NCBI RefSeq assembly: GCF_023333585.1
Contig: NZ_JAIQZN010000029.1
Coordinates: 1-64,000, forward strand
Direction: 5' to 3'
Length of the DNA: 64,000 bases
Origin: Argonema antarcticum A004/B2
GTDB lineage: Bacteria > Cyanobacteriota > Cyanobacteriia > Cyanobacteriales > Aerosakkonemataceae
The position numbers and the translations under genes were made by a program. Below the pieces are notes generated by a model, which was given only the letters and a program-made list of their open reading frames with translations, was not told the DNA's origin and did not search any database. The first letter of the stretch is position 1. The number at the start of each line of letters is the position of its first letter. Below, one piece after another: positions 1 through 64,000 of this stretch.

Positions 1-352
1 GTCTCTTTTTACTCTTGCTTAGCCTTTTTTTCTCCGTAATTTCCGATTGTGACAGTTGCGGGTGCGGAATGTGGGTTATAGATGGTCCGGGTTCAACGGC
101 ATCGGTGTCTAAATAATCTCGATGGTTGGATACAAACAATCTTCCATATACACTGGGACCTGCGATATGACGGATCTGACCACGGTCAACCCAGAAAATC
201 CTACCATCACCCGGATTTCTAACTAGCAGACCGTTTAAATCTGGGCGATTGCGTTGGAATGACTGAGCATTAACGCTTTTATGAAAAGTGCTTTCAGTTG
301 TAGCAAGGAGGAGAACAGACGAGAGGAAAAAGAATGGAATTAACTTGTTCAT
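1..352 (-). CDS. Secreted protein, 3' end beyond window
   Basis: The frame is open on the minus strand from an ATG at 352 to the window edge (at least 117 codons, no stop). Residues 1 to about 30 form a signal peptide: MNKL, a hydrophobic stretch FFFLSSVLLLA, then a likely cleavage near VNAQS. The mature part contains GDGRIFWVDRGQIRHIAG, which resembles a short repeat found in cyanobacterial exported proteins (seen motif; family link is from memory). The visible C-terminal end is Pro-, Ser- and Lys-rich. No function can be assigned. Too little is visible to tell whether the protein ends soon after the edge. Confidence 0.6.
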   Translation of the reverse strand, partial: MNKLIPFFFLSSVLLLATTESTFHKSVNAQSFQRNRPDLNGLLVRNPGDGRIFWVDRGQIRHIAGPSVYGRLFVSNHRDYLDTDAVEPGPSITHIPHPQLSQSEITEKKRLSKSKKR

Positions 353-563
353 ATTGACAAAGTGAAGTAATAGCTGTTGGCTATATCAATTCTGTATTGT
401 GGCTGACGCTCCAAATACACCTATCGATAATTCGGTAAGTAATTTAACCAACTTGATACTACTTATCATGTCAACCGATCGCAGCTTTGGCAAGTCGGAA
501 AAAAGCGGATAAAGTCGGAAAAAAACGGGTTATACTAAAATAGTGTTGTATTCAGATATACTG

Positions 564-1115
564 ATGGATACCCAAGATGTCTTAAACTCTATTGATGAGC
601 TAGTGTTTGCCAAGACAGGCAAACACCTCGACAACCTGCAATTAGCAATCCTCAAGGGAGTCTTGAATCATCGGAAATACTCGCAAATCGCGGAAGAGTA
701 TCACTGTAGCCAGGGTCATATAAGGGATACTAGCTATCAGTTATGGCAGATACTATCAAGTGCGCTGGGCGAAGACGTTAACAAATCAAACTTTCGGGCT
801 ACAGTAGAAAGATGGAAAGTAGTAAACTTCTCAAATTCTGGAAATCCTGTCCAAATTGGGCATATTAATTTTTGTAGTAATCCTGCACAAGAATCTGAAT
901 CATTTTCGTCAGAGCGATCGCAATCAGAAAATAACAGCAATAATAATGTCAAAAAATATCCAAATTATCAAAAACTTTTAGAAGAAGCTGAACGCAAAGC
1001 TAAGCGAGAAGCAGTACCAAAATTGGCAAAACTAGGTTTGAGTGCCGAACAAATTGCAGAATCTTTAGAACTGTCGTTAGCAGAAGTGAATCAGGCAATT
1101 CAGGCTGGAAAATAG
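564..1115 (+). CDS. Stand-alone vMAP-type HTH protein
   Basis: The N-terminal 90 residues (LVFAKTGKHLDNLQLAILKG, then YSQIAEEYHCSQGHIRD and ALGEDVNKSNFRATVER) match the helix-turn-helix domain that heads vWA-MoxR-associated and STAND NTPase proteins in cyanobacteria. Here it is not fused to an NTPase or effector. After an Asn/Ser-rich linker, residues 135-183 form a charged segment with LGLSAEQIAESLELSLAEV, like C-terminal tails of Rpn-type nucleases. An upstream in-frame GTG at 543 would add seven residues; the ATG at 564 is preferred because MDTQDVLNSIDELVF fits the domain start. It may be an adaptor or repressor, but this is inference. Confidence 0.65.
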   Translation: MDTQDVLNSIDELVFAKTGKHLDNLQLAILKGVLNHRKYSQIAEEYHCSQGHIRDTSYQLWQILSSALGEDVNKSNFRATVERWKVVNFSNSGNPVQIGHINFCSNPAQESESFSSERSQSENNSNNNVKKYPNYQKLLEEAERKAKREAVPKLAKLGLSAEQIAESLELSLAEVNQAIQAGK

Positions 1116-1182
1116 CGATCGCACCTTTTCATTTCCCCCAGATCTCGCTACAATCAAATTAATTCGTCTCTTACCCAGAACT

Positions 1183-1473
1183 ATGTCAACTTCCATCGAG
1201 AGTAGCCAAACAACCAAAATTGAAATAACCCTTACTCAAGCACAAAAACAAACCCTAGAAAAAGCCGCTTCTATTAGGTGTCTAAGTCTGGACGAGTATT
1301 TGCTGGAAGCAGCTTTGAATCTAGCAGAAGAACAACCCCTACAGCCGGAGTCGATCGTTCTTTCCGATAAAGACTGGCAAATTGTTACCACAGCAATTGA
1401 AAATCCACCAAAACTCAACCCTAGTCTGAAAGCAGCAATCAAAAGATACAAAGAAGAATATCAACAGAAATAA
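1183..1473 (+). CDS. DUF1778-like (TacA-type) antitoxin, orphan
   Basis: The 96-aa protein has the DUF1778 layout: an N-terminal ribbon-helix-helix (IEITLTQAQKQTLEKAASIR, then LSLDEYLLEAALNLAEE) for DNA binding, and a C-terminal tail (LSDKDWQIVTTAIENPPKLN) that in characterised TacAT pairs wraps the GNAT toxin. The usual partner is an acetyltransferase gene immediately downstream. Here the next reading frame is only 21 codons and the next real gene is on the other strand. The antitoxin therefore appears to have lost, or never had, its toxin. The one GNAT gene in the window (7127-7642) belongs to a different, YhbS-like group. Confidence 0.75.
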   Translation: MSTSIESSQTTKIEITLTQAQKQTLEKAASIRCLSLDEYLLEAALNLAEEQPLQPESIVLSDKDWQIVTTAIENPPKLNPSLKAAIKRYKEEYQQK

Positions 1474-1538
1474 GCAATGCAATGGATCTAACTCAACCTC
1501 AAAAATCAGTTTTCCCCGTTCCTCAAAGCGTCCCAAAA

Positions 1539-1883
1539 TCATATTAACCCACAATAACCATCTTCATTCAGGCGAAAAGCGGTTAATCTGACTGTACCAT
1601 TAGACGGATAATGAAGGTTTACTTTTTGCATCAAACCATCAAACTTTTCATCCAGCAAATAGTTACCCGTTTCTGCATCAATAGCGATAAACCAATTGTA
1701 ATGAGTTGACATTAATTGTGGACGAATTTGCTCAAAAATTTGGCGACAATGCTTACCTAATTTTTCCCTTTGGGCGATGCGTCTAGCGCGACTTTCTGGA
1801 CTACTCTGCCGATCGGGAAAAATACGACCTCGGCGAACTTGGCGTTTCTGGGTTGATTCTGTCATCGGAGGAAAGGAACGCAT
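1539..1883 (-). CDS. Small conserved cyanobacterial protein, unknown function
   Basis: A 114-aa basic protein. Residues 40-110 contain EQIRPQLMSTHYNWFIAIDAETGNYLLDE and RLTAFRLNEDGYCG, a pattern I recall from many short cyanobacterial hypotheticals (THYNWFIAIE...GDYFID...FRLNETG). An internal ATG at 1865 (MTESTQ) is an alternative start. No signal peptide or membrane segment is seen. It converges on the antitoxin gene with 65 bp between the stops. Function unknown. Confidence 0.6.
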   Translation of the reverse strand: MRSFPPMTESTQKRQVRRGRIFPDRQSSPESRARRIAQREKLGKHCRQIFEQIRPQLMSTHYNWFIAIDAETGNYLLDEKFDGLMQKVNLHYPSNGTVRLTAFRLNEDGYCGLI

Positions 1884-2286
1884 GGATTTGGAGATATTCT
1901 TATTGTATACCGCAGAAAGCCTTTTTTTGGCAACAGTTTGGATTGGAAACGCGGTTTTCTCGCCTAAAATGTAAAACTATCGGAAATGCGGGTTGATGAA
2001 AGAAAGCATATTTTTGGTTTTCGCGTAGGTTCAGTTTACTATATCGTTTGGTTTGACCGAGATCGTAGTGTTTGTCCAGAATGATAAATGAGACTCAAAC
2101 CGAGTCACAGTAAGAAAAAGCCTAAATCGACATCAAAATATTTTGATAACTGGGTTTGAGCCTATTTCAAAGTCAGCTATTGTTTAAGTTCCAATAGAAT
2201 CTCCGTCTGGTCTAAAGGATTAGATAAAATAGCGATACGCGCAGGCTACGCCAACGCACTTTCAGGGAAAGGAAATGCGATCGCAC
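1884..2286. other. Gene-poor spacer
   Basis: This stretch separates two minus-strand genes. Apart from a decayed gene tail near 1986-2084 on the plus strand, only AT-rich sequence and a HIP1-containing segment near 2270 are seen. No convincing promoter or terminator was recognised. Confidence 0.4.
1986..2084 (+). pseudogene. Possible C-terminal gene remnant
   Basis: A 32-codon frame reads IFGFRVGSVYYIVWFDRDRS before its stop. This resembles the conserved C-terminal end (GFR-x-FYxxWFDPNH) of a bacterial uncharacterised protein family, but nothing upstream in frame continues it. I read it as the tail of a deleted gene. The similarity is from memory and the piece is short, so confidence is low. 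Confidence 0.3.
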
Positions 2287-2922
2287 TCATTCCCCTTCAT
2301 TTTTTTCTGAATCTTCTGTCTCTTCTTCTGACTCCCCAGCCTCAAAATCAACCCGATCGTAAATATCTGCCAGAGATACTTCTACTTGGAAAGAACTAAA
2401 AACTAGCGCCGCATCTTCTTCATCGTAAACAGAATAAGACCATCGCTTATTTGCTTGCTTAGAATACTGTTCGATCGACATCTGCGTTTGGTCGAGCAAA
2501 ATATATTCTTGAAAAGTTGGAATTGTTCGATAAAACCCAAACTTATCAGTGCGATCGTAACCTTTAGTCGATTTCGATAAAACTTCAATAATCACTTGAG
2601 GATTGATAATTGTATCCTTGCGATTATTGTAATATTCAGGTTGACCTGCAATTACCATCACATCAGGATAGGTAAAGCGTTTGATTCTAGGTATCCACAA
2701 CCGCACATCACCGATGAATACTCGGTAATTCTTTCCTTTTTGAGCAAGACTTAACGCGATGTAAATATTTCCAGCAATTTGATTGTGATTTGTAGTTCCA
2801 CCCGTCATTGGTACTATCTCCCCATCGTGATATTCACTTTTGTATTCGGCTGTCTCTTCCAGTGCCAAATATTCCTCTGGCGTGTAGTAGCGCTGTTCTG
2901 TTACTTGTAGAGTAGCTGTCAT
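2287..2922 (-). CDS. Uma2 family endonuclease-like protein
   Basis: A 211-aa Uma2 (DUF820) protein, a PD-(D/E)XK-fold family greatly expanded in cyanobacteria. Visible family marks are YTPEEYLALEE at the start, EYHDGEIVPMTGGTTNHN, FIGDVRLWIP, TYPDVMVIAG and PQVIIEVLSKST, with the acidic residues of the nuclease-like core (the Asp in YPDV, the Glu in IEVLS). The Glu-rich tail EEETEDSEKNEGE is unremarkable. The ATG at 2922 (MTATLQV) is preferred over an upstream in-frame start at 3039 because the family begins just before YTPEEYL. Its biological role is unknown for nearly all members. Confidence 0.85.
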   Translation of the reverse strand: MTATLQVTEQRYYTPEEYLALEETAEYKSEYHDGEIVPMTGGTTNHNQIAGNIYIALSLAQKGKNYRVFIGDVRLWIPRIKRFTYPDVMVIAGQPEYYNNRKDTIINPQVIIEVLSKSTKGYDRTDKFGFYRTIPTFQEYILLDQTQMSIEQYSKQANKRWSYSVYDEEDAALVFSSFQVEVSLADIYDRVDFEAGESEEETEDSEKNEGE

Positions 2923-3042
2923 GGTTATTTTTCCCAAACTTAACTCTTGAATTGTGTCTATTTTAACATGAGGAAAAAGAGCAGAGCGATCGGGCCTTCG
3001 CTGGCTCGATACAGCAGATTGCAGGTTTATCAAGTACACCCC

Positions 3043-3057
3043 AGAAACCCGGTTTCT
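3043..3057. repeat. AGAAACCnGGTTTCT palindrome
   Basis: Short palindrome AGAAACCCGGTTTCT in the spacer between the Uma2 and methyltransferase genes. The same core recurs in intergenic DNA throughout the window. The rest of this spacer shows nothing recognisable. Confidence 0.6.
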
Positions 3058-3228
3058 CTGTACCTCACTTACCTGAAAAGTGTTGGCAAAATGCTCTAGC
3101 TCGGTAAACTGCTTGTACTAGCAGTAAAATTACTGTCAAAATGAACAGAACAATCAATTTTTATGCCGATCTGCCTCTGCGAATAAGGCTAGTATAGATT
3201 GTAGGCGTTGTCGATTTCTAAACTAAAA

Positions 3229-3891
3229 ATGTCAGCAAATACTCTTGGCTTTGACACTCAATTCTATAATTACCTGTTATCCGCGTCTTTGCGGGAGGCA
3301 GACGTACTGCGGCGTCTGCGAGACGAGACCACCTCTCATCCCCGCGCCGTAATGCAGCTAGCGCCAGAACAAGGTCAGTTCTTGGCGCTGCTGGTTCAGC
3401 TGATCGGAGCAAAGAAAACTCTGGAAGTCGGCGTCTTTACTGGTTATAGTTCGCTTTGGGTGGCTCTGGCACTTCCAGCAGATGGTAAGATGATCGCTTG
3501 CGATGTTAGTGAGGAATACACTTCTGTAGCTCGTCGCTATTGGCAAGAAGCTGGAGTGGCAAACAAGATCGATCTGCGAATAGCGCCAGCACTGGAAACG
3601 TTGGATCGATTATTGGCAGACGGACAGGCATCCACGTTTGATTTTGCTTTTATCGATGCGGATAAAGGGAATTACGAGGGTTATTATGAGCGATCGCTCC
3701 AACTTGTCCGTCCCGGTGGTTTGATCGCAGTTGATAATGTGTTGTGGTACAAACAAGTCGCCTACCCTGAAAGTCAAGATAACATTACCCAAGTTATCAG
3801 AGCTTTCAATGAAAAATTGCATCGCGATGAACGAGTTTTCCTCAGTCTTGTTCCCATAGGAGATGGATTGACTCTAGCTCTTAAGCGGTAA
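3229..3891 (+). CDS. Class I SAM-dependent O-methyltransferase (CCoAOMT-like)
   Basis: A 220-aa member of the cation-dependent O-methyltransferase family (caffeoyl-CoA OMT-like). The SAM-binding motif I is KTLEVGVFTGYSSLWVALAL, with ACDVSEEYTSVARRYWQEAG as motif II. FDFAFIDADKGNYEGYYE carries the metal- and substrate-binding Asp residues, and GGLIAVDNVLWYKQV follows. Length matches the family. An upstream TTG at 3208 is in frame, but the ATG at 3229 (MSANTLGF) is the better start. Relatives methylate catechol-type hydroxyls; the substrate here is unknown. It stands alone, followed by an imperfect inverted repeat. Confidence 0.9.
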   Translation: MSANTLGFDTQFYNYLLSASLREADVLRRLRDETTSHPRAVMQLAPEQGQFLALLVQLIGAKKTLEVGVFTGYSSLWVALALPADGKMIACDVSEEYTSVARRYWQEAGVANKIDLRIAPALETLDRLLADGQASTFDFAFIDADKGNYEGYYERSLQLVRPGGLIAVDNVLWYKQVAYPESQDNITQVIRAFNEKLHRDERVFLSLVPIGDGLTLALKR

Positions 3892-3911
3892 CAAAATCGG
3901 CGTAGGATATT

Positions 3912-3977
3912 GTAGGGGCGAGTTTAGCTAAAAATTACCGCTTCAAACGAAAATGGTAACAAAAAATCAGCCCCTAC
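3912..3977. repeat. Inverted repeat between convergent genes
   Basis: GTAGGGGC at 3912 pairs with GCCCCTAC at 3970, between the plus-strand methyltransferase and the minus-strand gene at 4001. It could act as a bidirectional terminator, but the 50-nt loop makes this weak. Confidence 0.35.
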
Positions 3978-4000
3978 CAAGCCTATTTCAATCGGTTTAA

Positions 4001-4285
4001 TTATTGGTAATACTGCTGCTCAATCCACATCCGCATTTCGGCGTCGGAGGCAACGCAGGTAGAGCGACCTGTAGCTGGATCGTAGGCGTGCCACTCCGTA
4101 TTACCGCTGCGATCGCTCTTTTGCCAAACCCGCAGATCTTTCCCACTCACAATACCTTTGACTAGACTCTGCCAAAATTTATTAAGAAATGCGAATTTGT
4201 GTGGCGTATATTCTTTCAAATTAGTCTCAGTATTATCCCTTAATTCCCGTTGTTGGTTATCTAAAGAAGCTGTAGCTAATTTCAT
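4001..4285 (-). CDS. Small conserved protein, unknown function
   Basis: A 94-aa soluble protein with no recognised domain. The centre reads FLNKFWQSLVKGIVSGKDLRVWQ, and the C-terminal half (EWHAYDPATGRSTCVASDAEMRMWIEQQYY) has the look of a compact cyanobacterial hypothetical. The start is well supported by an AGGAG Shine-Dalgarno 7 nt upstream of the ATG. It is convergent with the methyltransferase and divergent from the LysR gene. Confidence 0.6.
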   Translation of the reverse strand: MKLATASLDNQQRELRDNTETNLKEYTPHKFAFLNKFWQSLVKGIVSGKDLRVWQKSDRSGNTEWHAYDPATGRSTCVASDAEMRMWIEQQYYQ

Positions 4286-4469
4286 ATAAATCTCCTGATA
4301 AGTAAGAGGGAATTTATCACCTTAATTTCACTGTAACGGTATCTAAATCGATCGACCATACACAAATCGCATGGCTTGTATGAATAAAATAGATAGATAG
4401 GAAGGCTAAAATAATTTGGCGGCTTTTGCGATCGCGCAGAAACCGCTTGTATTCCAGGAGGAAAGAAAC

Positions 4470-5360
4470 ATGAAGCTTTCCCAGCTTCGTGCTTTAGTCG
4501 CGGTGGCAGACTACGGCAATTTCAGCGAAGCAGCACTGCACATGGAGATATCCCAGTCGGCAGTCAGTCATGCGATCGCGTCTCTGGAGGAAGATTTGGG
4601 CGTGGTATTGCTTTCTAGGGGGCGTCACGGGGCGCATCTCACCCCTGTAGGGGAGCTAATCACCGCTCATGCGCGGCAAGTGCAGCGGCTTTTGGAGGCG
4701 ATTCGGAAAGAAGCGAACTTAGAAAAAGGCTTAGAAGGCGGCATTGTGAGGATTGCCTCGTTTCGTAGCGTGGCGACTCATATCCTACCAACTGCGATCG
4801 CGCGATTTCGCAACAGCTTCCCCAATATCACCGTCACTATTACAGAGAATGACGCTTTCACAAATATCGAACAAGCTTTGCGCGAAGGTTATGCCGACAT
4901 TGGTTTCACCTATTTACCTGCAACAGATGAATTTGAAACTTGGGAAATCTTGCGAGATGATTACATTCTGCTTCTACCACCAACAACTCACCTGAGAAAT
5001 GCCCAGATTACCTGGAAAGAATTAGCCACCTATCCACTGATCGTAAGTTGCTTGACTCCCTGCAATGAGTGGGTTCGCAAATATTTGTCCATCGCCGAAT
5101 TTCCCCTCAATATTGCTTATGAAATCAAGGAAGATTCAACCATTGTCAGCATGGTTTCACAAGGTTTGGGGGCGGGTATTATGCCTCGTCTTGCTGCCGA
5201 ACCCGTACCGCCAGGAGTGCAGGTGTGCAGTTTGCCATCTCATCTGGAAAGGGTAATTGGCGTAGCGCTTTTAGCAAATGCACTTCATGCTCCAGCGGTT
5301 TATGCGTTTCTCGATGCGATTAGGAATACGGGCAGATTTGCCGTGAAAACGGCAGTTTGA
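4470..5360 (+). CDS. LysR-family transcriptional regulator
   Basis: A 296-aa LysR regulator of standard length. Residues 1-60 form the winged HTH (LSQLRALVAVADYGNFSEAA, then ISQSAVSHAIASLEEDLGVVLLSR). The rest is the periplasmic-binding-protein-like effector domain (IVRIASFRSVATHILPTAIARF, DIGFTYLP, GLGAGIMPRLAAE). The start at 4470 is set by an AGGAGG Shine-Dalgarno at 4456-4461; an open frame upstream to 4416 is not needed. No obvious target is adjacent: the flanking genes are a small hypothetical (divergent) and the DUF5131 gene (convergent). Inducer unknown. Confidence 0.92.
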   Translation: MKLSQLRALVAVADYGNFSEAALHMEISQSAVSHAIASLEEDLGVVLLSRGRHGAHLTPVGELITAHARQVQRLLEAIRKEANLEKGLEGGIVRIASFRSVATHILPTAIARFRNSFPNITVTITENDAFTNIEQALREGYADIGFTYLPATDEFETWEILRDDYILLLPPTTHLRNAQITWKELATYPLIVSCLTPCNEWVRKYLSIAEFPLNIAYEIKEDSTIVSMVSQGLGAGIMPRLAAEPVPPGVQVCSLPSHLERVIGVALLANALHAPAVYAFLDAIRNTGRFAVKTAV

Positions 5361-5398
5361 ATTCAGATGTTTAGATATTCCTGAGCCGAAACTAAAGT

Positions 5399-6184
5399 TT
5401 ACGTGAGAATCATTTGCGGTGGTTCAGGGCTGCTAGACCCCTGAAAGTGTTTCGTAGAATTCCCCAACATTTGCTGAGTGACAGGCATTTCATCCCATGT
5501 CCGATCTTCGAGTAATCGCCCAGCCTTCTTTTTATTAGTTCCGCCCCATTGTTTAAAAAAGAAGGGTACTTCAGCCCTTTGACACCGATCCCGGATATCG
5601 ATAACCCATGATGGATCTATATGTCTGGCTTTAGGGCCAGATTCACCACCTACAATAACCCAATCTATTCCTGCCAAATTGAGATCGTGTAATGGCCCTA
5701 AGAGTGGTTCAAGAGAGAGAAACTTAATTTTTGCTCCAGTTTGGCGGAGGTGATCGATCCGAAATATGTAGTTCTGATTTTCTACACTCACGCCCATCCA
5801 AATATTAGGCATCCAAGGTAGTTCATTACTAAGTTCTAAAAGTCGATTTGACCTTTTAGTTAGAATTTGAAAATGATGCCAATGTGCTTTTTGCATGACA
5901 TCAAAAACTTTTCTAATAAACTCAGTTGGCACATCCTTATGGAATAAATCACTCATGGAATTTACAAATATAGTTCTTGGCTTCTTCCAATGCAGTGGCA
6001 GATCCAATATCTGTTCGTGCAAAGTGACTTTAAAACCATTTTTGTAATTCGGTTGTCCCATCGCTTGAAGACGTATCGCCATTCTTTCAGCGTAACAGTT
6101 ACTGCACCCAGGACTAATTTTTGTACAGCCTGTTAGTGGATTCCAAGTTACTTCTGTCCATTCTATCTGTGATTTTGCGCTCAT
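5399..6184 (-). CDS. Phage Gp37/Gp68-family (DUF5131) protein
   Basis: A 261-aa DUF5131 protein. The Cys cluster near the N terminus ([21 protein letters not shown]-x6-C-x2-C) resembles a modified radical-SAM iron-sulphur motif and is the 'three-Cys motif' that gives its partner TcmP its name. Other family marks are [52 protein letters not shown] and PFFFKQWGG. The start codon follows the TcmP stop codon directly, with GAGGAG inside tcmP as ribosome site, so the two are translationally coupled. The reaction is unknown; the tight pairing argues for a joint job such as nucleic acid or protein modification (inference). Confidence 0.88.
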
Positions 6185-7078
6185 TTATTCTCTCCTCAAT
6201 ATGTCTTGTGCGATTTTAATTGCCGTAGGTGAGCCACGTCGATTGCCTGATGCAAAACATAGAAGATATAAAGGGTTATTTTTAGAATTATATAATAGTT
6301 TTGGATGATCTGCTACTCCTGGAAATATAGTTTTTAATCGTCCCACAAAGTACTGCTTTATCGAATCGAAATTGGCAACTTTTACTATGTCTAATTCTTC
6401 GCCGAATAATCCCAGTTGTTTGCGTTCCTCGTAAAACACATTGTACCATTCATTCGTGCCAATTATTATATCTATTTTTTGCCGATATGACTCATTTATT
6501 TGGCCCTTTTTTTTAAGTAATCTATTTAAGGCCACACCTATTGGGAAAAGATACCAAAGGTCAATAGCTTGTGTTTGGGCAATAGCTGCAACTGTATCCC
6601 AAGGAACCTGCATTCCATAAGGATCTAAAAATAGAACAGCCCGCTCGCGCTTCTCAATCCAATTCTGGTTTTGACATATTTGTCTTATAAACATATTGGC
6701 ATCTGAGTTTGATAATGAAATATCCCTGTCTGGAAACTCCAGTTTGATATTTTCTAGTTGTTCAAATCGTTTTTTATCCTTTTCAACAAAAATATATTTT
6801 GTGAATCTCGGCTCAACTTGAAGCGCAATCCGCGCAGAACCTTCTAAATTAGTCTTTGAGTCTTGTTCAACAATTCCAGCAAATAGCGGTAACTCTGATT
6901 GCAGTTCTGATTGCTCATTTTGTTTAAGAGTTAGCCATCCGGTTCCTGCAAAGGCATCTATATACATATACTGCTTAAAATTTTGTTTTCTCATGATTGT
7001 TGTATATGCCACAAGATATTTGCGTATACGTTGCAATTTATCAGTTGTCCAATTACCACCAAACATCGCTAACTCCAT
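6185..7078 (-). CDS. tcmP: Three-Cys-motif partner protein TcmP
   Basis: A 297-aa TcmP protein, recognised by WTTDKLQRIRKYLVAYTTIM, MYIDAFAGTGW (a Rossmann-like loop resembling SAM-binding motif I), KYIFVEKDKKRFEQLE and ERAVLFLDPYGMQVPWDTVAA. The family is defined by proximity to three-Cys-motif (DUF5131) genes, exactly as seen here. The methyltransferase-like fold suggests SAM binding, but the activity is unproven. A second Met at residue 5 (7066) is an alternative start. The flanking GNAT gene is separated by about 50 bp and may be co-transcribed. Confidence 0.88.
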   Translation of the reverse strand: MELAMFGGNWTTDKLQRIRKYLVAYTTIMRKQNFKQYMYIDAFAGTGWLTLKQNEQSELQSELPLFAGIVEQDSKTNLEGSARIALQVEPRFTKYIFVEKDKKRFEQLENIKLEFPDRDISLSNSDANMFIRQICQNQNWIEKRERAVLFLDPYGMQVPWDTVAAIAQTQAIDLWYLFPIGVALNRLLKKKGQINESYRQKIDIIIGTNEWYNVFYEERKQLGLFGEELDIVKVANFDSIKQYFVGRLKTIFPGVADHPKLLYNSKNNPLYLLCFASGNRRGSPTAIKIAQDILRRE

Positions 7079-7126
7079 CCATTAGTTTCAATTTAAAGTA
7101 CCGATTCTTTGTAGCAAAACAATATT

Positions 7127-7642
7127 TCAGACTCCATCAAAATATGCCGGATATCGCACGATTCCGCTAACATCTTTCAACGCATCCGGCATAAGTTCCA
7201 ACACCATAAATGCTTCATCGGGAACTGGGAAGGGTGCTTGCACGCCGAAGTTACTCGCTGTCTGGAAACCAAAACGGCGATAATATTGCGGATGCCCAAG
7301 AACTACGACAATACTATGGCCTAAGTCACGGCATTTAGACAAACCCACTTGCACCAGTTGGGTGCCAATAGCTTGGCGCTGACGCGCAGGTGTCACGGCG
7401 ACGGGTGCGAGTGCGATCGCGCCACTTATCTGTCCTTGTGCTTCAATTGTAATAGGGCTGAACAAAATGTGCCCCAGCACATTCTCATCCTCTTTTGCCA
7501 CTATCGAGAGTTCGGGAAGGAAATTCGGGGAGTTGCGGATCGTTTCTATGAGTTGGGCTTCATTTGTTTGACCAAAAGCATCTGCCACTACTTCCCGAAT
7601 TTTGGCTATATCGTTGTTTGTTTCGCTAGAAAAAGTCAGCAT
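7127..7642 (-). CDS. GNAT N-acetyltransferase (YhbS-like)
   Basis: A 171-aa GNAT enzyme. The acetyl-CoA pyrophosphate loop is VTPARQRQAIGTQLVQVGL (Q/R-x-x-G-x-G/A type), preceded by the beta-4 strand ALAPVAV and followed by GHSIVVVLGHPQYYRRFGFQ. The YYRRFGF motif and the tail FMVLELMPDAL are typical of the YhbS group. Substrate unknown. The gene lies upstream of tcmP on the same strand and diverges from the DUF1648 gene, whose start is 40 bp away. Confidence 0.9.
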   Translation of the reverse strand: MLTFSSETNNDIAKIREVVADAFGQTNEAQLIETIRNSPNFLPELSIVAKEDENVLGHILFSPITIEAQGQISGAIALAPVAVTPARQRQAIGTQLVQVGLSKCRDLGHSIVVVLGHPQYYRRFGFQTASNFGVQAPFPVPDEAFMVLELMPDALKDVSGIVRYPAYFDGV

Positions 7643-7682
7643 AAGATTATTGTTGCATCAATCTAATCATTGGAGCTAAAAT

Positions 7683-8180
7683 ATGACATCAAGACCAGTC
7701 TTAAACATTCCCCGCTCTACCTTAGATACAGCAATAGAAATCGCCGCTGTAGCAGGCATTCTCTTAACTATTATACTCCTCATCACTAAGTGGGCTGCTT
7801 TACCTGATGTTATTCCCATCCATTTTGATATTTCAGGAAAGCCAGATTCCACAGGCAGCAAACTGACTATATTACTATTTCCGGCGCTCAGCATATTGAT
7901 TTATGCGATGCTGACAGTCATAAATCGTTTTCCCCATACGTTTAATTATCCTTGGCCAATTACAGAAGCGAATGCTAACAGGCAATATCAGTTAGCTGTG
8001 GGTTTAATGAGATGGCTGAAACTGGAACTTGTCTGGGAATTTGCTTTTATAGAATGGCAAATTATTCTGGCAGCGTCAGGAAAGGCGTTGGGATTAAATG
8101 TGGCGCTTTTGTTGATAATACTCTTGGTTGTGTTTGGCACTGTGGGGTATTATCTTTGGCAAGCATATCAGAGCCGTTAA
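7683..8180 (+). CDS. DUF1648 membrane protein
   Basis: A 165-aa protein with three or four predicted membrane segments: IAAVAGILLTIILLITKWAA, ILLFPALSILIYAMLTVI, a possible segment near LELVWEFAFIEWQIILAAS, and VALLLIILLVVFGTVGYYLW. The DUF1648 signature is LPDVIPIHFDISGKPDSTGSK, found in SdpI-type immunity and regulator proteins. Bacterial SdpI proteins are longer and act as toxin immunity and autorepressor anchors; this one has only the first part. No toxin gene is adjacent. Function unassigned. Confidence 0.85.
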   Translation: MTSRPVLNIPRSTLDTAIEIAAVAGILLTIILLITKWAALPDVIPIHFDISGKPDSTGSKLTILLFPALSILIYAMLTVINRFPHTFNYPWPITEANANRQYQLAVGLMRWLKLELVWEFAFIEWQIILAASGKALGLNVALLLIILLVVFGTVGYYLWQAYQSR

Positions 8181-8543
8181 GTTTCGAGGCTGGCAGTTTA
8201 AGTGCGAACGGTAGAACCCTTGCCCCTGCCCCCCAACCCCCGACCCGTTGACGAGGAGGAGGGGCAACAGTATTATCCCAAACTAAACGGGCGACACCGC
8301 CCAACGCTACCAAAACTCCCAAAATAGCTCTGAACGCTAAACGACAACAACGTACCAAATCCAGAAATTTTACGTTTTGTTACATAGCTTCTTTTTAGAT
8401 TGCGGATATACTTAGTTAATCATTCTGATGGAACAGAAGGAAAATAGACTTAAGTTAGATGCCATTTTGTAAATCAGGCGACCATACTTTTTCTAAAACT
8501 TAGCTTTACTTACAAAAAGAGAAGACTGATTTAGGAGTTGGGT
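8181..8543. other. Spacer without recognised gene
   Basis: C-rich on the plus strand at 8220-8270 (runs of CCCC), then AT-rich. A minus-strand open frame extends from the DUF1648 3' end to about 8358, but its composition tracks the G-run and it has no start signal. The only clear element is the TAGGAG ribosome site at 8532 for the next gene. Confidence 0.4.
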
Positions 8544-8894
8544 ATGAAATACAGCTTTGACCTCCTGGGAGTATCTCCAGTTTTGTACTTTTTTAATCAG
8601 CAACAGCAGATCCAGCAGCAAAAACCACAGAATGGTGTAGAATACGTGGGAGCCTATAAATGCACCCTGGATGCTTTACTAGAATCTGTGGAACCTGTGC
8701 CTCCAATGCGAGGTTGGGATTCGGATCGAGTTGTGGATACCGTGATTAACTTCTGGATGAACAACTCCGAGAGCATCCAGTATTGGAAAGAACGATTGCA
8801 GGATGCCGGAAGCGACAATCTTTTGGTGGCACGAGTTGGGGATATCGAATCATTACAGGCTGAATTTGAATCCCTGTTAGGGAAGAACAGTTAA
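8544..8894 (+). CDS. Conserved hypothetical cyanobacterial protein
   Basis: A 116-aa soluble protein: MKYSFDLLGVSPVLYFFNQQ, a Gln-rich stretch (residues 18-30), then YVGAYKCTLDALLESVEPVP, GWDSDRVVDTVINFWMNNSE and a C-terminal helix. No known domain recognised. The ATG at 8544 is chosen over an in-frame TTG at 8538 because TAGGAG at 8532-8537 is spaced 6 nt from it. It is followed by a perfect 15-bp-arm inverted repeat that could terminate transcription. Confidence 0.65.
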   Translation: MKYSFDLLGVSPVLYFFNQQQQIQQQKPQNGVEYVGAYKCTLDALLESVEPVPPMRGWDSDRVVDTVINFWMNNSESIQYWKERLQDAGSDNLLVARVGDIESLQAEFESLLGKNS

Positions 8895-8925
8895 AGAATT
8901 CCTAGAGCTAGGATTCAGTCATCTC

Positions 8926-8993
8926 AAAAACCCGGTTTCTGTCGCTCTATCAACTGATATTTCGTTAGCCTAACTCAAAGAAACCGGGTTTTT
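8926..8993. terminator. Hairpin of paired AAACCCGGTTTCT repeats
   Basis: AAAAACCCGGTTTCT at 8926-8940 is perfectly complementary to AGAAACCGGGTTTTT at 8979-8993. It lies between the convergent genes at 8544 (+) and gntK (-), so it is a plausible bidirectional terminator built from a dispersed repeat. Confidence 0.55.
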
Positions 8994-9047
8994 AGCCCCT
9001 ATACCTCAGACTGAATCGGTGTTCTAGCAGGGGAGTTTAGCTTTACT

Positions 9048-9533
9048 TCATATACCAAGAGTTGTTATAATCTGTTGCACGATCGCATCTGGCGGCTGGG
9101 ACGCATCTACACAAATAGCCGATTCAGGTTCCTCAAGGGTGTCAAACTGGCTTTGCAGCAACTCTTTACTCATAAAGTGGTGCTGACGTATTGCCAGCCG
9201 CTTCTGGATAAGTTCAAAGCTTCCCTTCAGGTAAACCAGCCGTATTCGTTCCGGGTCAAAGTAAAGCATCTCGCGATAAGAAGATTTTAGGGCAGAACAG
9301 GCCAGTACCATGTGGCGTTCTTCTCCCAGCCATTGAGCTTGAGCCGACTGCATTGCCAAAAGCCACGGAATCCTGTCCGCATCGGTGAGGGGAATGCCTT
9401 GGCTCATCTTTTCAACGTTCGCTGGGGAGTGAAAGGAATCCGCGTCGCTAAACTCCCAATTAAGCGCTGACGCCAGCATCATTCCAACGGTAGATTTTCC
9501 CGAACCGCTAACCCCCATAATTATAACGATCAT
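9048..9533 (-). CDS. gntK: Gluconokinase
   Basis: A 161-aa GntK-type gluconokinase that phosphorylates D-gluconate to 6-phosphogluconate, feeding the oxidative pentose phosphate and Entner-Doudoroff routes. The Walker A motif is GVSGSGKST (residues 7-15), followed by the family pattern FSDADSFHSPANVEKMSQGIPLTDADR PWL, ACSALKSSYRE, VYLKGSFELIQKRLAIRQHHFM and LLQSQFDTLEEP. Length is normal. No gluconate transporter or regulator is adjacent. Confidence 0.95.
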   Translation of the reverse strand: MIVIIMGVSGSGKSTVGMMLASALNWEFSDADSFHSPANVEKMSQGIPLTDADRIPWLLAMQSAQAQWLGEERHMVLACSALKSSYREMLYFDPERIRLVYLKGSFELIQKRLAIRQHHFMSKELLQSQFDTLEEPESAICVDASQPPDAIVQQIITTLGI

Positions 9534-9722
9534 CTTGCCATTATTAAGAGTTTTTAGCTATGAATAGTTCAGCTTAATCCTGCTTAACACAGTCGCCTCT
9601 TACTTAAGCAATAAAAATTCTGTTTCCCCGAATTGTTAAGATTCTGCCTTAAGAGCAAAGAACAAGTTTAGAGTGGGAGATAAAATTAGTTAAGGTCGTA
9701 CATAATAGAGGGAGTTTACCAA

Positions 9723-9956
9723 ATGTCCAGAGAAAGCGCGGATCTATTTTTAGAAGCTGCTACTCAAGACGCGATTTTACGCGATAAATTGAAAGCAGCA
9801 GGCAATCCAGATGAATTCGTAAAAATTGCTGAGGCTTTGGGCTACAGTTTTACAACTCAGGAGTTAAAGTCTGTAGTTAGAGAAAATAGCGAGCAGGTGA
9901 CGGTGAGAAGAAAAACAGGTATTTGGCCTTGGCTGCGGCAGGTCACCTGGATTTGA
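9723..9956 (+). CDS. Nif11 domain protein
   Basis: A 77-aa Nif11-like protein. Residues 1-50 (FLEAATQDAILRDKLKAAGN, then FVKIAEALGYSFTTQELKSV) form the helical Nif11 leader fold. No double-glycine cleavage site or Cys-rich core follows. Instead the tail RRKTGIWPWLRQVTWI matches the stand-alone cyanobacterial form. It is thus unlikely to be a lanthipeptide precursor, and no modification enzyme is nearby. Function unknown. Confidence 0.85.
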   Translation: MSRESADLFLEAATQDAILRDKLKAAGNPDEFVKIAEALGYSFTTQELKSVVRENSEQVTVRRKTGIWPWLRQVTWI

Positions 9957-10020
9957 TCCGCTCGGCTTGTTACCCCCCCCTTAGCTACCTAAATTCGGGG
10001 GAGCGGGATATTTTCAAGCA

Positions 10021-10413
10021 TCAGGTTTCGTTATTGTCGGAAAAACGGATAATGTCATCTTCTCCAAGATATTCCCCATTTTGCACTTCAATCATTACTA
10101 GGGGAATCACCCCTGGATTTTCGACCCGGTGAGGCGTAGACAGGGGAACGTAGGTAGACTCTTTTTGCTTGAGCAGTGTTTCCTTACCATCGCAGATGAC
10201 TTTGGCTGTGCCAGAGACGACAATCCAGTGTTCGCTGCGATGATAGTGCATTTGAGTACTGATGTGATGACCTGGTTTTACCTCGATGCGGTTAATCCGG
10301 TAGCGTTCCGCTTCTTCTAAAAGTGTAACCGTACCCCAGTGTCGTATCCGAGTTTTAGCAGGCTCAGAAGTCAAGGTCGTAGTAGCTTGTTCGTCATTTT
10401 GGTTTTCAGGCAT
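10021..10413 (-). CDS. Cupin, phosphomannose isomerase type II-like
   Basis: A 130-aa single-domain cupin. RHWGTVTLLEEAERYRINRI, VKPGHHISTQMHYHRSEHWI and VVSGTAKVICDGKE are nearly the C-terminal domain of bifunctional mannose-1-phosphate guanylyltransferase/mannose-6-phosphate isomerase, with the metal-ligand pattern H-x-H...E-H. The guanylyltransferase half is absent, so this is the stand-alone isomerase-like form common in cyanobacteria. It may interconvert mannose-6-P and fructose-6-P (inference). It heads toward the SemiSWEET gene, which lies 16 bp upstream on the same strand, so co-transcription of a sugar transporter and a sugar isomerase is plausible. Confidence 0.88.
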   Translation of the reverse strand: MPENQNDEQATTTLTSEPAKTRIRHWGTVTLLEEAERYRINRIEVKPGHHISTQMHYHRSEHWIVVSGTAKVICDGKETLLKQKESTYVPLSTPHRVENPGVIPLVMIEVQNGEYLGEDDIIRFSDNNET

Positions 10414-10429
10414 AGCAGTCTCCTCAAAT

Positions 10430-10684
10430 TCACTTGTACTTTGTTTTTAGGACAATTATTATTAAATTCAAGACAAAGGTTAGCAGGTTGGCGAGAATAA
10501 CGGGCAAATCATTTTTGGCAATTCCATAAAGTAACCACAGAAACACGCCTAGACTGAAAGTAATTAGCATTCCAAACGAGAAATCTTTAGCTGACTGGGA
10601 TTTCCAGGTTTTAATTACTTGCGGCAAAAAGGCGATCGTTGTTAATGTACCCGCTACTAGCCCCAAAATAGTCAAAAAATCCAT
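10430..10684 (-). CDS. SemiSWEET sugar transporter
   Basis: An 84-aa triple-helix-bundle protein of SemiSWEET size. It has three membrane segments (ILGLVAGTLTTIAFLPQVIK, FGMLITFSLGVFLWLLYGIA, LPVILANLLTFVLNLIIIVL) and the PQ-loop motif LPQVIKTWK in helix 1. SemiSWEETs work as homodimers moving sugars down gradient through the inner membrane. Its close spacing to the downstream cupin gene fits a small sugar operon. Confidence 0.92.
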   Translation of the reverse strand: MDFLTILGLVAGTLTTIAFLPQVIKTWKSQSAKDFSFGMLITFSLGVFLWLLYGIAKNDLPVILANLLTFVLNLIIIVLKTKYK

Positions 10685-10705
10685 ACTTATTTATATTTAT
10701 AAACA

Positions 10706-11110
10706 TTAAGGCTGTGGTTGGTGGCAGACTGCTTCGATGTTATAGCCATCTGGGTCTAGAACAAAAGCTGCATAATAATTTGGGTGGTATTGGGGCCGCA
10801 ATCCTGGCTGGCCATTGTCGGTTGCGCCAGCTGCTATAGCCGCCGCATAAAAGGCATCTACGGCTGTTCGCGTCGTAGCCTGGAAAGCAATGTGGAAGCC
10901 TGCTGAAGGTGTAACGGCTGTGGGTAGCTCGTTTTTATGACCAATCCAGAAGGGGGGTTCAGTATCGGAATCGGAGCCATAGCCCGCTGCTTTGATCCCG
11001 TCAAATTCAATATCCATGCAGCGCTTGAAACCTAGTTCTGCCAATACGGTATCGTAAAAAGCTAGACTTAGCGCAAAGTCTGACACGCCGATAGAAAGAT
11101 GGTCAATCAT
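10706..11110 (-). CDS. VOC family (glyoxalase-like) protein
   Basis: A 134-aa single VOC domain: MIDHLSIGVSDFALSLAFYD, FWIGHKNE, GFHIAFQATTRTAVDAFYAA, then YYAAFVLDPDGYNIEAVCH. The residues at the usual metal sites (His near the start, Glu in NIEAV) are present. It may be a glyoxalase-like or resistance-type enzyme; the substrate cannot be read from sequence. It lies 21 bp upstream of the SemiSWEET gene in the same direction. Confidence 0.9.
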   Translation of the reverse strand: MIDHLSIGVSDFALSLAFYDTVLAELGFKRCMDIEFDGIKAAGYGSDSDTEPPFWIGHKNELPTAVTPSAGFHIAFQATTRTAVDAFYAAAIAAGATDNGQPGLRPQYHPNYYAAFVLDPDGYNIEAVCHQPQP

Positions 11111-11217
11111 GTTAATATTTGCTTTCCGTTTGGTACTGTGTTGCTGCGATCGAATCCCAACTCAACACTAACTCAGACTCTGATTTTGAGCATTTCCTTT
11201 GATTGTGCTATCTACTC

Positions 11218-12090
11218 ATGTCTAAATTTTTACCAGGAGTTTACCATACCCTATTCACAGCTGCAACGATTGTGGGACTGTGGATAGGCGCACCTAAAAA
11301 CAGCAGCGCCGAGAACTTGGTTACCGTAAAATTGAGTAACTTTGACACGCAGCAACTTTCGTCTTCGGGTGGGGAGGCAGGCTTTAGCGTATCGCAGGCT
11401 GCTGATAGTTTAACACCAAGTCTGATTAACCGACGTGCGATCGCAGTCATCGGTCAAGGTCAAGCAACCGCACCAGCAGACACAGCACGTCTTGAATTTC
11501 GCTTCGCCAGTCGCGCACCCGCCGAGCCACCACCGCCAGCAACAACAGAAGCACCCGCACAGGAAAGTGCTTCTCTACCGGGAGAGGAACTGCTCAAGCC
11601 TGTAGTTGACGCCCTCCTTGCCATTAAAGTACCAAAAGATCGCATCACAATTGAAACCAGTTCTTTAGAAAATCCCAAGCTGCTGGTGAAGCTCGACAAG
11701 CCAACTCGCGAACGAGTGCAAGAAGTTGTCAAGGTGGCGAGTTCAGCTCTGCAAGGGGGTGACGCTCTGTTTATTCAGGGTATCGGTGCAGAGTATGCGG
11801 TGAATAACTGTCAGCCACTGGAGAGTACCGCTCGTCGTGCGGCTTTGAAAGATGCTCAAAATCAGGTGAGAGGTATTGCGTCGGAAATGGGTGTGCAAGT
11901 TGGAGAACTTCTGTTGGTAACAGTTTATCCGATCGTCAGTCCTGCATCTGTTTCCGCTTGCGGCTCGAAGGTTGCCGTTCCAACCTCCCCCTTTGCTGCA
12001 TTCAGTGAAAATACACCCCCTTATAATCCTTCTGCTCCAACGGAGGTGCAGGTGAGGAGTCAAGTCAGCGTCACTTATGCCATTAAATAG
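11218..12090 (+). CDS. SIMPL (DUF541) domain periplasmic protein
   Basis: A 290-aa protein with an N-terminal hydrophobic leader (YHTLFTAATIVGLWIGAP), then a SIMPL/DUF541 domain from residue 75: IAVIGQGQATAPADTARLEF, ALLAIKVPKDRITIETSSLE, ARRAALKDAQNQVRGIASEM and VQVGELLLVTVYP. A Pro/Ala-rich insertion (residues 100-115) interrupts the first part. Family members such as BP26/Omp28 form periplasmic channel-like assemblies; the role here is unknown. The ATG at 11218 gives the best leader; an in-frame upstream start at 11203 adds five residues. Confidence 0.88.
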   Translation: MSKFLPGVYHTLFTAATIVGLWIGAPKNSSAENLVTVKLSNFDTQQLSSSGGEAGFSVSQAADSLTPSLINRRAIAVIGQGQATAPADTARLEFRFASRAPAEPPPPATTEAPAQESASLPGEELLKPVVDALLAIKVPKDRITIETSSLENPKLLVKLDKPTRERVQEVVKVASSALQGGDALFIQGIGAEYAVNNCQPLESTARRAALKDAQNQVRGIASEMGVQVGELLLVTVYPIVSPASVSACGSKVAVPTSPFAAFSENTPPYNPSAPTEVQVRSQVSVTYAIK

Positions 12091-12290
12091 GGGCTAGGGA
12101 AGTCAAAAGTCAAAAGTCAAAAGTCAAAAGTCAAAAGAAAGAAGAAGGGGGTAGGGGCTAGGGAAGTCAAAAGTCAAAAGTCAAAAGAAAGTAGAAGAGG
12201 CTAGGGGCTAGGGCGTGGGGGAGTGGGGCTAGGGGAAGAAGGGGAAGAATCCTTCTTTTGACTTTTGACTTTTGACTTTTGACTTCCCTA
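12091..12290. repeat. Heptamer AGTCAAA repeats, direct then inverted
   Basis: Two blocks of tandem AGTCAAA (about 12101-12138 and 12164-12187) are followed at 12254-12285 by the complementary CTTTTGA block, so the array folds back on itself. The spacer also carries GGGGCTAGGG units. This is the short tandemly repeated repetitive type common in filamentous cyanobacteria. It fills most of the 356-bp gap before the dynamin genes; the remainder shows nothing recognisable. Confidence 0.85.
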
Positions 12291-12446
12291 GTTAGATCTA
12301 GGCAGTTATGAGGCTCTGAAGTTACAGTTGTAGAGACTTGGGTGAGAGTAGGCATACGTGCTTATGCGGATGACGCGATCGCACCCCATATCATACCCGT
12401 TACTCGGCCCGATCGCTCAGTCGATCGTTTAATCAGGTAATAAATT

Positions 12447-14528
12447 ATGACTTACACAACTGAACCTGGAAGTTTCATCAAAGATTTGGATAAAGTCGCC
12501 AAAGTGCGGCATGATTTTGCCCGCGCTTTCGCTAAAATGTCTGATACTCTCAAAGAAGCCGAATCAGAAGCAGAAGCAGCCTCTGGTGGACTGGGTTTAG
12601 CAAGAGATATAGAAGATATCGATTTAGCCAGAAAAAACTTACAGCACGGTGTATTTCGGCTCCTAATTTTAGGAGATATGAAACGGGGCAAAAGTACCTT
12701 CCTGAATGCCTTAATCGGTGAAAATTTATTGCCCAGCGACGTGAATCCCTGTACGGCAGTGCTAACCGTTCTCCGTTACGGGCCCCAAAAGAAAGTTACC
12801 GTCTACTTTAAAGAAGGTAAACTTCCCGAACAGATGGATTTTCCTACTTTTAAACAGCAGTACACAATTGAACCAGGGGAAGCTAATAAACTAGAAGAAG
12901 AGAAAAAAATAGCTTTTCCCAATGTCAATTATGCCGTAGTGGAGTATCCATTACCGCTACTGGAAAAAGGGATTGAAATTGTTGACAGTCCGGGTCTAAA
13001 CGATACGGAAGCGCGAAACGAACTTTCTTTAAGTTACATCAATAATTGCCATGCTATTCTCTTCGTCTTCAGAGCCGATCAGCCTGTTACGATGACAGAG
13101 CGTCGTTATTTGGAAAATTACATCAAAGGGCGAGGGTTAACTGTTTTCTTTTTAATCAACGCTTGGGATGAAATACGCAAGGCGCTGATTGACCCCGATG
13201 ACACTCAAGAACTGCAAGAAGCTGAAGGGAAACTGCGTCAAGTTTTCCGAACCCATCTAGCTGAATATTGTCAAGTCGATGGTTACGATATTTATGATGA
13301 AAGAGTATTTGAGATTTTTTCGCTCAAGGCTCTGCGTCGGCGGGTTAAAAATGTAGATGAGAGTTTAGAAGGGACGGGATTTACAGAGTTTATGGGTGCA
13401 TTGAATACGTTTTTGACGAAAGAACGGGCAGTTGCACAATTACGGCAAGCTAAAATTCTAGCACGTCAAACTTACAACCACGTCAACGAAGCGATCGATC
13501 GCCGCATCCCTTTGCTAGAGCAGGATGTTGAGGAATTGAAACGGCGGATAAGTTCGGTGGAACCGGAATTTAAGAAACTGACTGAGATACGCGATCGCTT
13601 CAAAGATGACATTATCAGCACGCGAGACAGGAAGGCAAGAGCGATCGCAGATTCTTTTCGAGCATACATTTTGAATTTAGGCAATACTTTTGAATCTGAT
13701 TTTTTACGCTATCAGCCTGACATAGGCTTTCTTGATTCCCTAAGTAAAGGTAAACGGGAAGAGTTTAATGCAGCATTCAAACAAGCGTTCGAGCAATACA
13801 TCAACGATAAAATTTCCGGTTGGGAACTTACCGCCGAACGAGAAATGCAAGATGCCTTCGCCCAACTATCCCAGAGTGCTTCCCAGTACGGTTCCGCCTA
13901 TACAAAGGTAGCAAATGCCATCAGTGAAAAGTTGATCGGGCAAAAGGTATTCGCTTCTCAAAATATAGGTAGTGAAGAAAGTTCGCCAGCTTGGGCGAGT
14001 TGGGCGATGGGATTTTTCTCATTAGCTTTGGGTAACGTTGCTGGTATAGGGCTTGCTGCGGCAGGATTCGATTGGAAAAATATCCTCGTAAACTCTCTAG
14101 CAGTAATTGGAATATGGAGCTTTTTATCCATTTTTTCCATTTCTTTGATAACTGGGCCTGTGGGTCTTCTTATACTAGGTTTGGGTGTTGGTGCTTGGCA
14201 AGCAGATCAAGCCCGAAAAGAGTTGATCAAAGCCACAAAAAAAGAGTTTGTCAAGTATCTTCCAGAAATAGCGCAGTCACAATGGGAACCCATTCATCAA
14301 GCTGTCAAAGATTGTTTTGATGCTTACGAGCGCGAAGTCACCAAGCGGATTAATGATGACATTAACTCTCGACAAGCTGAGTTAGATAATCTACTTCAGC
14401 AAAAGTTATCCCGCGAAATTAATCGCGATAAGGAATTAAAGCGTCTGAAAAATGTAGATGCTGAGATTTTATCCGAATATCGTAATCTTGAGTCTGTGTA
14501 TGAGGATTTACTTTCATACCAATCTTAA
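12447..14528 (+). CDS. Dynamin-like GTPase (BDLP), first copy
   Basis: A 693-aa bacterial dynamin-like protein. GTPase motifs: G1 GDMKRGKST (residues 76-84), G3 DSPGLNDTEARNE, G4 NAWDE. A long helical stalk follows (residues 340-500). The hydrophobic paddle near residues 510-590 (WAMGFFSLALGNVAGIGLAA, ILGLGVGAW) would insert in membranes, and a C-terminal helical return completes the fold. Length matches Nostoc BDLP. The membrane-shaping role is known for the family; the physiological job here is unknown. A close paralogue starts 214 bp downstream in the same direction. Confidence 0.93.
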   Translation: MTYTTEPGSFIKDLDKVAKVRHDFARAFAKMSDTLKEAESEAEAASGGLGLARDIEDIDLARKNLQHGVFRLLILGDMKRGKSTFLNALIGENLLPSDVNPCTAVLTVLRYGPQKKVTVYFKEGKLPEQMDFPTFKQQYTIEPGEANKLEEEKKIAFPNVNYAVVEYPLPLLEKGIEIVDSPGLNDTEARNELSLSYINNCHAILFVFRADQPVTMTERRYLENYIKGRGLTVFFLINAWDEIRKALIDPDDTQELQEAEGKLRQVFRTHLAEYCQVDGYDIYDERVFEIFSLKALRRRVKNVDESLEGTGFTEFMGALNTFLTKERAVAQLRQAKILARQTYNHVNEAIDRRIPLLEQDVEELKRRISSVEPEFKKLTEIRDRFKDDIISTRDRKARAIADSFRAYILNLGNTFESDFLRYQPDIGFLDSLSKGKREEFNAAFKQAFEQYINDKISGWELTAEREMQDAFAQLSQSASQYGSAYTKVANAISEKLIGQKVFASQNIGSEESSPAWASWAMGFFSLALGNVAGIGLAAAGFDWKNILVNSLAVIGIWSFLSIFSISLITGPVGLLILGLGVGAWQADQARKELIKATKKEFVKYLPEIAQSQWEPIHQAVKDCFDAYEREVTKRINDDINSRQAELDNLLQQKLSREINRDKELKRLKNVDAEILSEYRNLESVYEDLLSYQS

Positions 14529-14534
14529 CCAGAG

Positions 14535-14700
14535 GCGACACTGCTTTTGTGGGATGGGCGTCTCGCCCGTCCCCACAAACTCAAGGGCAGGTGAGCTACC
14601 TATTTCCAGAGTAGGTTGGGCTTTTGGTAACGAAACCCAACACAGCGGCGATCGATGTTGGGTTTCGCTATTGCTCAACCCAACCTACAATTTTAATTCA
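14535..14700. repeat. Inverted-repeat spacer between dynamin genes
   Basis: GGGCGTCTCGCCC forms a small hairpin near 14555. Further on, GTAGGTTGGGC at about 14611 pairs with CAACCCAACCTAC near 14680, with inner GAAACCCAACA / TGTTGGGTTTC arms. These are dispersed cyanobacterial repeats that could attenuate read-through between the two GTPase genes. Confidence 0.6.
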
Positions 14701-14742
14701 CAAAAAACCCTACTTCCTAATCCATAATAAGGTGTCATCAAA

Positions 14743-16821
14743 ATGAGTTACAAAGTGGAAACCGATCGCTTTCTCAAAGATTTGGAAAAAGTCGCCGAAG
14801 TGCGAGCTGAAGTATCCACATCTCTTGGCAGAATGGCCCAAACCATAGAGCAAGCCGAATCGCAAGGAAAACAAACCTCTGGTGGACTCGGTTTAGAAAG
14901 AGAAATAGAAGACATCAAAATAGCCAGTAAAAATTTAAGCAAGGGTGTATTTCGACTGATGGTTTTAGGGGATATGAAACGGGGAAAAAGCACGTTTCTC
15001 AACGCTTTAATCGGTGAAAACTTATTACCGAGTGACGTCAATCCCTGCACGGCATTGCTAACAGTCCTCCGTTATGGCCTCGAAAAGAAAGTAACTGTTC
15101 ACTTTAAAGATGGTAAAAGTCCTAAACAGCTTGATTTTAAGAGCTTTAAGCAGGATTACACAATTGACCCCGCAGAGGCAAAGAGATTAGAACAAGAGAA
15201 AAAGCAAGCTTTTCCCGATGTTGACTATGCTGTAGTCGAGTATCCGTTACCTTTGCTGGAAAAAGGTGTAGAAATTGTTGATAGTCCCGGATTGAATGAT
15301 ACAGAAGCGCGAAATGAATTATCGCTGGGTTATATCAATAACTGCCACGCAATTTTGTTTGTCTTGAGAGCATCGCAACCTTGCACTTTAGGAGAGCGTC
15401 GCTATCTAGAAAATTATATCAAAGGTAGAGGGTTAAGCGTATTCTTTCTAGTCAATGCTTGGGATCAGGTGCGCGAGAGTTTAATTGACCCTGACGACAC
15501 GCAAGAATTGCAAGAAGCTGAGGGGAGATTGCGGCAGGTTTTCAAAGCTAACCTAGCTGAATATTGCGTTGTTGATGGTTATGATATTTATGATGAACGA
15601 GTGTTTGAAGTTTCCGCAATTAAAGCGCTGCGTCGGCGGATGAAAGATGCCTCCGCTTCTCTGGAAGGGACTGGTTTTACAGAGTTTATGGGCGCACTCA
15701 ACACATTTTTGACGAAGGAAAGAGCTATTTCGGAAATCCGGCAAGCTAGAACTCTAGCACGCCAAACTTCTCACCGAGTTTGCGAAGCGATCGAACGTCG
15801 TATACCATTGCTCGATCAAGATGTCAAGGAATTGAAAGAAAGGATTAATTCGGTTGAGCCAGAGTTTAATAAACTGACTAAGATTGGGGATGAATTCAAG
15901 CAGGAAATTAAAGCGATCCGCGATCATAAAGCGAGAGGAATTGCAGATTCTTTTCGCACTTATGTCCTCAACTTGGGCAACACCTTTGAAACCGATTTTA
16001 TGCGCTATCAACCAGACCTAAGATTTGGAGATTTTATCGACCAAGGTAAACGGCAAAGGTTTGAAGCGGGACTTAAACAAGCATTCGAGCAGTACATCAA
16101 CGACAAGTTTTCAGCTTGGACTCTTACTGCCGAACAAGAAATGAATGCAGCTTTTACACAGCTTGCCAAAAGTGCGGCAACCTATGGCGCTTCATATACC
16201 AAGGTAACAGACAAGATTACCGAGAAACTAACCGGAAAAAAGATATCAGCAGACAATACTACTTTGCCTGAAGATAACTCTCCTGCTTGGGCAAATTGGG
16301 CGATGGGTTTGGTTTCTTTGGCTTCGGGAAATATTGCCGGAGCCGCACTGATGGGAGCAGGTTTCGATTGGAAAAATATCCTGCTTAATTTAATCGCTGT
16401 GATAGGAATCAGCGTGACTGTTTCTACTGTTTTCGGGATTATTTTAGGCCCAATAACCCTAGCGCTGGTTGGATTGGGTGTTGGTCTTTTCCAAGCAGAT
16501 CAAGCTCGCAAAGAATTGGTGAAAGCTGCCAAAAAAGAGTTGGTGAAATATTTGCCGCAGGTGGCGGATCAACAATGGCAACCAATTCACGATGCCGTCA
16601 AAGAATGTTTCGATGTGTATGAAAAAGAAGTGAGCGATCGCATAAACGATGATATTAAATCCCGCCAAGCTGAATTAGATAATCTGCTTCAACAAAAAGA
16701 GTCTCGCGAAATCAATTACAAAACGGAATTGGAACGTCTCAAGAAAATTGAATCTGATGTCTCATCTGAATCCCAAACGATTGAGGGTGTATATCAAAAT
16801 TTTCTGTCTGCTGTTGGGTGA
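14743..16821 (+). CDS. Dynamin-like GTPase (BDLP), second copy
   Basis: A 692-aa paralogue, collinear with the gene at 12447 over its whole length and strongly similar by eye in the GTPase domain (identical GDMKRGKSTFLNALIGENLL). The G3 motif is DSPGLNDT and G4 is NAWDQ. The membrane paddle (MGLVSLASGNIAGAALMGAG) and stalk are more diverged. Adjacent paired dynamins that form hetero-oligomers are known elsewhere (for example Campylobacter DLP1/DLP2), so a heterotypic complex is a reasonable inference. A GC-rich hairpin follows the stop. Confidence 0.93.
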   Translation: MSYKVETDRFLKDLEKVAEVRAEVSTSLGRMAQTIEQAESQGKQTSGGLGLEREIEDIKIASKNLSKGVFRLMVLGDMKRGKSTFLNALIGENLLPSDVNPCTALLTVLRYGLEKKVTVHFKDGKSPKQLDFKSFKQDYTIDPAEAKRLEQEKKQAFPDVDYAVVEYPLPLLEKGVEIVDSPGLNDTEARNELSLGYINNCHAILFVLRASQPCTLGERRYLENYIKGRGLSVFFLVNAWDQVRESLIDPDDTQELQEAEGRLRQVFKANLAEYCVVDGYDIYDERVFEVSAIKALRRRMKDASASLEGTGFTEFMGALNTFLTKERAISEIRQARTLARQTSHRVCEAIERRIPLLDQDVKELKERINSVEPEFNKLTKIGDEFKQEIKAIRDHKARGIADSFRTYVLNLGNTFETDFMRYQPDLRFGDFIDQGKRQRFEAGLKQAFEQYINDKFSAWTLTAEQEMNAAFTQLAKSAATYGASYTKVTDKITEKLTGKKISADNTTLPEDNSPAWANWAMGLVSLASGNIAGAALMGAGFDWKNILLNLIAVIGISVTVSTVFGIILGPITLALVGLGVGLFQADQARKELVKAAKKELVKYLPQVADQQWQPIHDAVKECFDVYEKEVSDRINDDIKSRQAELDNLLQQKESREINYKTELERLKKIESDVSSESQTIEGVYQNFLSAVG

Positions 16822-16828
16822 ACCTTAC

Positions 16829-16864
16829 CCCCCTGCCCTCCCCTTCAACGGGCAGGGCAGGGGG
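16829..16864 (+). terminator. GC-rich hairpin after dynamin pair
   Basis: CCCCCTGCCCT at 16829-16839 pairs with AGGGCAGGGGG at 16854-16864, seven bases after the second dynamin stop, followed by TTT. Likely terminator of the dynamin pair. Confidence 0.65.
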
Positions 16865-16908
16865 TTTCATCCAAAAATAAAAAAATATGAATTCGGATGA
16901 GCGATCGA

Positions 16909-17058
16909 ATGTCTACAACCAAAAAATATGAATCCGATCGAGCAGTTGCAGCAAATACTTACTATCAGCACATTCGGGGACGAAGACATGAACTGTGGTT
17001 GGTATTCTTGCTCATATTACTGGGAGCAACTTCGGGTGTAAAATCGGAATTGCAATAG
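16909..17058 (+). CDS. Possible 49-aa single-span membrane peptide
   Basis: An ATG at 16909 opens a 49-codon frame with a charged N-terminal half (KKYESDRAVAANTYYQHIRG) and one hydrophobic segment (LWLVFLLILLGA). Its last 47 nt overlap the 3' end of the opposite-strand histidine kinase gene, and there is no clear Shine-Dalgarno. It is plausible as a small membrane protein but could be chance. Confidence 0.25.
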   Translation: MSTTKKYESDRAVAANTYYQHIRGRRHELWLVFLLILLGATSGVKSELQ

Positions 17059-18940
17059 TAAATTTTGCTCCTTCTCCAATAGCACTTTCGCAACGAATCT
17101 CCCCTCCATGTTGCTCCACAATAACTTGATAACTAATCGACATTCCTAATCCCGTCCCAGAGCCAACTTCCTTCGTGGTAAAAAATGGATCGAATACACG
17201 CTTTCTTACCGCTTCTGTCATCCCTTGCCCATTATCGGTAATTGTTATTGCCACCCGCTGTGCCTCAACTAATTCAGTGTGAATGGTAATCGTAGGATTG
17301 TCATTTGTTAATAATTTAGTAGTCTCCACCAATGAGGAACGATCGATGACAAATGATTTTGCGATCGCATCGTTGGCGAAGCGTGACTCCAAAGAGTCAA
17401 TCGCATTACTCAGAATATTCATAAACACCTGATTAATTTTTCCCGCATAGCACTCAACCAAAGGTAGCGAACCAAATTCTTTTACCACTGCAATCGCAGG
17501 ACGATTGGAATTACCTTTGAGGCGGTGCTGCAAAATCATTAAAGTACTCTCGATTCCTTCGTGGATATCCACTCTCTTGAGTTCGGCTTCCCCAAGGCGG
17601 GAGAAGTTTTGTAAGCTAAGCACAATTTTGCTAATCCGTTCGGCTCCCGCGTTTATGGAACCAATGAGTTTCGGCAAATCTTCATCCAAAAACTCTAACT
17701 CGATCTCTTCAATAAATTGCTGGATATCTGTTGTAGGATTGGGCAAAGCTTCTTGGTACATTTTCACCAGCCGCAACAAGCCAGAAGTATAGCTACTCAC
17801 ATAGGAGAGGTTGCCATAAATGAAGCCGATTGGGTTGTTAATTTCGTGGGCGATGCCTGCCACGAGTTGCCCCAAACTAATCATTTTTTCATTCTGAATT
17901 AGGGTTGCTTGCGTCCGTTTAAGTTCGTTCAAAGTTTCTGTTAGCTGTGTTTTTTGCGCTTTCAATTGTGCTTCCGATTGCCGCATCTCTGCCTCAGCCC
18001 GTTTTTGATCGGAGATATCGCGCAGAATCGCCAAAACTTCATCCGCTCCGCTAACTACATACCTCGCTTCGTAATGATGCCATTGACCATTGACCTGTTG
18101 AACGTACTCGCCTATTTGCATCGTTTGGGTGGAGAGGGTTTCTTCGACGTAGTGCATCGTCCACGCAGCTAAGTCCTCAGAGAAAATCTCCGATACTTTT
18201 TTGCCTATCGCTTGGCGATCGCGTACCGTTTGTCCGTAGGGCAAATCGCTGTAATGCGAACTGCAAAAGGGTTTGGTCAATTTCTCATCCTCAAACTCTG
18301 TGGTTGAGAAGCGATCGAATTTTGCACCCCGGTAGTCAAGAAAGATACCATCGGCATTGATGCGAAACATCACATCCGGGATAGCATCAACTAAAGCGCG
18401 ATTTTTCGCTTCCGAAGAGCGAAGCGCCGCTTCTACCAGCTTGCGTTCTTCGATTTCCCGTTGCAGAATTGCATTTTGCTCGCCCAGTTGCTTTTGGAGA
18501 CGCTGAGCGGTTAGCTGATTTTTGACTCTAACCAAAACTTCTTCAAACTGAAACGGTTTGCTAATGTAGTCCGATCCACCCACATTAAAGGCTCTCACCT
18601 TGTTCAAAACATCATCCAGGGCACTCAAAAAAATTACCGGAATATCGCGAGTTTTTTCTGAAGCTTTTAGCTGAGTGCAAACCTCATATCCATCCATTTC
18701 CGGCATCATAATGTCGAGCAAAATCAGATCGGGGGGAGCCGCCTGTATTGCCATCAAAGCCGTCTTTCCGTTAAGTGCCTTGCGAACTTCATACCCCTCT
18801 TTGCTCAACATATTGGATAAAAAACGCAGGTTATCAGGCGTATCGTCAACGAGCAAAATGTTATCTTTTTTTTCGGATTTTAGATTGTTATCAACCCCGA
18901 TAATCTTGTCTTTGTTCGCTTCGTATGGATTTTTAATCAT
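17012..18940 (-). CDS. Receiver-PAS-histidine kinase
   Basis: A 642-aa hybrid protein. The N-terminal receiver domain has LLVDDTPDNLRFL, phospho-acceptor Asp in LILLDIMMPEMDGYE, and SALDD / KPFQFEE. A coiled coil and a PAS domain (VDAIPDVMFRINADGIFLDY) follow, then HisKA with GIAHEINNPIGFIY and HATPase (NILSNAIDS, TDNGQGM, GTGLGMSIS). The ATG at 18940 follows GGGGG; an in-frame TTG at 18967 is less likely. It is the last gene of a four-gene operon and starts 27 bp after the GGDEF-EAL stop. Such kinases phosphorylate separate response regulators; the target is not in the operon. Confidence 0.92.
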   Translation of the reverse strand: MIKNPYEANKDKIIGVDNNLKSEKKDNILLVDDTPDNLRFLSNMLSKEGYEVRKALNGKTALMAIQAAPPDLILLDIMMPEMDGYEVCTQLKASEKTRDIPVIFLSALDDVLNKVRAFNVGGSDYISKPFQFEEVLVRVKNQLTAQRLQKQLGEQNAILQREIEERKLVEAALRSSEAKNRALVDAIPDVMFRINADGIFLDYRGAKFDRFSTTEFEDEKLTKPFCSSHYSDLPYGQTVRDRQAIGKKVSEIFSEDLAAWTMHYVEETLSTQTMQIGEYVQQVNGQWHHYEARYVVSGADEVLAILRDISDQKRAEAEMRQSEAQLKAQKTQLTETLNELKRTQATLIQNEKMISLGQLVAGIAHEINNPIGFIYGNLSYVSSYTSGLLRLVKMYQEALPNPTTDIQQFIEEIELEFLDEDLPKLIGSINAGAERISKIVLSLQNFSRLGEAELKRVDIHEGIESTLMILQHRLKGNSNRPAIAVVKEFGSLPLVECYAGKINQVFMNILSNAIDSLESRFANDAIAKSFVIDRSSLVETTKLLTNDNPTITIHTELVEAQRVAITITDNGQGMTEAVRKRVFDPFFTTKEVGSGTGLGMSISYQVIVEQHGGEIRCESAIGEGAKFTIAIPILHPKLLPVI

Positions 18941-18967
18941 TGTTTTACCCCCTGAAGTACATAACAA

Positions 18968-20803
18968 TTACCATTGGGGTTCAGATGCGAGCAAAGCGAA
19001 AGCTAACTTACTTTCCAAAGGTTTAGAAAACAGATAACCCTGACCGAAATCACAGTTTAAAGTTCTCAATTGAGCTAACTGCTCGTGGGTTTCTACACCT
19101 TCAGCGATCGCACTTATCCCCATTCTGTGGGCCATGCTGATAATTGCCGGAACCAGACCCTTCTTTTCTAGTTTTCCATCCATCCGATTAATGAAAGATT
19201 GGTCAATCTTGAGCGTATTTACAGGAAAACTGTCCAGGTAACTCAAAGAAGAATAGCCAGTGCCAAAGTCATCAATACTTAACTGGATTTTACGTTTTTT
19301 GAGTTCATCTAAAATTATTAGAGCAGATTCCTTATTTTCCATTATGGCACTTTCGGTGATCTCCAGCTTTAAAGTTTGAGGATTTAAATCTGTTTTCTGA
19401 AGAACTTGTGCAATATATTCGATTAAGTTGGGCTGCGAAAGCAGCCGCACCGAAAGATTGACGCCCATCGTCAGCGGTTCTTCAGCTGGTTGCTGCTTCT
19501 GCCAGATACTTAGTTGATGACAAGCTTCTTGCAATACCCAAGTGTCGATCGAAGCAATCAAACCCGTTTCTTCCGCCACCGGAATAAACTCTCCCGGAGA
19601 AACTAAACCGCGAGTGGGATGTTTCCACCGCACGAGCGCTTCAAATCCGCTAATTCGGCCTGTATATAGGGAGATGATCGGCTGATAGTAAACGATAAAT
19701 TCTTTCCGTTCCACAGCCCTTCGCAGGTCATTTTCTAGCTGTAAAAGTTGGAGAGCTTGTTGGTGCATAGCTGGATCGAAAACGTGATACCGAGCTTTTC
19801 CCAGTGCCTTAGCGCGATACATTGCGGTGTCGGCATTCCGAAGCAGATATTCTGGCTTATCGTCGTAAGTATTGCTCAGAGTAATGCCAATACTCACATT
19901 GATAAATACTTCATATCTGGATAGTTGAAAAGGAGTTGATAGCTCTTGAAGAATTTGTTCGGCAACTTGTGTGGCCATGCCGAGGTCTGTAATATTTTCT
20001 AGGATAATGGCAAATTCGTCGCCGCCTAATCGTGCTATAGTATCAATAGGTTTTAGACAACCTTGCAGTCGGTGGGCGATCGCAATCAGCAATTCATCTC
20101 CCACCAGATGACCGAGGGAATCATTGACGATTTTGAAGCGATCGCAATCCATAAATAGTACAGCAAACTGATAATCTGGCTGTTCTTTAGCGCGGTTGAG
20201 ACTCTCTGACAAGCACTGCATAAATAGAGCCCGGTTCGGCAAGTCAGTAAGTGAATCGTGCAGCGCTATATGCAGCAGTTGATTTTGAAGTTGCTTGCGT
20301 TCCATAATTTCTACCAGGAGTTCTTGATTTGCCACTTCCAGCTGAAAAGTGCGCTCCTTAACCCGTTCTTCGAGTTCAAGATTAAGTTGGTAAATTTTTA
20401 TTTCTGCCTCCCTTAGTGCCAGTTGACTTTTGACGCGAGCGATAACTTCTTCAAATTGAAACGGCTTGGTGATGTAGTCAATACCGCCAACTTTAAACCC
20501 TTTTACTTTGTCGAAAACATCACTTAAGGCGCTTATAAAAATTACCGGGATCTTGCAAGTTTGCTCATCCGCTTTCAGACGCAGACAAACTTCATAGCCA
20601 TCCATATCGGGCATCATAATATCGAGTAATATCAGATCCGGCAAAATCATTTGACACGAAGTAAGCGCTATTTGCCCGTTCAAAGCTTTGCGGACATTAT
20701 ACCCCTGAACCGTGAGAATCTTGGCTAAAAAACGCAGGTTTGCTGGCGTATCATCAACTATGAGAATATCTTTTTTAGACAAATCAACGCTCTCGTTATT
20801 CAT
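18968..20803 (-). CDS. Receiver-GGDEF-EAL c-di-GMP enzyme
   Basis: A 611-aa response regulator: receiver domain 12-130 with Asp61 in LILLDIMMPDMDGYE, coiled coil, GGDEF domain (GGDEF at 260-264, intact) and EAL domain (FEALVRW, ITESAIME, DDFGTGYSS, EGVET, all catalytic signatures present). Both c-di-GMP synthesis and hydrolysis are thus possible. The product-inhibition I-site five residues before GGDEF reads KPID rather than RxxD, so feedback inhibition may be weak. The start codon overlaps the upstream kinase stop (ATGA), so the pair is translationally coupled. Confidence 0.93.
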   Translation of the reverse strand: MNNESVDLSKKDILIVDDTPANLRFLAKILTVQGYNVRKALNGQIALTSCQMILPDLILLDIMMPDMDGYEVCLRLKADEQTCKIPVIFISALSDVFDKVKGFKVGGIDYITKPFQFEEVIARVKSQLALREAEIKIYQLNLELEERVKERTFQLEVANQELLVEIMERKQLQNQLLHIALHDSLTDLPNRALFMQCLSESLNRAKEQPDYQFAVLFMDCDRFKIVNDSLGHLVGDELLIAIAHRLQGCLKPIDTIARLGGDEFAIILENITDLGMATQVAEQILQELSTPFQLSRYEVFINVSIGITLSNTYDDKPEYLLRNADTAMYRAKALGKARYHVFDPAMHQQALQLLQLENDLRRAVERKEFIVYYQPIISLYTGRISGFEALVRWKHPTRGLVSPGEFIPVAEETGLIASIDTWVLQEACHQLSIWQKQQPAEEPLTMGVNLSVRLLSQPNLIEYIAQVLQKTDLNPQTLKLEITESAIMENKESALIILDELKKRKIQLSIDDFGTGYSSLSYLDSFPVNTLKIDQSFINRMDGKLEKKGLVPAIISMAHRMGISAIAEGVETHEQLAQLRTLNCDFGQGYLFSKPLESKLAFALLASEPQW

Positions 20804-23800
20804 TTTGTACCCTGTTGTGTCAATTGCATAATTTTTTCAAACTGAAAGTTATTTGCCAAATCTGTAATAGCGTCTACCAAAGTGGATTTTTCTGGAGGAA
20901 TTTGTTCTAGCAAATCCAAAATTAGCTCATCGCTACATTGAACGGCAGCATGGTATAACTGTGCTATCCACTCAGCAGACATTTCAGACAAAAGAGAAAC
21001 TAAATCTGCTTCTGGCAAAAAATCTGTTTGCTGCATTGCGTTCGCTATTAGATCTTCTTGTTCATAGATATATTCAACCCCTAAATGTTGACTGATTTTT
21101 CCTAACAAAACCTCCTCTCGAAATGGCTTACCAACAAAATCGTCACACCCAATTGACAGAATCATCTGTCGCTGTTCGTCGAAGGCGCTAGCAGTAAGGG
21201 CAACGATCTTAGTTGTCTTACCCAGAGGATGTGCTTTAATCTGTTTAGTCGCTTCATAACCATCCATCACCGGCATCCTCATATCCATCAAGATCAGGTG
21301 AGGTAACCAACTTGACCAGGCGCTAACTCCCTCTCGACCATTTTCTGCCACCCGCACGGAGAAGCCGATTAATGTGAATAGTCTGACTAACAAAAGACGG
21401 CTTTCTCTAGCGTCATCAACTACCAAAATGCGATATTCTGGCTGATTTGGCGCTAAACCAATTACTTTGCATTTACTTTGGCGTGTCTTAATTTTAGCCG
21501 CGTCAGTCAATTTTATTTGAATATCAAAAGTAAACAAAGTTACCTTACCGGGGGTACTGCTGACTTTAATATCTCCACCCATCAATTGTACGTATTTTCG
21601 GCTAATAGGTAGACCCAATCCCGTTCCTTGCTGAGATTTTCGCCCCGTTTCTGTTTGCCCAAAAGCTTTAAATAAAAGGTCAAGTTCTTCGGGTTTGATG
21701 CCGGGGCCTGTGTCTTCTATTTCAAAATATAAAGATTGATTATTGATACTTTTTTCGCCGGTTTTTAATCCCCTCTTTACTCGCAACGCTACAGTACCTT
21801 TTTCTGTAAATTTGATCGCATTGCCTAGCAAATTAATCAAGACTTGACGCAACTTATTTTCATCGCTTTGCACATATTGAGGCAGGTCTGAGGCAGATTC
21901 AAATCGGAGTTGTAGACCCTTAGATTCGGCTTTGAATCGCAGCATTTTTTCTAGACTGTCTAGCAAGTAAATTAAGTCAAAGCTGTTTTCATTTAATGTG
22001 GTTTGACCGGCCTCGATTTTGGACATTTCCAGAATGTCGTTAATCAGTTCGAGCAGATGTTCGCCAGCACGATTGATAATTACTAGGTTTTCCTGTTGCT
22101 GGCTAGATAGGGAAGTGTCACGAGTCATGACTTGGGTAAAACCGAGTATAACATTGAGTGGCGTTCTCAGTTCGTGGCTCATGTTGGCGAGAAATTCGCT
22201 TTTGGCGCGGTTGGCTGCATCGGCGGCTAGAGCAGATTTTTGTAGTGCTTGCGATTGTTTCTGAGTTTGTTCGAGTAATTCTGCTTGCTGCAAAGCGACT
22301 CCCAACTGATTGCCAATTTGAACTAGGACATTAATTTCTGTTGTTTTCCATTGGCGGGGAGCAGAATTTTGATAAGTTGCCAACAATCCCCACAGTTTAT
22401 TGCCAGAGAAGATGGGCACAATGATATAAGCTCTGGCTTGAAATCGCTCCAAGAGTTCGAGGTAACAAGGGGTAAAATTAGCAGAGTAAATATCTTCAAC
22501 AACTAAATAGCTTGCGCCTTCATTGTATACACCGCCTTGGGTTTCTTGCAGATAAGTATCCCGCCAGATCGGGGAATCTAAGCTATTGAGTGCTTTCACA
22601 GTGCAATGCTGTTCTTCAACTGCATTTTCTGCCAATTTGGGATAATTTGCTTGTTGTTCCAGTAGAGAATTCCACTCATTTCCTACAGACTCTGCGACTA
22701 ATTCTCCACTCCAGTCGGGATGAAAATGATAGACGACAACGCGATCGCAATCGATGACTTGCCGTAATTCTTGGGTTGTGGCAGCAAATATCGTTTCAAT
22801 ATCCAAAGTTTGGCGCATTCTTTGAATAACTTGGGCTAGAGCTCTTTCCCGTTCTGCACTCTCCTGCAATGCCTCCTCTACCTGTTTGCGTTGGGTAATA
22901 TCGGCCATTGTCCCCGTAACTCGGTAAGCTTTCCCTCCTGAGTCGCGCTGGCATTTAGCCTTCGCCTCAACCCACAACCATTGACCATCTTTGCGTTGGA
23001 TTCGATGGGTGTTCTGATAAATGGGGGTTTTGGCCTCAAGGTGGTCTTGAAATTCTCCCAAAGCTTTGGGTAAATCATCTGGATGCACCCTGTCTAACCA
23101 GGTGCTAATTAGATAGGGCAATTCTCCTTCGCTGTAGCCCAACATTTTCATCCAAACAGGAGAGAAATAAACTCGATCGGTCCTCAAGTCGCCATCCCAA
23201 ATGCCATCATTGGTGCCAGAAACGGCTAGCCCAAAGCGTTCTTCACTTTCTCTGAGGGCTGCTTCTGTGCGTTTGCGATCGCTAATATCGGTAATCGTAC
23301 CGACGTAGCCTTTAATTTCGTCGTCATTCCCAATTTCTGGCAATGCTTGACCGATTACCCAAACTAGAGTCCCATCAGGGCGCTGGAAACGATACTCAGA
23401 CTTAAACTCCACCCTAGCTTCGACTGCAAAAGCCCACTCGGTAAAAACGCGATCGCAATCATCTGGATGTAAGTTACTTGTCCACCCTTCTCCCGCCGCC
23501 ATTTCTAAACAAAGTCCTGTCATCTCGCTCCAGCGCTGATTGACGTAGAGACAATTTCCATCAGCATCGGTGTTGAATATACAAACAGGTGAGGCTTCTG
23601 CTAAGGTTTGATACCGGCGTTGACTCTCCCGCAATGCAAATTCTGCTTGTTTGCGATCGCTGATATCTACCCAATAACCAATACATTCGACGTGGTTACC
23701 AGCTTTATCCCTGACTAACCTACGCTGATCGTAGACCCAACGATAAGTGCCGTCTTTGTGCAAAAAGCGATATTCGCAGGAGTAAGAGCGCTGCGATAAC

Positions 23801-25410
23801 AAGTTCGCTAATCCGATAAAAATACGATGGACATCTTCTGGGTGAATATGGTAGCTCCAGAAACTGGAATCTTCTAAAAATTCTCGCGCTTCGTAGCCCA
23901 ACATTGCCTTGACGTTGCTGCTGATAAAAGTAGTGCCAAAATCCTCTCCTGCGTTGCAGCTGTAAATAATTGCTGGATTAGAAGTAAGCAGATATTGCAG
24001 GCGTTCGGTTGCCGATTTCAGTGCCACATCCGCTTTTTTGCGATCGGTGATGTCCTTCTTTGTGCCAAGTAGGCACTCTTGTCCGTCAATTTCGATCAGT
24101 TCTGCTGAAAATAGTACCGTTTTTATCTCGCCTGATGCTGTGCGAACATCTACTTCGCAATTGCGAATGGCTCTTTTCTCTTGCACGCTCTGGACGATTT
24201 TGTTACGCTCTTCTAGATTGACCCAAATATTCAGATCTCGGACGGTGCGACCGATCGTCTGTGCGCGATCGTAACCGAAAAAGTTACAGAAGCTATCGTT
24301 GACTTCGATGTAGCGTCCCTGGGGGAAAGTTACCAGTCCGATCGGATCTGGAGAAGAGCGAAAGGCGGATGCTAATTTTGCTTCAGAGGAACGTCGCCCT
24401 GCTTCTGCGCGTTGACGTTCTCTTGCTTCGAGTGCCAAAGATATTAAATCTGCGATCGAGCGAGAGAAATTTTGGTCTTCTGGTGTCCAATCGCGAACAG
24501 ATCCGATGTGTTCCAAACATAAAACTCCCACCGTTTCTCCCCCCAGCCGAATGGGTATATCGAGCATAGAAGCAATCCCTAATGGAGTCAAATAAGACTC
24601 GGAAAACTCTTTAGTTCGCGGGTCTGCGTGCGCGTCCGCAGCTGCGATCGGTTCGTCTTGCTCCAAAGCTTCAAAATAAGCCGGATAGTCTCCTATTGCC
24701 AGTTCAAATCCTTCGCTATGTTGGTTAATACTTTGCTCAAATAAATCAACGCATTTTAATTTTGTCTTTGTCTCGTCGTACAGCCAAACACTGGCTCGTT
24801 CAACTGCCAAATTAAGGGCAGTTGCTGCTGTAATTTCTTGGACAGCAGGTTTAATATCTCCCTGATTAAGAGCTTTATTTTTGGCAATTTTTGCTAATAT
24901 GATGTTTTGCTCCCGTAGCTTGTCAGCCCATAACCGCAATGCTTCTTCTGCACAACTGCGATAACGAATTTCTTGTTGTAGTTGTGCATTTTGTTCCGCT
25001 AACTGCTTTTGTAATGACTGCAAGCGCAATTGATTCTCAACGCGAGCCAAAACCTCTTCTTCATGAAACGGTTTGATGATATAATCTACTCCTCCGATCG
25101 CAAAGGCTTTTACTTTATTAACAACTTGATTCAATGCGCTGAAAAAGATAATGGGAATATCCCTAGTTTGAAAATTTTCTTTGAGGTGTTGGCAGACTTC
25201 ATAGCCATCTATTCCAGGCATCATTATGTCAAGCAAAATTAAGTCTGGAGGACTTGATTTCACAGACTTGAGAGCCAGCTTTCCATTCGGTGCTACCCGG
25301 ACTCTATAACCTTTTGATGACAACATACTCATTAAAAGTTTCAAATCTTCAGCGTTATCATCAACTACTAAAATATTGGCTTTAAAGTCATTAACTTGCT
25401 TTAGGATCAT
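20800..25410 (-). CDS. Giant hybrid sensor histidine kinase (REC-GAF-PASx4-GAF-HK-REC)
   Basis: A 1536-aa protein. Order by motif: receiver (Asp61 in LILLDIMMPGIDGYE); GAF at about 175-335; four PAS/PAC units between about 340 and 860, each ending in a DITDRKK / DISDRKQ / DITQRKQ signature; a second GAF at about 870-1035 with the phytochrome-like pattern DCDRVVVYHF; HisKA (FLANMSHELRTPLNVILGFT); HATPase (GTGLGLPISRKYVQLMGG); C-terminal receiver (LILMDMRMPVMDGYEATKQI). The second GAF contains no Cys-His bilin-attachment pair that I can see. Multiple sensory inputs converge on one kinase. Two nt separate it from the upstream kinase gene. Confidence 0.93.
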   Translation of the reverse strand: MILKQVNDFKANILVVDDNAEDLKLLMSMLSSKGYRVRVAPNGKLALKSVKSSPPDLILLDIMMPGIDGYEVCQHLKENFQTRDIPIIFFSALNQVVNKVKAFAIGGVDYIIKPFHEEEVLARVENQLRLQSLQKQLAEQNAQLQQEIRYRSCAEEALRLWADKLREQNIILAKIAKNKALNQGDIKPAVQEITAATALNLAVERASVWLYDETKTKLKCVDLFEQSINQHSEGFELAIGDYPAYFEALEQDEPIAAADAHADPRTKEFSESYLTPLGIASMLDIPIRLGGETVGVLCLEHIGSVRDWTPEDQNFSRSIADLISLALEARERQRAEAGRRSSEAKLASAFRSSPDPIGLVTFPQGRYIEVNDSFCNFFGYDRAQTIGRTVRDLNIWVNLEERNKIVQSVQEKRAIRNCEVDVRTASGEIKTVLFSAELIEIDGQECLLGTKKDITDRKKADVALKSATERLQYLLTSNPAIIYSCNAGEDFGTTFISSNVKAMLGYEAREFLEDSSFWSYHIHPEDVHRIFIGLANLLSQRSYSCEYRFLHKDGTYRWVYDQRRLVRDKAGNHVECIGYWVDISDRKQAEFALRESQRRYQTLAEASPVCIFNTDADGNCLYVNQRWSEMTGLCLEMAAGEGWTSNLHPDDCDRVFTEWAFAVEARVEFKSEYRFQRPDGTLVWVIGQALPEIGNDDEIKGYVGTITDISDRKRTEAALRESEERFGLAVSGTNDGIWDGDLRTDRVYFSPVWMKMLGYSEGELPYLISTWLDRVHPDDLPKALGEFQDHLEAKTPIYQNTHRIQRKDGQWLWVEAKAKCQRDSGGKAYRVTGTMADITQRKQVEEALQESAERERALAQVIQRMRQTLDIETIFAATTQELRQVIDCDRVVVYHFHPDWSGELVAESVGNEWNSLLEQQANYPKLAENAVEEQHCTVKALNSLDSPIWRDTYLQETQGGVYNEGASYLVVEDIYSANFTPCYLELLERFQARAYIIVPIFSGNKLWGLLATYQNSAPRQWKTTEINVLVQIGNQLGVALQQAELLEQTQKQSQALQKSALAADAANRAKSEFLANMSHELRTPLNVILGFTQVMTRDTSLSSQQQENLVIINRAGEHLLELINDILEMSKIEAGQTTLNENSFDLIYLLDSLEKMLRFKAESKGLQLRFESASDLPQYVQSDENKLRQVLINLLGNAIKFTEKGTVALRVKRGLKTGEKSINNQSLYFEIEDTGPGIKPEELDLLFKAFGQTETGRKSQQGTGLGLPISRKYVQLMGGDIKVSSTPGKVTLFTFDIQIKLTDAAKIKTRQSKCKVIGLAPNQPEYRILVVDDARESRLLLVRLFTLIGFSVRVAENGREGVSAWSSWLPHLILMDMRMPVMDGYEATKQIKAHPLGKTTKIVALTASAFDEQRQMILSIGCDDFVGKPFREEVLLGKISQHLGVEYIYEQEDLIANAMQQTDFLPEADLVSLLSEMSAEWIAQLYHAAVQCSDELILDLLEQIPPEKSTLVDAITDLANNFQFEKIMQLTQQGTK

Positions 25411-25412
25411 AT

Positions 25413-27770
25413 TTAACCTGTCTCGCTCTGGATTAAGTTTAATAGCTCTTCAAACTGAAAATTGTTAGCTAAATAAGCTAGCGCATTAGCAATCCGATCT
25501 TCTTGTTCGCGAATTTCGTCGATCAGGAGCAGCATCATCGCTAAATCGCACTGGATTGTGGCTTGTTGCAAGGAAACTAACCAATCAGCAGGTAAGGCAG
25601 CGACGACATCCGAGTTGAGAATCAGCGCGTCCGTTTCGGTTGAAGCTGGGGAGTGGGTTAGTTGTTCGTAAACATATAGCACCCCAATATGTTTATTCAT
25701 TGTTTTAAAGAGATCTTCTTCTCGGAAGGGCTTGCGGATAAAATCATCGCAACCAACTTCTAGAATAATGGCTTCTTCTTCCTGAAAGCTACTGGTTGTT
25801 AAAGCAATAACGGCAGTGGTTTTGCCTTTAGCGGTCGCTTTAATCCGTTTGGTGGTTTCATACCCGTCCATTACCGGCATCTTCATGTCCATCCAGATCA
25901 GATGCGGCTCCCAATATTCCCATATCTCAATAGCCTCTTTACCGTTGCTGGCTTCTTTGATATCAAAGCCAAGTGGGGAAAGCAGTTTCACAAGTAGCTG
26001 GCGATTGTCCCATTTATCATCCACAATCAGAATGCGATAGCGGGGTTGGTTGGGTTCTAAGCCAATGATTCGCTGTGTCGCTTGTTTGTACTCGATCTCA
26101 GTAGCCTCGATCTGGCTGATTTTAATATCAAATTTGAAGGTTGTACCTTTGCCAACTTCGCTGCTGACAGTTATTTCGCCACCCATCAGTTGGACAAATT
26201 TCCGGCTAATAGGCAACCCTAAGCCTGTCCCTTCCTGCGCTTGTTGTCCTGTTTTTGTTTGCACAAAGGCTTCAAAGACACTATCTAACTCGTCGGGATC
26301 GATGCCTGGACCGGTGTCTTCAACTTCAAAGTGTAGGGAACAGCGAGTCGCACGAAAGCCTTCCCTACGCTCCACTTCCCACTCGCCCATTCCCCGTCTT
26401 ACCCTTACCGACACTGTGCCCGATGTTGTAAACTTAATCGCGTTGGTCATTAAGTTAATCAAGACTTGAAGCAATTTAACTTGATCGGTTCGCACATATT
26501 TAGGCACGTCTAAGGAAACAAAAACTAACTCCAATCCCTTATCTTCAGCTTTGAGTTGAAACATTTGTTTCAAGTCGTTCAGCAGGCGATGGAGGTCGAA
26601 GTTAGTTTCGTTGAGGGTGGTGCGTCCGGCCTCAATTTTGGCCATGTCTAGTACGTCATCGATCACGGTGAGCAGGTGTTCGGCGCTACGCCTAACGATA
26701 CCGAGATTTTCACCGTGTTCGGAGGGTAGGGTTTGACTGAGGCTCATTATTTGGGCAAAGCCAAGGATGGCGTTGAGGGGCGATCGCAATTCGTGGCTCA
26801 TATTGGCAAGAAAGGTACTTTTGGCGCGGTTTGCAGCTTCGGCAGCCGCTTTTGCTGCCTGCATTGCTGCCTCTGCTTGCTTGCGTTCGGTGATGTTACG
26901 CGCTACCCAGATGACTGAGTTGTTGGGTAAAGGGGAAATGCTGGCGGCAAACCAAACTTCCTCGTTGTCAAGAGGTAGGCTGTAGTCAAAATCGATCGTT
27001 TGCTGTTCATCTAAGGCTAGCCGTATTTTGCCGAACCAAACTTCCCCTGACTCTTCCCGAAAAAATTGCTCTATAGTTGAGTTGAGCAAATTGGCGTCAG
27101 TTTGGCCCGATCGGGCCGGATTTGTCGGTACAACTTCTATGGCTCCTTCTTCTCTAACTATCAGTACAATGTCGGTCATCGCCTCGAAGACTGCACGTAT
27201 TTTCCGCTCAGAAAAACTTAGCTTTTCCTCAAGTAAGTTGCGATCGACAATTTCCTGTTCAAGTCGGGTATTGGCTGCGGTTAGTTCCAGAGTACGCTTT
27301 GCGAATTTTCGTTCTAGGGACGCCTTTAATTTTTTCAGTACCGCATTTTGTTTGGCTAATTGTCGCTCTTGTGTATAACGCCGCAGGGCTTCCTTTACAG
27401 TCAATGCTAAGTCAATTTCATCCCAAGGTTTAGCAATGTAGCGATACAAGTTCGCAGCGTTCACCCCATCGATTTCTACCTCAGTAATTGCCTGTTCAGT
27501 TAACGCTATTTGCAGCATTTTTGGATGCCACGTCTGAAACGCGATCGGCAGTTTATCTCCTTTTATCCCTGGCATGAATTGAGCGAAGATAATTAGATTA
27601 ATTTCTATTCCCTCGTTATACAACTTTTCGGCAATTTCTAAAGCTTGTTTGCTGCTTTCTGCCACTTCAATGTAACAACTATCTCCCAAGTGGCGCTTTA
27701 ATTGCTCCAGGAGTAGTTTTAAAACGAATGGATCGTCATCTACACACAAAATGGCACTGCTATTCATCAC
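25413..27770 (-). CDS. Hybrid histidine kinase with degenerate N-terminal receiver
   Basis: A 785-aa kinase. The N-terminal receiver-like domain keeps the acidic pocket (ILCVDDDPF) and the Lys in YRYIAKPWDE, but the phospho-acceptor position in IIFAQFMPGIKGD is Ala63 instead of Asp. A coiled coil, a PAS domain, HisKA (FLANMSHELRSPLNAILGFA), HATPase (GTGLGLPISRKFVQLMGG) and a normal C-terminal receiver (WMDMKMPVMDGYE) follow. It is the first gene of the operon, preceded by more than 600 bp of non-coding DNA where the operon promoter must lie. Loss of the acceptor Asp suggests the first domain is structural or ligand-sensing rather than phosphorylated. Confidence 0.92.
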   Translation of the reverse strand: MMNSSAILCVDDDPFVLKLLLEQLKRHLGDSCYIEVAESSKQALEIAEKLYNEGIEINLIIFAQFMPGIKGDKLPIAFQTWHPKMLQIALTEQAITEVEIDGVNAANLYRYIAKPWDEIDLALTVKEALRRYTQERQLAKQNAVLKKLKASLERKFAKRTLELTAANTRLEQEIVDRNLLEEKLSFSERKIRAVFEAMTDIVLIVREEGAIEVVPTNPARSGQTDANLLNSTIEQFFREESGEVWFGKIRLALDEQQTIDFDYSLPLDNEEVWFAASISPLPNNSVIWVARNITERKQAEAAMQAAKAAAEAANRAKSTFLANMSHELRSPLNAILGFAQIMSLSQTLPSEHGENLGIVRRSAEHLLTVIDDVLDMAKIEAGRTTLNETNFDLHRLLNDLKQMFQLKAEDKGLELVFVSLDVPKYVRTDQVKLLQVLINLMTNAIKFTTSGTVSVRVRRGMGEWEVERREGFRATRCSLHFEVEDTGPGIDPDELDSVFEAFVQTKTGQQAQEGTGLGLPISRKFVQLMGGEITVSSEVGKGTTFKFDIKISQIEATEIEYKQATQRIIGLEPNQPRYRILIVDDKWDNRQLLVKLLSPLGFDIKEASNGKEAIEIWEYWEPHLIWMDMKMPVMDGYETTKRIKATAKGKTTAVIALTTSSFQEEEAIILEVGCDDFIRKPFREEDLFKTMNKHIGVLYVYEQLTHSPASTETDALILNSDVVAALPADWLVSLQQATIQCDLAMMLLLIDEIREQEDRIANALAYLANNFQFEELLNLIQSETG

Positions 27771-28393
27771 TTCCTCCCATCCAAAGATAATCTCTTAACT
27801 CTGGTAACTATAGCAAAGTGCAAGGTCAGCAATGCTGAGTGTAAACACAATCGCTTCCTTGCGGCGAATAGTTCTATACTGTCCTAACATATCTGGCTAT
27901 GGCTATGTCATTAAATTATCACGCTTATTTCTTTTTTTCGAGTAACCAAGTTATCTAGTAACTGTTGCCTCCGACTGGGTGAACCGCCCAAAAGAGTTTA
28001 AGCGTGCTTACCAATAATATCGCCAAGGGACTATAACGCGCTTCAGTAATCCCAGAAACCGGCAATATCGCCCTTTACAACCAAATAAAGCCGGTTTCTC
28101 ATCCCCATCCGCTGTTATAGCGTCGGTCACAATCCTAAAAAAATGCTTAAGCTTAAAGAAATAGCAGCTATAGCTAGGGACTAGGGGAGGGGGCAAAGGG
28201 GCTAGGGGCTAGGGTAAGAAAGCTTTATTATTGTTTCAGGAATTAAGAATGCCTTGAGCGCCTTGGCGGTTGCTATATATAGCCTGTGTAGCCCCAGCAT
28301 TTCTAGGCTGAGGACGATTTATAGGTACGTTATTTTAGCGCAACAACGTACCTAGCAACTTGAGTTATTAAAACAACAGGAGTATCCATACTT
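27771..28393. other. Divergent intergenic region with repeats
   Basis: Contains the promoters of the kinase operon (-) and the TspO-like gene (+), neither clearly recognisable. AGCAAAGTGCAAGGTCAGC at 27812 recurs at about 37184. An imperfect palindrome pairs AGAAACCGGC (28054) with GCCGGTTTCT (28090). GGGGCTAGGG units lie near 28180-28215, like those at 12 kb and 41 kb. Confidence 0.5.
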
Positions 28394-29170
28394 ATGAACT
28401 CAAACTCTGGCCGCTTCGACTCAAAGATTCTCAACCAATGGGTAAACTTCATTGCGATTCTTGCCGCATTCTTGCTGAATATTTTAGCCAATATCGCTCC
28501 CCTCAACGGTCTGACAATTGGCGAAATTTCTAACACTTTTTTTAAAGAAGTTCAAATCATTCCCGCCAACTATGCTTTTGCAATTTGGGGAATTATTTAT
28601 TTTGGGTTGATTAGTTTAGGGTTTTATCAACTACTACCCGCTCAACGAGAAAATCCTATGTTACATAAACTTGGCTATTTATTAGCAATAGCGAGTTTTG
28701 CTCAAATCATCTGGATATTTCTGTTTCAGTATCGCTTATTCCCACTTTCTTTGCTGGCAATGGTGATGATTTTGATACCACTAATTGCGATTTATATGCG
28801 CCTGGGGATTGGTTTAGAAAGAGTTAGCAGAAAAGAGTTGTGGTTTGTACATATTCCCTTGAGTATTTATCTGGGTTGGATTAGTGTAGCGACGATTGTC
28901 AATGTGGCGATCGCGCTCTACAGTATTAATTGGAACGGTTGGGGAATTAGTCCGCAAGTATGGACAGCAATCATGCTGATTGCCGGAGCGGGTATTGCGG
29001 CCACAATTACGGCTAAACGAGCCGATATAGCTTATCCCCTGGTAATTATGTGGGCATTTGTCGCAATTGCTGTGCGTCAGGCTAATCAACTTCCTCTAGC
29101 AGCGACAGCAGGTGGTTTAGCGATCGCGTTGGGCTTGTTAGTATTAATACGTCTACTGCGCCGCGCTTAA
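28394..29170 (+). CDS. Tryptophan-rich sensory (TspO-like) membrane protein
   Basis: A 258-aa polytopic membrane protein with about seven hydrophobic segments. The TspO/MBR-type motif IIPANYAFAIWGIIYFGLI and tryptophans at helix ends (WGIIY, GWISVATIVNVAIAL, WGISPQVW) point to the tryptophan-rich sensory group. It is longer than classic five-helix TspO (about 160 aa). Family members bind tetrapyrroles or sterols and modulate stress or pigment responses; the role here is inferred. CAGGAG lies about 12 nt upstream of the ATG. Confidence 0.85.
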   Translation: MNSNSGRFDSKILNQWVNFIAILAAFLLNILANIAPLNGLTIGEISNTFFKEVQIIPANYAFAIWGIIYFGLISLGFYQLLPAQRENPMLHKLGYLLAIASFAQIIWIFLFQYRLFPLSLLAMVMILIPLIAIYMRLGIGLERVSRKELWFVHIPLSIYLGWISVATIVNVAIALYSINWNGWGISPQVWTAIMLIAGAGIAATITAKRADIAYPLVIMWAFVAIAVRQANQLPLAATAGGLAIALGLLVLIRLLRRA

Positions 29171-29200
29171 ATTTAGAACCCCACCTTAACCCAAGATGCC

Positions 29201-29872
29201 ATGCTCAAGCTTTACCACACACCAATTTCCCCAAACTCTCGCCGTGTCTGGATTGCACTACTAGAAAAGCAGATTCCTTTTGAACTGGTGACACTCAACC
29301 TGGATGGGGATCAGTTGCAACCAGACTTTATCGCGATTAGCCCTTTCCATCACATCCCCGTTTTAGTCGATGATGATTTTAGCATCGTGGAATCTTTGGC
29401 AATCCTCGACTATCTGGAGGCGAAGTATCCCACGCCTGCTATGCTGCCTACAGATGCCAAAGCTCTAGCAACCGTGCGGATGGTGGAATTGGTGACTGTC
29501 AACGAACTGTTTCCTGCTATGAATCCTTTGACTTATCGGATGTTGGGCATTCCTACGGATGACCCACAGAAGCTGGAACAAGCAGAACAGCGAATACACA
29601 CGGTACTGAAATTTTTTGAGGGGTTACTGAGGTCTAGCACTTATTTTGGTGGTAGCCCTACCATCACTCTAGCCGAACTCGTCGCCGGAACAGTAGTTCC
29701 TTGGATGCCTGCGCTAGGTGTGCCTCTAGATAATTATCCCCATCTGAGTGCCTGGTGTGAACGCTTGAGTGCCCGTGAGGCGTGGCAAAATACGCAAGTA
29801 AGCATGGAGGAAGTTGAAGCTTTTTTAAAGCCTCGATTCCAACAGCTAATCACAGCACAGCAGAATCACTGA
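29201..29872 (+). CDS. Glutathione S-transferase family protein
   Basis: A 223-aa GST. The thioredoxin-like N-terminal domain (MLKLYHTPISPNSRRVWIAL, SPFHHIPVLVDDDFSIVESL) has the cis-Pro (IPVL) and the ES glutathione-binding pair. The all-helical C-terminal domain follows (ITLAELVAGTVVPWMPALGV, YPHLSAWCERLSAREAWQ). The Ser in the active-site helix (ISPNSRR) suggests a Ser-type GST. Substrate unknown. It starts 30 bp after the TspO-like stop and ends at a strong bidirectional terminator. Confidence 0.93.
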   Translation: MLKLYHTPISPNSRRVWIALLEKQIPFELVTLNLDGDQLQPDFIAISPFHHIPVLVDDDFSIVESLAILDYLEAKYPTPAMLPTDAKALATVRMVELVTVNELFPAMNPLTYRMLGIPTDDPQKLEQAEQRIHTVLKFFEGLLRSSTYFGGSPTITLAELVAGTVVPWMPALGVPLDNYPHLSAWCERLSAREAWQNTQVSMEEVEAFLKPRFQQLITAQQNH

Positions 29873-29892
29873 ACGAACTCCAGCTAAAAAAA

Positions 29893-29925
29893 ATACGCCT
29901 AGCAGCATCCCGCTACTAGGCGTAT
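29893..29925. terminator. Bidirectional terminator
   Basis: ATACGCCTAG at 29893-29902 and CTAGGCGTAT at 29916-29925 form a perfect 10-bp stem with a 13-nt loop, with an A-run on the left and AT-rich sequence on the right. It lies between the convergent GST gene (+) and response regulator (-). Confidence 0.85.
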
Positions 29926-29949
29926 ATAATCGGCTTGAAACGGTAGCTA

Positions 29950-30549
29950 CTACTTCTTCATCTTCTGGAGAAAACCCATAATTTGCTGGTTTTGTTTCTT
30001 CAAAGCATCTATCTCAGCCTGCATCTTAGCCATTTGCTGTTTCAGAGCTTGGATTTCCCCTGCTGCTGCTCCATCGCTCGCTGCTGCGGCAGCACCTGCG
30101 GCAGGTGCTGCGGCAGGTGCTGCGGCAGGTGCTGCGGCAGGTGCTGCTTTAGCCGCACCTGGGACACTCGCTCGCGGTTTTTTCGATTTCTCCTGCGCCG
30201 TTTTCAGAGCTGCCATCAGTTGCTTTTGGTCAAACGGCTTGGGCAGAAACTCAAAAAACTCAAATGGTTCCGCAATTTCTTTAGTAACTTCGTCTTTACG
30301 ACCTGACATTACCACTAAAGGAATCGTCCGCAGTTCTGGTTGTTTTTCAATTTCCTGAAAAACTTCCCAACCACTTTTTTTGGGCAGGATGAAATCCAAC
30401 ATAATCCAGTTCGGACGTTCCTTGCGGATTAAGTTGAGTCCTTCTACACCATCTTTGGCTTCGATAATCTCAAACTTAGCCGCAGGCAACATATCTTTTA
30501 CGGTTTTTCGGATGACTCCGCTATCGTCAATAACCAGGATTTTAGGCAC
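29950..30549 (-). CDS. Response regulator with Ala/Pro linker and coiled coil
   Basis: A 199-aa protein: receiver domain 1-120 (VIDDS, phospho-acceptor Asp52 in MLDFILPKKSGWE, MSGRK, LPKPFDQ). Then a low-complexity linker of repeated AAPA units, encoded by four exact 12-bp repeats (30098-30145). It ends in a coiled coil (IQALKQQMAKMQAEIDALKK, QNQQIMGFLQ). No DNA-binding or enzymatic output. The coiled coil suggests oligomerisation or docking to a partner. Linker length may vary between strains through repeat slippage. Confidence 0.9.
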   Translation of the reverse strand: MPKILVIDDSGVIRKTVKDMLPAAKFEIIEAKDGVEGLNLIRKERPNWIMLDFILPKKSGWEVFQEIEKQPELRTIPLVVMSGRKDEVTKEIAEPFEFFEFLPKPFDQKQLMAALKTAQEKSKKPRASVPGAAKAAPAAAPAAAPAAAPAAGAAAAASDGAAAGEIQALKQQMAKMQAEIDALKKQNQQIMGFLQKMKK

Positions 30550-31372
30550 GACCGATTCCTCTGGCGGGGACTGTAACTTTCTTCTAGAACTAATGCTATC
30601 GAGTGGGCTTCTTCACCGCGCCGCACACTGCTGCGCTAACACGGTTTGGAGTTTTTTGTTTTGTCGGCTGTTTGGTACGGACAGACTTTATTGTAGCCTT
30701 ACAACCGACCCAGGTAGACACGATGGAATCCAACGAGTTTCAATCAACCATATTAGTCTTTTTTGAGCTTGACACGAACAGTGTTTTACTTATCCAAAGT
30801 AAGTATATAGAAACCCCCTAGACTCACAAGCCTTAATCTCAGTACCGACAATGAAATTGTCTACTACGACTAATATATCTATGTCTATGCACCGATCCTA
30901 CCAGTTCCTTGCCTACCCAAGTAGCATTTTCTCTGAGATGAGCGTAAGGACAGCCCAGGGTGTGGTCATAAGTAGTTGGTTGAAACGAAAAGCTTTTCTT
31001 CTGGGCCTTGTCCCCCTTGTCCTCCTTGTCCCCCTTGTCCTCCTTGGGGTGTGGTCATAAGTAGTTGGTTGAAACGAAAAGCTTTTCTTCTGGGCCTTGT
31101 CCCCCTTGTCCTCCTTGTCCCCCTTGTCCTCCTTGTCCCCTACATCACCAACGGGTTTTGACCACACCCTCCTCCTTGTCCCCTACATCACCAACGGGTT
31201 TTGACCACACCCGACAGCCCAGGCGGAGTACCCTGGCCTAGATTTTAGGTGCGGTTAGAGTCCGAGGCGGCCTTCTAAACATAATGCCAGTTTAACTAAA
31301 GCTCTACAATTTGAAGCACAGCAATTTTAAAAGAGCCGGTAGCCTGTTTTAAAGTATAAGTACTTATCTCCT
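30550..31372. other. Long intergenic region upstream of lipA
   Basis: Over 800 bp without a supported gene. 30550-30950 has no recognised element; several open frames there lack ribosome sites and family features. 30958-31212 is a nested tandem repeat. 31213-31372 leads to lipA and presumably holds its promoter. Confidence 0.5.
30958..31212. repeat. Nested tandem repeat, 89-bp and about 41-bp units
   Basis: An 89-bp unit beginning TGTGGTCATAAGTAGTTGGT occurs at 30961 and 31050; within it CTTGTCCCCCTTGTCCTC is itself repeated. It is followed by two copies of an approximately 41-bp unit containing TACATCACCAACGGG and TGACCACACC (near 31140 and 31181). TGACCACACC is the inverse of GGTGTGGTCA in the first unit, so arms face each other. 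Frames across it encode only periodic Pro/Leu/Val or Asp/Lys runs and are not considered genes. Confidence 0.9.
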
Positions 31373-32320
31373 ATGCCTTCTGAAGCTCATCCAACTGCCC
31401 TAACCCCAAAAGCGCATTCCCAGATGCGATCGGAAATTGAGGCTATGCCGCCTTGGTTGCGAAGTCGAGGGATTGGCAAAGCTAGCGAAATCTCTACGGT
31501 GCAGCGCATTATTAAGCAGCGCCAGATTCATACGATTTGTGAAGAAGGGCGCTGTCCTAACCGAGGCGAGTGCTATTCCCAAAAAACGGCAACTTTTCTG
31601 TTGATGGGGCCGGTTTGCACTAGGGCTTGCGGTTTTTGTCAAGTGGATAAAGGTCACGCGCCTATGCCCTTAGACCCCCAAGAACCCCAAAAGGTGGCAG
31701 AATCGGTGCAGTTGCTGGGTTTGCGCTATGTGGTGCTGACTTCGGTAGCGCGAGACGATTTGGCGGATGGGGGAGCGGGCTCTTTTGCGGCGACGATGCA
31801 AGCTATTCGCCAGCTGAACCCCCAAACGCTTATTGAGGTGCTGACGCCAGATTTTTGGGGCGGACAGGGTGATGAGCGGCTAATGCCGGAGGAAAAACAG
31901 CGCCAACGGGTTGCTATGGTGGTGAAGGCAAATCCAGTTTGTTACAACCACAATGTGGAGACGGTGCGACGGCTGCAAGGCCCGGTGCGGCGGGGGGCTA
32001 AGTACGATCGCACTCTTGCTGTTCTCCAGATCGTCAAAGAACTTGACCCCACAATTGCTACCAAATCGGGGTTGATGTTGGGACACGGGGAAACGGAAGC
32101 CGAAGTAATTGAGACAATGGCGGATTTAAGGGCGGTGGGGTGCGATCGCATTACCTTGGGTCAATATATGCGTCCTTCCCTAGAACACCTGCCAGTGCAA
32201 AAGTACTGGACGCCAGCAGAATTTGACAACCTGGGTGCGATCGCACTCAAAATGGGCTTTGCCCACGTTCGTTCCGGGCCACTCGTCCGCAGCTCCTATC
32301 ACGCTGGTGAAACCGTTTGA
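31373..32320 (+). CDS. lipA: Lipoyl synthase
   Basis: A 315-aa radical-SAM lipoyl synthase, which inserts two sulphurs into octanoyl chains on lipoyl domains. The auxiliary cluster motif is [12 protein letters not shown] (C-x4-C-x5-C) and the radical-SAM motif is CTRACGFC (C-x3-C-x2-C). [43 protein letters not shown] and the C-terminal RSSYHA complete the family pattern. Full length. psaX follows 129 bp downstream in the same direction but looks independently expressed. Confidence 0.97.
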
Positions 32321-32449
32321 GAGAACCTGCGTTAAGGTTCGTAACTTGGGGTATAGCTGCCAAACCTGTAAATCTTTCTCGCAGGTTATGCTATTGGGGA
32401 TCGATTTTTGGTATGTGTTAATCAAGTCACAAAATTAGGAGAATGCCCT

Positions 32450-32590
32450 ATGACTACTAAAGCTACGAAAACTACTGGTGCTACTCGTCCTTCCACAACA
32501 CCCCCCTACCCCTATCGCACAGGCTGGTTCCTGTTTCTGTTAGCTATCAACTTCCTGGTGGCAGCCTATTATTTCCACATTTTGGTATAG
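32450..32590 (+). CDS. psaX: Photosystem I subunit PsaX
   Basis: A 46-aa protein: a polar, Thr/Pro-rich N terminus (MTTKATKTTGATRPSTTPPY), then PYRTGWFLFLLAINFLVAAYYF. The final segment matches PsaX (pattern YxFRTxW-LLLAINFLVAAYYF) of Thermosynechococcus and Nostoc, a single-helix peripheral subunit of cyanobacterial photosystem I. The start is fixed by TTAGGAG 8 nt before the ATG; an upstream frame to 32408 is not required. It is longer at the N terminus than the thermophile protein. Confidence 0.92.
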   Translation: MTTKATKTTGATRPSTTPPYPYRTGWFLFLLAINFLVAAYYFHILV

Positions 32591-32633
32591 TTTCGACGAT
32601 TTGACCGGATGGGGACTTACCCACTGTTCCGAA

Positions 32634-32701
32634 AGAAACCGGGTTTCTGGACTGAGATCGATCGCCTAAACGACTTATTCTCCTAAAGAAACCGGGTTTC
32701 T
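32634..32701. repeat. Two AGAAACCGGGTTTCT palindromes
   Basis: Identical 15-bp near-palindromes at 32634-32648 and 32687-32701, between psaX and the convergent livH gene. Each can fold alone, or pair with the other as a larger hairpin, and may end transcription from both sides. Confidence 0.65.
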
Positions 32702-32732
32702 GCGTAAATCCTACCGATTTTATTAGTGCTGT

Positions 32733-33644
32733 TCACAGCGTGCCTTTGAACAAACCTTGGGGACGGACGAGCAGCACTAATACCATAATTAAAAGTGCTA
32801 CAGCCAGCTTGTATTCGTTGCCAATGGCTAGCCAGGGAAGGTTGAGGGATTCTGCTAATGCGGTTGATAGGTAGGGTAGCAGTTCTTGGGCGATCCCAAT
32901 TATAAAGGCACCGGCGATCGCACCGTAAGGGTTACCAATGCCACCCAGAATCACAGATGCAAACATCGGCAGAATTAAAAACCAGCCCATATTTGGCCGC
33001 ACGGCGGTGATCAGTCCATACATACCGCCACCAAACGCCGTTAAAGTGCCAGCAATCACCCAAGTCCAAATAACGACGCGATCGACATTGATGCCAGTCA
33101 CGCGGGCTAAATCGACATTATCCGCCACCGCCCGCATCGCCTTACCGATTTTGGTATTCTCCAACAGCAAGTGCAGCCCCACAATTGCCAGTATTGCTAA
33201 AATTACGACCACGATGCGGTAAAAAGCTACTTTGACGCCCAGGATGTCTATAGCTGAGGCAACTGGCAAATCATAAGACTGGTTTCCACCCCCCCAAATG
33301 AAGATAATCCCGTTGCGGATAAACAAGGCGAGTCCGATCGAGATGATAATTAGAGTGGTGGAAGTGGCGCGGCGCTCACGCATCGGCGACCACAGCAGCT
33401 TTTCCGACAGCAGCATCCCCCCCACCGTTCCTATTGCCCCTAAAATTAGAGCCAGCCAGATATTTACCCCACTCGTATTAGCTAACCAGGTGAGATAAGC
33501 TCCCAGCGTCATAAAATCACCGTGAGCAAAATTGGAAAGTCGCAATATTCCATAAGTCAGCGTTAGCCCGACAGCCGCCAGGGCAATAATACTGCCCACG
33601 GCAATACCATTCGCAAGTAATTGTGCAGTTTGTTGCAGATCCAT
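32733..33644 (-). CDS. livH: Branched-chain/neutral amino acid ABC permease (LivH/NatD type)
   Basis: A 303-aa inner-membrane permease with eight or nine hydrophobic segments. LivH signatures: IALAAVGLTLTYGILRLSNF, AHGDFMTLGAYL, IGKAMRAVADNVDLARVTGI (the cytoplasmic coupling loop), FGGGMYGLITAVRPNMGW and ASVILGGIGNPYGAIAGA. In cyanobacteria the homologue is NatD of the N-I neutral amino acid system. The other subunits (LivM, the two ATPases, the binding protein) are not adjacent, which is common for Nat genes. Confidence 0.93.
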   Translation of the reverse strand: MDLQQTAQLLANGIAVGSIIALAAVGLTLTYGILRLSNFAHGDFMTLGAYLTWLANTSGVNIWLALILGAIGTVGGMLLSEKLLWSPMRERRATSTTLIIISIGLALFIRNGIIFIWGGGNQSYDLPVASAIDILGVKVAFYRIVVVILAILAIVGLHLLLENTKIGKAMRAVADNVDLARVTGINVDRVVIWTWVIAGTLTAFGGGMYGLITAVRPNMGWFLILPMFASVILGGIGNPYGAIAGAFIIGIAQELLPYLSTALAESLNLPWLAIGNEYKLAVALLIMVLVLLVRPQGLFKGTL

Positions 33645-34053
33645 AAAACAAAATGAAATACTCTAAAAAGAGATTTGGGGAATGTCTGTATAATGCCTTA
33701 AATTAGCCGTTTCTTTGGCATCATCATTTCAATGTACTATAACGACCATCCGCCACCGCATTTTCATATTCGATATAGGCAGCAAAAAGGTATAAGCTGC
33801 TACGCATTTAATTTGTATGTTTAGCGGGAGTGGGAGAGTGGGGGAGTGGGGGAGTGGGAGAGGAATTGAAGGTTTGATTGCCGGATTAGAAATATCCGAA
33901 TTAGATGCGTGTTAGCTTAGCCGGTTGTAGGGAGCGTCACACCCCCAAAATTTGCAAGACGATCGCTAATTTTATCGCTCTGACGCACCCTACTTAATGT
34001 AAATAGCAACTTGCGTTATTATCCAATTTGTTATCAAACACAAGGAGAATTTC
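33645..34053. other. Intergenic region with MITE-like element
   Basis: Besides the repeat element at 33792-33919, it has an imperfect inverted repeat GTAGGGAGCGTCAC (about 33926) / TGACGCACCCTAC (about 33982). The words ACGCACCCTACTTAATGTA recur at 60602. AAGGAG at 34041 is the ribosome site of the next gene. Confidence 0.55.
33792..33919 (+). mobile_element. MITE-like element, copy 1 (128 bp)
   Basis: Begins TAAGCTGCTACGCATTTAA and ends in the imperfect complement (inverted reading TAAGCTAACACGCATCTAA), giving terminal inverted repeats of about 19 bp. The interior has GGGAGTGGGAGAGTGGG-type runs and no coding capacity. An essentially identical copy lies inverted at 37277-37403, differing in one G-run length. 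Confidence 0.75.
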
Positions 34054-34248
34054 ATGGCATTAGAATTAAAAGTTCCTAGTATGGCTTGTTCTGCCTGTGC
34101 AGATACAATTACTAAAGCAGTCAAAAAAGTCGATCCAACTGCTGAGGTGCAAGCCGACACCAAAACTAAAATTGTCAGTATCCAAACGCAACAGCCCGAA
34201 ACAGAAATCAGAGAAGCGATCGCCCAAGCTGGATATCCAGTTGGCTAA
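34054..34248 (+). CDS. Heavy-metal-associated domain copper chaperone
   Basis: A 64-aa ferredoxin-fold HMA domain (Atx1/CopZ type) with the metal-binding loop MACSAC (M-x-C-x-x-C, residues 11-16) and the closing AIAQAGYPV. Cyanobacterial Atx1 delivers Cu(I) to the P-type ATPases CtaA and PacS for plastocyanin and oxidase. No ATPase is nearby. It has a strong AAGGAG ribosome site. Confidence 0.93.
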   Translation: MALELKVPSMACSACADTITKAVKKVDPTAEVQADTKTKIVSIQTQQPETEIREAIAQAGYPVG

Positions 34249-34287
34249 GTAGATCGGCATAATTAAACGTAAAACAGTTACATCCTT

Positions 34288-34302
34288 AGAAACCGGGTTT
34301 CT
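34288..34302. repeat. AGAAACCGGGTTTCT palindrome
   Basis: Another copy of the dispersed 15-bp repeat, followed by AAAAAACCCAGTTTCG that partly pairs with it. It lies between the convergent copper chaperone and sugar permease genes. Confidence 0.6.
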
Positions 34303-34473
34303 CCAAAAAACCCAGTTTCGTATTCTTATTCTTATCTGCGTTTATCTGCGTACCCTGCGGTAAGGCTGCGCCTACATCATTCTTCATCTGCGGTTAAAAT
34401 TTAACCAACGATGACAACAGAAAATTTACCGATATCGCTCATTGGGTTTTCCATTAAAAAATCCCATAAAAAT

Positions 34474-35364
34474 TCATTTTTCCTCACCCCAAGTACGCAA
34501 TTGTAGATAAACCAAAAATAAGGTTACCACCAACAATAACGTTGCTGCTGCCGCTGCATAGCCAAAGTCAAACTGAGCAAATGCTTGGTCATAAATGTAG
34601 TAAACCAGCAAATTGGTAGAGTTCAACGGCCCGCCGCCAGTGATGACGTAAACCTGCTCGAAACTCCGCAGTGTAAAAATCACAGTAGTGACAGTGGCAA
34701 ATACTATAGTAGGTCGCAATCCAGGCAGGGTAATATGCCACAATTGTTGCCAGAAATCGGCTCCATCTAACTCAGCTGCTTCGTAAAGTTGCTGTGGAAT
34801 TGCTTGCAGTCCTGCCAGAAATACCACCATATTAAAACCCAGCTGCTTCCAGGTACTCAATAAAATCAGCACAGGCATCGCCCAAGTTGTGCTACCTAAC
34901 CAAGGAATGGGTTGAATTCCAATCAAATTAAGGAGGGCGTTGACTGGCCCTTCGGTTTGAAACAGCCAGCGAAATCCCAATCCAACTGCAACTAGGGATG
35001 TGATTGAGGGAATAAAATAAGCAGTTCGCAGTATTCCCCGCCATTTTACGGTGCGGTTTAAAAATACGGCTAATCCTAACGGGATAACTAGACTGGGAAT
35101 GACGGTAGCGATCGCAAAATAAGCGGTATTACCCAGAACTTGCCAAAAATCAGGGGTCAGCAGTAAGCGCCAGTAGTTTTTCAAACCTACCAGACGAGTG
35201 CCAGCTTGAGTGAAGTTACCGGCGGTGAAACTAAGGTAAAACAGGTAAGCGATCGGCCCCAGGACAAAAACACCCAGTAAAATGAGTGCTGGAGCTAAAA
35301 AAGTCCAGGCGGCTCGCTCGTCGTTATCCAACCAAGATTTAGCATATACTTTTGGCCTGAGCAA
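34474..35364 (-). CDS. Sugar ABC transporter permease (MalF/UgpA type)
   Basis: A 296-aa permease with six hydrophobic segments. Family marks are AAWTFLAPALILLGVFVLGP, FTLRSFEQVYVITGGGPLNS and the EAA loop EAAELDGADFWQQLWHITLP, which contacts the ATPase. In Synechocystis a related protein (GgtC) imports glucosylglycerol; the substrate cannot be assigned here. The partner MalG-type permease, binding protein and ATPase are absent from the window. It diverges from purN with only 18 bp between starts. Confidence 0.9.
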   Translation of the reverse strand: MLRPKVYAKSWLDNDERAAWTFLAPALILLGVFVLGPIAYLFYLSFTAGNFTQAGTRLVGLKNYWRLLLTPDFWQVLGNTAYFAIATVIPSLVIPLGLAVFLNRTVKWRGILRTAYFIPSITSLVAVGLGFRWLFQTEGPVNALLNLIGIQPIPWLGSTTWAMPVLILLSTWKQLGFNMVVFLAGLQAIPQQLYEAAELDGADFWQQLWHITLPGLRPTIVFATVTTVIFTLRSFEQVYVITGGGPLNSTNLLVYYIYDQAFAQFDFGYAAAAATLLLVVTLFLVYLQLRTWGEEK

Positions 35365-35382
35365 TTTTTCCTCCCAGCTGCC

Positions 35383-36039
35383 ATGACTGCGAATCCAATA
35401 CCAGCTAATTCTACCCCTAGCTTGATTTCACCCGATGTTCCTTGCTCTAGCATCCCAAGCTTTCCCTTAAAATTGGGGATAATGGCTTCTGGGAACGGTA
35501 GTAATTTTGAGGCAGTTGCCGAAGCGATCGCATCTAAACGACTCAACGCCCAAATTCAGGCCGTAATTTACAATAATCCCGGTGCAAAAGTGGCAGCAAG
35601 AGCCGAACGCTGGGGCGTTCCCTCAGTCCTCATCAATCACCGGGATTATCGCAAGCGCGAAGATTTAGATGCCAAAATAGTCGAGATTTTCCGACAATTC
35701 GGCGTCGAGTGGGTAATTATGGCCGGTTGGATGCGAATTGTCACCCCCGTATTAATTGATGCCTTTCCCAACCGAGTAATTAATATTCATCCCAGTTTAT
35801 TACCTAGTTTTAGGGGTGCAAAGGCTGTAGAGCAAGCCCTTGCCTCTGGTGTAAAAATTACTGGCTGTACCGTTCATCTAGTTGTCCCAGAAGTGGATAG
35901 CGGCCCAGTTTTGATGCAGGCAGCGGTGCCAATATGGGCGGATGACACGCTGGATACTTTGCACGATCGCATCCAAGTTCAGGAACATATCATTTTACCG
36001 AGAGCGATCGCCCTAGCCGCAACTCAGCAGCAGATGTAA
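35383..36039 (+). CDS. purN: Phosphoribosylglycinamide formyltransferase
   Basis: A 218-aa PurN, which transfers formyl from 10-formyl-THF to GAR in purine synthesis. Motifs: LGIMASGNGSNFEAV (phosphate-binding loop), VVIMAGW-type WVIMAGWMRIVTP, the catalytic segment INIHPSLLPSFRGAKAVEQA with Asn and His, and EVDSGPVL with the catalytic Asp. It carries a roughly 28-residue Pro/Ser-rich extension before the domain. Divergent from the sugar permease. Confidence 0.96.
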   Translation: MTANPIPANSTPSLISPDVPCSSIPSFPLKLGIMASGNGSNFEAVAEAIASKRLNAQIQAVIYNNPGAKVAARAERWGVPSVLINHRDYRKREDLDAKIVEIFRQFGVEWVIMAGWMRIVTPVLIDAFPNRVINIHPSLLPSFRGAKAVEQALASGVKITGCTVHLVVPEVDSGPVLMQAAVPIWADDTLDTLHDRIQVQEHIILPRAIALAATQQQM

Positions 36040-36091
36040 TCAAAATATTTAATCGTGTGAGATCCTAGAAACAGTCAACGATGGTCAATAG

Positions 36092-37066
<975 letters not shown>

Positions 37067-37087
37067 CGGGACACCGACAGTGAATTA

Positions 37088-37184
37088 TAAGCTGCTCCGC
37101 ATTTAAATCGAATAAAGAGACGGGGCTTGTATGCCCATCCCACCAGAATCTCAGAAATAGTAAAATTAGATGCGTAGCAGCTTA
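37088..37184 (+). mobile_element. MITE-like element, divergent 97-bp copy
   Basis: Has the same ends as the elements at 33792 and 37277: TAAGCTGCTCCGCATTTAA at the left, and AGATGCGTAGCAGCTTA (the inverse of TAAGCTGCTACGCATCT) at the right. The interior is unrelated and shorter. Confidence 0.7.
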
Positions 37185-37276
37185 GCAAAGTGCAAGGTCA
37201 GCCGTGTTGAGTGCTGAGTACAGCGGTTTCTAACTCCGTGTAGTACAGTAGCAGCAATAAGTAAACCAATTTTCAA

Positions 37277-37403
37277 TAAGCTAACACGCATCTAATTCGG
37301 ATATTTCTAATCCGGCAATCAAACCTTCAATTCCTCTCCCACTCCCCCACTCCCCCACTCTCCCACTCCCGCTAAACATACAAATTAAATGCGTAGCAGC
37401 TTA
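37277..37403 (-). mobile_element. MITE-like element, copy 2 (127 bp, inverted)
   Basis: The reverse complement of 33792-33919. By eye the two differ by one base in a G-run. Near identity implies recent movement or gene conversion. Confidence 0.75.
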
Positions 37404-37440
37404 TCTTTAAGGTCTCAAAACCAAAACGGGGAAAGTAATT

Positions 37441-37530
37441 ATGGCGTTTGGGTTGAAACCTGTGGCTCCGGTACTGTGGAAGCGCGAAAACTTTTGGCTT
37501 TACGGTATGGTCGAACCTTTGAGCGCTTGA
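37441..37530 (+). pseudogene. Decayed IS630-type transposase fragment
   Basis: A 29-codon frame containing GLKPVAPVLWKRENFWLYGM then VEPLSA resembles the central catalytic-domain block of IS630 transposases (pattern GLKP..V..W..ENFWLYGVVEPLSG). Sequence between the two halves has been deleted and no flanking transposase sequence remains. The family link is from memory. Confidence 0.5.
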
Positions 37531-37610
37531 CATTTTTGCCAGGAATATAACCAGCCTAATAACCAGGGATTTGATAACATCAACAGTCTGCTGATGGCAT
37601 TGGAGGTAAA

Positions 37611-40600
37611 ATGAAGCAAATTTGTTTTTTGTATTTGAGATTATGGCTAGTATTTTTATTAAGTCTTTGGGGATGGATTGAATTTTTTAGGAGTAATACT
37701 TTAGCCCAAATTATACCCGATCGCACCCTCGGTGTAGAAAGCACAATTGTCACGCCCAACGTCGATATCGACGCGATTCCTACTGACAGAATTGATGGCG
37801 GCGCGATTCGCGGCAACAATCTCTTCCACAGTTTTCAAGAATTCAATATCGATGCAGGAAAAGGAGCTTATTTCGCCAATCCAGACGGAATTGCCAATAT
37901 TCTCAGTCGGATAACTGGCGGTAATTCTTCCAAAATATTCGGGACTTTGGGAGTTTTGGGTAATGCCAACTTATTTCTTATTAATCCCAACGGCATTATC
38001 TTTGGGCCGAATGCTCGTCTGGATTTGGGCGGTTCGTTTTTGGCGAGTACGGCAAATAGCTTAATATTTGATAATGGATTTGCTTTTAGCACCAATAATC
38101 CACAAATTCCACCGCTGCTAACCGTAAATGTTCCCATTGGATTGCAAGTTGGAGAAAATCCGGGAAGTATTATGAATCAATCCAAATCTCCTAGCAGCAG
38201 CGGAGTATCTGTCGGTTTGCGAGTTCCGCTCGGTCAAGACATAATTTTTGCAGGCGGGAATGTAGCATTACAAGGTGGAGGTTTACTGGCTCCTGGCGGA
38301 CAAATTGAAGTAGGTGGATTGCTGGAAGCGGGAATAATGGCTTTGGAAAGTAATAACAACAATATGCGCTTGCGTTACCCGGATGGGGTGGCGCGAGGGG
38401 ATATATCTCTGACAGAAGATGCTACTATATTTGTTGGTGGTATTGGCGGTGGAAATATTGCGATTAATGCGCGTAATTTAGAAATTTTGGCAGGCAGCCA
38501 AATTGCAGCGGGAATACTTAAAGATAAAGGTTCGCCTGAAACTCAGGCGGGCAATATTGAGATTAATGCCACAGATAGAGTGCTAGTAGATAATAGTGTA
38601 ATTACTAACACGATCGCAGATGGAGCAACTGGAAAGGCGGGAGATATATCGATCGATACTGGTTCTTTGAGCGTTACTAATTTAGGAATAATAGGTTCTG
38701 TTACTTTTGGAAATGGAGATAGTGGTAAAATAATTATCCATGCTAGAGATGCAGTTTCTATTTCTGGAGTCAATGAAGAAAATAATAGCGTAATATTCAC
38801 GACCGTTAACAAAGGGGCAGTCGGCAATACAGGGGATATCGAAATTACCGCTAAGTCTCTTTCCATAACTGATGGCGCAGGATTGCTGACTGCAACCGAA
38901 GGACAGGGAGATGCTGGCAATGTCAAGATACAAGTTAGCGATACTATTTTTATATCAGGCGTAACACCAACGGGAATACACGCTGATAGTTTATTTTCAG
39001 AATCCGGTAAAGCGGGAAATATTGAGATTGTTACTGGATCTTTTTCTGCCAATAACGGCGCTCAATTAACTACAGCAACTTATGGGCGGGGAGATGGCGG
39101 CAATATCAACATTCAAGCTAGCGGTGCGGTTTCTTTTGAGGGGGTAGAAAATTCGCTAGCGGGAGCATACTCTTTGGCGGCGGGTGGAATTCCGCAATTT
39201 GGATTAACATCTGAAGGTAAAGCGGGAAATATCACAATTACAGCGTATTCTGTATCATTAACAAATGCAGCTAGATTATTCACCTCTTCTAGTACGGAAA
39301 AGGGATCTGGAGATATTGTTATTGATGTTGCTGATTCTGTGTTTGTCGGTGGAGGAGCAGTTTTGCTGACTTCCGGATTCGGTTCTGCCAATTCTGGTAA
39401 AATTATTATTAAAGCTGGGAATACAGTTTCTTTTGATGGTGCGGGAAATAGTTTTAAGGGGATTAACAGTGAAAATTTCCCTAGCGAAGTTCTCTTAACG
39501 GGAAGTATTCTTGGTGCGCCTTTAACCAGCGGGGTATATGCTACTGTAACACCCGTACCTTTAGTAATTCCTAACAGCACTGGTAAAGGGGGAAATATTG
39601 AAATTACGGCCCGATCGATCTCTGTAACAAATGGCGCTCTCTTGTCTACCAGCACTCTGGGGCAAGGGGATGCGGGGGATATAATTATTAAAGCTACCGA
39701 TCGTGTTTCTTTTGATGGTTCGGCACCTGTTTCTTTTACACTGCCAGAAGGAGGTTTGATACCCACTCCCGGTACAATAAGTCGTCCTATATCTGGCGCA
39801 ATTAGCGATGTGGGAGCGGTGGGAAATATAGTGGGTGGCGGCAAAGGAGGAGATATAATAATTGAGGCCCGATCGCTTTCGGTAACAGATGGAGCGCAAC
39901 TATCAACTTTAACTGCTGGAAAGGGAAATGCAGGTAATATTTATATTACTACTTCAGATAGTGTTGATATTAGCAGAAGCGATCGCACATTACCCGAATC
40001 TGGCGGTTTGTTAAGCAGTACCGAGAAAGGTGCAGAAGGCAAAGGCGGGGAGATTAATGTTACTGCGAGAACTCTCCGAGTTGGTGATGCTTCGGTGTTG
40101 AGTGCGAGAACGCGAAGCGCATCTAGGGGTGGCGATATCAATGTGCAGGTAGACAATCTCGAAATTACTGGTGGAGGACAAATTCTGACTACTGCTTTTA
40201 GCAGCGGCAATGCGGGTAATATTGTTGTCAATGCTAATGATGCAGTTACTATTTCTGGTAGTATGCTTGGCAATATATTTCCTACTAATGATGGTTTTAA
40301 TAGCGGGGTTTTGGTGCGATCGCAACAAGTGGAAGCAGGCGCGGGAGATGCAGGTACAATAGAAATTAATACTCCCACTCTAATTTTAAATAACAAGGGA
40401 ACTCTTACAGGTGCAAGCGCTTCCGTTAATGGGGGAAATATTACTTTGCAAGTGCCAGATTTAGTGGTGATACGCGACAACAGTACGATATCTGCATCTG
40501 CTGGAACTGCACAAGCGGGTGGAAATGGGGGCAATCTTACTATTAATACCGATATTTTAGCTGCTTTGAGAAATAGCGATATCACTGCCAATGCTTTCGA

Positions 40601-41111
40601 GGGTGATGGCGGCAGAGTTAATATCACCGCAGAAAGTATTTTTGGCACAGAGTTCCGATCGCAAGAAAGCGATCTCAGCGATATTACCGCCAGTTCTACG
40701 TTTGGTCGTCAGGGAGAGGTGAATCTGAATATTTCTGATGTTAATCCTTCTGAGGGATTGGTCGAATTGCCCACAAATTTTGTAGATACAGATAGTTTAA
40801 TTGCTCAGAATTTTTGTAGATTGGGAAGAACAAGTCAATTTACCGTTATCGGACGTGGCGGTTTGCCACCCAGTCCCGCAGAAGTGCTTTCTGGCGATGC
40901 GATTCGAGTTGGTTTGGTCGATGCTGTTTTGCCTACGGAAAGTCATCCCAATGCAAGCCTGAAAAAACCGCGAATTCGCCCTACCAATCCGCCAATTATA
41001 GAAGCGCAAGGATGGATTATTAATGATAAAGGTGAGGTGATTCTTACAGCTGACAATCCCAGTGCGATCGCAACTCGATTTGCTTCGCAAATTTTTGCTG
41101 ATTGTCGTTAG
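37611..41111 (+). CDS. Filamentous-haemagglutinin-type exoprotein (TPS substrate)
   Basis: An 1166-aa secreted beta-helical protein. Residues 1-32 are a signal peptide ending SNTLAQ. The two-partner-secretion domain follows, with FHSFQEFNIDAGKGAYF and the hallmark NPNGI at 125-129 plus RLDLGGSFLASTAN. The rest is degenerate 50-70-residue repeats rich in GNIEI / GDIxI strands and TDGAxLST turns. The C-terminal module with Cys in LIAQNFCRLGR and QGWIINDKGEVILTADNP is typical of cyanobacterial members. The cognate TpsB outer-membrane transporter is not in the window. Probably a surface or released adhesin; it is often found next to CHAT-TPR genes, as here. Confidence 0.93.
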   Translation: MKQICFLYLRLWLVFLLSLWGWIEFFRSNTLAQIIPDRTLGVESTIVTPNVDIDAIPTDRIDGGAIRGNNLFHSFQEFNIDAGKGAYFANPDGIANILSRITGGNSSKIFGTLGVLGNANLFLINPNGIIFGPNARLDLGGSFLASTANSLIFDNGFAFSTNNPQIPPLLTVNVPIGLQVGENPGSIMNQSKSPSSSGVSVGLRVPLGQDIIFAGGNVALQGGGLLAPGGQIEVGGLLEAGIMALESNNNNMRLRYPDGVARGDISLTEDATIFVGGIGGGNIAINARNLEILAGSQIAAGILKDKGSPETQAGNIEINATDRVLVDNSVITNTIADGATGKAGDISIDTGSLSVTNLGIIGSVTFGNGDSGKIIIHARDAVSISGVNEENNSVIFTTVNKGAVGNTGDIEITAKSLSITDGAGLLTATEGQGDAGNVKIQVSDTIFISGVTPTGIHADSLFSESGKAGNIEIVTGSFSANNGAQLTTATYGRGDGGNINIQASGAVSFEGVENSLAGAYSLAAGGIPQFGLTSEGKAGNITITAYSVSLTNAARLFTSSSTEKGSGDIVIDVADSVFVGGGAVLLTSGFGSANSGKIIIKAGNTVSFDGAGNSFKGINSENFPSEVLLTGSILGAPLTSGVYATVTPVPLVIPNSTGKGGNIEITARSISVTNGALLSTSTLGQGDAGDIIIKATDRVSFDGSAPVSFTLPEGGLIPTPGTISRPISGAISDVGAVGNIVGGGKGGDIIIEARSLSVTDGAQLSTLTAGKGNAGNIYITTSDSVDISRSDRTLPESGGLLSSTEKGAEGKGGEINVTARTLRVGDASVLSARTRSASRGGDINVQVDNLEITGGGQILTTAFSSGNAGNIVVNANDAVTISGSMLGNIFPTNDGFNSGVLVRSQQVEAGAGDAGTIEINTPTLILNNKGTLTGASASVNGGNITLQVPDLVVIRDNSTISASAGTAQAGGNGGNLTINTDILAALRNSDITANAFEGDGGRVNITAESIFGTEFRSQESDLSDITASSTFGRQGEVNLNISDVNPSEGLVELPTNFVDTDSLIAQNFCRLGRTSQFTVIGRGGLPPSPAEVLSGDAIRVGLVDAVLPTESHPNASLKKPRIRPTNPPIIEAQGWIINDKGEVILTADNPSAIATRFASQIFADCR

Positions 41112-41439
41112 TTATCAGTCATTGGTCATTGGTTATTGGTTATCGATCGTTGGTCAGATATTGCGTTTGGTGTTGAAAGCCCGCCTGCAATTCAAATCGC
41201 AGCGTCATAGCGAAAGCCCTACCAAGAGACAAATATGTATAGCAACCGCCAGGGCGATTAAGCCAACTCCAACTGTTACATGAAGTCCATAATCCCTTAC
41301 GGAGTAACGTCTTCCCTCTTCCCTCTTCCCTAGCCCCTAGCCCCTAGCCCCTAGCCCCTAGTCCCTAGCTATAGTAGCACAGCGTCCGAGATATTTTGGA
41401 CTAGAGAATAAGGTTATTTATGCCGTGCTACTACACAAG
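41112..41439. repeat. Intergenic short tandem repeats
   Basis: ATTGGTTATTGG-like repeats at 41118-41155, then CTTCCCTCTTCCC and five or so copies of CCCCTAG (about 41327-41368), matching CTAGGGG units near 12 kb and 28 kb in inverse orientation. No gene is supported in this 328-bp spacer between convergent genes. Confidence 0.75.
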
Positions 41440-42228
41440 TTAAACATCCGGTACAGAAAAGATATGTCCCTGAACGTCAGTCGGTAACGCATTAACAACA
41501 AACCCCAAAGGAGTACCGCCATTAATTTCAATAGCAGTGCCGCTGATAATGCCATCGCGATTGGGATCGACATCTACACCTGTTAGCAACTCAAATATTT
41601 CCACGATAAACTCAACACTCAAACCGAGACCTGCTAACAACGGATTGTTAAGTGCTTCAGCAATGGGTAAATCTTGTTGTCTGATTACGACATTTGCTTC
41701 TGTCAGTCCGCCGGTAATGCCAATGCGATCGCTAAATTTATTGAAATCTAAAATTAAATCCGCACTCTTCTCTCCCTCAATTAAAACTGTGTCCGTCCTC
41801 AATATAAATAAATCGCTGCCAGCACCTCCTGTGAGCAAATCCGCACCAAAATCACCGATGAGAACGTCGTCACCGTCTTCAGCCATTAAAAGATCGGAAT
41901 CTTTACCACCTCGAACCGTATCGTTTCCTATACCTGCATAAATTAAATCTTCACCTATGTTACCGTTGAGCAGATCGTTGCCATCATCTCCCATCAAAAC
42001 ATCTTGACCTTTACCGCCTTGTAGAAAATCATCTCCACCAGCGCCAAAAAGGTAGTCGTTGCCAAGATTCCCGTTCACAATTTCCGCAACTTGGGAACCT
42101 TGAATAGTATCGTTGCCATCAAGCGCACGCAGTCCTCTCGGCAACCCAGCAAGCAATCCTGGGGTTATTAAGAAATCGTCATCCCCGAAACTTAGGTCAT
42201 AAAAACCATCTGGAGTTGGCCCTGGCAT
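41440..42228 (-). CDS. RTX calcium-binding repeat protein
   Basis: A 262-aa protein with hemolysin-type nonapeptides (GGxGxDxLx) over about residues 35-145: LDGNDTIQG, NGNLGNDYLFGAGGDDFLQG, GDDGNDLLNG, GGAGSDLF. They fold as Ca-filled beta-rolls. The C-terminal third has LILDFNKFSDRIGITGGL, the usual RTX cap, and no enzymatic domain. No signal peptide; such proteins leave by type I secretion, whose genes are not in the window. It lies between the haemagglutinin and CHAT genes on the opposite strand. Confidence 0.9.
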   Translation of the reverse strand: MPGPTPDGFYDLSFGDDDFLITPGLLAGLPRGLRALDGNDTIQGSQVAEIVNGNLGNDYLFGAGGDDFLQGGKGQDVLMGDDGNDLLNGNIGEDLIYAGIGNDTVRGGKDSDLLMAEDGDDVLIGDFGADLLTGGAGSDLFILRTDTVLIEGEKSADLILDFNKFSDRIGITGGLTEANVVIRQQDLPIAEALNNPLLAGLGLSVEFIVEIFELLTGVDVDPNRDGIISGTAIEINGGTPLGFVVNALPTDVQGHIFSVPDV

Positions 42229-42338
42229 TGCTATATCCTTAATAAATCAAACTTTCGTCTATTGTACTTTCGGTATAGAATGGGGTCAATAAAAGTATAA
42301 AATTTTTACATCCCAATCGAAAACTATCCTTTTTGGCA

Positions 42339-45179
42339 ATGACTCCTTGGCGAAAGACTTTCAGACTGCTGTTAATATTCCTATTATTTATCCTCTCCCT
42401 TGGCATACCGTCTGTGGTGGCGAAGGTTTCTGCACAACCTCCCAGTGTCCAAAGTTTGTATCCTGCACTACAACTGGTGAAAGAGGGCAGAACTTTGTAT
42501 GAAGGCGGACGCTTTGCGGAAGCGGCGGAGGTTTGGAAACAAGCGATTTCGGCTTTTGCAACTCAAAATGATAAGCTGAATCAAGCAATGGCATTAAGCA
42601 ATCTTTCCCTTACCTATCAGCAATTGGGAAAGTTGCCGGATGCAGATAAAGCTATTACTGAAGGTTTGCAACTTCTGAAAACGGAAAGAAGCACAAAAGA
42701 GCAGTTGCGAATTCTTGCCCAAAGTCTGGATATCCAGGGACAGTTGCAATTAATGAAAGGTGAATCGGAAGCAGCTTTGCAAATGTGGCAACAAGCTGCC
42801 GAAAATTACAGTCAGATTGGCGATAAATTTGCTATAGTTCAAAATGAAATTAACCAAGCCCAAGCTATGCAAGCTTTGGGACTTTACAGTCAAGCTGTAA
42901 AAAGGCTTACTGAAGTCAAGAAATTCCTAGAAGAACCGTTTTTCCAGACGCAGGATAGGGCGACTTTACAACTTAAAGCTACTGGGTTGCGATCGCTTGG
43001 CAATGCTCTCCGTATTTTTGGTAATTTAGATTTGTCGAAAAGTATCTTACAGCAAAGTTTGAACGTTGCTAAAGAGTCTCAATACATTGAGGATATTATT
43101 GCTGCCGAACTGAGTTTAGCTGATACCGATCGATCTATAGCCAACCGGAGCAGGAACTTATTAGACGACCCCATAATTACAACAATTATCGATACCAAAA
43201 ACTATCAAGAAGCCGTAGAAAATTTGTACAGTTTGGCTTTCGATGGATATCGTAATATAACTAATTCAGAAGCTACGCCGATCGCAAAAATTCAAGCCGA
43301 ACTCAATCATCTAAGCTTATTGCTAGACATCAAGCGATGGTGGGTAGAACAGATTAACAAACGCCAAATGACTTGGCCTGAACTTGAGTTGCAACTCACC
43401 CAAAAAGCACTTTTTTTGTGGTCTAAAATTGAATCGCAAATTAATAATTTATCTGCCAGTAGAGCGGCTGTTTTTGCTCGGATTAACTTAGCTCAAAGTT
43501 TAGTTTGCCTTACGCAGACAAAGGCAAAAGCAGAATACTCATCCCCGATCGCACAATCGTGCCCTTTTTCCGATGAAAAAGTTGAGGATGAGCGGAAAAT
43601 TTGGCAATTAGAAAATGTTCCTACTTGGCAACAAATTAGTCAAATACTGGCAACTGCTGTCCGAGAATCTCGCGCTCTAAATGATGTGCGATCGCAAGCT
43701 TATGCACTTGGTTATCTCGGTGGTATTTATCAACAAAATCAGGATTACGAAAATGCTGAATTTTTGACAAAAAAAGCTTTAAAATTGACCGCTGATATTG
43801 ATGCGCCTAACATTGATTACCTCTGGCAATGGCAATTGGGAAGACTGCGAAAAGCGAAGGGAGATGAAAAAGGTGCGATCGCAGCTTACACTACCGCATT
43901 TGATACTCTCAAATCTCTGCGAAAAGATTTGGTTTCTATTAGTAGAGACGTGCAATTTAACTTTCGGGATAGTGTAGAACCATTCTATCGCGAATTAGTC
44001 GAATTGTTATTAAAAGAGGCGCAACCCAGTCAAACTAATCTGAAGCTAGCACGGGAGGCAATAGAAGCACTGCAATTAGCTGAATTAGATGATTACTTTC
44101 GGTCAGCTTGCGTGAGTGGTAGGCCGGAATTAATAGATCGAGTAGTTGATGAAGATAAAGCAGAATCAAAAGCCGCAGTGATTTATCCCATTATTTTAAA
44201 CAAAAAAATGGCAGTAATTGCCAAATTACCCAAGAAAGACCTACTTTACTATTCAGCCAGTATAGGCAAAAAAGAGATAGAAAGCATTTTACAAAAATTA
44301 TGGCAAGAATTAAAACTACCATCTCCATCTGCCAAGGGAAAGGAATTATCTAAACAAATATATAACTGGTTAATTCAACCAATCGAAACAGATTTAATGG
44401 CAAGTCAAGTAAAAACTTTAGTATTTGTGCTAGATGGGAAATTGCGTAACATTCCAATGGCAGCACTTTTCGATGGGAAAGAGTATCTTATGCAAAAATA
44501 TGGTATAGCTCTAGCTCCAGGCTTACAACTAATAAGCCCCAAACCTTTATCTCGACAATATTTAAATGTTTTAGGTGCTGGAGTGAGTATGGAACAAGAA
44601 CTTATGGAAGGCGTAAAATATACTTCTCTACCTAATGTTAAAATTGAATTAGAGCTAATTAAGGAGAAACTTTCTAGTGAAATACTTCTCAATCAAAATT
44701 TTACAGATGCAAAATTTAAACAGCAAATAGGCTCAGATAAATTTTCTGTTGTTCATATAGCAACGCACGGTCAATTTAGTTCTAACCCTGACCAAACTTA
44801 TATCGTTATTTGGGGTAAACGCTTGAAAGTTACAGAACTAGATAATATCCTTCGGGTTAGTGATCGCGTAAATTCCAAACCTATCGAATTGCTCCTTCTT
44901 ACCGCCTGCGAAACCGCCAAGGGAGACGAACGAGCTACTTTAGGAATTGCGGGAGTAGCCGTGAGAGCAGGCGCACGCAGTACCTTAGCTTCTTTATGGC
45001 GAGCAGATGATAAAACTACTGTTGTTTTAATAGATGAGTTTTACCAACAGTTAAAAAACAACCCCCGGTTACCTAAAACAGAAGCACTCCGCTTGGCTCA
45101 ACAGAAACTTTTAAAAGATAACCCCGCTACTCCACCATCTAAATGGGCTCCTTACATCCTGTTAGGAAACTGGCAGTAG
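42339..45179 (+). CDS. Secreted TPR-CHAT caspase-like protein
   Basis: A 946-aa protein. The signal peptide (RLLLIFLLFILSLGIPSVVA, then KVSAQ) sends it out of the cytoplasm. Tetratricopeptide-like helices occupy about 30-260 and 450-560. The CHAT domain is residues 640-945, with catalytic His810 in VHIATHGQF and Cys857 in LLLLTACETAKGDE, followed by GARSTLASLW. Both catalytic residues are intact. CHAT is a clan CD (caspase/separase-like) protease fold found in bacterial conflict systems. An in-frame TTG at 42333 is less likely than ATG 42339. The adhesin upstream suggests a surface-linked processing role (inference). Confidence 0.92.
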   Translation: MTPWRKTFRLLLIFLLFILSLGIPSVVAKVSAQPPSVQSLYPALQLVKEGRTLYEGGRFAEAAEVWKQAISAFATQNDKLNQAMALSNLSLTYQQLGKLPDADKAITEGLQLLKTERSTKEQLRILAQSLDIQGQLQLMKGESEAALQMWQQAAENYSQIGDKFAIVQNEINQAQAMQALGLYSQAVKRLTEVKKFLEEPFFQTQDRATLQLKATGLRSLGNALRIFGNLDLSKSILQQSLNVAKESQYIEDIIAAELSLADTDRSIANRSRNLLDDPIITTIIDTKNYQEAVENLYSLAFDGYRNITNSEATPIAKIQAELNHLSLLLDIKRWWVEQINKRQMTWPELELQLTQKALFLWSKIESQINNLSASRAAVFARINLAQSLVCLTQTKAKAEYSSPIAQSCPFSDEKVEDERKIWQLENVPTWQQISQILATAVRESRALNDVRSQAYALGYLGGIYQQNQDYENAEFLTKKALKLTADIDAPNIDYLWQWQLGRLRKAKGDEKGAIAAYTTAFDTLKSLRKDLVSISRDVQFNFRDSVEPFYRELVELLLKEAQPSQTNLKLAREAIEALQLAELDDYFRSACVSGRPELIDRVVDEDKAESKAAVIYPIILNKKMAVIAKLPKKDLLYYSASIGKKEIESILQKLWQELKLPSPSAKGKELSKQIYNWLIQPIETDLMASQVKTLVFVLDGKLRNIPMAALFDGKEYLMQKYGIALAPGLQLISPKPLSRQYLNVLGAGVSMEQELMEGVKYTSLPNVKIELELIKEKLSSEILLNQNFTDAKFKQQIGSDKFSVVHIATHGQFSSNPDQTYIVIWGKRLKVTELDNILRVSDRVNSKPIELLLLTACETAKGDERATLGIAGVAVRAGARSTLASLWRADDKTTVVLIDEFYQQLKNNPRLPKTEALRLAQQKLLKDNPATPPSKWAPYILLGNWQ

Positions 45180-45192
45180 AAGCCCCAAAAAT

Positions 45193-45981
45193 TTAGTTAG
45201 TGGGAGGTTTATTAAACGTACAGCATGGTACGAAAGGTTTGGAGGCAATATCACCTAAATCGAGCGATCGCATTAGCTTATCCCAATCTGCTTTCAGCGC
45301 CGCATCCTCAGAATTATTCATGCGAGCTTCTGCCAAAACATTAAAAGCATCATACCAAAAACCATTTCCTAAATACAGATTAGACCGTTCTCGCGGTCTA
45401 GCTGTATCTAACTGCTGCATCAGTTCTCGACTAGGTGCAACGCGCTCGATTTCTCCTTCCACAGAAATGCGATCCTCTGAATTTTTTGGATCGCAGTTAA
45501 TTGTAAAATACCAACGATAACGTTTGCCAATTTCAAGTGTCGGAGATCCGGATGGAAGACGTAGACTAATAAAGCCTGGTGTTGCAGATAGGGGCATTTT
45601 TGTTAGCGGCAGAACATCGTTTCCTGCTTCGTCTTGAACTTCAAAGCTGAAAGAGTCTACATCTTGGGACGCAAATGAAATATAAAACCAAAAAGTTTCT
45701 TGGGCAGCGATCGCTTTTCCAGATGCAGGCATGAGGGCAATTATAGGAGATTTTTCAGAAGATTCTCCACTCGGACACTTAGAATTACCAGGACGACCTC
45801 CACCTCCTCCTTGTGGGCCACCGGGCGTACCTGTTTTGGGTGGATTTGGAGGAGGTGATGTGTTTTTGCTCAACTGTATTTCCCCTGAGAAATTGCCGAT
45901 AAAGCTAGCGATCGCGTCGGGTGCGCGTAGAGCGATCGCTAAGATCGCAATCAGGCTGAATTTGATTAGCTGTACGGGCAT
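45193..45981 (-). CDS. DUF928 domain protein, exported
   Basis: A 262-aa protein with a signal peptide (LIKFSLIAILAIALRAPDAIAS), a low-complexity Pro/Gly linker (residues 44-65) and the DUF928 domain: SPIIALMPASGKAIAAQETF, FWFYISFASQ, KRYRWYFTINCDPKNSEDR and a C-terminal FWYDAFNVLAEARMNN. Function unknown; members commonly sit beside CHASE2 and CHAT-TPR genes. The start lies 2 nt after the kinase stop, so it is the third gene of the operon from 49798. A longer upstream open frame on this strand is just kinase sequence in another frame. Confidence 0.88.
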   Translation of the reverse strand: MPVQLIKFSLIAILAIALRAPDAIASFIGNFSGEIQLSKNTSPPPNPPKTGTPGGPQGGGGGRPGNSKCPSGESSEKSPIIALMPASGKAIAAQETFWFYISFASQDVDSFSFEVQDEAGNDVLPLTKMPLSATPGFISLRLPSGSPTLEIGKRYRWYFTINCDPKNSEDRISVEGEIERVAPSRELMQQLDTARPRERSNLYLGNGFWYDAFNVLAEARMNNSEDAALKADWDKLMRSLDLGDIASKPFVPCCTFNKPPTN

Positions 45982-45983
45982 TT

Positions 45984-48134
45984 TTATTTGGATTGTCGAG
46001 TCTGAAATGAAGTATAAGCTATCCCAGACACTCCTGTTACAACCCAAGCTAAAATAGAAGGGATAAGTGGTAGCCAAGCACCTTGAATAAACAAAGCAAA
46101 GTAAAATACATATAAAATAGCAATGAAAATTGTTAGGGCTAACCATATAATTAATAATGGTGAATAACGCCAATACCAAACAATTATTCCACCTATTAAC
46201 GAGCAAATCAAAACTAAAATTGCATCTCCCCACTGAGGCAACCACCACAATAAAGGACGCTTATCCAAAACTGTACTTAGAATTTGACTTACCATGTGAG
46301 CGTGAACGAACAAACCTGGCATTATACCCAGTGGTGTATTGTGATTATCTTTCACACTATCGGCAATAGTTCCGATCAGAATTATTTTATCTTCGATCAA
46401 ACTAGAGTTAACGCGATCGCTCAAAATATCCGTCACCGTGACTTGCTTGGCAACTTCAGAACTTGAACGATAATTTAGTAGCACTTGGTTGCCTCTTGCA
46501 TCTATGTTTTGATATCCCCCAGCGCGACTTTCTAGCGATTTAAATACTATGTTATACTCTGGTTTTTCAAACACCCAATCTTGTTCTGAGGTAACCTTTG
46601 TTTGAATATTTTTTTCATCCAGGTATCTATAAGCTAATTGAAAGCTAAAACTATGGCCTGTATTACAATCCTGAAAACCTTCTTTTGCATCTGGATAACG
46701 AGATAAAAGATAACGACGAACAGTATTTATGCCATCAATATCGTACAATAAGTTAACAAAACCTAACCTTTCTATGGTGCTTTTAGGTGGGGGTGCAATA
46801 CTTTCTTTGTCAGCAGCAAATTTACATATAGCAATCAGACGATTATTTTTTTTCAGATGAGCGACAAATTTATCATAGCCCGGTGGTACAGGTCGATCGC
46901 GATAAAGATCTAAGCCAATTACTATTGGTTGATACTGTTGAAGTTTATCTAAAAGTTGCGCTAGGATCGCATCTGGCAGCGGATGACCGTATTTGGCGAT
47001 ATCCTTTTCATTAGCTACTACCATGAGGATGCGAGAATCTAGACGTTCGGGAGGACGCGATCGCATTAAACGATCGTAAGCTTGTAACTCCGACGATTGC
47101 AATATCCCAAACCACCTTATCCCCATCACTGCGCTTGTTACCAACACACTCGCCAGCAACACTTTTGGCAAATCCCGCCATCTAAACCTAACTTTTGGCT
47201 TAGTTTGACGCGATTTCAACCTTTCTAAAATAACTTGCGTATTTTGAGGTCGATTTTTTGGCAAAGTCGCCATCAAATCATCAATTAACTCTGCAAACCA
47301 CTTAGAAATATTTGTAGCTTCATCTCGCCAAATCAACCTACCCTTTGCGTTTGTGCGAAATTTATTGGGGTTTTTGCTAGTCAACAAATGCACAAATGTG
47401 CGCCCCAAAGCAAAAAAATCAGATTGCGGAACTGCTTGTCCTTGATGTTGTTCTGGTGCGGTATATCCTTGCGAAAAAACTATCGTGACATTGTGTTCTG
47501 ACAGTCGATCGATATCAACAGGCGTAATTTCTCCTACTGTACCGAAATCAATTAACGCCAGTTGCCCATCTGGGCGAAGCATAATATTGGATGGCTTAAT
47601 ATCACGATGAAAAATTTCTCTTTTGTGTATTATACCTAAAATTATTGCTAATTCTTTCAGCCAATTAATTGCTAAATTTTCAGTTATTTTCCCATTTCTT
47701 TCTAACCACTGTTCCAAATTATGTCCTTCAATTTTTTCCATTACTAAGCAATGCAATTGCTTGCCTCTCTTGCCATACGAAATCGTAAAATAACCTTTAA
47801 CGCTGACTCTAGGAATTCCCGGATGTCTAAGCGTCATTAAAACCCGCGCCTCTCGCTCAAACAGGTGTACCATACCGGAATTGCGGTTGATTTTTAAAAC
47901 TTTTGGTATTTGCCAATCTTCTTCCCCAACACCCCAATCTTGCACCTCAAATATTTCCGCATTACCTGTTTCGTTTAAGTCTCGCAAAGGTTTGATCAAT
48001 CGATAGCGATCGTTCACAAACAACGACGTACCACAACTTTGACACTGTTTGAGATTGTCAGGATTTTCTCGTCGATCGCACTCAGGATTAATGCAGTAGT
48101 TTACACCGAAAGATTCTTCGTTAATGTTACTCAT
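45984..48134 (-). CDS. Ser/Thr protein kinase with CHASE2 sensor
   Basis: A 716-aa protein. An N-terminal zinc-ribbon-like knot (C14-x4-C19, C31-x2-C34) precedes a Hanks-type kinase (residues 44-300: catalytic loop FHRDIKPSNIM, metal-binding DFG in ALIDFGTVGE, GYTAPEQHQG). A transmembrane helix (residues 325-345) leads to an extracytoplasmic CHASE2 domain (YDRLMRSRPPERLDSRILMV, IVIGLDLYRDRP), then three C-terminal helices near 620-705. Topology fits transmembrane signalling, but with the kinase N-terminal to the sensor. It starts 11 bp after the NB-ARC stop. Confidence 0.93.
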   Translation of the reverse strand: MSNINEESFGVNYCINPECDRRENPDNLKQCQSCGTSLFVNDRYRLIKPLRDLNETGNAEIFEVQDWGVGEEDWQIPKVLKINRNSGMVHLFEREARVLMTLRHPGIPRVSVKGYFTISYGKRGKQLHCLVMEKIEGHNLEQWLERNGKITENLAINWLKELAIILGIIHKREIFHRDIKPSNIMLRPDGQLALIDFGTVGEITPVDIDRLSEHNVTIVFSQGYTAPEQHQGQAVPQSDFFALGRTFVHLLTSKNPNKFRTNAKGRLIWRDEATNISKWFAELIDDLMATLPKNRPQNTQVILERLKSRQTKPKVRFRWRDLPKVLLASVLVTSAVMGIRWFGILQSSELQAYDRLMRSRPPERLDSRILMVVANEKDIAKYGHPLPDAILAQLLDKLQQYQPIVIGLDLYRDRPVPPGYDKFVAHLKKNNRLIAICKFAADKESIAPPPKSTIERLGFVNLLYDIDGINTVRRYLLSRYPDAKEGFQDCNTGHSFSFQLAYRYLDEKNIQTKVTSEQDWVFEKPEYNIVFKSLESRAGGYQNIDARGNQVLLNYRSSSEVAKQVTVTDILSDRVNSSLIEDKIILIGTIADSVKDNHNTPLGIMPGLFVHAHMVSQILSTVLDKRPLLWWLPQWGDAILVLICSLIGGIIVWYWRYSPLLIIWLALTIFIAILYVFYFALFIQGAWLPLIPSILAWVVTGVSGIAYTSFQTRQSK

Positions 48135-48145
48135 AAAAATCGTAG

Positions 48146-49798
48146 TTATTTAAGCAGATTAAGAATATTTTCCCTCGCATATCCAACAAAGTGAGGCGAT
48201 TTATCTTGCAACATAAATAAAATTTGGTTAAAATAATATGCGATTCTGCTTTCTTCTCTAAAAAATTCCTTCAACTTATTCTTAATTGGTGTAATTATCA
48301 AACGTAATTGAATAGCATTTACCTCTGAGTCTTCATCCGCAGAAGTGACAAGCGCGTGGTTCCTTAAACGCTCAAAGTTATCAACATTTTGGTAGCTTAT
48401 TGCTTGTAGAATTTCTTCATATACCTGAACGATTAAGTGCTTAGTTACATACCTCATAACTAATGGTTGTAGTGTAAAAAGAACTGACTCACCTTCTATG
48501 TTTTTTTCAACTAGCGATCGCCTACTCAAAGACTCCAAAGCTTCGATAGATTCCGACCTGGATACTGTTAGCAAAATCTTCTCTTGCATCCTCAAAGGAA
48601 AACAAAGACGATTTTCGATCGCCAGCCAGTACATTATCTCTTTTTCTAACACTGACAAACGATCGAACTGCTCGTCTAGTAAATTCCGAAAAATCTCCCC
48701 AATTACCAAAGTATTTTGTGCCAAAAATTGTTTTATATTCCCTTCAAATAAGTTTTTAATAGTATGACAAACTAGCTTTAATGCCAAGGGATTACCTCGA
48801 TATGAATCTATTAGGTTACCGCATTCTTTTTGGTAAGACAAACCTTGTACCTGCAAAAGTTCCTGTGCGTCTGGCAATTTCAAACCATCCAATTCCTTGC
48901 AGCGAACGGCAAAACCCTCCCTTGATAGCGAGATAAATTCTTGGGGTTTCTCCCGACTCGTTATTACCAGACAACTTTGATGGTTTGATTGTCCTGCAAT
49001 CCTGAGTAATTCACCATACTTTTCATATCCTTGGAGATGTTGTCCTGCCAAATTACCACCGCGCAAAACGCCTTCATAATTATCCAAAACAATCAGACAC
49101 CGATGCTTACGCAAATACTCGATTAACCGTGATAAACTAATAGTAGATATTAGAGAGTAATCGGTTGTGACTCGTTGCGAAAGAGATAATATTAAATTAG
49201 TAAGAATTTCTTCAAAAGGAGGAGCATGACGAAGCGATCGCCAAATAACAAACTCAAAACTATCCTGTAACTGTTGAATTAACTTCACAGTTAGGGCGGT
49301 TTTTCCAATTCCACCCATACCAAACATAGTCAGCAAGCGACAGCGATCGCTCAAAATCCATTCTTTGAGCGTTTTTAGTTCCTCTTGGCGACCGAAAAAA
49401 ACAGGTACATCCGGCGCTTCACCCCAATCTTGATACGGTTTGATCGATGGCGATTTTCTGTATTCTGCCAGCCAATCAATAATGTTTCTCCAGTTTGATA
49501 ACGAATTTGGGTTTCGTTTGCTCAGATTCTCAACATATCGATACAAAGTTTTAGATAAATCCGCTTCTACCCCTCTGGGAGTCTTATGCAGTTTTTGGGC
49601 CATTGCCGCCGGACTGTAACCGCAAAGCAATCCCCGCAGGTGCAGCTTTTCAGTCTCCGTTAGTTCCCTTCTTTTATAAGCTGCCAAAACCTGCTTAGCT
49701 TGGGCCAAGTCTGCGTACAGCTTATCGAGGTTCCAATCATTTGCGGCTTCTGTGAATTCAGCTGATGATCGATCGCACATAAATGCCATTACAGACAA
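48146..49798 (-). CDS. HTH-NB-ARC STAND NTPase
   Basis: A 550-aa protein. Residues 25-95 form a vMAP-like HTH (LTETEKLHLRGLLCGYSPAA, then KTPRGVEADLSKTLYRYVEN). The NB-ARC NTPase follows: FFGRQEELKTLKEWI, Walker A GMGGIGKTALT, Walker B CLIVLDNYE, sensor LVITSREKP, and GNPLALKLV of the ARC region. A winged-helix and a helical tail end the protein. The WD40 or TPR sensor arrays that usually follow are missing. Such STAND proteins act as ligand-gated switches in conflict or death pathways. First gene of the NB-ARC/CHASE2-kinase/DUF928 operon. Internal Met at residues 4 and 7 are alternative starts. Confidence 0.9.
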   Translation of the reverse strand: MSVMAFMCDRSSAEFTEAANDWNLDKLYADLAQAKQVLAAYKRRELTETEKLHLRGLLCGYSPAAMAQKLHKTPRGVEADLSKTLYRYVENLSKRNPNSLSNWRNIIDWLAEYRKSPSIKPYQDWGEAPDVPVFFGRQEELKTLKEWILSDRCRLLTMFGMGGIGKTALTVKLIQQLQDSFEFVIWRSLRHAPPFEEILTNLILSLSQRVTTDYSLISTISLSRLIEYLRKHRCLIVLDNYEGVLRGGNLAGQHLQGYEKYGELLRIAGQSNHQSCLVITSREKPQEFISLSREGFAVRCKELDGLKLPDAQELLQVQGLSYQKECGNLIDSYRGNPLALKLVCHTIKNLFEGNIKQFLAQNTLVIGEIFRNLLDEQFDRLSVLEKEIMYWLAIENRLCFPLRMQEKILLTVSRSESIEALESLSRRSLVEKNIEGESVLFTLQPLVMRYVTKHLIVQVYEEILQAISYQNVDNFERLRNHALVTSADEDSEVNAIQLRLIITPIKNKLKEFFREESRIAYYFNQILFMLQDKSPHFVGYARENILNLLK

Positions 49799-49810
49799 CC
49801 GTTGTAAAAT

Positions 49811-49880
49811 TCCTAACCTAAATCCTAACCTAATTCACAACCTCTGTTGTGCTTGAGCCACTGCTTGCCTGGGCTATCCT
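49811..49880 (+). promoter_or_regulatory. Phased-repeat promoter element, copy A
   Basis: TCCTAACCTAAA, TCCTAACCTAAT and TCACAACCTCTG are three 12-bp-phased repeats. The last contributes to the palindrome CACAAC-N4-GTTGTG (49836-49851). Exactly 23 nt after it stands TATCCT (49875-49880), then CTTCTCATGC. Two more copies share all spacings. It is oriented toward the metalloprotease gene at 50144 and lies just upstream of the divergent NB-ARC operon. Confidence 0.7.
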
Positions 49881-50028
49881 CTTCTCATGCTCACCAAAGA
49901 GCAGACAATCAGAACGTTCTCACATACTCTCCCTGCTTAATCGAGAATAGCAGGCGCAAGACCGGGTTTTCCAGAAAACCCGCGTTTTTTCTGCAAATCG
50001 AAACTGCAAATACAGGGTAGTTCTACTG

Positions 50029-50070
50029 CGGGAGAAAACATTGTAGCGGTTACACCACGCCAGAAGCAAA
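50029..50070 (+). pseudogene. Decayed CAP-domain gene fragment
   Basis: GGAGAAAACATTGTAGCGG and CCAGAAGCA match the stretch encoding GENIAAGYSTPEA in the intact CAP gene (about 59527-59565: GGAGAAAACATTGCAGCGG ... CCAGAAGCA), with small deletions. It is short, but it lies downstream of the same type of leader as the CAP gene. Confidence 0.45.
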
Positions 50071-50143
50071 GGAGCGATCGTTACACATTAGTTAGGCTGC
50101 ATTCGCATTCTTAATTCTTTTTATTACTTTCACCGAGGTTTCT

Positions 50144-51472
50144 ATGCCATTCAATATTGAATTTGACTACCGATTTGATAGCAAGGGGTTTTTCAACGAT
50201 CCAGCACGAAGGCAGGCTTTAGAAGCAGCAGGGAATATTTGGGAAAGCTACATCCAAGATGAATTTCCCGATGTGGGAGCTGGCATTCAGTTAAATGCGA
50301 TAAATCCTGAAACAGATCAACCAGTTCCAGTTACTTTACCTTCTGGAATTGACGATTTGTTGATTTTCGTTGGTAGTGAAGATCTCACAGGCAGTACCCT
50401 TGGCGAGGGAGGATCTTCAAGCGGCGCTGCTGGCACTATTTTCGAGAAGCGATACTTCGGCTCTAATTTTGAGCCTCACGTGGGTCATATCGTATTTGAC
50501 ACGAATAGTCCAGATGGAAGTCCACGTCTGTGGTTTTTTGACCCCACACCCACCACAGGCAATGATATTCCACCCGGACAATCTGACTTTATTTCCATCG
50601 CCTTGCATGAAATAGGGCACGTTTTGGGAGTGGGACAAGCCGAAATTTTTGACACACTAGGTAACGGAGCCAAATTTAATGGCTTGAATGCTCTAAGCGT
50701 TAACGGAGGTCAACCAATTCCGCTTGAAAGCGACTTAGCACATATTAAAGAAGGTTTCCTAAGCGATAATCAGCCTGTCCTTATGGACCCATCAGGAACC
50801 CCCGGACGCACTTTACCGACACCGGCTGACTTGGCAGTATTGGCAGATATTGGCTACCAAATTCCAGGCTATCAAGCTCAAGGTTCAACGCCACCAATAG
50901 CGACAGAAGGTGCTGACCAAATATTTGGCACAGTTTTGGCCGATATGATCAACGGGTTAGATGGCAACGACCAAATTCAAGGAGATCTTGGCAACGATAT
51001 GATCTTGGGGTTAACAGGCGATGATAACATTTTTGGTCAGCAAGATAACGATGCTCTCTTTGGCAATCGAGGTAACGATCAAATCCTGGGCGAGTTAGGC
51101 GATGACGTTATTTATGGTGGAAGAGACGATGATAATTTGTTTGGCGAAGAGGGCAACGATTATCTATCAGGCGATCGCGGCAATGACCAACTTAGAGGCG
51201 GTGCTGGCAGGGATACCTTTGTTTTTCGCGCCGAAAGCAGTACGGATGTAATTAGTGATTTTGTAGTAACAGAAGACTTCATCCAGGTGGCTGGTGGTCT
51301 GGGTTTTAATAGTGGAGCAGATTTGTTAGGCGCTATTGCCACTCCTATCCCAGTTACAGGTGGAGGACTGCTTTCGGAAATTACCCTTAGTGCTGGAAAC
51401 ACCATTAGAGTCTTTAGCGATGTTGCTTTGACAGCGGCAAACTTTACGATCGCAGGCCCTACTACCTTGTAA
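50144..51472 (+). CDS. Zinc metalloprotease (N-terminal) with RTX C-terminus
   Basis: A 442-aa secreted-type protein. Residues 1-245 form a metzincin-like protease: INIEFDYRF-type FNIEFDYRFDSKGFF, IDDLLIFVGS, and HEIGH at 155-159. The third ligand is not in the contiguous HExxHxxGxxH position (Gln there). His200 in DLAHIKEG, followed by Met214 in VLMDP (Met-turn), suggests a leishmanolysin-like displaced ligand. Residues 260-360 are RTX nonapeptides (GLDGNDQIQG, GNRGNDQILG, GGRDDDNLFG), ending in DTFVF and a beta-rich cap. No signal peptide, fitting type I secretion. A paralogue with the two halves swapped lies at 60658. Confidence 0.9.
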   Translation: MPFNIEFDYRFDSKGFFNDPARRQALEAAGNIWESYIQDEFPDVGAGIQLNAINPETDQPVPVTLPSGIDDLLIFVGSEDLTGSTLGEGGSSSGAAGTIFEKRYFGSNFEPHVGHIVFDTNSPDGSPRLWFFDPTPTTGNDIPPGQSDFISIALHEIGHVLGVGQAEIFDTLGNGAKFNGLNALSVNGGQPIPLESDLAHIKEGFLSDNQPVLMDPSGTPGRTLPTPADLAVLADIGYQIPGYQAQGSTPPIATEGADQIFGTVLADMINGLDGNDQIQGDLGNDMILGLTGDDNIFGQQDNDALFGNRGNDQILGELGDDVIYGGRDDDNLFGEEGNDYLSGDRGNDQLRGGAGRDTFVFRAESSTDVISDFVVTEDFIQVAGGLGFNSGADLLGAIATPIPVTGGGLLSEITLSAGNTIRVFSDVALTAANFTIAGPTTL

Positions 51473-51520
51473 CAGAACTGTAAATTGGCTGGTATTTTCC
51501 TAACATTAGGACGAAAAAAA

Positions 51521-51859
51521 ATGACTGAACTATCTAAGTATTTGATGACCGCTGTTATTTCCTCTGTTTTAGCTTCTGGATGCTTAATTGCTACTTCCAG
51601 TAAAGCTTTTGCAGATATAAAAATAGGAAATAATCAACAGACAAATCAGACTAAAACAAACTCGCAAGTTTACTCTATAGATGAGTGGCCTGAAGTACGA
51701 GAAGAGCTTTGCGGTAAATGTAAGTCCGATCGCAATTCTGACGAAAACAAAGTTTCCGTTCCCGAACCATCTTCGGTAATTGCCCTGGTAATACTGGGTG
51801 GCTCTTTGTTGCTGACCAACAAGATAAAGCCCAGATATATCTGGCTTAGGAACAAATAG
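51521..51859 (+). CDS. Small PEP-CTERM-like exported protein
   Basis: A 112-aa protein with an N-terminal leader (MTAVISSVLASGCLIATSSKAFA) and a C-terminal sorting signal VPEPSSVIALVILGGSLLL followed by basic KIKPR, the layout recognised by exosortase. The leader also has LASGC, which could be read as a lipobox, but the AFA cleavage site is equally good. The 60-residue mature part is Asn/Gln/Thr-rich with CGKC. An upstream in-frame start at 51485 adds nothing. Function unknown. Confidence 0.75.
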   Translation: MTELSKYLMTAVISSVLASGCLIATSSKAFADIKIGNNQQTNQTKTNSQVYSIDEWPEVREELCGKCKSDRNSDENKVSVPEPSSVIALVILGGSLLLTNKIKPRYIWLRNK

Positions 51860-51930
51860 CTGTGTTTCCAAAAGCGATCGCATTCCTAAAAATCCGATCG
51901 CTTCCCCTTCGCTCTATCTAGGATGTAGAA

Positions 51931-52164
51931 ATGTCATCAGAATCTGACAATCCGCCAACTACCATTAACGAAATTTTCGCCCGGATTGAGAGCCTTCTGC
52001 TTGAAACTTGGCAAGAAACGGGCTTTGGGTGTTTGACCATCGAAAGCGATCGGCCCAAAGATAAAAAAATTCGGATAATTATCAAGGGTGGCACTCATTA
52101 TCGGTATGTTATTACTGATGAAGAAGTTGTGAGGTGGGCTGGAAACAAATCTTTACGATCGTAA
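51931..52164 (+). CDS. 77-aa conserved protein in duplicated unit, copy 1
   Basis: A small acidic protein: MSSESDNPPTTINEIFARIE, a helix LLLETWQETG, then strands GCLTIESDRP, KIRIIIKGG, YRYVITDEEVVRWAG. The helix-strand-strand layout loosely recalls short nucleic-acid or regulator proteins, but I recognise no family. The nucleotide sequence is identical to copy 2 at 62164, synonymous sites included, which means recent duplication or gene conversion. It follows an RTX gene and a PEP-CTERM gene and precedes a candidate RNA. Confidence 0.65.
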   Translation: MSSESDNPPTTINEIFARIESLLLETWQETGFGCLTIESDRPKDKKIRIIIKGGTHYRYVITDEEVVRWAGNKSLRS

Positions 52165-52191
52165 TTCTACCCCTAGTGGTATAATTCATGC

Positions 52192-52415
52192 AAATGCTGG
52201 AGTGAGGCAGATGCCCGCACCGCAAAAAGCATCCCTAAAGGGTGCAAGATGCAGCTTGAGGCGTAACGGCTAAAAGCAGGGACGCTGTACGATTGTAAGT
52301 ATCGACAGCCAACAACTTTAAATCAACTTAATATTTAGAGAACCTAGTCTGTGACGGATGTGAGTTTCGCGGGGCTGGGGAAATGGTTAAATTTGCCATT
52401 TCCCCAGCTTTTTGT
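52192..52415 (+). ncRNA. Candidate structured RNA / 5' leader, copy 1
   Basis: A consensus TATAAT (52180-52185) predicts a start near 52192. Roughly 180 nt with several short complementary segments follow, then the terminator at 52374. No long open frame. Conserved in the second copy at 62426. It ends 37 nt before the ATG of the giant protein gene at 52452, so it may be either a free small RNA or an attenuator leader. I could not match it to a known riboswitch class. No -35 at standard spacing is evident. Confidence 0.5.
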
Positions 52416-52420
52416 TTTTG
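52374..52420 (+). terminator. Strong intrinsic terminator, copy 1
   Basis: GCTGGGGAAATGG and CCATTTCCCCAGC form a perfect 13-bp stem around the 9-nt loop TTAAATTTG, followed by TTTTTGTTTTTG. Confidence 0.9.
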
Positions 52421-52451
52421 TCAACCAATAATTTTGTGAGGAATTTAGATT

Positions 52452-55400
52452 ATGCAATCCCTAACAAATTATGCTTCCTTCGGTACTTTAAATCCTGAAT
52501 TATTGGATGTTGAATTGTCAGATGAACTGAAAAATGCCCAGAATTACTTGAGAAGTTTGGCGACAAGTCCAGATTTTGTGACGAAAATGCAGGTGGCTTT
52601 TGGTAACGGCTTTGACTTGCAAAAGGTAGAAGAGTTAGCTGCATCTTGGGGAAAAGGAGATTTTGGCAATTTTCCACAAATTGAGATGCGCGATGCGGCT
52701 GAAATTAATGGTGCGAGGGGCGCTTTTGCTGCTGCTACGAATACGATTTATTTATCGCGGGAATTTGCGATCGAGAGTGAGGGGAATGTGGATGCGATCG
52801 CATCTGTTCTCCTGGAAGAATACGGTCATTATATAGACTCGCAGATTAATGCGATCGATGCTGCTGGCGATGAAGGCGAAATTTTTGCTGCACTTGCTCA
52901 GGGGAAGGTGTTGAATGAGTCGGAATTGGCGGCGTTGAAGGGTGAGGATGATAGTGCGATCGTTGTTTTGGATGGGGAAGAGGTGAGAATTGAGCAGGCT
53001 GAAATGACGAGTCAAACAGACAAACTAAACTTTTTTGCTGGAAAAATTGGAAATTGGGGTGGTGGTTCTTCAGGTCTGGAAGAAGATTTATTTAAACCAA
53101 TAGAAATTTCAGCCCCAGGTGGAACAGTTGATAACCTATTCGCTAAATTTGATTGGGATTTAAAATCTGAATTAAAAGGTTCTGTTTTTGTCACTCCTGG
53201 CAATTTTGGAGAAGCAAAGTTTTCCTACCCAATCGATGTTGCTGTAGAATTACCCAAAGAAGTAGATTTAGGTGAAACTTTTTCAATCATACCAGGAGTT
53301 GGAGTCAAAAATTCAGCCGCAGAATTTGATTCACAAGGAACTAAAGGATTTGAATTGCCCAATGCCGGATTCAAAATAGAAGCTAATTTAAGAAAAGCTA
53401 CACTAAAGGATCTGACAATTAAAAATCCGTTCGGTCATCCTTTTCAACCAGATATAGCCATAGAAAGTAGTGGAGGTCAGGCTGAACTAAGTTTTGATGT
53501 TATTAAGTATCCTGAAGGTGGTTTTGAATTTCCTGGTGGAATAGGTTCAATCACCGCTTCAATACCCAAAATTGAGGATGGAGAAATACAACCTACGGCT
53601 GCTCGTGACAGTAGCGATCCACTACTACCAGATATTGCTGCTTCTGGTAAATCGAACAATATTATAAATTTAGAAGGAGATTTAGATAAAATATTTGCTC
53701 TCTCTTTTCCAGCACTGAGAGTGCTAGGGAATGAAGTAGAAGCATCCTTACCAGAAGAAAGAATTAAGGCTAAATTAAGTTACGATCTTTTAGACATCAA
53801 AGCTAATATTGGATTAGGTCTTCAGCAAGATTTTACATTCGATCCTGACAGAGCAGAAGTCACAATGTCAGTAGATGGACAATCTGAACAAAATGGAGTT
53901 TTAGGTAATCAAAATAACAAGTTTGAATTTAAAGCTCCTTCTCAAGGCTCTGGACTGGTAAAAGTAAAAGCTAAATATGAACTTTTCGGTAACGTAAAAA
54001 ATAACATCGGTTCTGTTTTTCAAGGTGGTATCGATGTTAGCGCTCTCCAAGCCGGAGGAAGTTTTGAAATTGGAAACTTATCAGGTAGTTCTCAGTTTGG
54101 CCCACTGTTGTCGCTAAAGATACCAGAAGGTGGTTTTGCAACCGATCCATTACCCTTGATTGGTAGTCCTCCAACCAAGCCTAGTGATTTCGATCCAAAA
54201 TTTAAAATTTTGAAAACAATTAATACCAAGGAAGTTGAAGGAACAGAATTAGATGATAAGAATCCAGATCAAAATGCCAGCAAAAATCTCATAGTTGAGG
54301 TTGAGTACGAAATTCCCTACAACCTACCTTTTTCCATCTCAGATGCGCGTGCAACAGAAGGAGACAACTTAGTATTTACAGTATCGCGCCGCGAACCATC
54401 AAATCAAGCAGTAAACTTGATAGTCGAATACGAAAATGGAAACGCAACAGCAGGCGAAGACTATTCTCCCAGTCAAAGGACAGTAACAATTCCTGGCGGA
54501 CAAGTTAGCGCTGATATTACTGTACCAACTACCGGAGATAACAAACAAGAATCAACTGAAACTTTCAAAGTTAAACTGAAAAAACCTGATGGTTCCAGCT
54601 TTGCTACTAACGATCCAGTTACTACAATTGATGCGACAGGCATAATTATCGACGACGACCAAAAACCCGATCGACCTAAAGACGGAGGCAAAACCTACAA
54701 CGACCCCCGCATCGTCACTCTCGACAAGCAATACCACGACTTTCAAGCAGTTGGAGAATTCGTATTAGTTGAATCAACTAGCGGCGATCTAAAAATTCAG
54801 GTACGACAACAACCACTGGGTAGCGATCGCCTCGGTAGCGTCTCCGAAAACACAGCCGTAGCCACAGTTTTGGCTGGACAACGCATCGGCATTTACAGAG
54901 ATCGAGGACTTTTAATCAACGGCAACCCCACCACTATTGCTAATAATGACTCACTCATTATTGGAGATGGTCGCATTTATCGTGAAGGTGGTCAATATAC
55001 CATTGTTTACGGCACTGGCGATCAACTGGTTGCAAGTGTATCAAATCGCGTTAATGTAAGCTTTTTTGCCAAAGAAGAACGACAAGGACAAATTAAAGGA
55101 TTACTGGGTAACTTCAACCGAGATCCGAAAGACGATCTCACTAAACGAGATGGTACTGTACTAACTCCTCCTGTCACCCTCAGTCAGCTTTACAACGAGT
55201 ATGCGGATAGCTGGCGCATCAACCAAGCTGAGTCTTTATTTGACTACAAACCCAGTGAAAATACTAACACTTTTACTAACAGAAACTTCCCGCGCAAGAA
55301 GGTCACTCTCAGAGATTTAGACCCCACAGATATTCGGCGTGCAGAACAAGTAATTGGCGATCGCATTTCCAACCCCATTGTCCGCGAAGCTGCCATCATC

Positions 55401-57938
55401 GATTATATTCTCACGGGATTTGATGAAAGCATCATCGAAGAAGCGATCGCATCCCTCACCCCCGAAAGCGTACTCGCGATCGCCATCCCCACCCAAGCAG
55501 TTGACGACTTCACCGCTACCACCGTCAACACACCCATCAGACTTGATGTTACCAGCAACGACGATCGCACTATCGGTGTCCCCATCTCCATCTTCAACTT
55601 TGACCAAACCTCAACCGCAGGTAGCATCATCAGATTAGATGATAACAGCACTCCCGACGACAAAACCGACGACCAATTAATCTACACCCCAACTGCCAAT
55701 TTTACTGGTAACGATACCTTCAACTACACTGTAACCGATGGCACTCAAACCAGTACCGCCAAAGTAACAGTAAATATCGCCGCTTTCAACCTCTCAAACC
55801 TCAACGGTAGTAACGGTTTTACCCTCAACGGAATTAACGCGGGTAACTTCGCTGGCGTTTCCGTCAACACGCTGGGAGATTTCAACGGCGATGGTTTCCA
55901 TGACTTCATTATCGGAGCCTTCGCAGCCGATCCCAATAACAATAATGCCGCCGGAGAAACTTATGTAGTCTTCGGCAAAAAAGGCGGATTTCCTGCTAGC
56001 ATAGACTTACCAAAACTAGACGGAAGCAACGGTTTCATCCTCAACGGTATCGATACCAATGGTTTTAGCGGCGGTTCTGTCAGCAGTGCGGGAGACATCA
56101 ACGGCGATGGACTTGACGACTTAGTTATCGGTGCTTTTGGAGCAACAGCTAACGGTCAAAATAATGCCGGAAAGAGTTATGTAGTGTTTGGTTCAAAAGC
56201 AGTTCTTCCTGCTCGATTAAACCTTTCTGACCTCAACGGAAATAACGGTTTTGTAGTCAACGGAATTAACGAATTCGACTATTTAGGTTTATCCGTTAGC
56301 GGTGCAGGCGATATCAACGCCGATGGGATTGATGACTTGTTAATGAGCGCTCCTGGCCCATTAAACGGTACTCTCAGCAAGAGCTATGTGATGTACGGTC
56401 ACAAAGGAAATTTCGCCGCCAATCTCAACTCTTCTGATATTAATGGTAGCAACGGATTTGTTATTAACGATAATGATGGAAAATCCGGTACTTCCGTTAG
56501 TGCTGCTGGGGATATTAATGGAGATCGCATCGATGATATCATCATCAACGCCGAAGAAAACGACTCGAATAACTACGTAGTATTCGGTTCCGCTAAAGGA
56601 TTTCCGGCTAATTTTAACTTATCGGAACTCAACGGCAGTAACGGTTTCATTCTCGATACTCTAAATGAAAAATCCGGCACTACTGTCAGCAAAGCAGGAG
56701 ATATTAACGGCGATACCATTGATGATTTAATTATCTCCCTGGCTAGCAGCAATTCTAACATTGGAAAAACCTACATTTTATTTGGCAACAACCGAGGCTT
56801 TGCTCCTCGCTTCGATGTTTCCCAATTCAATGGCAGGAATGGTTTTGCAGTTATTAACAACATCGATGGTAACTCAATTAGTGCTGTTAGCGGTGCGGGA
56901 GATATCAACGGAGATGGGATTGACGATTTAGCGATCGCCACTTCCCAAGCTAACGCTAACGCAGGCAAGACTTACATCCTATTTGGCGATAATGCCGGAT
57001 TTACTCCCACTTTTTACCTCTCCAAAATTAATGGTACTAACGGCTTAGTTATCAATGGTATTAAGGAGGACGATTTATCTGGAACTTCTCTCAGTCAGGG
57101 AGGAGATATTAACGGCGACAATATAGACGACTTAGTTATTGGTTCTCCGGGTAACTTGTTTAAAAATTCGCCCGGTCAAACTCATGTGGTATTTGGAAAT
57201 ACGCTTTTCGGTAGCAGCAAAGACACCAGCAATTTAGCCAAACTTTTGTTTGATTCCCGCTATTACAGCAACCAAAATCCAGATGTGCGATCGGCAGTTT
57301 CTAATGGTTTATTCCATAACGCCTTTGAACATTTTGTTAAGTTTGGTTTAAATGAAGGACGCGAACCAAGTGCGACATTTGCTGGTGATTATCTAACTAA
57401 TAATCCAGATGTTGCAGCAGCCGTTAATACTGGTATTTTCCATAGCGGTTTTGAACATTTTATCAAAGCGGGTTTGGCGGAAGGACGACAACCAGATTCA
57501 ATTCTCGGTTCTTTAGCTTCCTTAGAAGTATTTTATCGCTCCGAAAATCCAGATGTGGTACAAGCTATTCAACAAGAAATTTTAAGCAGCGGATTGGAAC
57601 ATCTAATCCGGTTCGGAATGTTTGAGGAACGTCCTCCCTTTACCCGCTTTAACGCTTTGTCGGAAACCTTCAATTCCGATTTTTATTTAGCTCAAAATCA
57701 GGACGTGAAACAAGCTGTTGATGCTGACATTATAGGCAGTGGATTTGAACATTTTGTTAATTTTGGCTTGTTGGAAGGACGCGACCCCAGCAGCCAATTT
57801 AGTAATAGTTCGTATCTAGCGAATTATCCAGATATTGCTGGCGCTGTTAGTAACGGTATCTTCCGCAGCGGATACGAACACTTTATGAAGTATGGTTTTG
57901 GAGAAGATCGAGTTGGTGTAGAGACCAGTTTTCGATGA
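52452..57938 (+). CDS. Giant multidomain secreted protein (Calx-beta, vWD, FG-GAP)
   Basis: An 1828-aa exported-type protein. Residues 20-175 form the cyanobacterial N-terminal module with a pseudo-protease motif EEYGH (122-126, first His of HExxH missing) and DGEEVRIEQ. 200-620 is uncharacterised beta-rich sequence. A Calx-beta domain (about 627-735), a von Willebrand D-like domain (about 750-926, GLLGNFNRDPKDDLTKRDG) and a cadherin-like domain (about 1013-1108, TGNDTFNYTVTDGTQ) follow. Seven FG-GAP repeats (DINGDGxDDL, 1112-1588) suggest a Ca-binding beta-propeller. Five roughly 42-residue NPDV repeats end it. Probably an adhesin or matrix protein. GAGG precedes the ATG, after the candidate RNA terminator. 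Confidence 0.88.
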   Translation: MQSLTNYASFGTLNPELLDVELSDELKNAQNYLRSLATSPDFVTKMQVAFGNGFDLQKVEELAASWGKGDFGNFPQIEMRDAAEINGARGAFAAATNTIYLSREFAIESEGNVDAIASVLLEEYGHYIDSQINAIDAAGDEGEIFAALAQGKVLNESELAALKGEDDSAIVVLDGEEVRIEQAEMTSQTDKLNFFAGKIGNWGGGSSGLEEDLFKPIEISAPGGTVDNLFAKFDWDLKSELKGSVFVTPGNFGEAKFSYPIDVAVELPKEVDLGETFSIIPGVGVKNSAAEFDSQGTKGFELPNAGFKIEANLRKATLKDLTIKNPFGHPFQPDIAIESSGGQAELSFDVIKYPEGGFEFPGGIGSITASIPKIEDGEIQPTAARDSSDPLLPDIAASGKSNNIINLEGDLDKIFALSFPALRVLGNEVEASLPEERIKAKLSYDLLDIKANIGLGLQQDFTFDPDRAEVTMSVDGQSEQNGVLGNQNNKFEFKAPSQGSGLVKVKAKYELFGNVKNNIGSVFQGGIDVSALQAGGSFEIGNLSGSSQFGPLLSLKIPEGGFATDPLPLIGSPPTKPSDFDPKFKILKTINTKEVEGTELDDKNPDQNASKNLIVEVEYEIPYNLPFSISDARATEGDNLVFTVSRREPSNQAVNLIVEYENGNATAGEDYSPSQRTVTIPGGQVSADITVPTTGDNKQESTETFKVKLKKPDGSSFATNDPVTTIDATGIIIDDDQKPDRPKDGGKTYNDPRIVTLDKQYHDFQAVGEFVLVESTSGDLKIQVRQQPLGSDRLGSVSENTAVATVLAGQRIGIYRDRGLLINGNPTTIANNDSLIIGDGRIYREGGQYTIVYGTGDQLVASVSNRVNVSFFAKEERQGQIKGLLGNFNRDPKDDLTKRDGTVLTPPVTLSQLYNEYADSWRINQAESLFDYKPSENTNTFTNRNFPRKKVTLRDLDPTDIRRAEQVIGDRISNPIVREAAIIDYILTGFDESIIEEAIASLTPESVLAIAIPTQAVDDFTATTVNTPIRLDVTSNDDRTIGVPISIFNFDQTSTAGSIIRLDDNSTPDDKTDDQLIYTPTANFTGNDTFNYTVTDGTQTSTAKVTVNIAAFNLSNLNGSNGFTLNGINAGNFAGVSVNTLGDFNGDGFHDFIIGAFAADPNNNNAAGETYVVFGKKGGFPASIDLPKLDGSNGFILNGIDTNGFSGGSVSSAGDINGDGLDDLVIGAFGATANGQNNAGKSYVVFGSKAVLPARLNLSDLNGNNGFVVNGINEFDYLGLSVSGAGDINADGIDDLLMSAPGPLNGTLSKSYVMYGHKGNFAANLNSSDINGSNGFVINDNDGKSGTSVSAAGDINGDRIDDIIINAEENDSNNYVVFGSAKGFPANFNLSELNGSNGFILDTLNEKSGTTVSKAGDINGDTIDDLIISLASSNSNIGKTYILFGNNRGFAPRFDVSQFNGRNGFAVINNIDGNSISAVSGAGDINGDGIDDLAIATSQANANAGKTYILFGDNAGFTPTFYLSKINGTNGLVINGIKEDDLSGTSLSQGGDINGDNIDDLVIGSPGNLFKNSPGQTHVVFGNTLFGSSKDTSNLAKLLFDSRYYSNQNPDVRSAVSNGLFHNAFEHFVKFGLNEGREPSATFAGDYLTNNPDVAAAVNTGIFHSGFEHFIKAGLAEGRQPDSILGSLASLEVFYRSENPDVVQAIQQEILSSGLEHLIRFGMFEERPPFTRFNALSETFNSDFYLAQNQDVKQAVDADIIGSGFEHFVNFGLLEGRDPSSQFSNSSYLANYPDIAGAVSNGIFRSGYEHFMKYGFGEDRVGVETSFR

Positions 57939-57960
57939 TAGAGAAAGTGCTGTGCGTGAC

Positions 57961-58001
57961 TTAAAGGAAAAGTTGGCCGTAGCGGCAAGCTTTTCCTTTA
58001 A
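57961..58001 (+). terminator. Terminator after giant protein gene
   Basis: TTAAAGGAAAAG (57961-57972) pairs perfectly with CTTTTCCTTTAA (57990-58001) around a 17-nt loop, 22 bp after the stop codon. Confidence 0.8.
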
Positions 58002-58107
58002 AATTATCTCGATATAGATATTTCGTACTCGATTCGCTCGCTCTAACTAGAAAAACTAGCTAGTTGCGATCGCGCTCAAAAGCCATTCCACAAAGCAGTT
58101 GTGAAAT

Positions 58108-58177
58108 TCCTAACCAAAATCCTAACGTAATTCACAACCAACGTTGTGCGATCGCCACAGGTTGTCTCGGTTATGCT
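58108..58177 (+). promoter_or_regulatory. Phased-repeat promoter element, copy B
   Basis: TCCTAACCAAAA, TCCTAACGTAAT and TCACAACCAACG, with palindrome CACAAC-N4-GTTGTG at 58133-58148, then 23 nt, then TATGCT (58172-58177) and CTTCTCA. Spacings equal copies A and C. It precedes the 79-aa gene at 58259 by 81 nt. The remaining spacer (58002-58107 and 58178-58258) shows nothing else recognisable. Confidence 0.7.
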
Positions 58178-58258
58178 CTTCTCAAGCCCAGCGAAGCGCC
58201 GTAATTCTCAGCACGGAGATAATTCGTTTTTTTGTAGAGATGTTACATCATTCACAAT

Positions 58259-58498
58259 ATGTCTTGCCCTCAAAACCTCTTTGGACAGCCTGGTTGCTAC
58301 ATCACCGCTCATCCAGACCGCCCGCACGAGAAATTTTGTGCGACTTGTCAAAAACAATTTGTTGATTCCGAACCATTGGGAGTTTTACATTTATTTGCCA
58401 TCCTAATATTGGCACTTTTCCTGAGCAATTCAATCCAGAGTAGGTCATCTCAAACTTCCCAACCAGCCTCTGTAATTATCGAGCATACAGAAGAGTGA
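58259..58498 (+). CDS. 79-aa Cys-rich single-span membrane protein
   Basis: The N-terminal half has Cys residues at 3, 12, 27 and 30 (CPQNLFGQPGCYITAHPD, then FCATCQKQF), a likely zinc-ribbon-like knot. One hydrophobic helix follows (VLHLFAILILALFLSN), then a Ser/Gln-rich tail. No clear Shine-Dalgarno. Several overlapping frames exist here, but this one has the coherent domain layout and lies directly behind promoter element B and ahead of C. Could be a small membrane regulator; function unknown. Confidence 0.55.
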   Translation: MSCPQNLFGQPGCYITAHPDRPHEKFCATCQKQFVDSEPLGVLHLFAILILALFLSNSIQSRSSQTSQPASVIIEHTEE

Positions 58499-58504
58499 AA
58501 CAAA

Positions 58505-58575
58505 TCCCTAACCAAAATCCTAACATAATTCACAACCGACGTTGTGCGATCGACACTGGTAGGTTAGGCTACGAT
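58505..58575 (+). promoter_or_regulatory. Phased-repeat promoter element, copy C
   Basis: (T)CCCTAACCAAAA, TCCTAACATAAT and TCACAACCGACG, with palindrome CACAAC-N4-GTTGTG at 58531-58546, 23 nt, then TACGAT (58570-58575) and CTTCTCATGC. Downstream, GAGCGTTCTCA (58611) and CCGCGTTTTTTCT (58674) repeat features of the leader after copy A. It drives toward the CAP-domain gene at 58753. Confidence 0.7.
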
Positions 58576-58752
58576 CTTCTCATGCTCATTCAAAGCAGAA
58601 TATCGGAGCGTTCTCATATTTTATTCTTGCTAGATCGACAACTCACACTCGCTCGATCTGGTTTCCCAAAAAAACCGCGTTTTTTCTACAGCAGAAACCG
58701 GAAATTTGGGGTACTTCTACAATTCCTGCATAAGTTTTGGAGCGAATAACCT

Positions 58753-59721
58753 ATGACCGTAAACCTATTGGATGTAAATTACTATCGCTCTGCCAATCCA
58801 GATTTAGTTAGATCTGGACTTGGCACAGATGCACAACTGACCGAACACTTTTTGAAGTTTGGTGTTAACGAAGGCCGTCCCTTCTCGCCATTCGCAAATC
58901 TCGATTTTTATCGCGTTAGCAATCAGGATTTAGCTGCGGGTGGGATAAATAGCAACTTGCAAGCTTTTTACCATTTGCAAAACAATGGCGTAGCTGAGGG
59001 ACGCAGATTTTCTCCTGGCTTTAATTCCTCTTTTTATAAAGCTGTCAATCCCGACTTATCGGGTGCGGGTATGAATAATAACGAACAATTATTCGAGCAT
59101 TTCCGCGCTTCTGGTGTCAATGAGGGACGCCCCTCCGCAGAAAATTTCAATGTCCGTTTTTATCTGGATGCTAATCCAGATTTGAGGGCAGCAAATTTAA
59201 ACTATGTGCAGGCATTTCAGCATTACGTAACCTTTGGATATAAGGAAGGACGCGCTGCTGTTCCGGGAGGTTCTACTCCGCCGCCACCTCCTCCACCGCC
59301 ACAACCAGACCCGAATGTAGATTTTATCACTGGTGTTGTCAACCTGACTAATTCTTTTCGCGCACAAAATAGTTTGCCGCCACTGACGATCAATCCTCAA
59401 TTGAATGCTTCTGCACAAGCACACACCACAGACATGGCGCTCAACGACTATTTCGATCATACGGGATTGAACGGTTCTGATATTGGCGATCGCATCGGTG
59501 CTACAGGTTATAGATACTCCTATATAGGAGAAAACATTGCAGCGGGTTATTCTACACCAGAAGCAGTCGTAAACGGATGGATTAACAGTCCGGGACATCG
59601 CGCCAATATGCTTAATCCCAATTATAAGGACATTGGCGTTGGTTACTATTTCCTAGCTAATGATACTGGGAATTTTAACTACAACTATTACTGGACACAA
59701 AATTTTGGCAGTCCCTTTTAA
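58753..59721 (+). CDS. NPDV-repeat CAP-domain secreted protein
   Basis: A 322-aa protein. Residues 1-170 are four copies of a 42-residue repeat (YYRSANPDLVRSG ... EHFLKFGVNEGRP) shared with the giant protein at 52452 and, once, with the protein at 60658. A Pro-rich linker (STPPPPPPPPQPDP) leads to a CAP/SCP/PR-1 domain (195-322): LTNSFRAQNSLPPLTINPQL, SAQAHTTDMALNDYFDHTG, GENIAAGYSTPEAVVNGWIN, SPGHRANMLNP and YYWTQNFG. The CAP cavity His residues (QAHT, SPGHR) and Glu (GENI) are present. No classical signal peptide. Role may be adhesion or peptidoglycan/lipid interaction (inference). The next RTX gene starts 18 bp on. Confidence 0.9.
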   Translation: MTVNLLDVNYYRSANPDLVRSGLGTDAQLTEHFLKFGVNEGRPFSPFANLDFYRVSNQDLAAGGINSNLQAFYHLQNNGVAEGRRFSPGFNSSFYKAVNPDLSGAGMNNNEQLFEHFRASGVNEGRPSAENFNVRFYLDANPDLRAANLNYVQAFQHYVTFGYKEGRAAVPGGSTPPPPPPPPQPDPNVDFITGVVNLTNSFRAQNSLPPLTINPQLNASAQAHTTDMALNDYFDHTGLNGSDIGDRIGATGYRYSYIGENIAAGYSTPEAVVNGWINSPGHRANMLNPNYKDIGVGYYFLANDTGNFNYNYYWTQNFGSPF

Positions 59722-59739
59722 ATCGCACAGGAGTAAATT

Positions 59740-60543
59740 ATGGGCTTTCTACTAGGTACGGATATTAGCGAACGACTTGAAGGTCAAACTCCAGCAGATA
59801 ATGACACAATATTTGGTTCTGGCGGTGACGACACGATCGTTGGAGGTTCTGGCAATGACCTGATTAACGGCAACCAAGGAAACGACGTAATCTTTGGAGA
59901 ATTCAATCCTGGTGGTGATGCTAGCGGAAATGACACCGTGCGCGGAGGTAGAGGCGACGATACAGTTTACGGAGGTGGAGGCGACAGCTTTATTTATGGA
60001 GATAAAGGTAACGATTTCCTCACAGGTCAATTCGGAAATGATGTTTTGTTTGGCGGCTCGGAAAACGACGATTTAGAAGGTAATAGAGGTAATGATTCTC
60101 TTGATGGAGGAGAAGGAAATGATACTCTCTATGGTTTCAGATTTGACGATGTTCCTATTGCTGGTAGGAATGAAATTGATACTTTAACTGGTGGAACAGG
60201 AGCAGATAGGTTTATTTTAGGATTCAATCGCTTAGGGCCAAATGTTGCTTATCAAGATGGAAAAGATGGTTCTGGTACTGACAACTACGCTTTGATTACC
60301 GACTTTAGCCTAATCGAAGGCGATTTAATTCAGGTCATTGGCCCCCGACAGTCTATTACATCCTATGTCGGATACATCCGTTTAGCACCATCTCCTACTG
60401 GTTTACCACCAGGTACGGCAATTTATACAAGTACTTTCAATGATGACGATGAACTCATTGGTATTGTGCAAGGAACTCCACTAGGCGAAGATACTTTCTT
60501 TGCTCAAGATCCGCCTCCTGCTGGCTTTGTTTACGTTTTTTAG
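59740..60543 (+). CDS. RTX calcium-binding repeat protein
   Basis: A 267-aa RTX protein. Nonapeptides run from residue 20 to 140 (GSGGDDTIVGGSGNDLING, GGRGDDTVYG, GDKGNDFLTG, GNRGNDSLDG). The standard beta-roll cap follows (TLTGGTGADRFILGF, ALITDFSLIEGDLIQVIG). A cyanobacterial C-terminal stretch (GTAIYTSTFNDDDELIGIVQ) has no known activity. No signal peptide. AGGAG lies ahead of the ATG. It is 18 bp after the CAP gene and so probably in the same transcript, driven by promoter element C. Confidence 0.92.
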   Translation: MGFLLGTDISERLEGQTPADNDTIFGSGGDDTIVGGSGNDLINGNQGNDVIFGEFNPGGDASGNDTVRGGRGDDTVYGGGGDSFIYGDKGNDFLTGQFGNDVLFGGSENDDLEGNRGNDSLDGGEGNDTLYGFRFDDVPIAGRNEIDTLTGGTGADRFILGFNRLGPNVAYQDGKDGSGTDNYALITDFSLIEGDLIQVIGPRQSITSYVGYIRLAPSPTGLPPGTAIYTSTFNDDDELIGIVQGTPLGEDTFFAQDPPPAGFVYVF

Positions 60544-60566
60544 CATTCTCTCCCGGTAAATGGGGC

Positions 60567-60609
60567 GGTGCGTTACAAAGCGAGAAAATTGAAACATTGT
60601 AACGCACCC
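60567..60609. repeat. GGTGCGTTACAA inverted repeat
   Basis: GGTGCGTTACAA (60567-60578) and TTGTAACGCACC (60598-60609) form a 12-bp stem, followed by CTACTTAATGTA, as in a related element near 33990. It lies between two RTX genes. Confidence 0.7.
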
Positions 60610-60657
60610 TACTTAATGTACGAAAATCTTTCATTTTGGTAACAGGAGAATTGAACA

Positions 60658-62079
60658 ATGGCAACTATAAACGGCACAACAAGCAATGATTTCCTTGATG
60701 GTTCTTTAGAAGCTGACATTATTAGCGGATTAATAGGAGATGACATAATTCGCGGTTTTGACGGCAATGACAATATTAACAGTAATGAAGGAAATGACAT
60801 TATTAACGGCAACGCTGGTAATGATAACGTGCAAGGCGGTCAAGGCAACGATATCGTGCGCGGAGGTCAAGGAAATGACCAAGTTTTTGGTAATTTAGGT
60901 AACGATACTTTATTCGGAGATTTGGGTGCTGATACTTTAACTGGTGGGGAAGGTAACGATACATTTTTCTTACGAAACAATGCTGGTACGGATATTTTTG
61001 TTGATTTTGCTGATGGAGTCGATCGACTTGGTTTGTCTAGCGGTTTGAGTTTTAACGACCTTTTAATTAGTCAAGGTACAGGTGCTAACGCTAACAACAC
61101 TATTATTACAGACAATATCACAGGTGAGCTTTTGGCAATTTTGCAAGGTGTCAATAGCACCACGATAACTCTTGACGATTTTACCACTGGCGATTTTGAC
61201 GAAAACTTTTACTTGGTAAGGAATTTCGATGTTGCTTATGCACTTTTTAAAGGGCAAATAAACAGTGCTTTAGACCACTACAATCAAGCTGGAAAAGCTG
61301 AAGGTCGAATGGGCACTCCTCCCAGACCTAGCACTTTTAATATTGAGTTCGACTATCGATTTGATACGAATGGATTTTTGGCCGATCCCGCTCGCAAAGC
61401 AACTTTAGAAGCAGCAGCTAAAGTTTGGGAATCTGTTATTCAAGATGAATTCCCCGATATCCCTGCTGGTACTGCATTCTTCGTAGAAAATCCTCAAACG
61501 GGGCAAATAGATAGGATTGTTTTAGATAAGCCGATCGACGATCTTCTAATTTTTGTGGGTGCTAAACCTTTTACTGGCGAAATTAGCGAAGCTGGTGGAG
61601 TAACAAATGGTGAAGCTGCTGGTTTTGAAGATGCCAATGGTTTTTCGTATCTTTTCCTAAATCGAATTGAAGGAGATAACTATGAACCTTATGCAGGAAG
61701 CATATCATTTAATACTCTAGTTACATATCAGGTCGATTCTACTCCATTTATCTTGAGCGACAATCCGCCTGGAAATTTTGGTTATGGTCTTTTTTCTACT
61801 GCGGAGCATGAAATTGGTCACGCTTTAGGAATCGGTTTAGGAGGTACTTTTGAAAAACGAAGTAACGAAAATATTTTTGATGGCCCTAATGTTAGGGCTG
61901 TTAATGGAGGCAATCCCATTCCTTTTGATGGTGAAGGGCATCCGCAATTCAATTTTGTGAGCAGTAAGGGTGTGCCAGCTTTTCTAGGAGGTAGTGAGAA
62001 TTTACGGTCACTTATACCTACAGAAGTGGATTTGGCGATTTTAGCAGATATTGGCTACCAAATTGCTGGGGGTTTTTGA
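60658..62079 (+). CDS. RTX (N-terminal) protein with C-terminal metalloprotease-like domain
   Basis: A 473-aa protein with the domain order of 50144 reversed. RTX nonapeptides at about 10-110 (GFDGNDNINS, GNAGNDNVQGGQGNDIVRG) with cap DTFFLR. One NPDV-type repeat at about 178-220 (FYLVRNFDVAYALFKG...HYNQAGKAEGR). Then the protease-like domain (FNIEFDYRFDTNGFLADPAR, IDDLLIFVGA) with HEIGH at 384-388. The displaced ligand candidate is His428 in GEGHPQF, at the same spacing as in the paralogue. The Met-turn position holds Phe442 (PAFLGG) instead of Met, so activity is uncertain. AGGAG precedes the ATG. Confidence 0.9.
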   Translation: MATINGTTSNDFLDGSLEADIISGLIGDDIIRGFDGNDNINSNEGNDIINGNAGNDNVQGGQGNDIVRGGQGNDQVFGNLGNDTLFGDLGADTLTGGEGNDTFFLRNNAGTDIFVDFADGVDRLGLSSGLSFNDLLISQGTGANANNTIITDNITGELLAILQGVNSTTITLDDFTTGDFDENFYLVRNFDVAYALFKGQINSALDHYNQAGKAEGRMGTPPRPSTFNIEFDYRFDTNGFLADPARKATLEAAAKVWESVIQDEFPDIPAGTAFFVENPQTGQIDRIVLDKPIDDLLIFVGAKPFTGEISEAGGVTNGEAAGFEDANGFSYLFLNRIEGDNYEPYAGSISFNTLVTYQVDSTPFILSDNPPGNFGYGLFSTAEHEIGHALGIGLGGTFEKRSNENIFDGPNVRAVNGGNPIPFDGEGHPQFNFVSSKGVPAFLGGSENLRSLIPTEVDLAILADIGYQIAGGF

Positions 62080-62163
62080 GTAATTTCAAAGCTGGTTTTT
62101 CAGGAAGCGATCGCATTCCTAAAAATCCGATCGCTTCCCCTTCGCTCTATCTAGGATGTAGAA

Positions 62164-62397
62164 ATGTCATCAGAATCTGACAATCCGCCAACTACCATTA
62201 ACGAAATTTTCGCCCGGATTGAGAGCCTTCTGCTTGAAACTTGGCAAGAAACGGGCTTTGGGTGTTTGACCATCGAAAGCGATCGGCCCAAAGATAAAAA
62301 AATTCGGATAATTATCAAGGGTGGCACTCATTATCGGTATGTTATTACTGATGAAGAAGTTGTGAGGTGGGCTGGAAACAAATCTTTACGATCGTAA
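62164..62397 (+). CDS. 77-aa conserved protein in duplicated unit, copy 2
   Basis: Identical at nucleotide level to the ORF at 51931-52164. Here it follows a metalloprotease-RTX gene and precedes the second candidate RNA and the COP23 gene. Function unknown; see copy 1 for layout. Confidence 0.65.
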   Translation: MSSESDNPPTTINEIFARIESLLLETWQETGFGCLTIESDRPKDKKIRIIIKGGTHYRYVITDEEVVRWAGNKSLRS

Positions 62398-62425
62398 TTC
62401 TACCCCTAGTGGTATAATTCATGCA

Positions 62426-62649
62426 AATGCTGGAGTGAGGCAGATGCCCACACCGCAAAAAGCATCCATAAAGGGTTCAAGATGCTAGCTTGAGGCGTAA
62501 CGGCTAAAAGCAGGGACGCTGTACGATTGTAAGTATCGACAGCAAACAACTTTAAATCAATTAAATATTCAGAGAACCTAGTCTGTGACGGATGTGAGTT
62601 TCGCGGGGCTGGGGAAATGGCAAATTTAACCATTTCCCCAGCTTTTTGT
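62426..62649 (+). ncRNA. Candidate structured RNA / 5' leader, copy 2
   Basis: TATAAT at 62413-62418 predicts a start near 62425. It matches copy 1 except for about ten positions, scattered in the first two thirds and concentrated in the terminator loop. It ends 67 nt before the COP23 start codon. Confidence 0.5.
62608..62649 (+). terminator. Strong intrinsic terminator, copy 2
   Basis: The same 13-bp stem GCTGGGGAAATGG / CCATTTCCCCAGC, but the loop is CAAATTTAA, the exact reverse complement of the copy 1 loop. Followed by TTTTTGTC. Confidence 0.9.
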
Positions 62650-62716
62650 CTTGTTAAGTTCAGTTTTTTCCTTGTTTGTTGTTGATTTGTTTTCACTTTT
62701 GGAGTTTTCAATCGCT

Positions 62717-63334
62717 ATGAAACGACAATTGCTAACACAAATTCTGGCAGCAGGATCGATCGCACTCGCCAGCGGAAGCATAACCAGTCAACCCAGTCAA
62801 GCGCAAAGTACCACTTTTTTCTGCGGTGCAAGCCAAGGTAAACCAGCCACGATCGCCCAAACCCCACGCGGCAATATCCCTGTAATTGTTTGGGTTTCGC
62901 AGTATTTCACCCGTTCTGGATTTAACCCTCAAGCCCGCTGCGAAGATGTATCCAGCAGATTCCAAAGTTTTTACAGCCAAGGCGCTTTGAACTTCATCAC
63001 CGCCGGAATTGTCAACGGTCAACCAGTGGTCTGCGCTACTGGTGCAGCAGGTGGCCCTTGCAACAACACCAATGTTTTGTTCACGCTCAAGCCTGGGGAA
63101 AACGCCGCCCGCGTAATTCAAGGATTACACCAAATTCGGGGCGGTGCATCTAGGCCACTTTACGAAGGCACGAGGCGGCGTAGCAGTTCTAGTTCCGACT
63201 CGATTAATGTTAACGATTTCCTCAACAACGCCCCGGTAGAAGCAGAAGCTTCCGCCAGCAGTCCCGAACCAAATAATGCAGCCCCGGCGATGAGTCAGCC
63301 TTCTTCTGCACCTGCGGGCGGTAATGCTTGGTAA
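62717..63334 (+). CDS. COP23 domain secreted protein
   Basis: A 205-aa protein. Signal peptide (LLTQILAAGSIALASGSITS, cleavage near SQAQS), then the COP23 domain: TTFFCGASQGKPATIAQTPR, IPVIVWVSQYF, ARCEDVSSRFQSFYSQGALN, GQPVVCATGAAGGPCNN and NVLFTLKPGENAARVIQGL. Four Cys residues could form two disulphides. COP23 was first described as a circadian-oscillating membrane-associated polypeptide in Cyanothece. A Ser/Pro/Ala-rich tail ends it. An upstream open frame to 62651 is leader sequence; the ATG at 62717 begins the signal peptide. A trypsin-like protease gene follows, a common pairing. Confidence 0.92.
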   Translation: MKRQLLTQILAAGSIALASGSITSQPSQAQSTTFFCGASQGKPATIAQTPRGNIPVIVWVSQYFTRSGFNPQARCEDVSSRFQSFYSQGALNFITAGIVNGQPVVCATGAAGGPCNNTNVLFTLKPGENAARVIQGLHQIRGGASRPLYEGTRRRSSSSSDSINVNDFLNNAPVEAEASASSPEPNNAAPAMSQPSSAPAGGNAW

Positions 63335-63355
63335 GAAACTGCCACTAGCTAGGCC

Positions 63356-63387
63356 AAAAACCCGGTTTTTCTAAAAAACCGGGTTTC
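63356..63387 (+). terminator. AAACCCGGTTTTT hairpin terminator
   Basis: AAAAACCCGGTTTTT pairs with AAAAACCGGGTTT around TCTA, then CTT, 21 bp after the COP23 stop. It is built from the dispersed GGGTTTCT-type repeat. Confidence 0.7.
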
Positions 63388-63495
63388 TTGAACCGGGAGG
63401 GCGAAGCATTCGGGTCAAAAAATTGTTGCCGATCGCGATCGATAGTCACTCCGTCAGGCTTCGCCCCTACACAATACCCTAGCCCCGACGCTCAA

Positions 63496-64000
63496 ATGAA
63501 CTGGTCTTTATCTATCCTCATCGCTTGTATTGGCAGTTGTCTAATCTATCTGCCAGTACAGGCAATTCCTCACAATGTTGCTGCACCAGCAATTCCCGTG
63601 TCACCCGCACTATCGCCAGAACAAGTGAGGGAGGTAGCAAGATCGATCGCAGTCAAAGTTTTATGTGGCGATACTTGTGGATCGGGAATTTTAATCGCCA
63701 AACAAGGACAAATTTATACTGTACTGACCAACGATCACGTCCTGACAGCCGGATACGGAAAGCCATATCGCATTCAAACTCCTGACGGACGCATCTACCC
63801 AGCAACGGTATTAAGGGCGAGTGGGTTTGGTGGTGACGATTTGGGGTTGTTGCAATTTGGCAGTTCCGCTAGTTACAGATTGGCATCTTTACCAGTTTCT
63901 TCAACATTGGCGGTAGGCGATCGCGTTTTTGCAGCTGGTTTTCCAGTGGAAGCTGAGGAGTTTGTCTTCAACAGCGGGGAGATTTCTTTAATTCTCGATC
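63496..64000 (+). CDS. Trypsin-like (S1) serine protease, 3' end beyond window
   Basis: The frame is open from the ATG at 63496 to the window end (168 codons). A signal peptide (LSILIACIGSCLIYLPVQA) precedes a chymotrypsin-fold domain: SIAVKVLCGDTCGSGILIAK, the catalytic His in TVLTNDHVLTAG, and the catalytic Asp in GGDDLGLLQF. The nucleophilic Ser region lies past the edge. Cyanobacterial relatives often carry TPR repeats after the protease. An alternative frame across 63525-63785 is not a gene. Confidence 0.85.
   Translation, partial: MNWSLSILIACIGSCLIYLPVQAIPHNVAAPAIPVSPALSPEQVREVARSIAVKVLCGDTCGSGILIAKQGQIYTVLTNDHVLTAGYGKPYRIQTPDGRIYPATVLRASGFGGDDLGLLQFGSSASYRLASLPVSSTLAVGDRVFAAGFPVEAEEFVFNSGEISLILD

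Follow-up and report, generated by a model that had tools for sequence, protein, structure and literature searches.

A 64,000-nucleotide stretch of DNA from Argonema antarcticum A004/B2 (contig NZ_JAIQZN010000029.1, positions 1 to 64,000; the whole of it is referred to here as the window) includes two copies of what is very likely a structured leader RNA. We favor, with a probability of about 0.62, the interpretation that a small partner protein controls this RNA, which would act in cis as a transcription attenuator; data on expression, binding or transcription in vitro are lacking. Comparison with relatives shows a conserved fold, an overlap between one of its helices (P2) and an intrinsic terminator, and a linkage between the RNA and a family of small proteins.

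A duplicated unit in the window

A 546-bp unit is present twice in the window, and the two copies are identical at 534 of 546 positions (98%) when compared to each other using blastn. The unit includes, in this order, a 77-aa ORF, the promoter-like sequence TGGTATAAT, the leader RNA and an intrinsic terminator, and it ends 37-70 nt upstream of the next ATG (Table 1). A search of the genome revealed only these two copies of the RNA. An earlier note, made from the sequence alone, had described a consensus TATAAT, a leader without a long ORF in the region 52180-52452, and a strong terminator followed at a distance of about 37 nt by the start codon of a giant protein, and all three claims held. 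Its further claim that the same arrangement precedes a COP23 gene also held but was understated, as the region 62413-62649 belongs to the second copy of the unit; the duplication, including the 77-aa ORF, had not been recognised.

Table 1. Coordinates of the features identified in the window
Feature	Positions	Strand	Evidence or remarks
Duplicated unit, copy 1 (small ORF, promoter, RNA and terminator)	51872..52415	+	blastn against copy 2
Duplicated unit, copy 2	62105..62649	+	blastn
Small ORF, 77 aa, copy 1; probable partner protein of the RNA	51931..52164	+	Family found in 23/24 RNA-bearing genomes; no Pfam/NCBIfam match
Small ORF, copy 2; same sequence as copy 1	62164..62397	+	
-10 box TATAAT, copy 1, extended form TGGTATAAT	52180..52185	+	Sequence
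-10 box TATAAT, copy 2	62413..62418	+	Sequence
Optional 5' leader extension	52190..52273	+	Comparison of copies
Conserved RNA core, copy 1	52274..52386	+	Covariance model matches, 121 bits (R1) and 111 bits (R3)
Conserved RNA core, copy 2	62508..62620	+	Covariance model match, 121.8 bits (R1); P1 62518-62543; P2 62577-62583 with 62607-62613
P1 hairpin with bulged A	52284..52309	+	Covariation; loop UGUAAGU (52294-52300) matches T-loop consensus
P2 helix	52343..52379	+	CCUAGUC 52343-52349 with GGCUGGG 52373-52379; alignments, pair counts
P2b hairpin inside P2, loop UGUGAGU	52355-52358/52366-52369	+	Alignments, pair counts
Intrinsic terminator stem-loop, copy 1, 17-pair stem followed by T-rich tail	52371..52411	+	Terminator scan, fold energies; 5' arm overlaps P2 3' arm
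Terminator hairpin, copy 2; loop in the opposite orientation to that of copy 1	62605..62645	+	Sequence, blastn, fold
Downstream gene 1, 1828-aa secreted/adhesin-like protein	52452..57938	+	ORF; Pfam FG-GAP, VWD, Calx-beta, cadherin-like
Downstream gene 2, COP23 family protein	62717..63334	+	Pfam PF14218, E 1.3e-41

The differences between the copies are confined to the RNA/terminator part, with helices P1, P2 and P2b and the 77-aa ORF unchanged. The absence of differences in the ORF half suggests either a recent gene conversion of that part or a faster change of the RNA linkers. The terminator loop is inverted between the copies: the 35 bases at 52374-52408 match exactly the opposite strand of 62608-62642, which could be the result of a flip between the arms of the inverted repeat. 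A simple terminator scan calls the hairpin of copy 1 and misses that of copy 2 because the 9-nt loop of the latter exceeds the limit of the scan; the copy 2 stem itself is present in the fold. The leaders of the two copies fold more stably than all of 200 dinucleotide shuffles (z of -4.0 and -3.6). No good -35 box was found ahead of the copy 1 TATAAT. The optional 5' extension of the leader is found in the A004/B2 genome and two relatives, and is missing from the Microcoleus-type copies. Genes for RTX, metalloprotease-like, PEP-CTERM-like, CAP-domain and giant adhesin-like proteins are clustered around both RNAs (50144-62079).

Conserved fold and loops of the RNA

The relatives of this RNA have a common two-domain fold consisting of a bulged hairpin, P1, and a second hairpin, P2/P2b. 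Pairing was evaluated using alignment A4, composed of 32 non-identical sequences aligned without reference to structure, in which 93.6% of the pairs are standard, 9 pairs are changed on both sides, and 55 cells carry such changes. The covariation score was 0.391, as compared to 0.278 +/- 0.013 for shuffles and 0.168 or less for slid registers, and no shuffle or slid register came close on the pairing percentage, the number of cells with both-side changes, or the score. The P1 pairing GCUGU-A-CGGC/GCUG-ACAGC is replaced in relatives by CAGU/ACUG or CGAU/AUCG. P2 (CCUAGUC/GGCUGGG) encloses P2b, which is CGGA/UUCG in the window and UGAG/CUCA or UGGG/CUCA in relatives. In alignment A2 the P2b pairs covary from C-G to U-A and from A-U to G-C, and this covariation is independent of fitting because P2b was not part of the model used to align A2. 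In the P2 helix itself most changes affect one side only, as expected of a helix whose 3' arm is doubly constrained. Pair counts on the matches from Nostocaceae also revealed covariation, with 12 pairs changed on both sides, although caution is needed as that alignment was fitted to the model.

Both hairpin loops are 7 nt long, and the pattern U-[GU]-N-R-A-N-N is matched in 28 and 29 of the 32 sequences, respectively. Hairpins of the T-loop type number 49 in the alignment, as opposed to 1.65 expected from shuffles. In the T-loop form found in riboswitches, a GNR triloop is flanked by a U-A pair and two bases bulge out on the 3' side (PMC2258182), and both loops match this description; that they actually adopt the T-loop structure is inferred from their bases only. 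At three loci (L089, L090 and L091) the P2b loop is GGGUUCAAUCCC, the form of the tRNA T arm, instead of UGUGAGU.

Overlap between P2 and the terminator

P2 and the terminator have one arm in common, 3' in the former and 5' in the latter, i.e., GGCUGGG can pair with CCUAGUC or with the 3' arm of the terminator, and for this reason the two states are mutually exclusive. Constrained folding of the relatives showed that both states can form, the terminator being usually a few kcal/mol better, and up to about 16, while in a few relatives it is equal to or slightly worse than the P2 state. The competition is explicit in Nostocaceae, where the P2 pairing GGCUU...AAGCC is opposed to the terminator AAGCCGG...CCGGCUUUUU. 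The position of the RNA is nearly constant across genomes, typically 85-160 nt upstream of the start codon. The T-run is separated from the ATG by 37-70 nt in the window and in the Microcoleus-type copies inspected, and no promoter was seen within the terminator-to-ATG space in any of these. Most Microcoleus-type copies have a TTGACA-N17-TANNNT promoter located 26-28 nt upstream of the core. In other genomes the RNA lies directly 3' of the small ORF, and its arrangement there implies that it would be read from the promoter of that ORF. At loci L103, L105 and L107 an ORF of 10-14 codons (e.g., MLKTNSLVCR) is found just past the terminator and before a giant protein gene.

The presence, ahead of a gene, of a terminator and of a conserved helix that cannot form at the same time is typical of cis-acting transcription attenuators, and it is likely that the element functions as a terminator/antiterminator switch. 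The reading "structured RNA or attenuator" put forward in the earlier note is thus supported by the covariation, by the terminator arm common to the conserved alternative helix, and by the near-constant position before the start codon.

Distribution of the RNA and genes located downstream

A nucleotide search of the order detected 21 copies in 14 of 391 genomes. Covariance model R1, and then R2, which has a further helix added, raised the carriers to 24 of 391 genomes belonging to 10 genera, with 34 closer relatives in these 24 genomes. Among the carriers are Microcoleus, Tychonema, Planktothricoides sp. SR001 and Oscillatoriales MAGs. A nucleotide search of plasmids found nothing; a plasmid carrier, pMIC7113.03 of Allocoleopsis franciscana PCC 7113, was identified by a protein search for homologues of the small protein. 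A lone pattern match on a viral contig (L067) was discarded as due to chance, being inside a phage ORF and lacking the surrounding fold. The distribution is patchy; two congeneric species, for example, had no detected copy. Searches of wider samples using R1 and R3 missed the RNA copies of Nostocaceae, as an isolated match scores too low to be recognised across an entire genome, and these copies were recovered only by way of the protein. The number of carriers, at least 24, is for this reason a lower bound.

The genes that follow the RNA code for COP23 (in several genomes), a giant "KMQVAFGN" protein, RTX proteins, an S8 peptidase, a signal-peptide protein, and a glycosyltransferase-like protein with a giant protein gene behind it. 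They also include, as recognised by eye, genes for what we take to be a DUF4189-like protein and a DAHP synthase. In Nostocaceae the downstream gene encodes a membrane protein of about 80-100 aa. Most of the products, not all, are likely to be exported or membrane-bound. The location "before secreted-protein genes" that had been claimed earlier therefore held for the two genes in the window and not in general, and the idea that only secreted-protein genes are found downstream was rejected, since the DAHP synthase and the small membrane proteins also follow the RNA. The DAHP synthase is the only biosynthetic target seen; at this locus (L102, G011:C215) the RNA occupies positions 6951-7069 of the minus strand and the DAHP synthase gene is followed by chorismate-lyase-like and ligase-like genes.

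A family of small proteins linked to the RNA

The 77-aa ORF belongs to a family of 75-140 aa proteins with the consensus ...ETWxETGFGxxxIxSERxxxxKIxVxxxGSTxYRYxIxDEDVxxW, which are encoded just upstream of the RNA or elsewhere in the genome. Searches of Pfam and NCBIfam with the small protein found no match, and hence no ANTAR domain. In a sample of 120 genomes the small protein was found in 10 of the 10 that bear the RNA and in none of the other 110; among further RNA-bearing genomes it was found in 13 of 14, for a total of 23 of 24. The exception is a draft genome (G347) in which the RNA is present and the protein was undetected. The split between 10/10 and 0/110 reflects the reach of the models rather than strict absence, because Nostocaceae hold distant forms of both partners that are beyond this profile. 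These counts also ignore kinship among genomes and as a consequence overstate significance, since related genomes are not independent.

Extension of the profile to a distant Nostoc homologue allowed the small protein to be detected in 23 of 74 Nostocaceae genomes. For 23 of the 25 distinct Nostocaceae genes the RNA was located on the same strand, 99-300 nt downstream; four of these RNAs were recognised through the covariance model only, and the others through the P2/P2b motif, which was never seen on the opposite strand near these genes. The order protein-RNA-membrane protein is kept across many genera of the family. Small-protein genes may also be found apart from the RNA: locus L121 (G010:C178, 1501-1737) is a second small-protein gene without a detectable adjoining RNA, and unlinked copies are present in G179, G363 and other genomes. 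A 558-aa ORF (L153/L171, G891:C57) matches the small-protein profile twice in tandem, and no RNA was found alongside it. The linkage between RNA and protein is strong, yet linkage is not binding, and it could possibly reflect the joint movement of one unit.

The fold predicted for the window protein is alpha-beta-beta-beta-alpha (pLDDT 72), a model that would be compatible with several RNA-binding folds; there are no binding data. Two models of the protein differ in detail, and their matches to PDB structures are non-significant and discordant; comparison of the sequence of the protein with PDB also gave no significant match. The most plausible fold match of model 1 is SRP9/14 (Foldseek probability 0.97, TM 0.58), with an E-value of 0.3, and this match was absent with model 2, which is of higher confidence. 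Kinship with SRP9/14 is suggested by one of the two models only and was not used in the interpretation.

Comparison with known RNA families

Analysis of the window using cmscan and Rfam 15 revealed no match at the gathering score. The sensitive mode applied to the element gave nothing credible, only chance miRNA/snoRNA-like matches to the terminator hairpin, and 14 relatives and four distant ones likewise had no match. The covariance models of the AdoCbl and FMN riboswitches did not match the window, the element, or any of these 18 sequences, and no tRNA or tmRNA was found when looked for. The suggestion in the earlier note that the element does not fit known classes held in these searches. 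The classes of the 2010 survey in which many cyanobacterial motifs were defined are in Rfam (PMC2864571), and therefore would have matched if present. We found no description of this RNA in the open-access literature searched.

The closest comparison is with the leaders controlled by ANTAR proteins (EutV, NasR/NasT, AmiR), in which two hairpins, the second overlapping a terminator, are both bound by the protein that prevents termination (PMC3369931). The RNA described here also has two hairpins with conserved loops, the second of which has sequence in common with the terminator. However, the ANTAR loops are hexaloops with A1 and G4 while those of the new RNA are 7 nt long and conform to U-[GU]-N-R-A-N-N, the partner is a 75-140 aa protein without a Pfam match, the P1 stem is bulged and in two parts, and P2 encloses a second hairpin. 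Because the loops, the protein family and these details differ, the new RNA is not an ANTAR system; by analogy its mode of action may nonetheless resemble that of the ANTAR leaders, to which it is unrelated.

Other systems were also compared. In the AdoCbl and FMN riboswitches, too, a 5' leader carries two stems capped by T-loops, and gene control is exerted by an expression platform further downstream (PMC2258182), but here there is no Rfam match, the targets are unrelated to cobalamin or flavin, and the linkage to a protein is strong. The glnA and Downstream-peptide motifs, which are cyanobacterial glutamine riboswitches, are leader RNAs of the same phylum (PMC2864571); both are in Rfam and neither matches the new RNA. 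BglG/LicT-type antitermination, mentioned in PMC3369931, is similar in that a protein stabilises an RNA structure that excludes the terminator, while the RNA and protein families are others. The Alu domain of SRP with SRP9/14 is only a weak lead: SRP9/14 recognises a UGU motif and has the weak fold match to one model of the small protein mentioned above, but the architecture of the RNA is unlike and the match was not reproduced.

Proposed mechanism and alternative explanations

In the mechanism that we propose, the leader made first by RNA polymerase would fold into two hairpins, P1 and P2/P2b, each capped by a T-loop. As long as P2 is maintained, it would sequester the sequence needed for the 5' arm of the terminator, allowing read-through to the gene beyond; otherwise the stronger terminator would form and end transcription 37-70 nt upstream of the start codon. 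The partner protein of 75-140 aa would probably bind both hairpins and shift this balance, the simplest possibility being that it stabilises P2, i.e., antitermination. Our preference for the small protein as the effector is an inference that we hold only by a modest margin, and we likewise only infer that the protein binds, in which direction it acts, and that it responds to a signal.

A metabolite or ion riboswitch, in which P2 is stabilised by a small ligand bound to the core of two T-loops, the small protein being merely a member of the same pathway, must be considered. It is favored by the presence of double T-loops in the AdoCbl and FMN riboswitch aptamers (PMC2258182), by invariant residues like those of an aptamer together with a terminator arm common to P2, and by the existence of RNA copies without an adjoining small ORF and of one genome without the protein. 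On the other hand, COP23, RTX proteins, giant adhesins, the S8 peptidase, DAHP synthase and small membrane proteins have no metabolic pathway in common, a tight linkage to one protein family is unexpected of a switch that depends on a ligand only, and no Rfam riboswitch class was matched. We consider this alternative unlikely, and the "riboswitch-like" option raised in the earlier note was amended: a metabolite riboswitch is no longer the preferred interpretation, given the association of the RNA with the small protein.

The element could also act in trans, either as an independent small RNA of about 190-230 nt or as one derived from the 3'-UTR of the small ORF, and be near the downstream gene only incidentally. 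It has a promoter and terminator of its own, and in several genomes the small ORF ends a few nt before the RNA or inside it. However, the competition between P2 and the terminator recurs across the relatives, for which a plain small RNA has no need, the start codon is close with no room seen for another promoter, and the order before COP23 is conserved in several genomes that lack an adjoining small ORF, all of which makes this explanation very unlikely. We give even less credit to the possibility that protein and RNA form a selfish or toxin-antitoxin-like cassette that inserts before genes without a regulatory role for them. The duplication of the entire unit in the window, the patchy distribution and the plasmid-borne copy are consistent with such a cassette, but the order protein-RNA-membrane protein is constant over many genera of Nostocaceae, RNAs without an adjoining ORF persist with their fold and promoters conserved, and no transposase, end repeats or match to a toxin family was seen.

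Significance

The protein-controlled attenuator that we prefer can be extended to a bolder reading, which we hold to be slightly more likely than not: an undescribed RNA-protein system present across a cyanobacterial order, in which a leader with two T-loops and an unclassified small RNA-binding protein would switch secreted, surface and membrane proteins by means of transcription termination. To our knowledge, few protein-controlled antitermination systems have been described in the cyanobacterial phylum. If the interpretation is true, a new RNA family and a new family of partner proteins would join the short list of such systems. The regulation of COP23, RTX and giant adhesin-like proteins is also, as far as we know, largely undescribed, and the system would provide a handle on how filamentous cyanobacteria control them.
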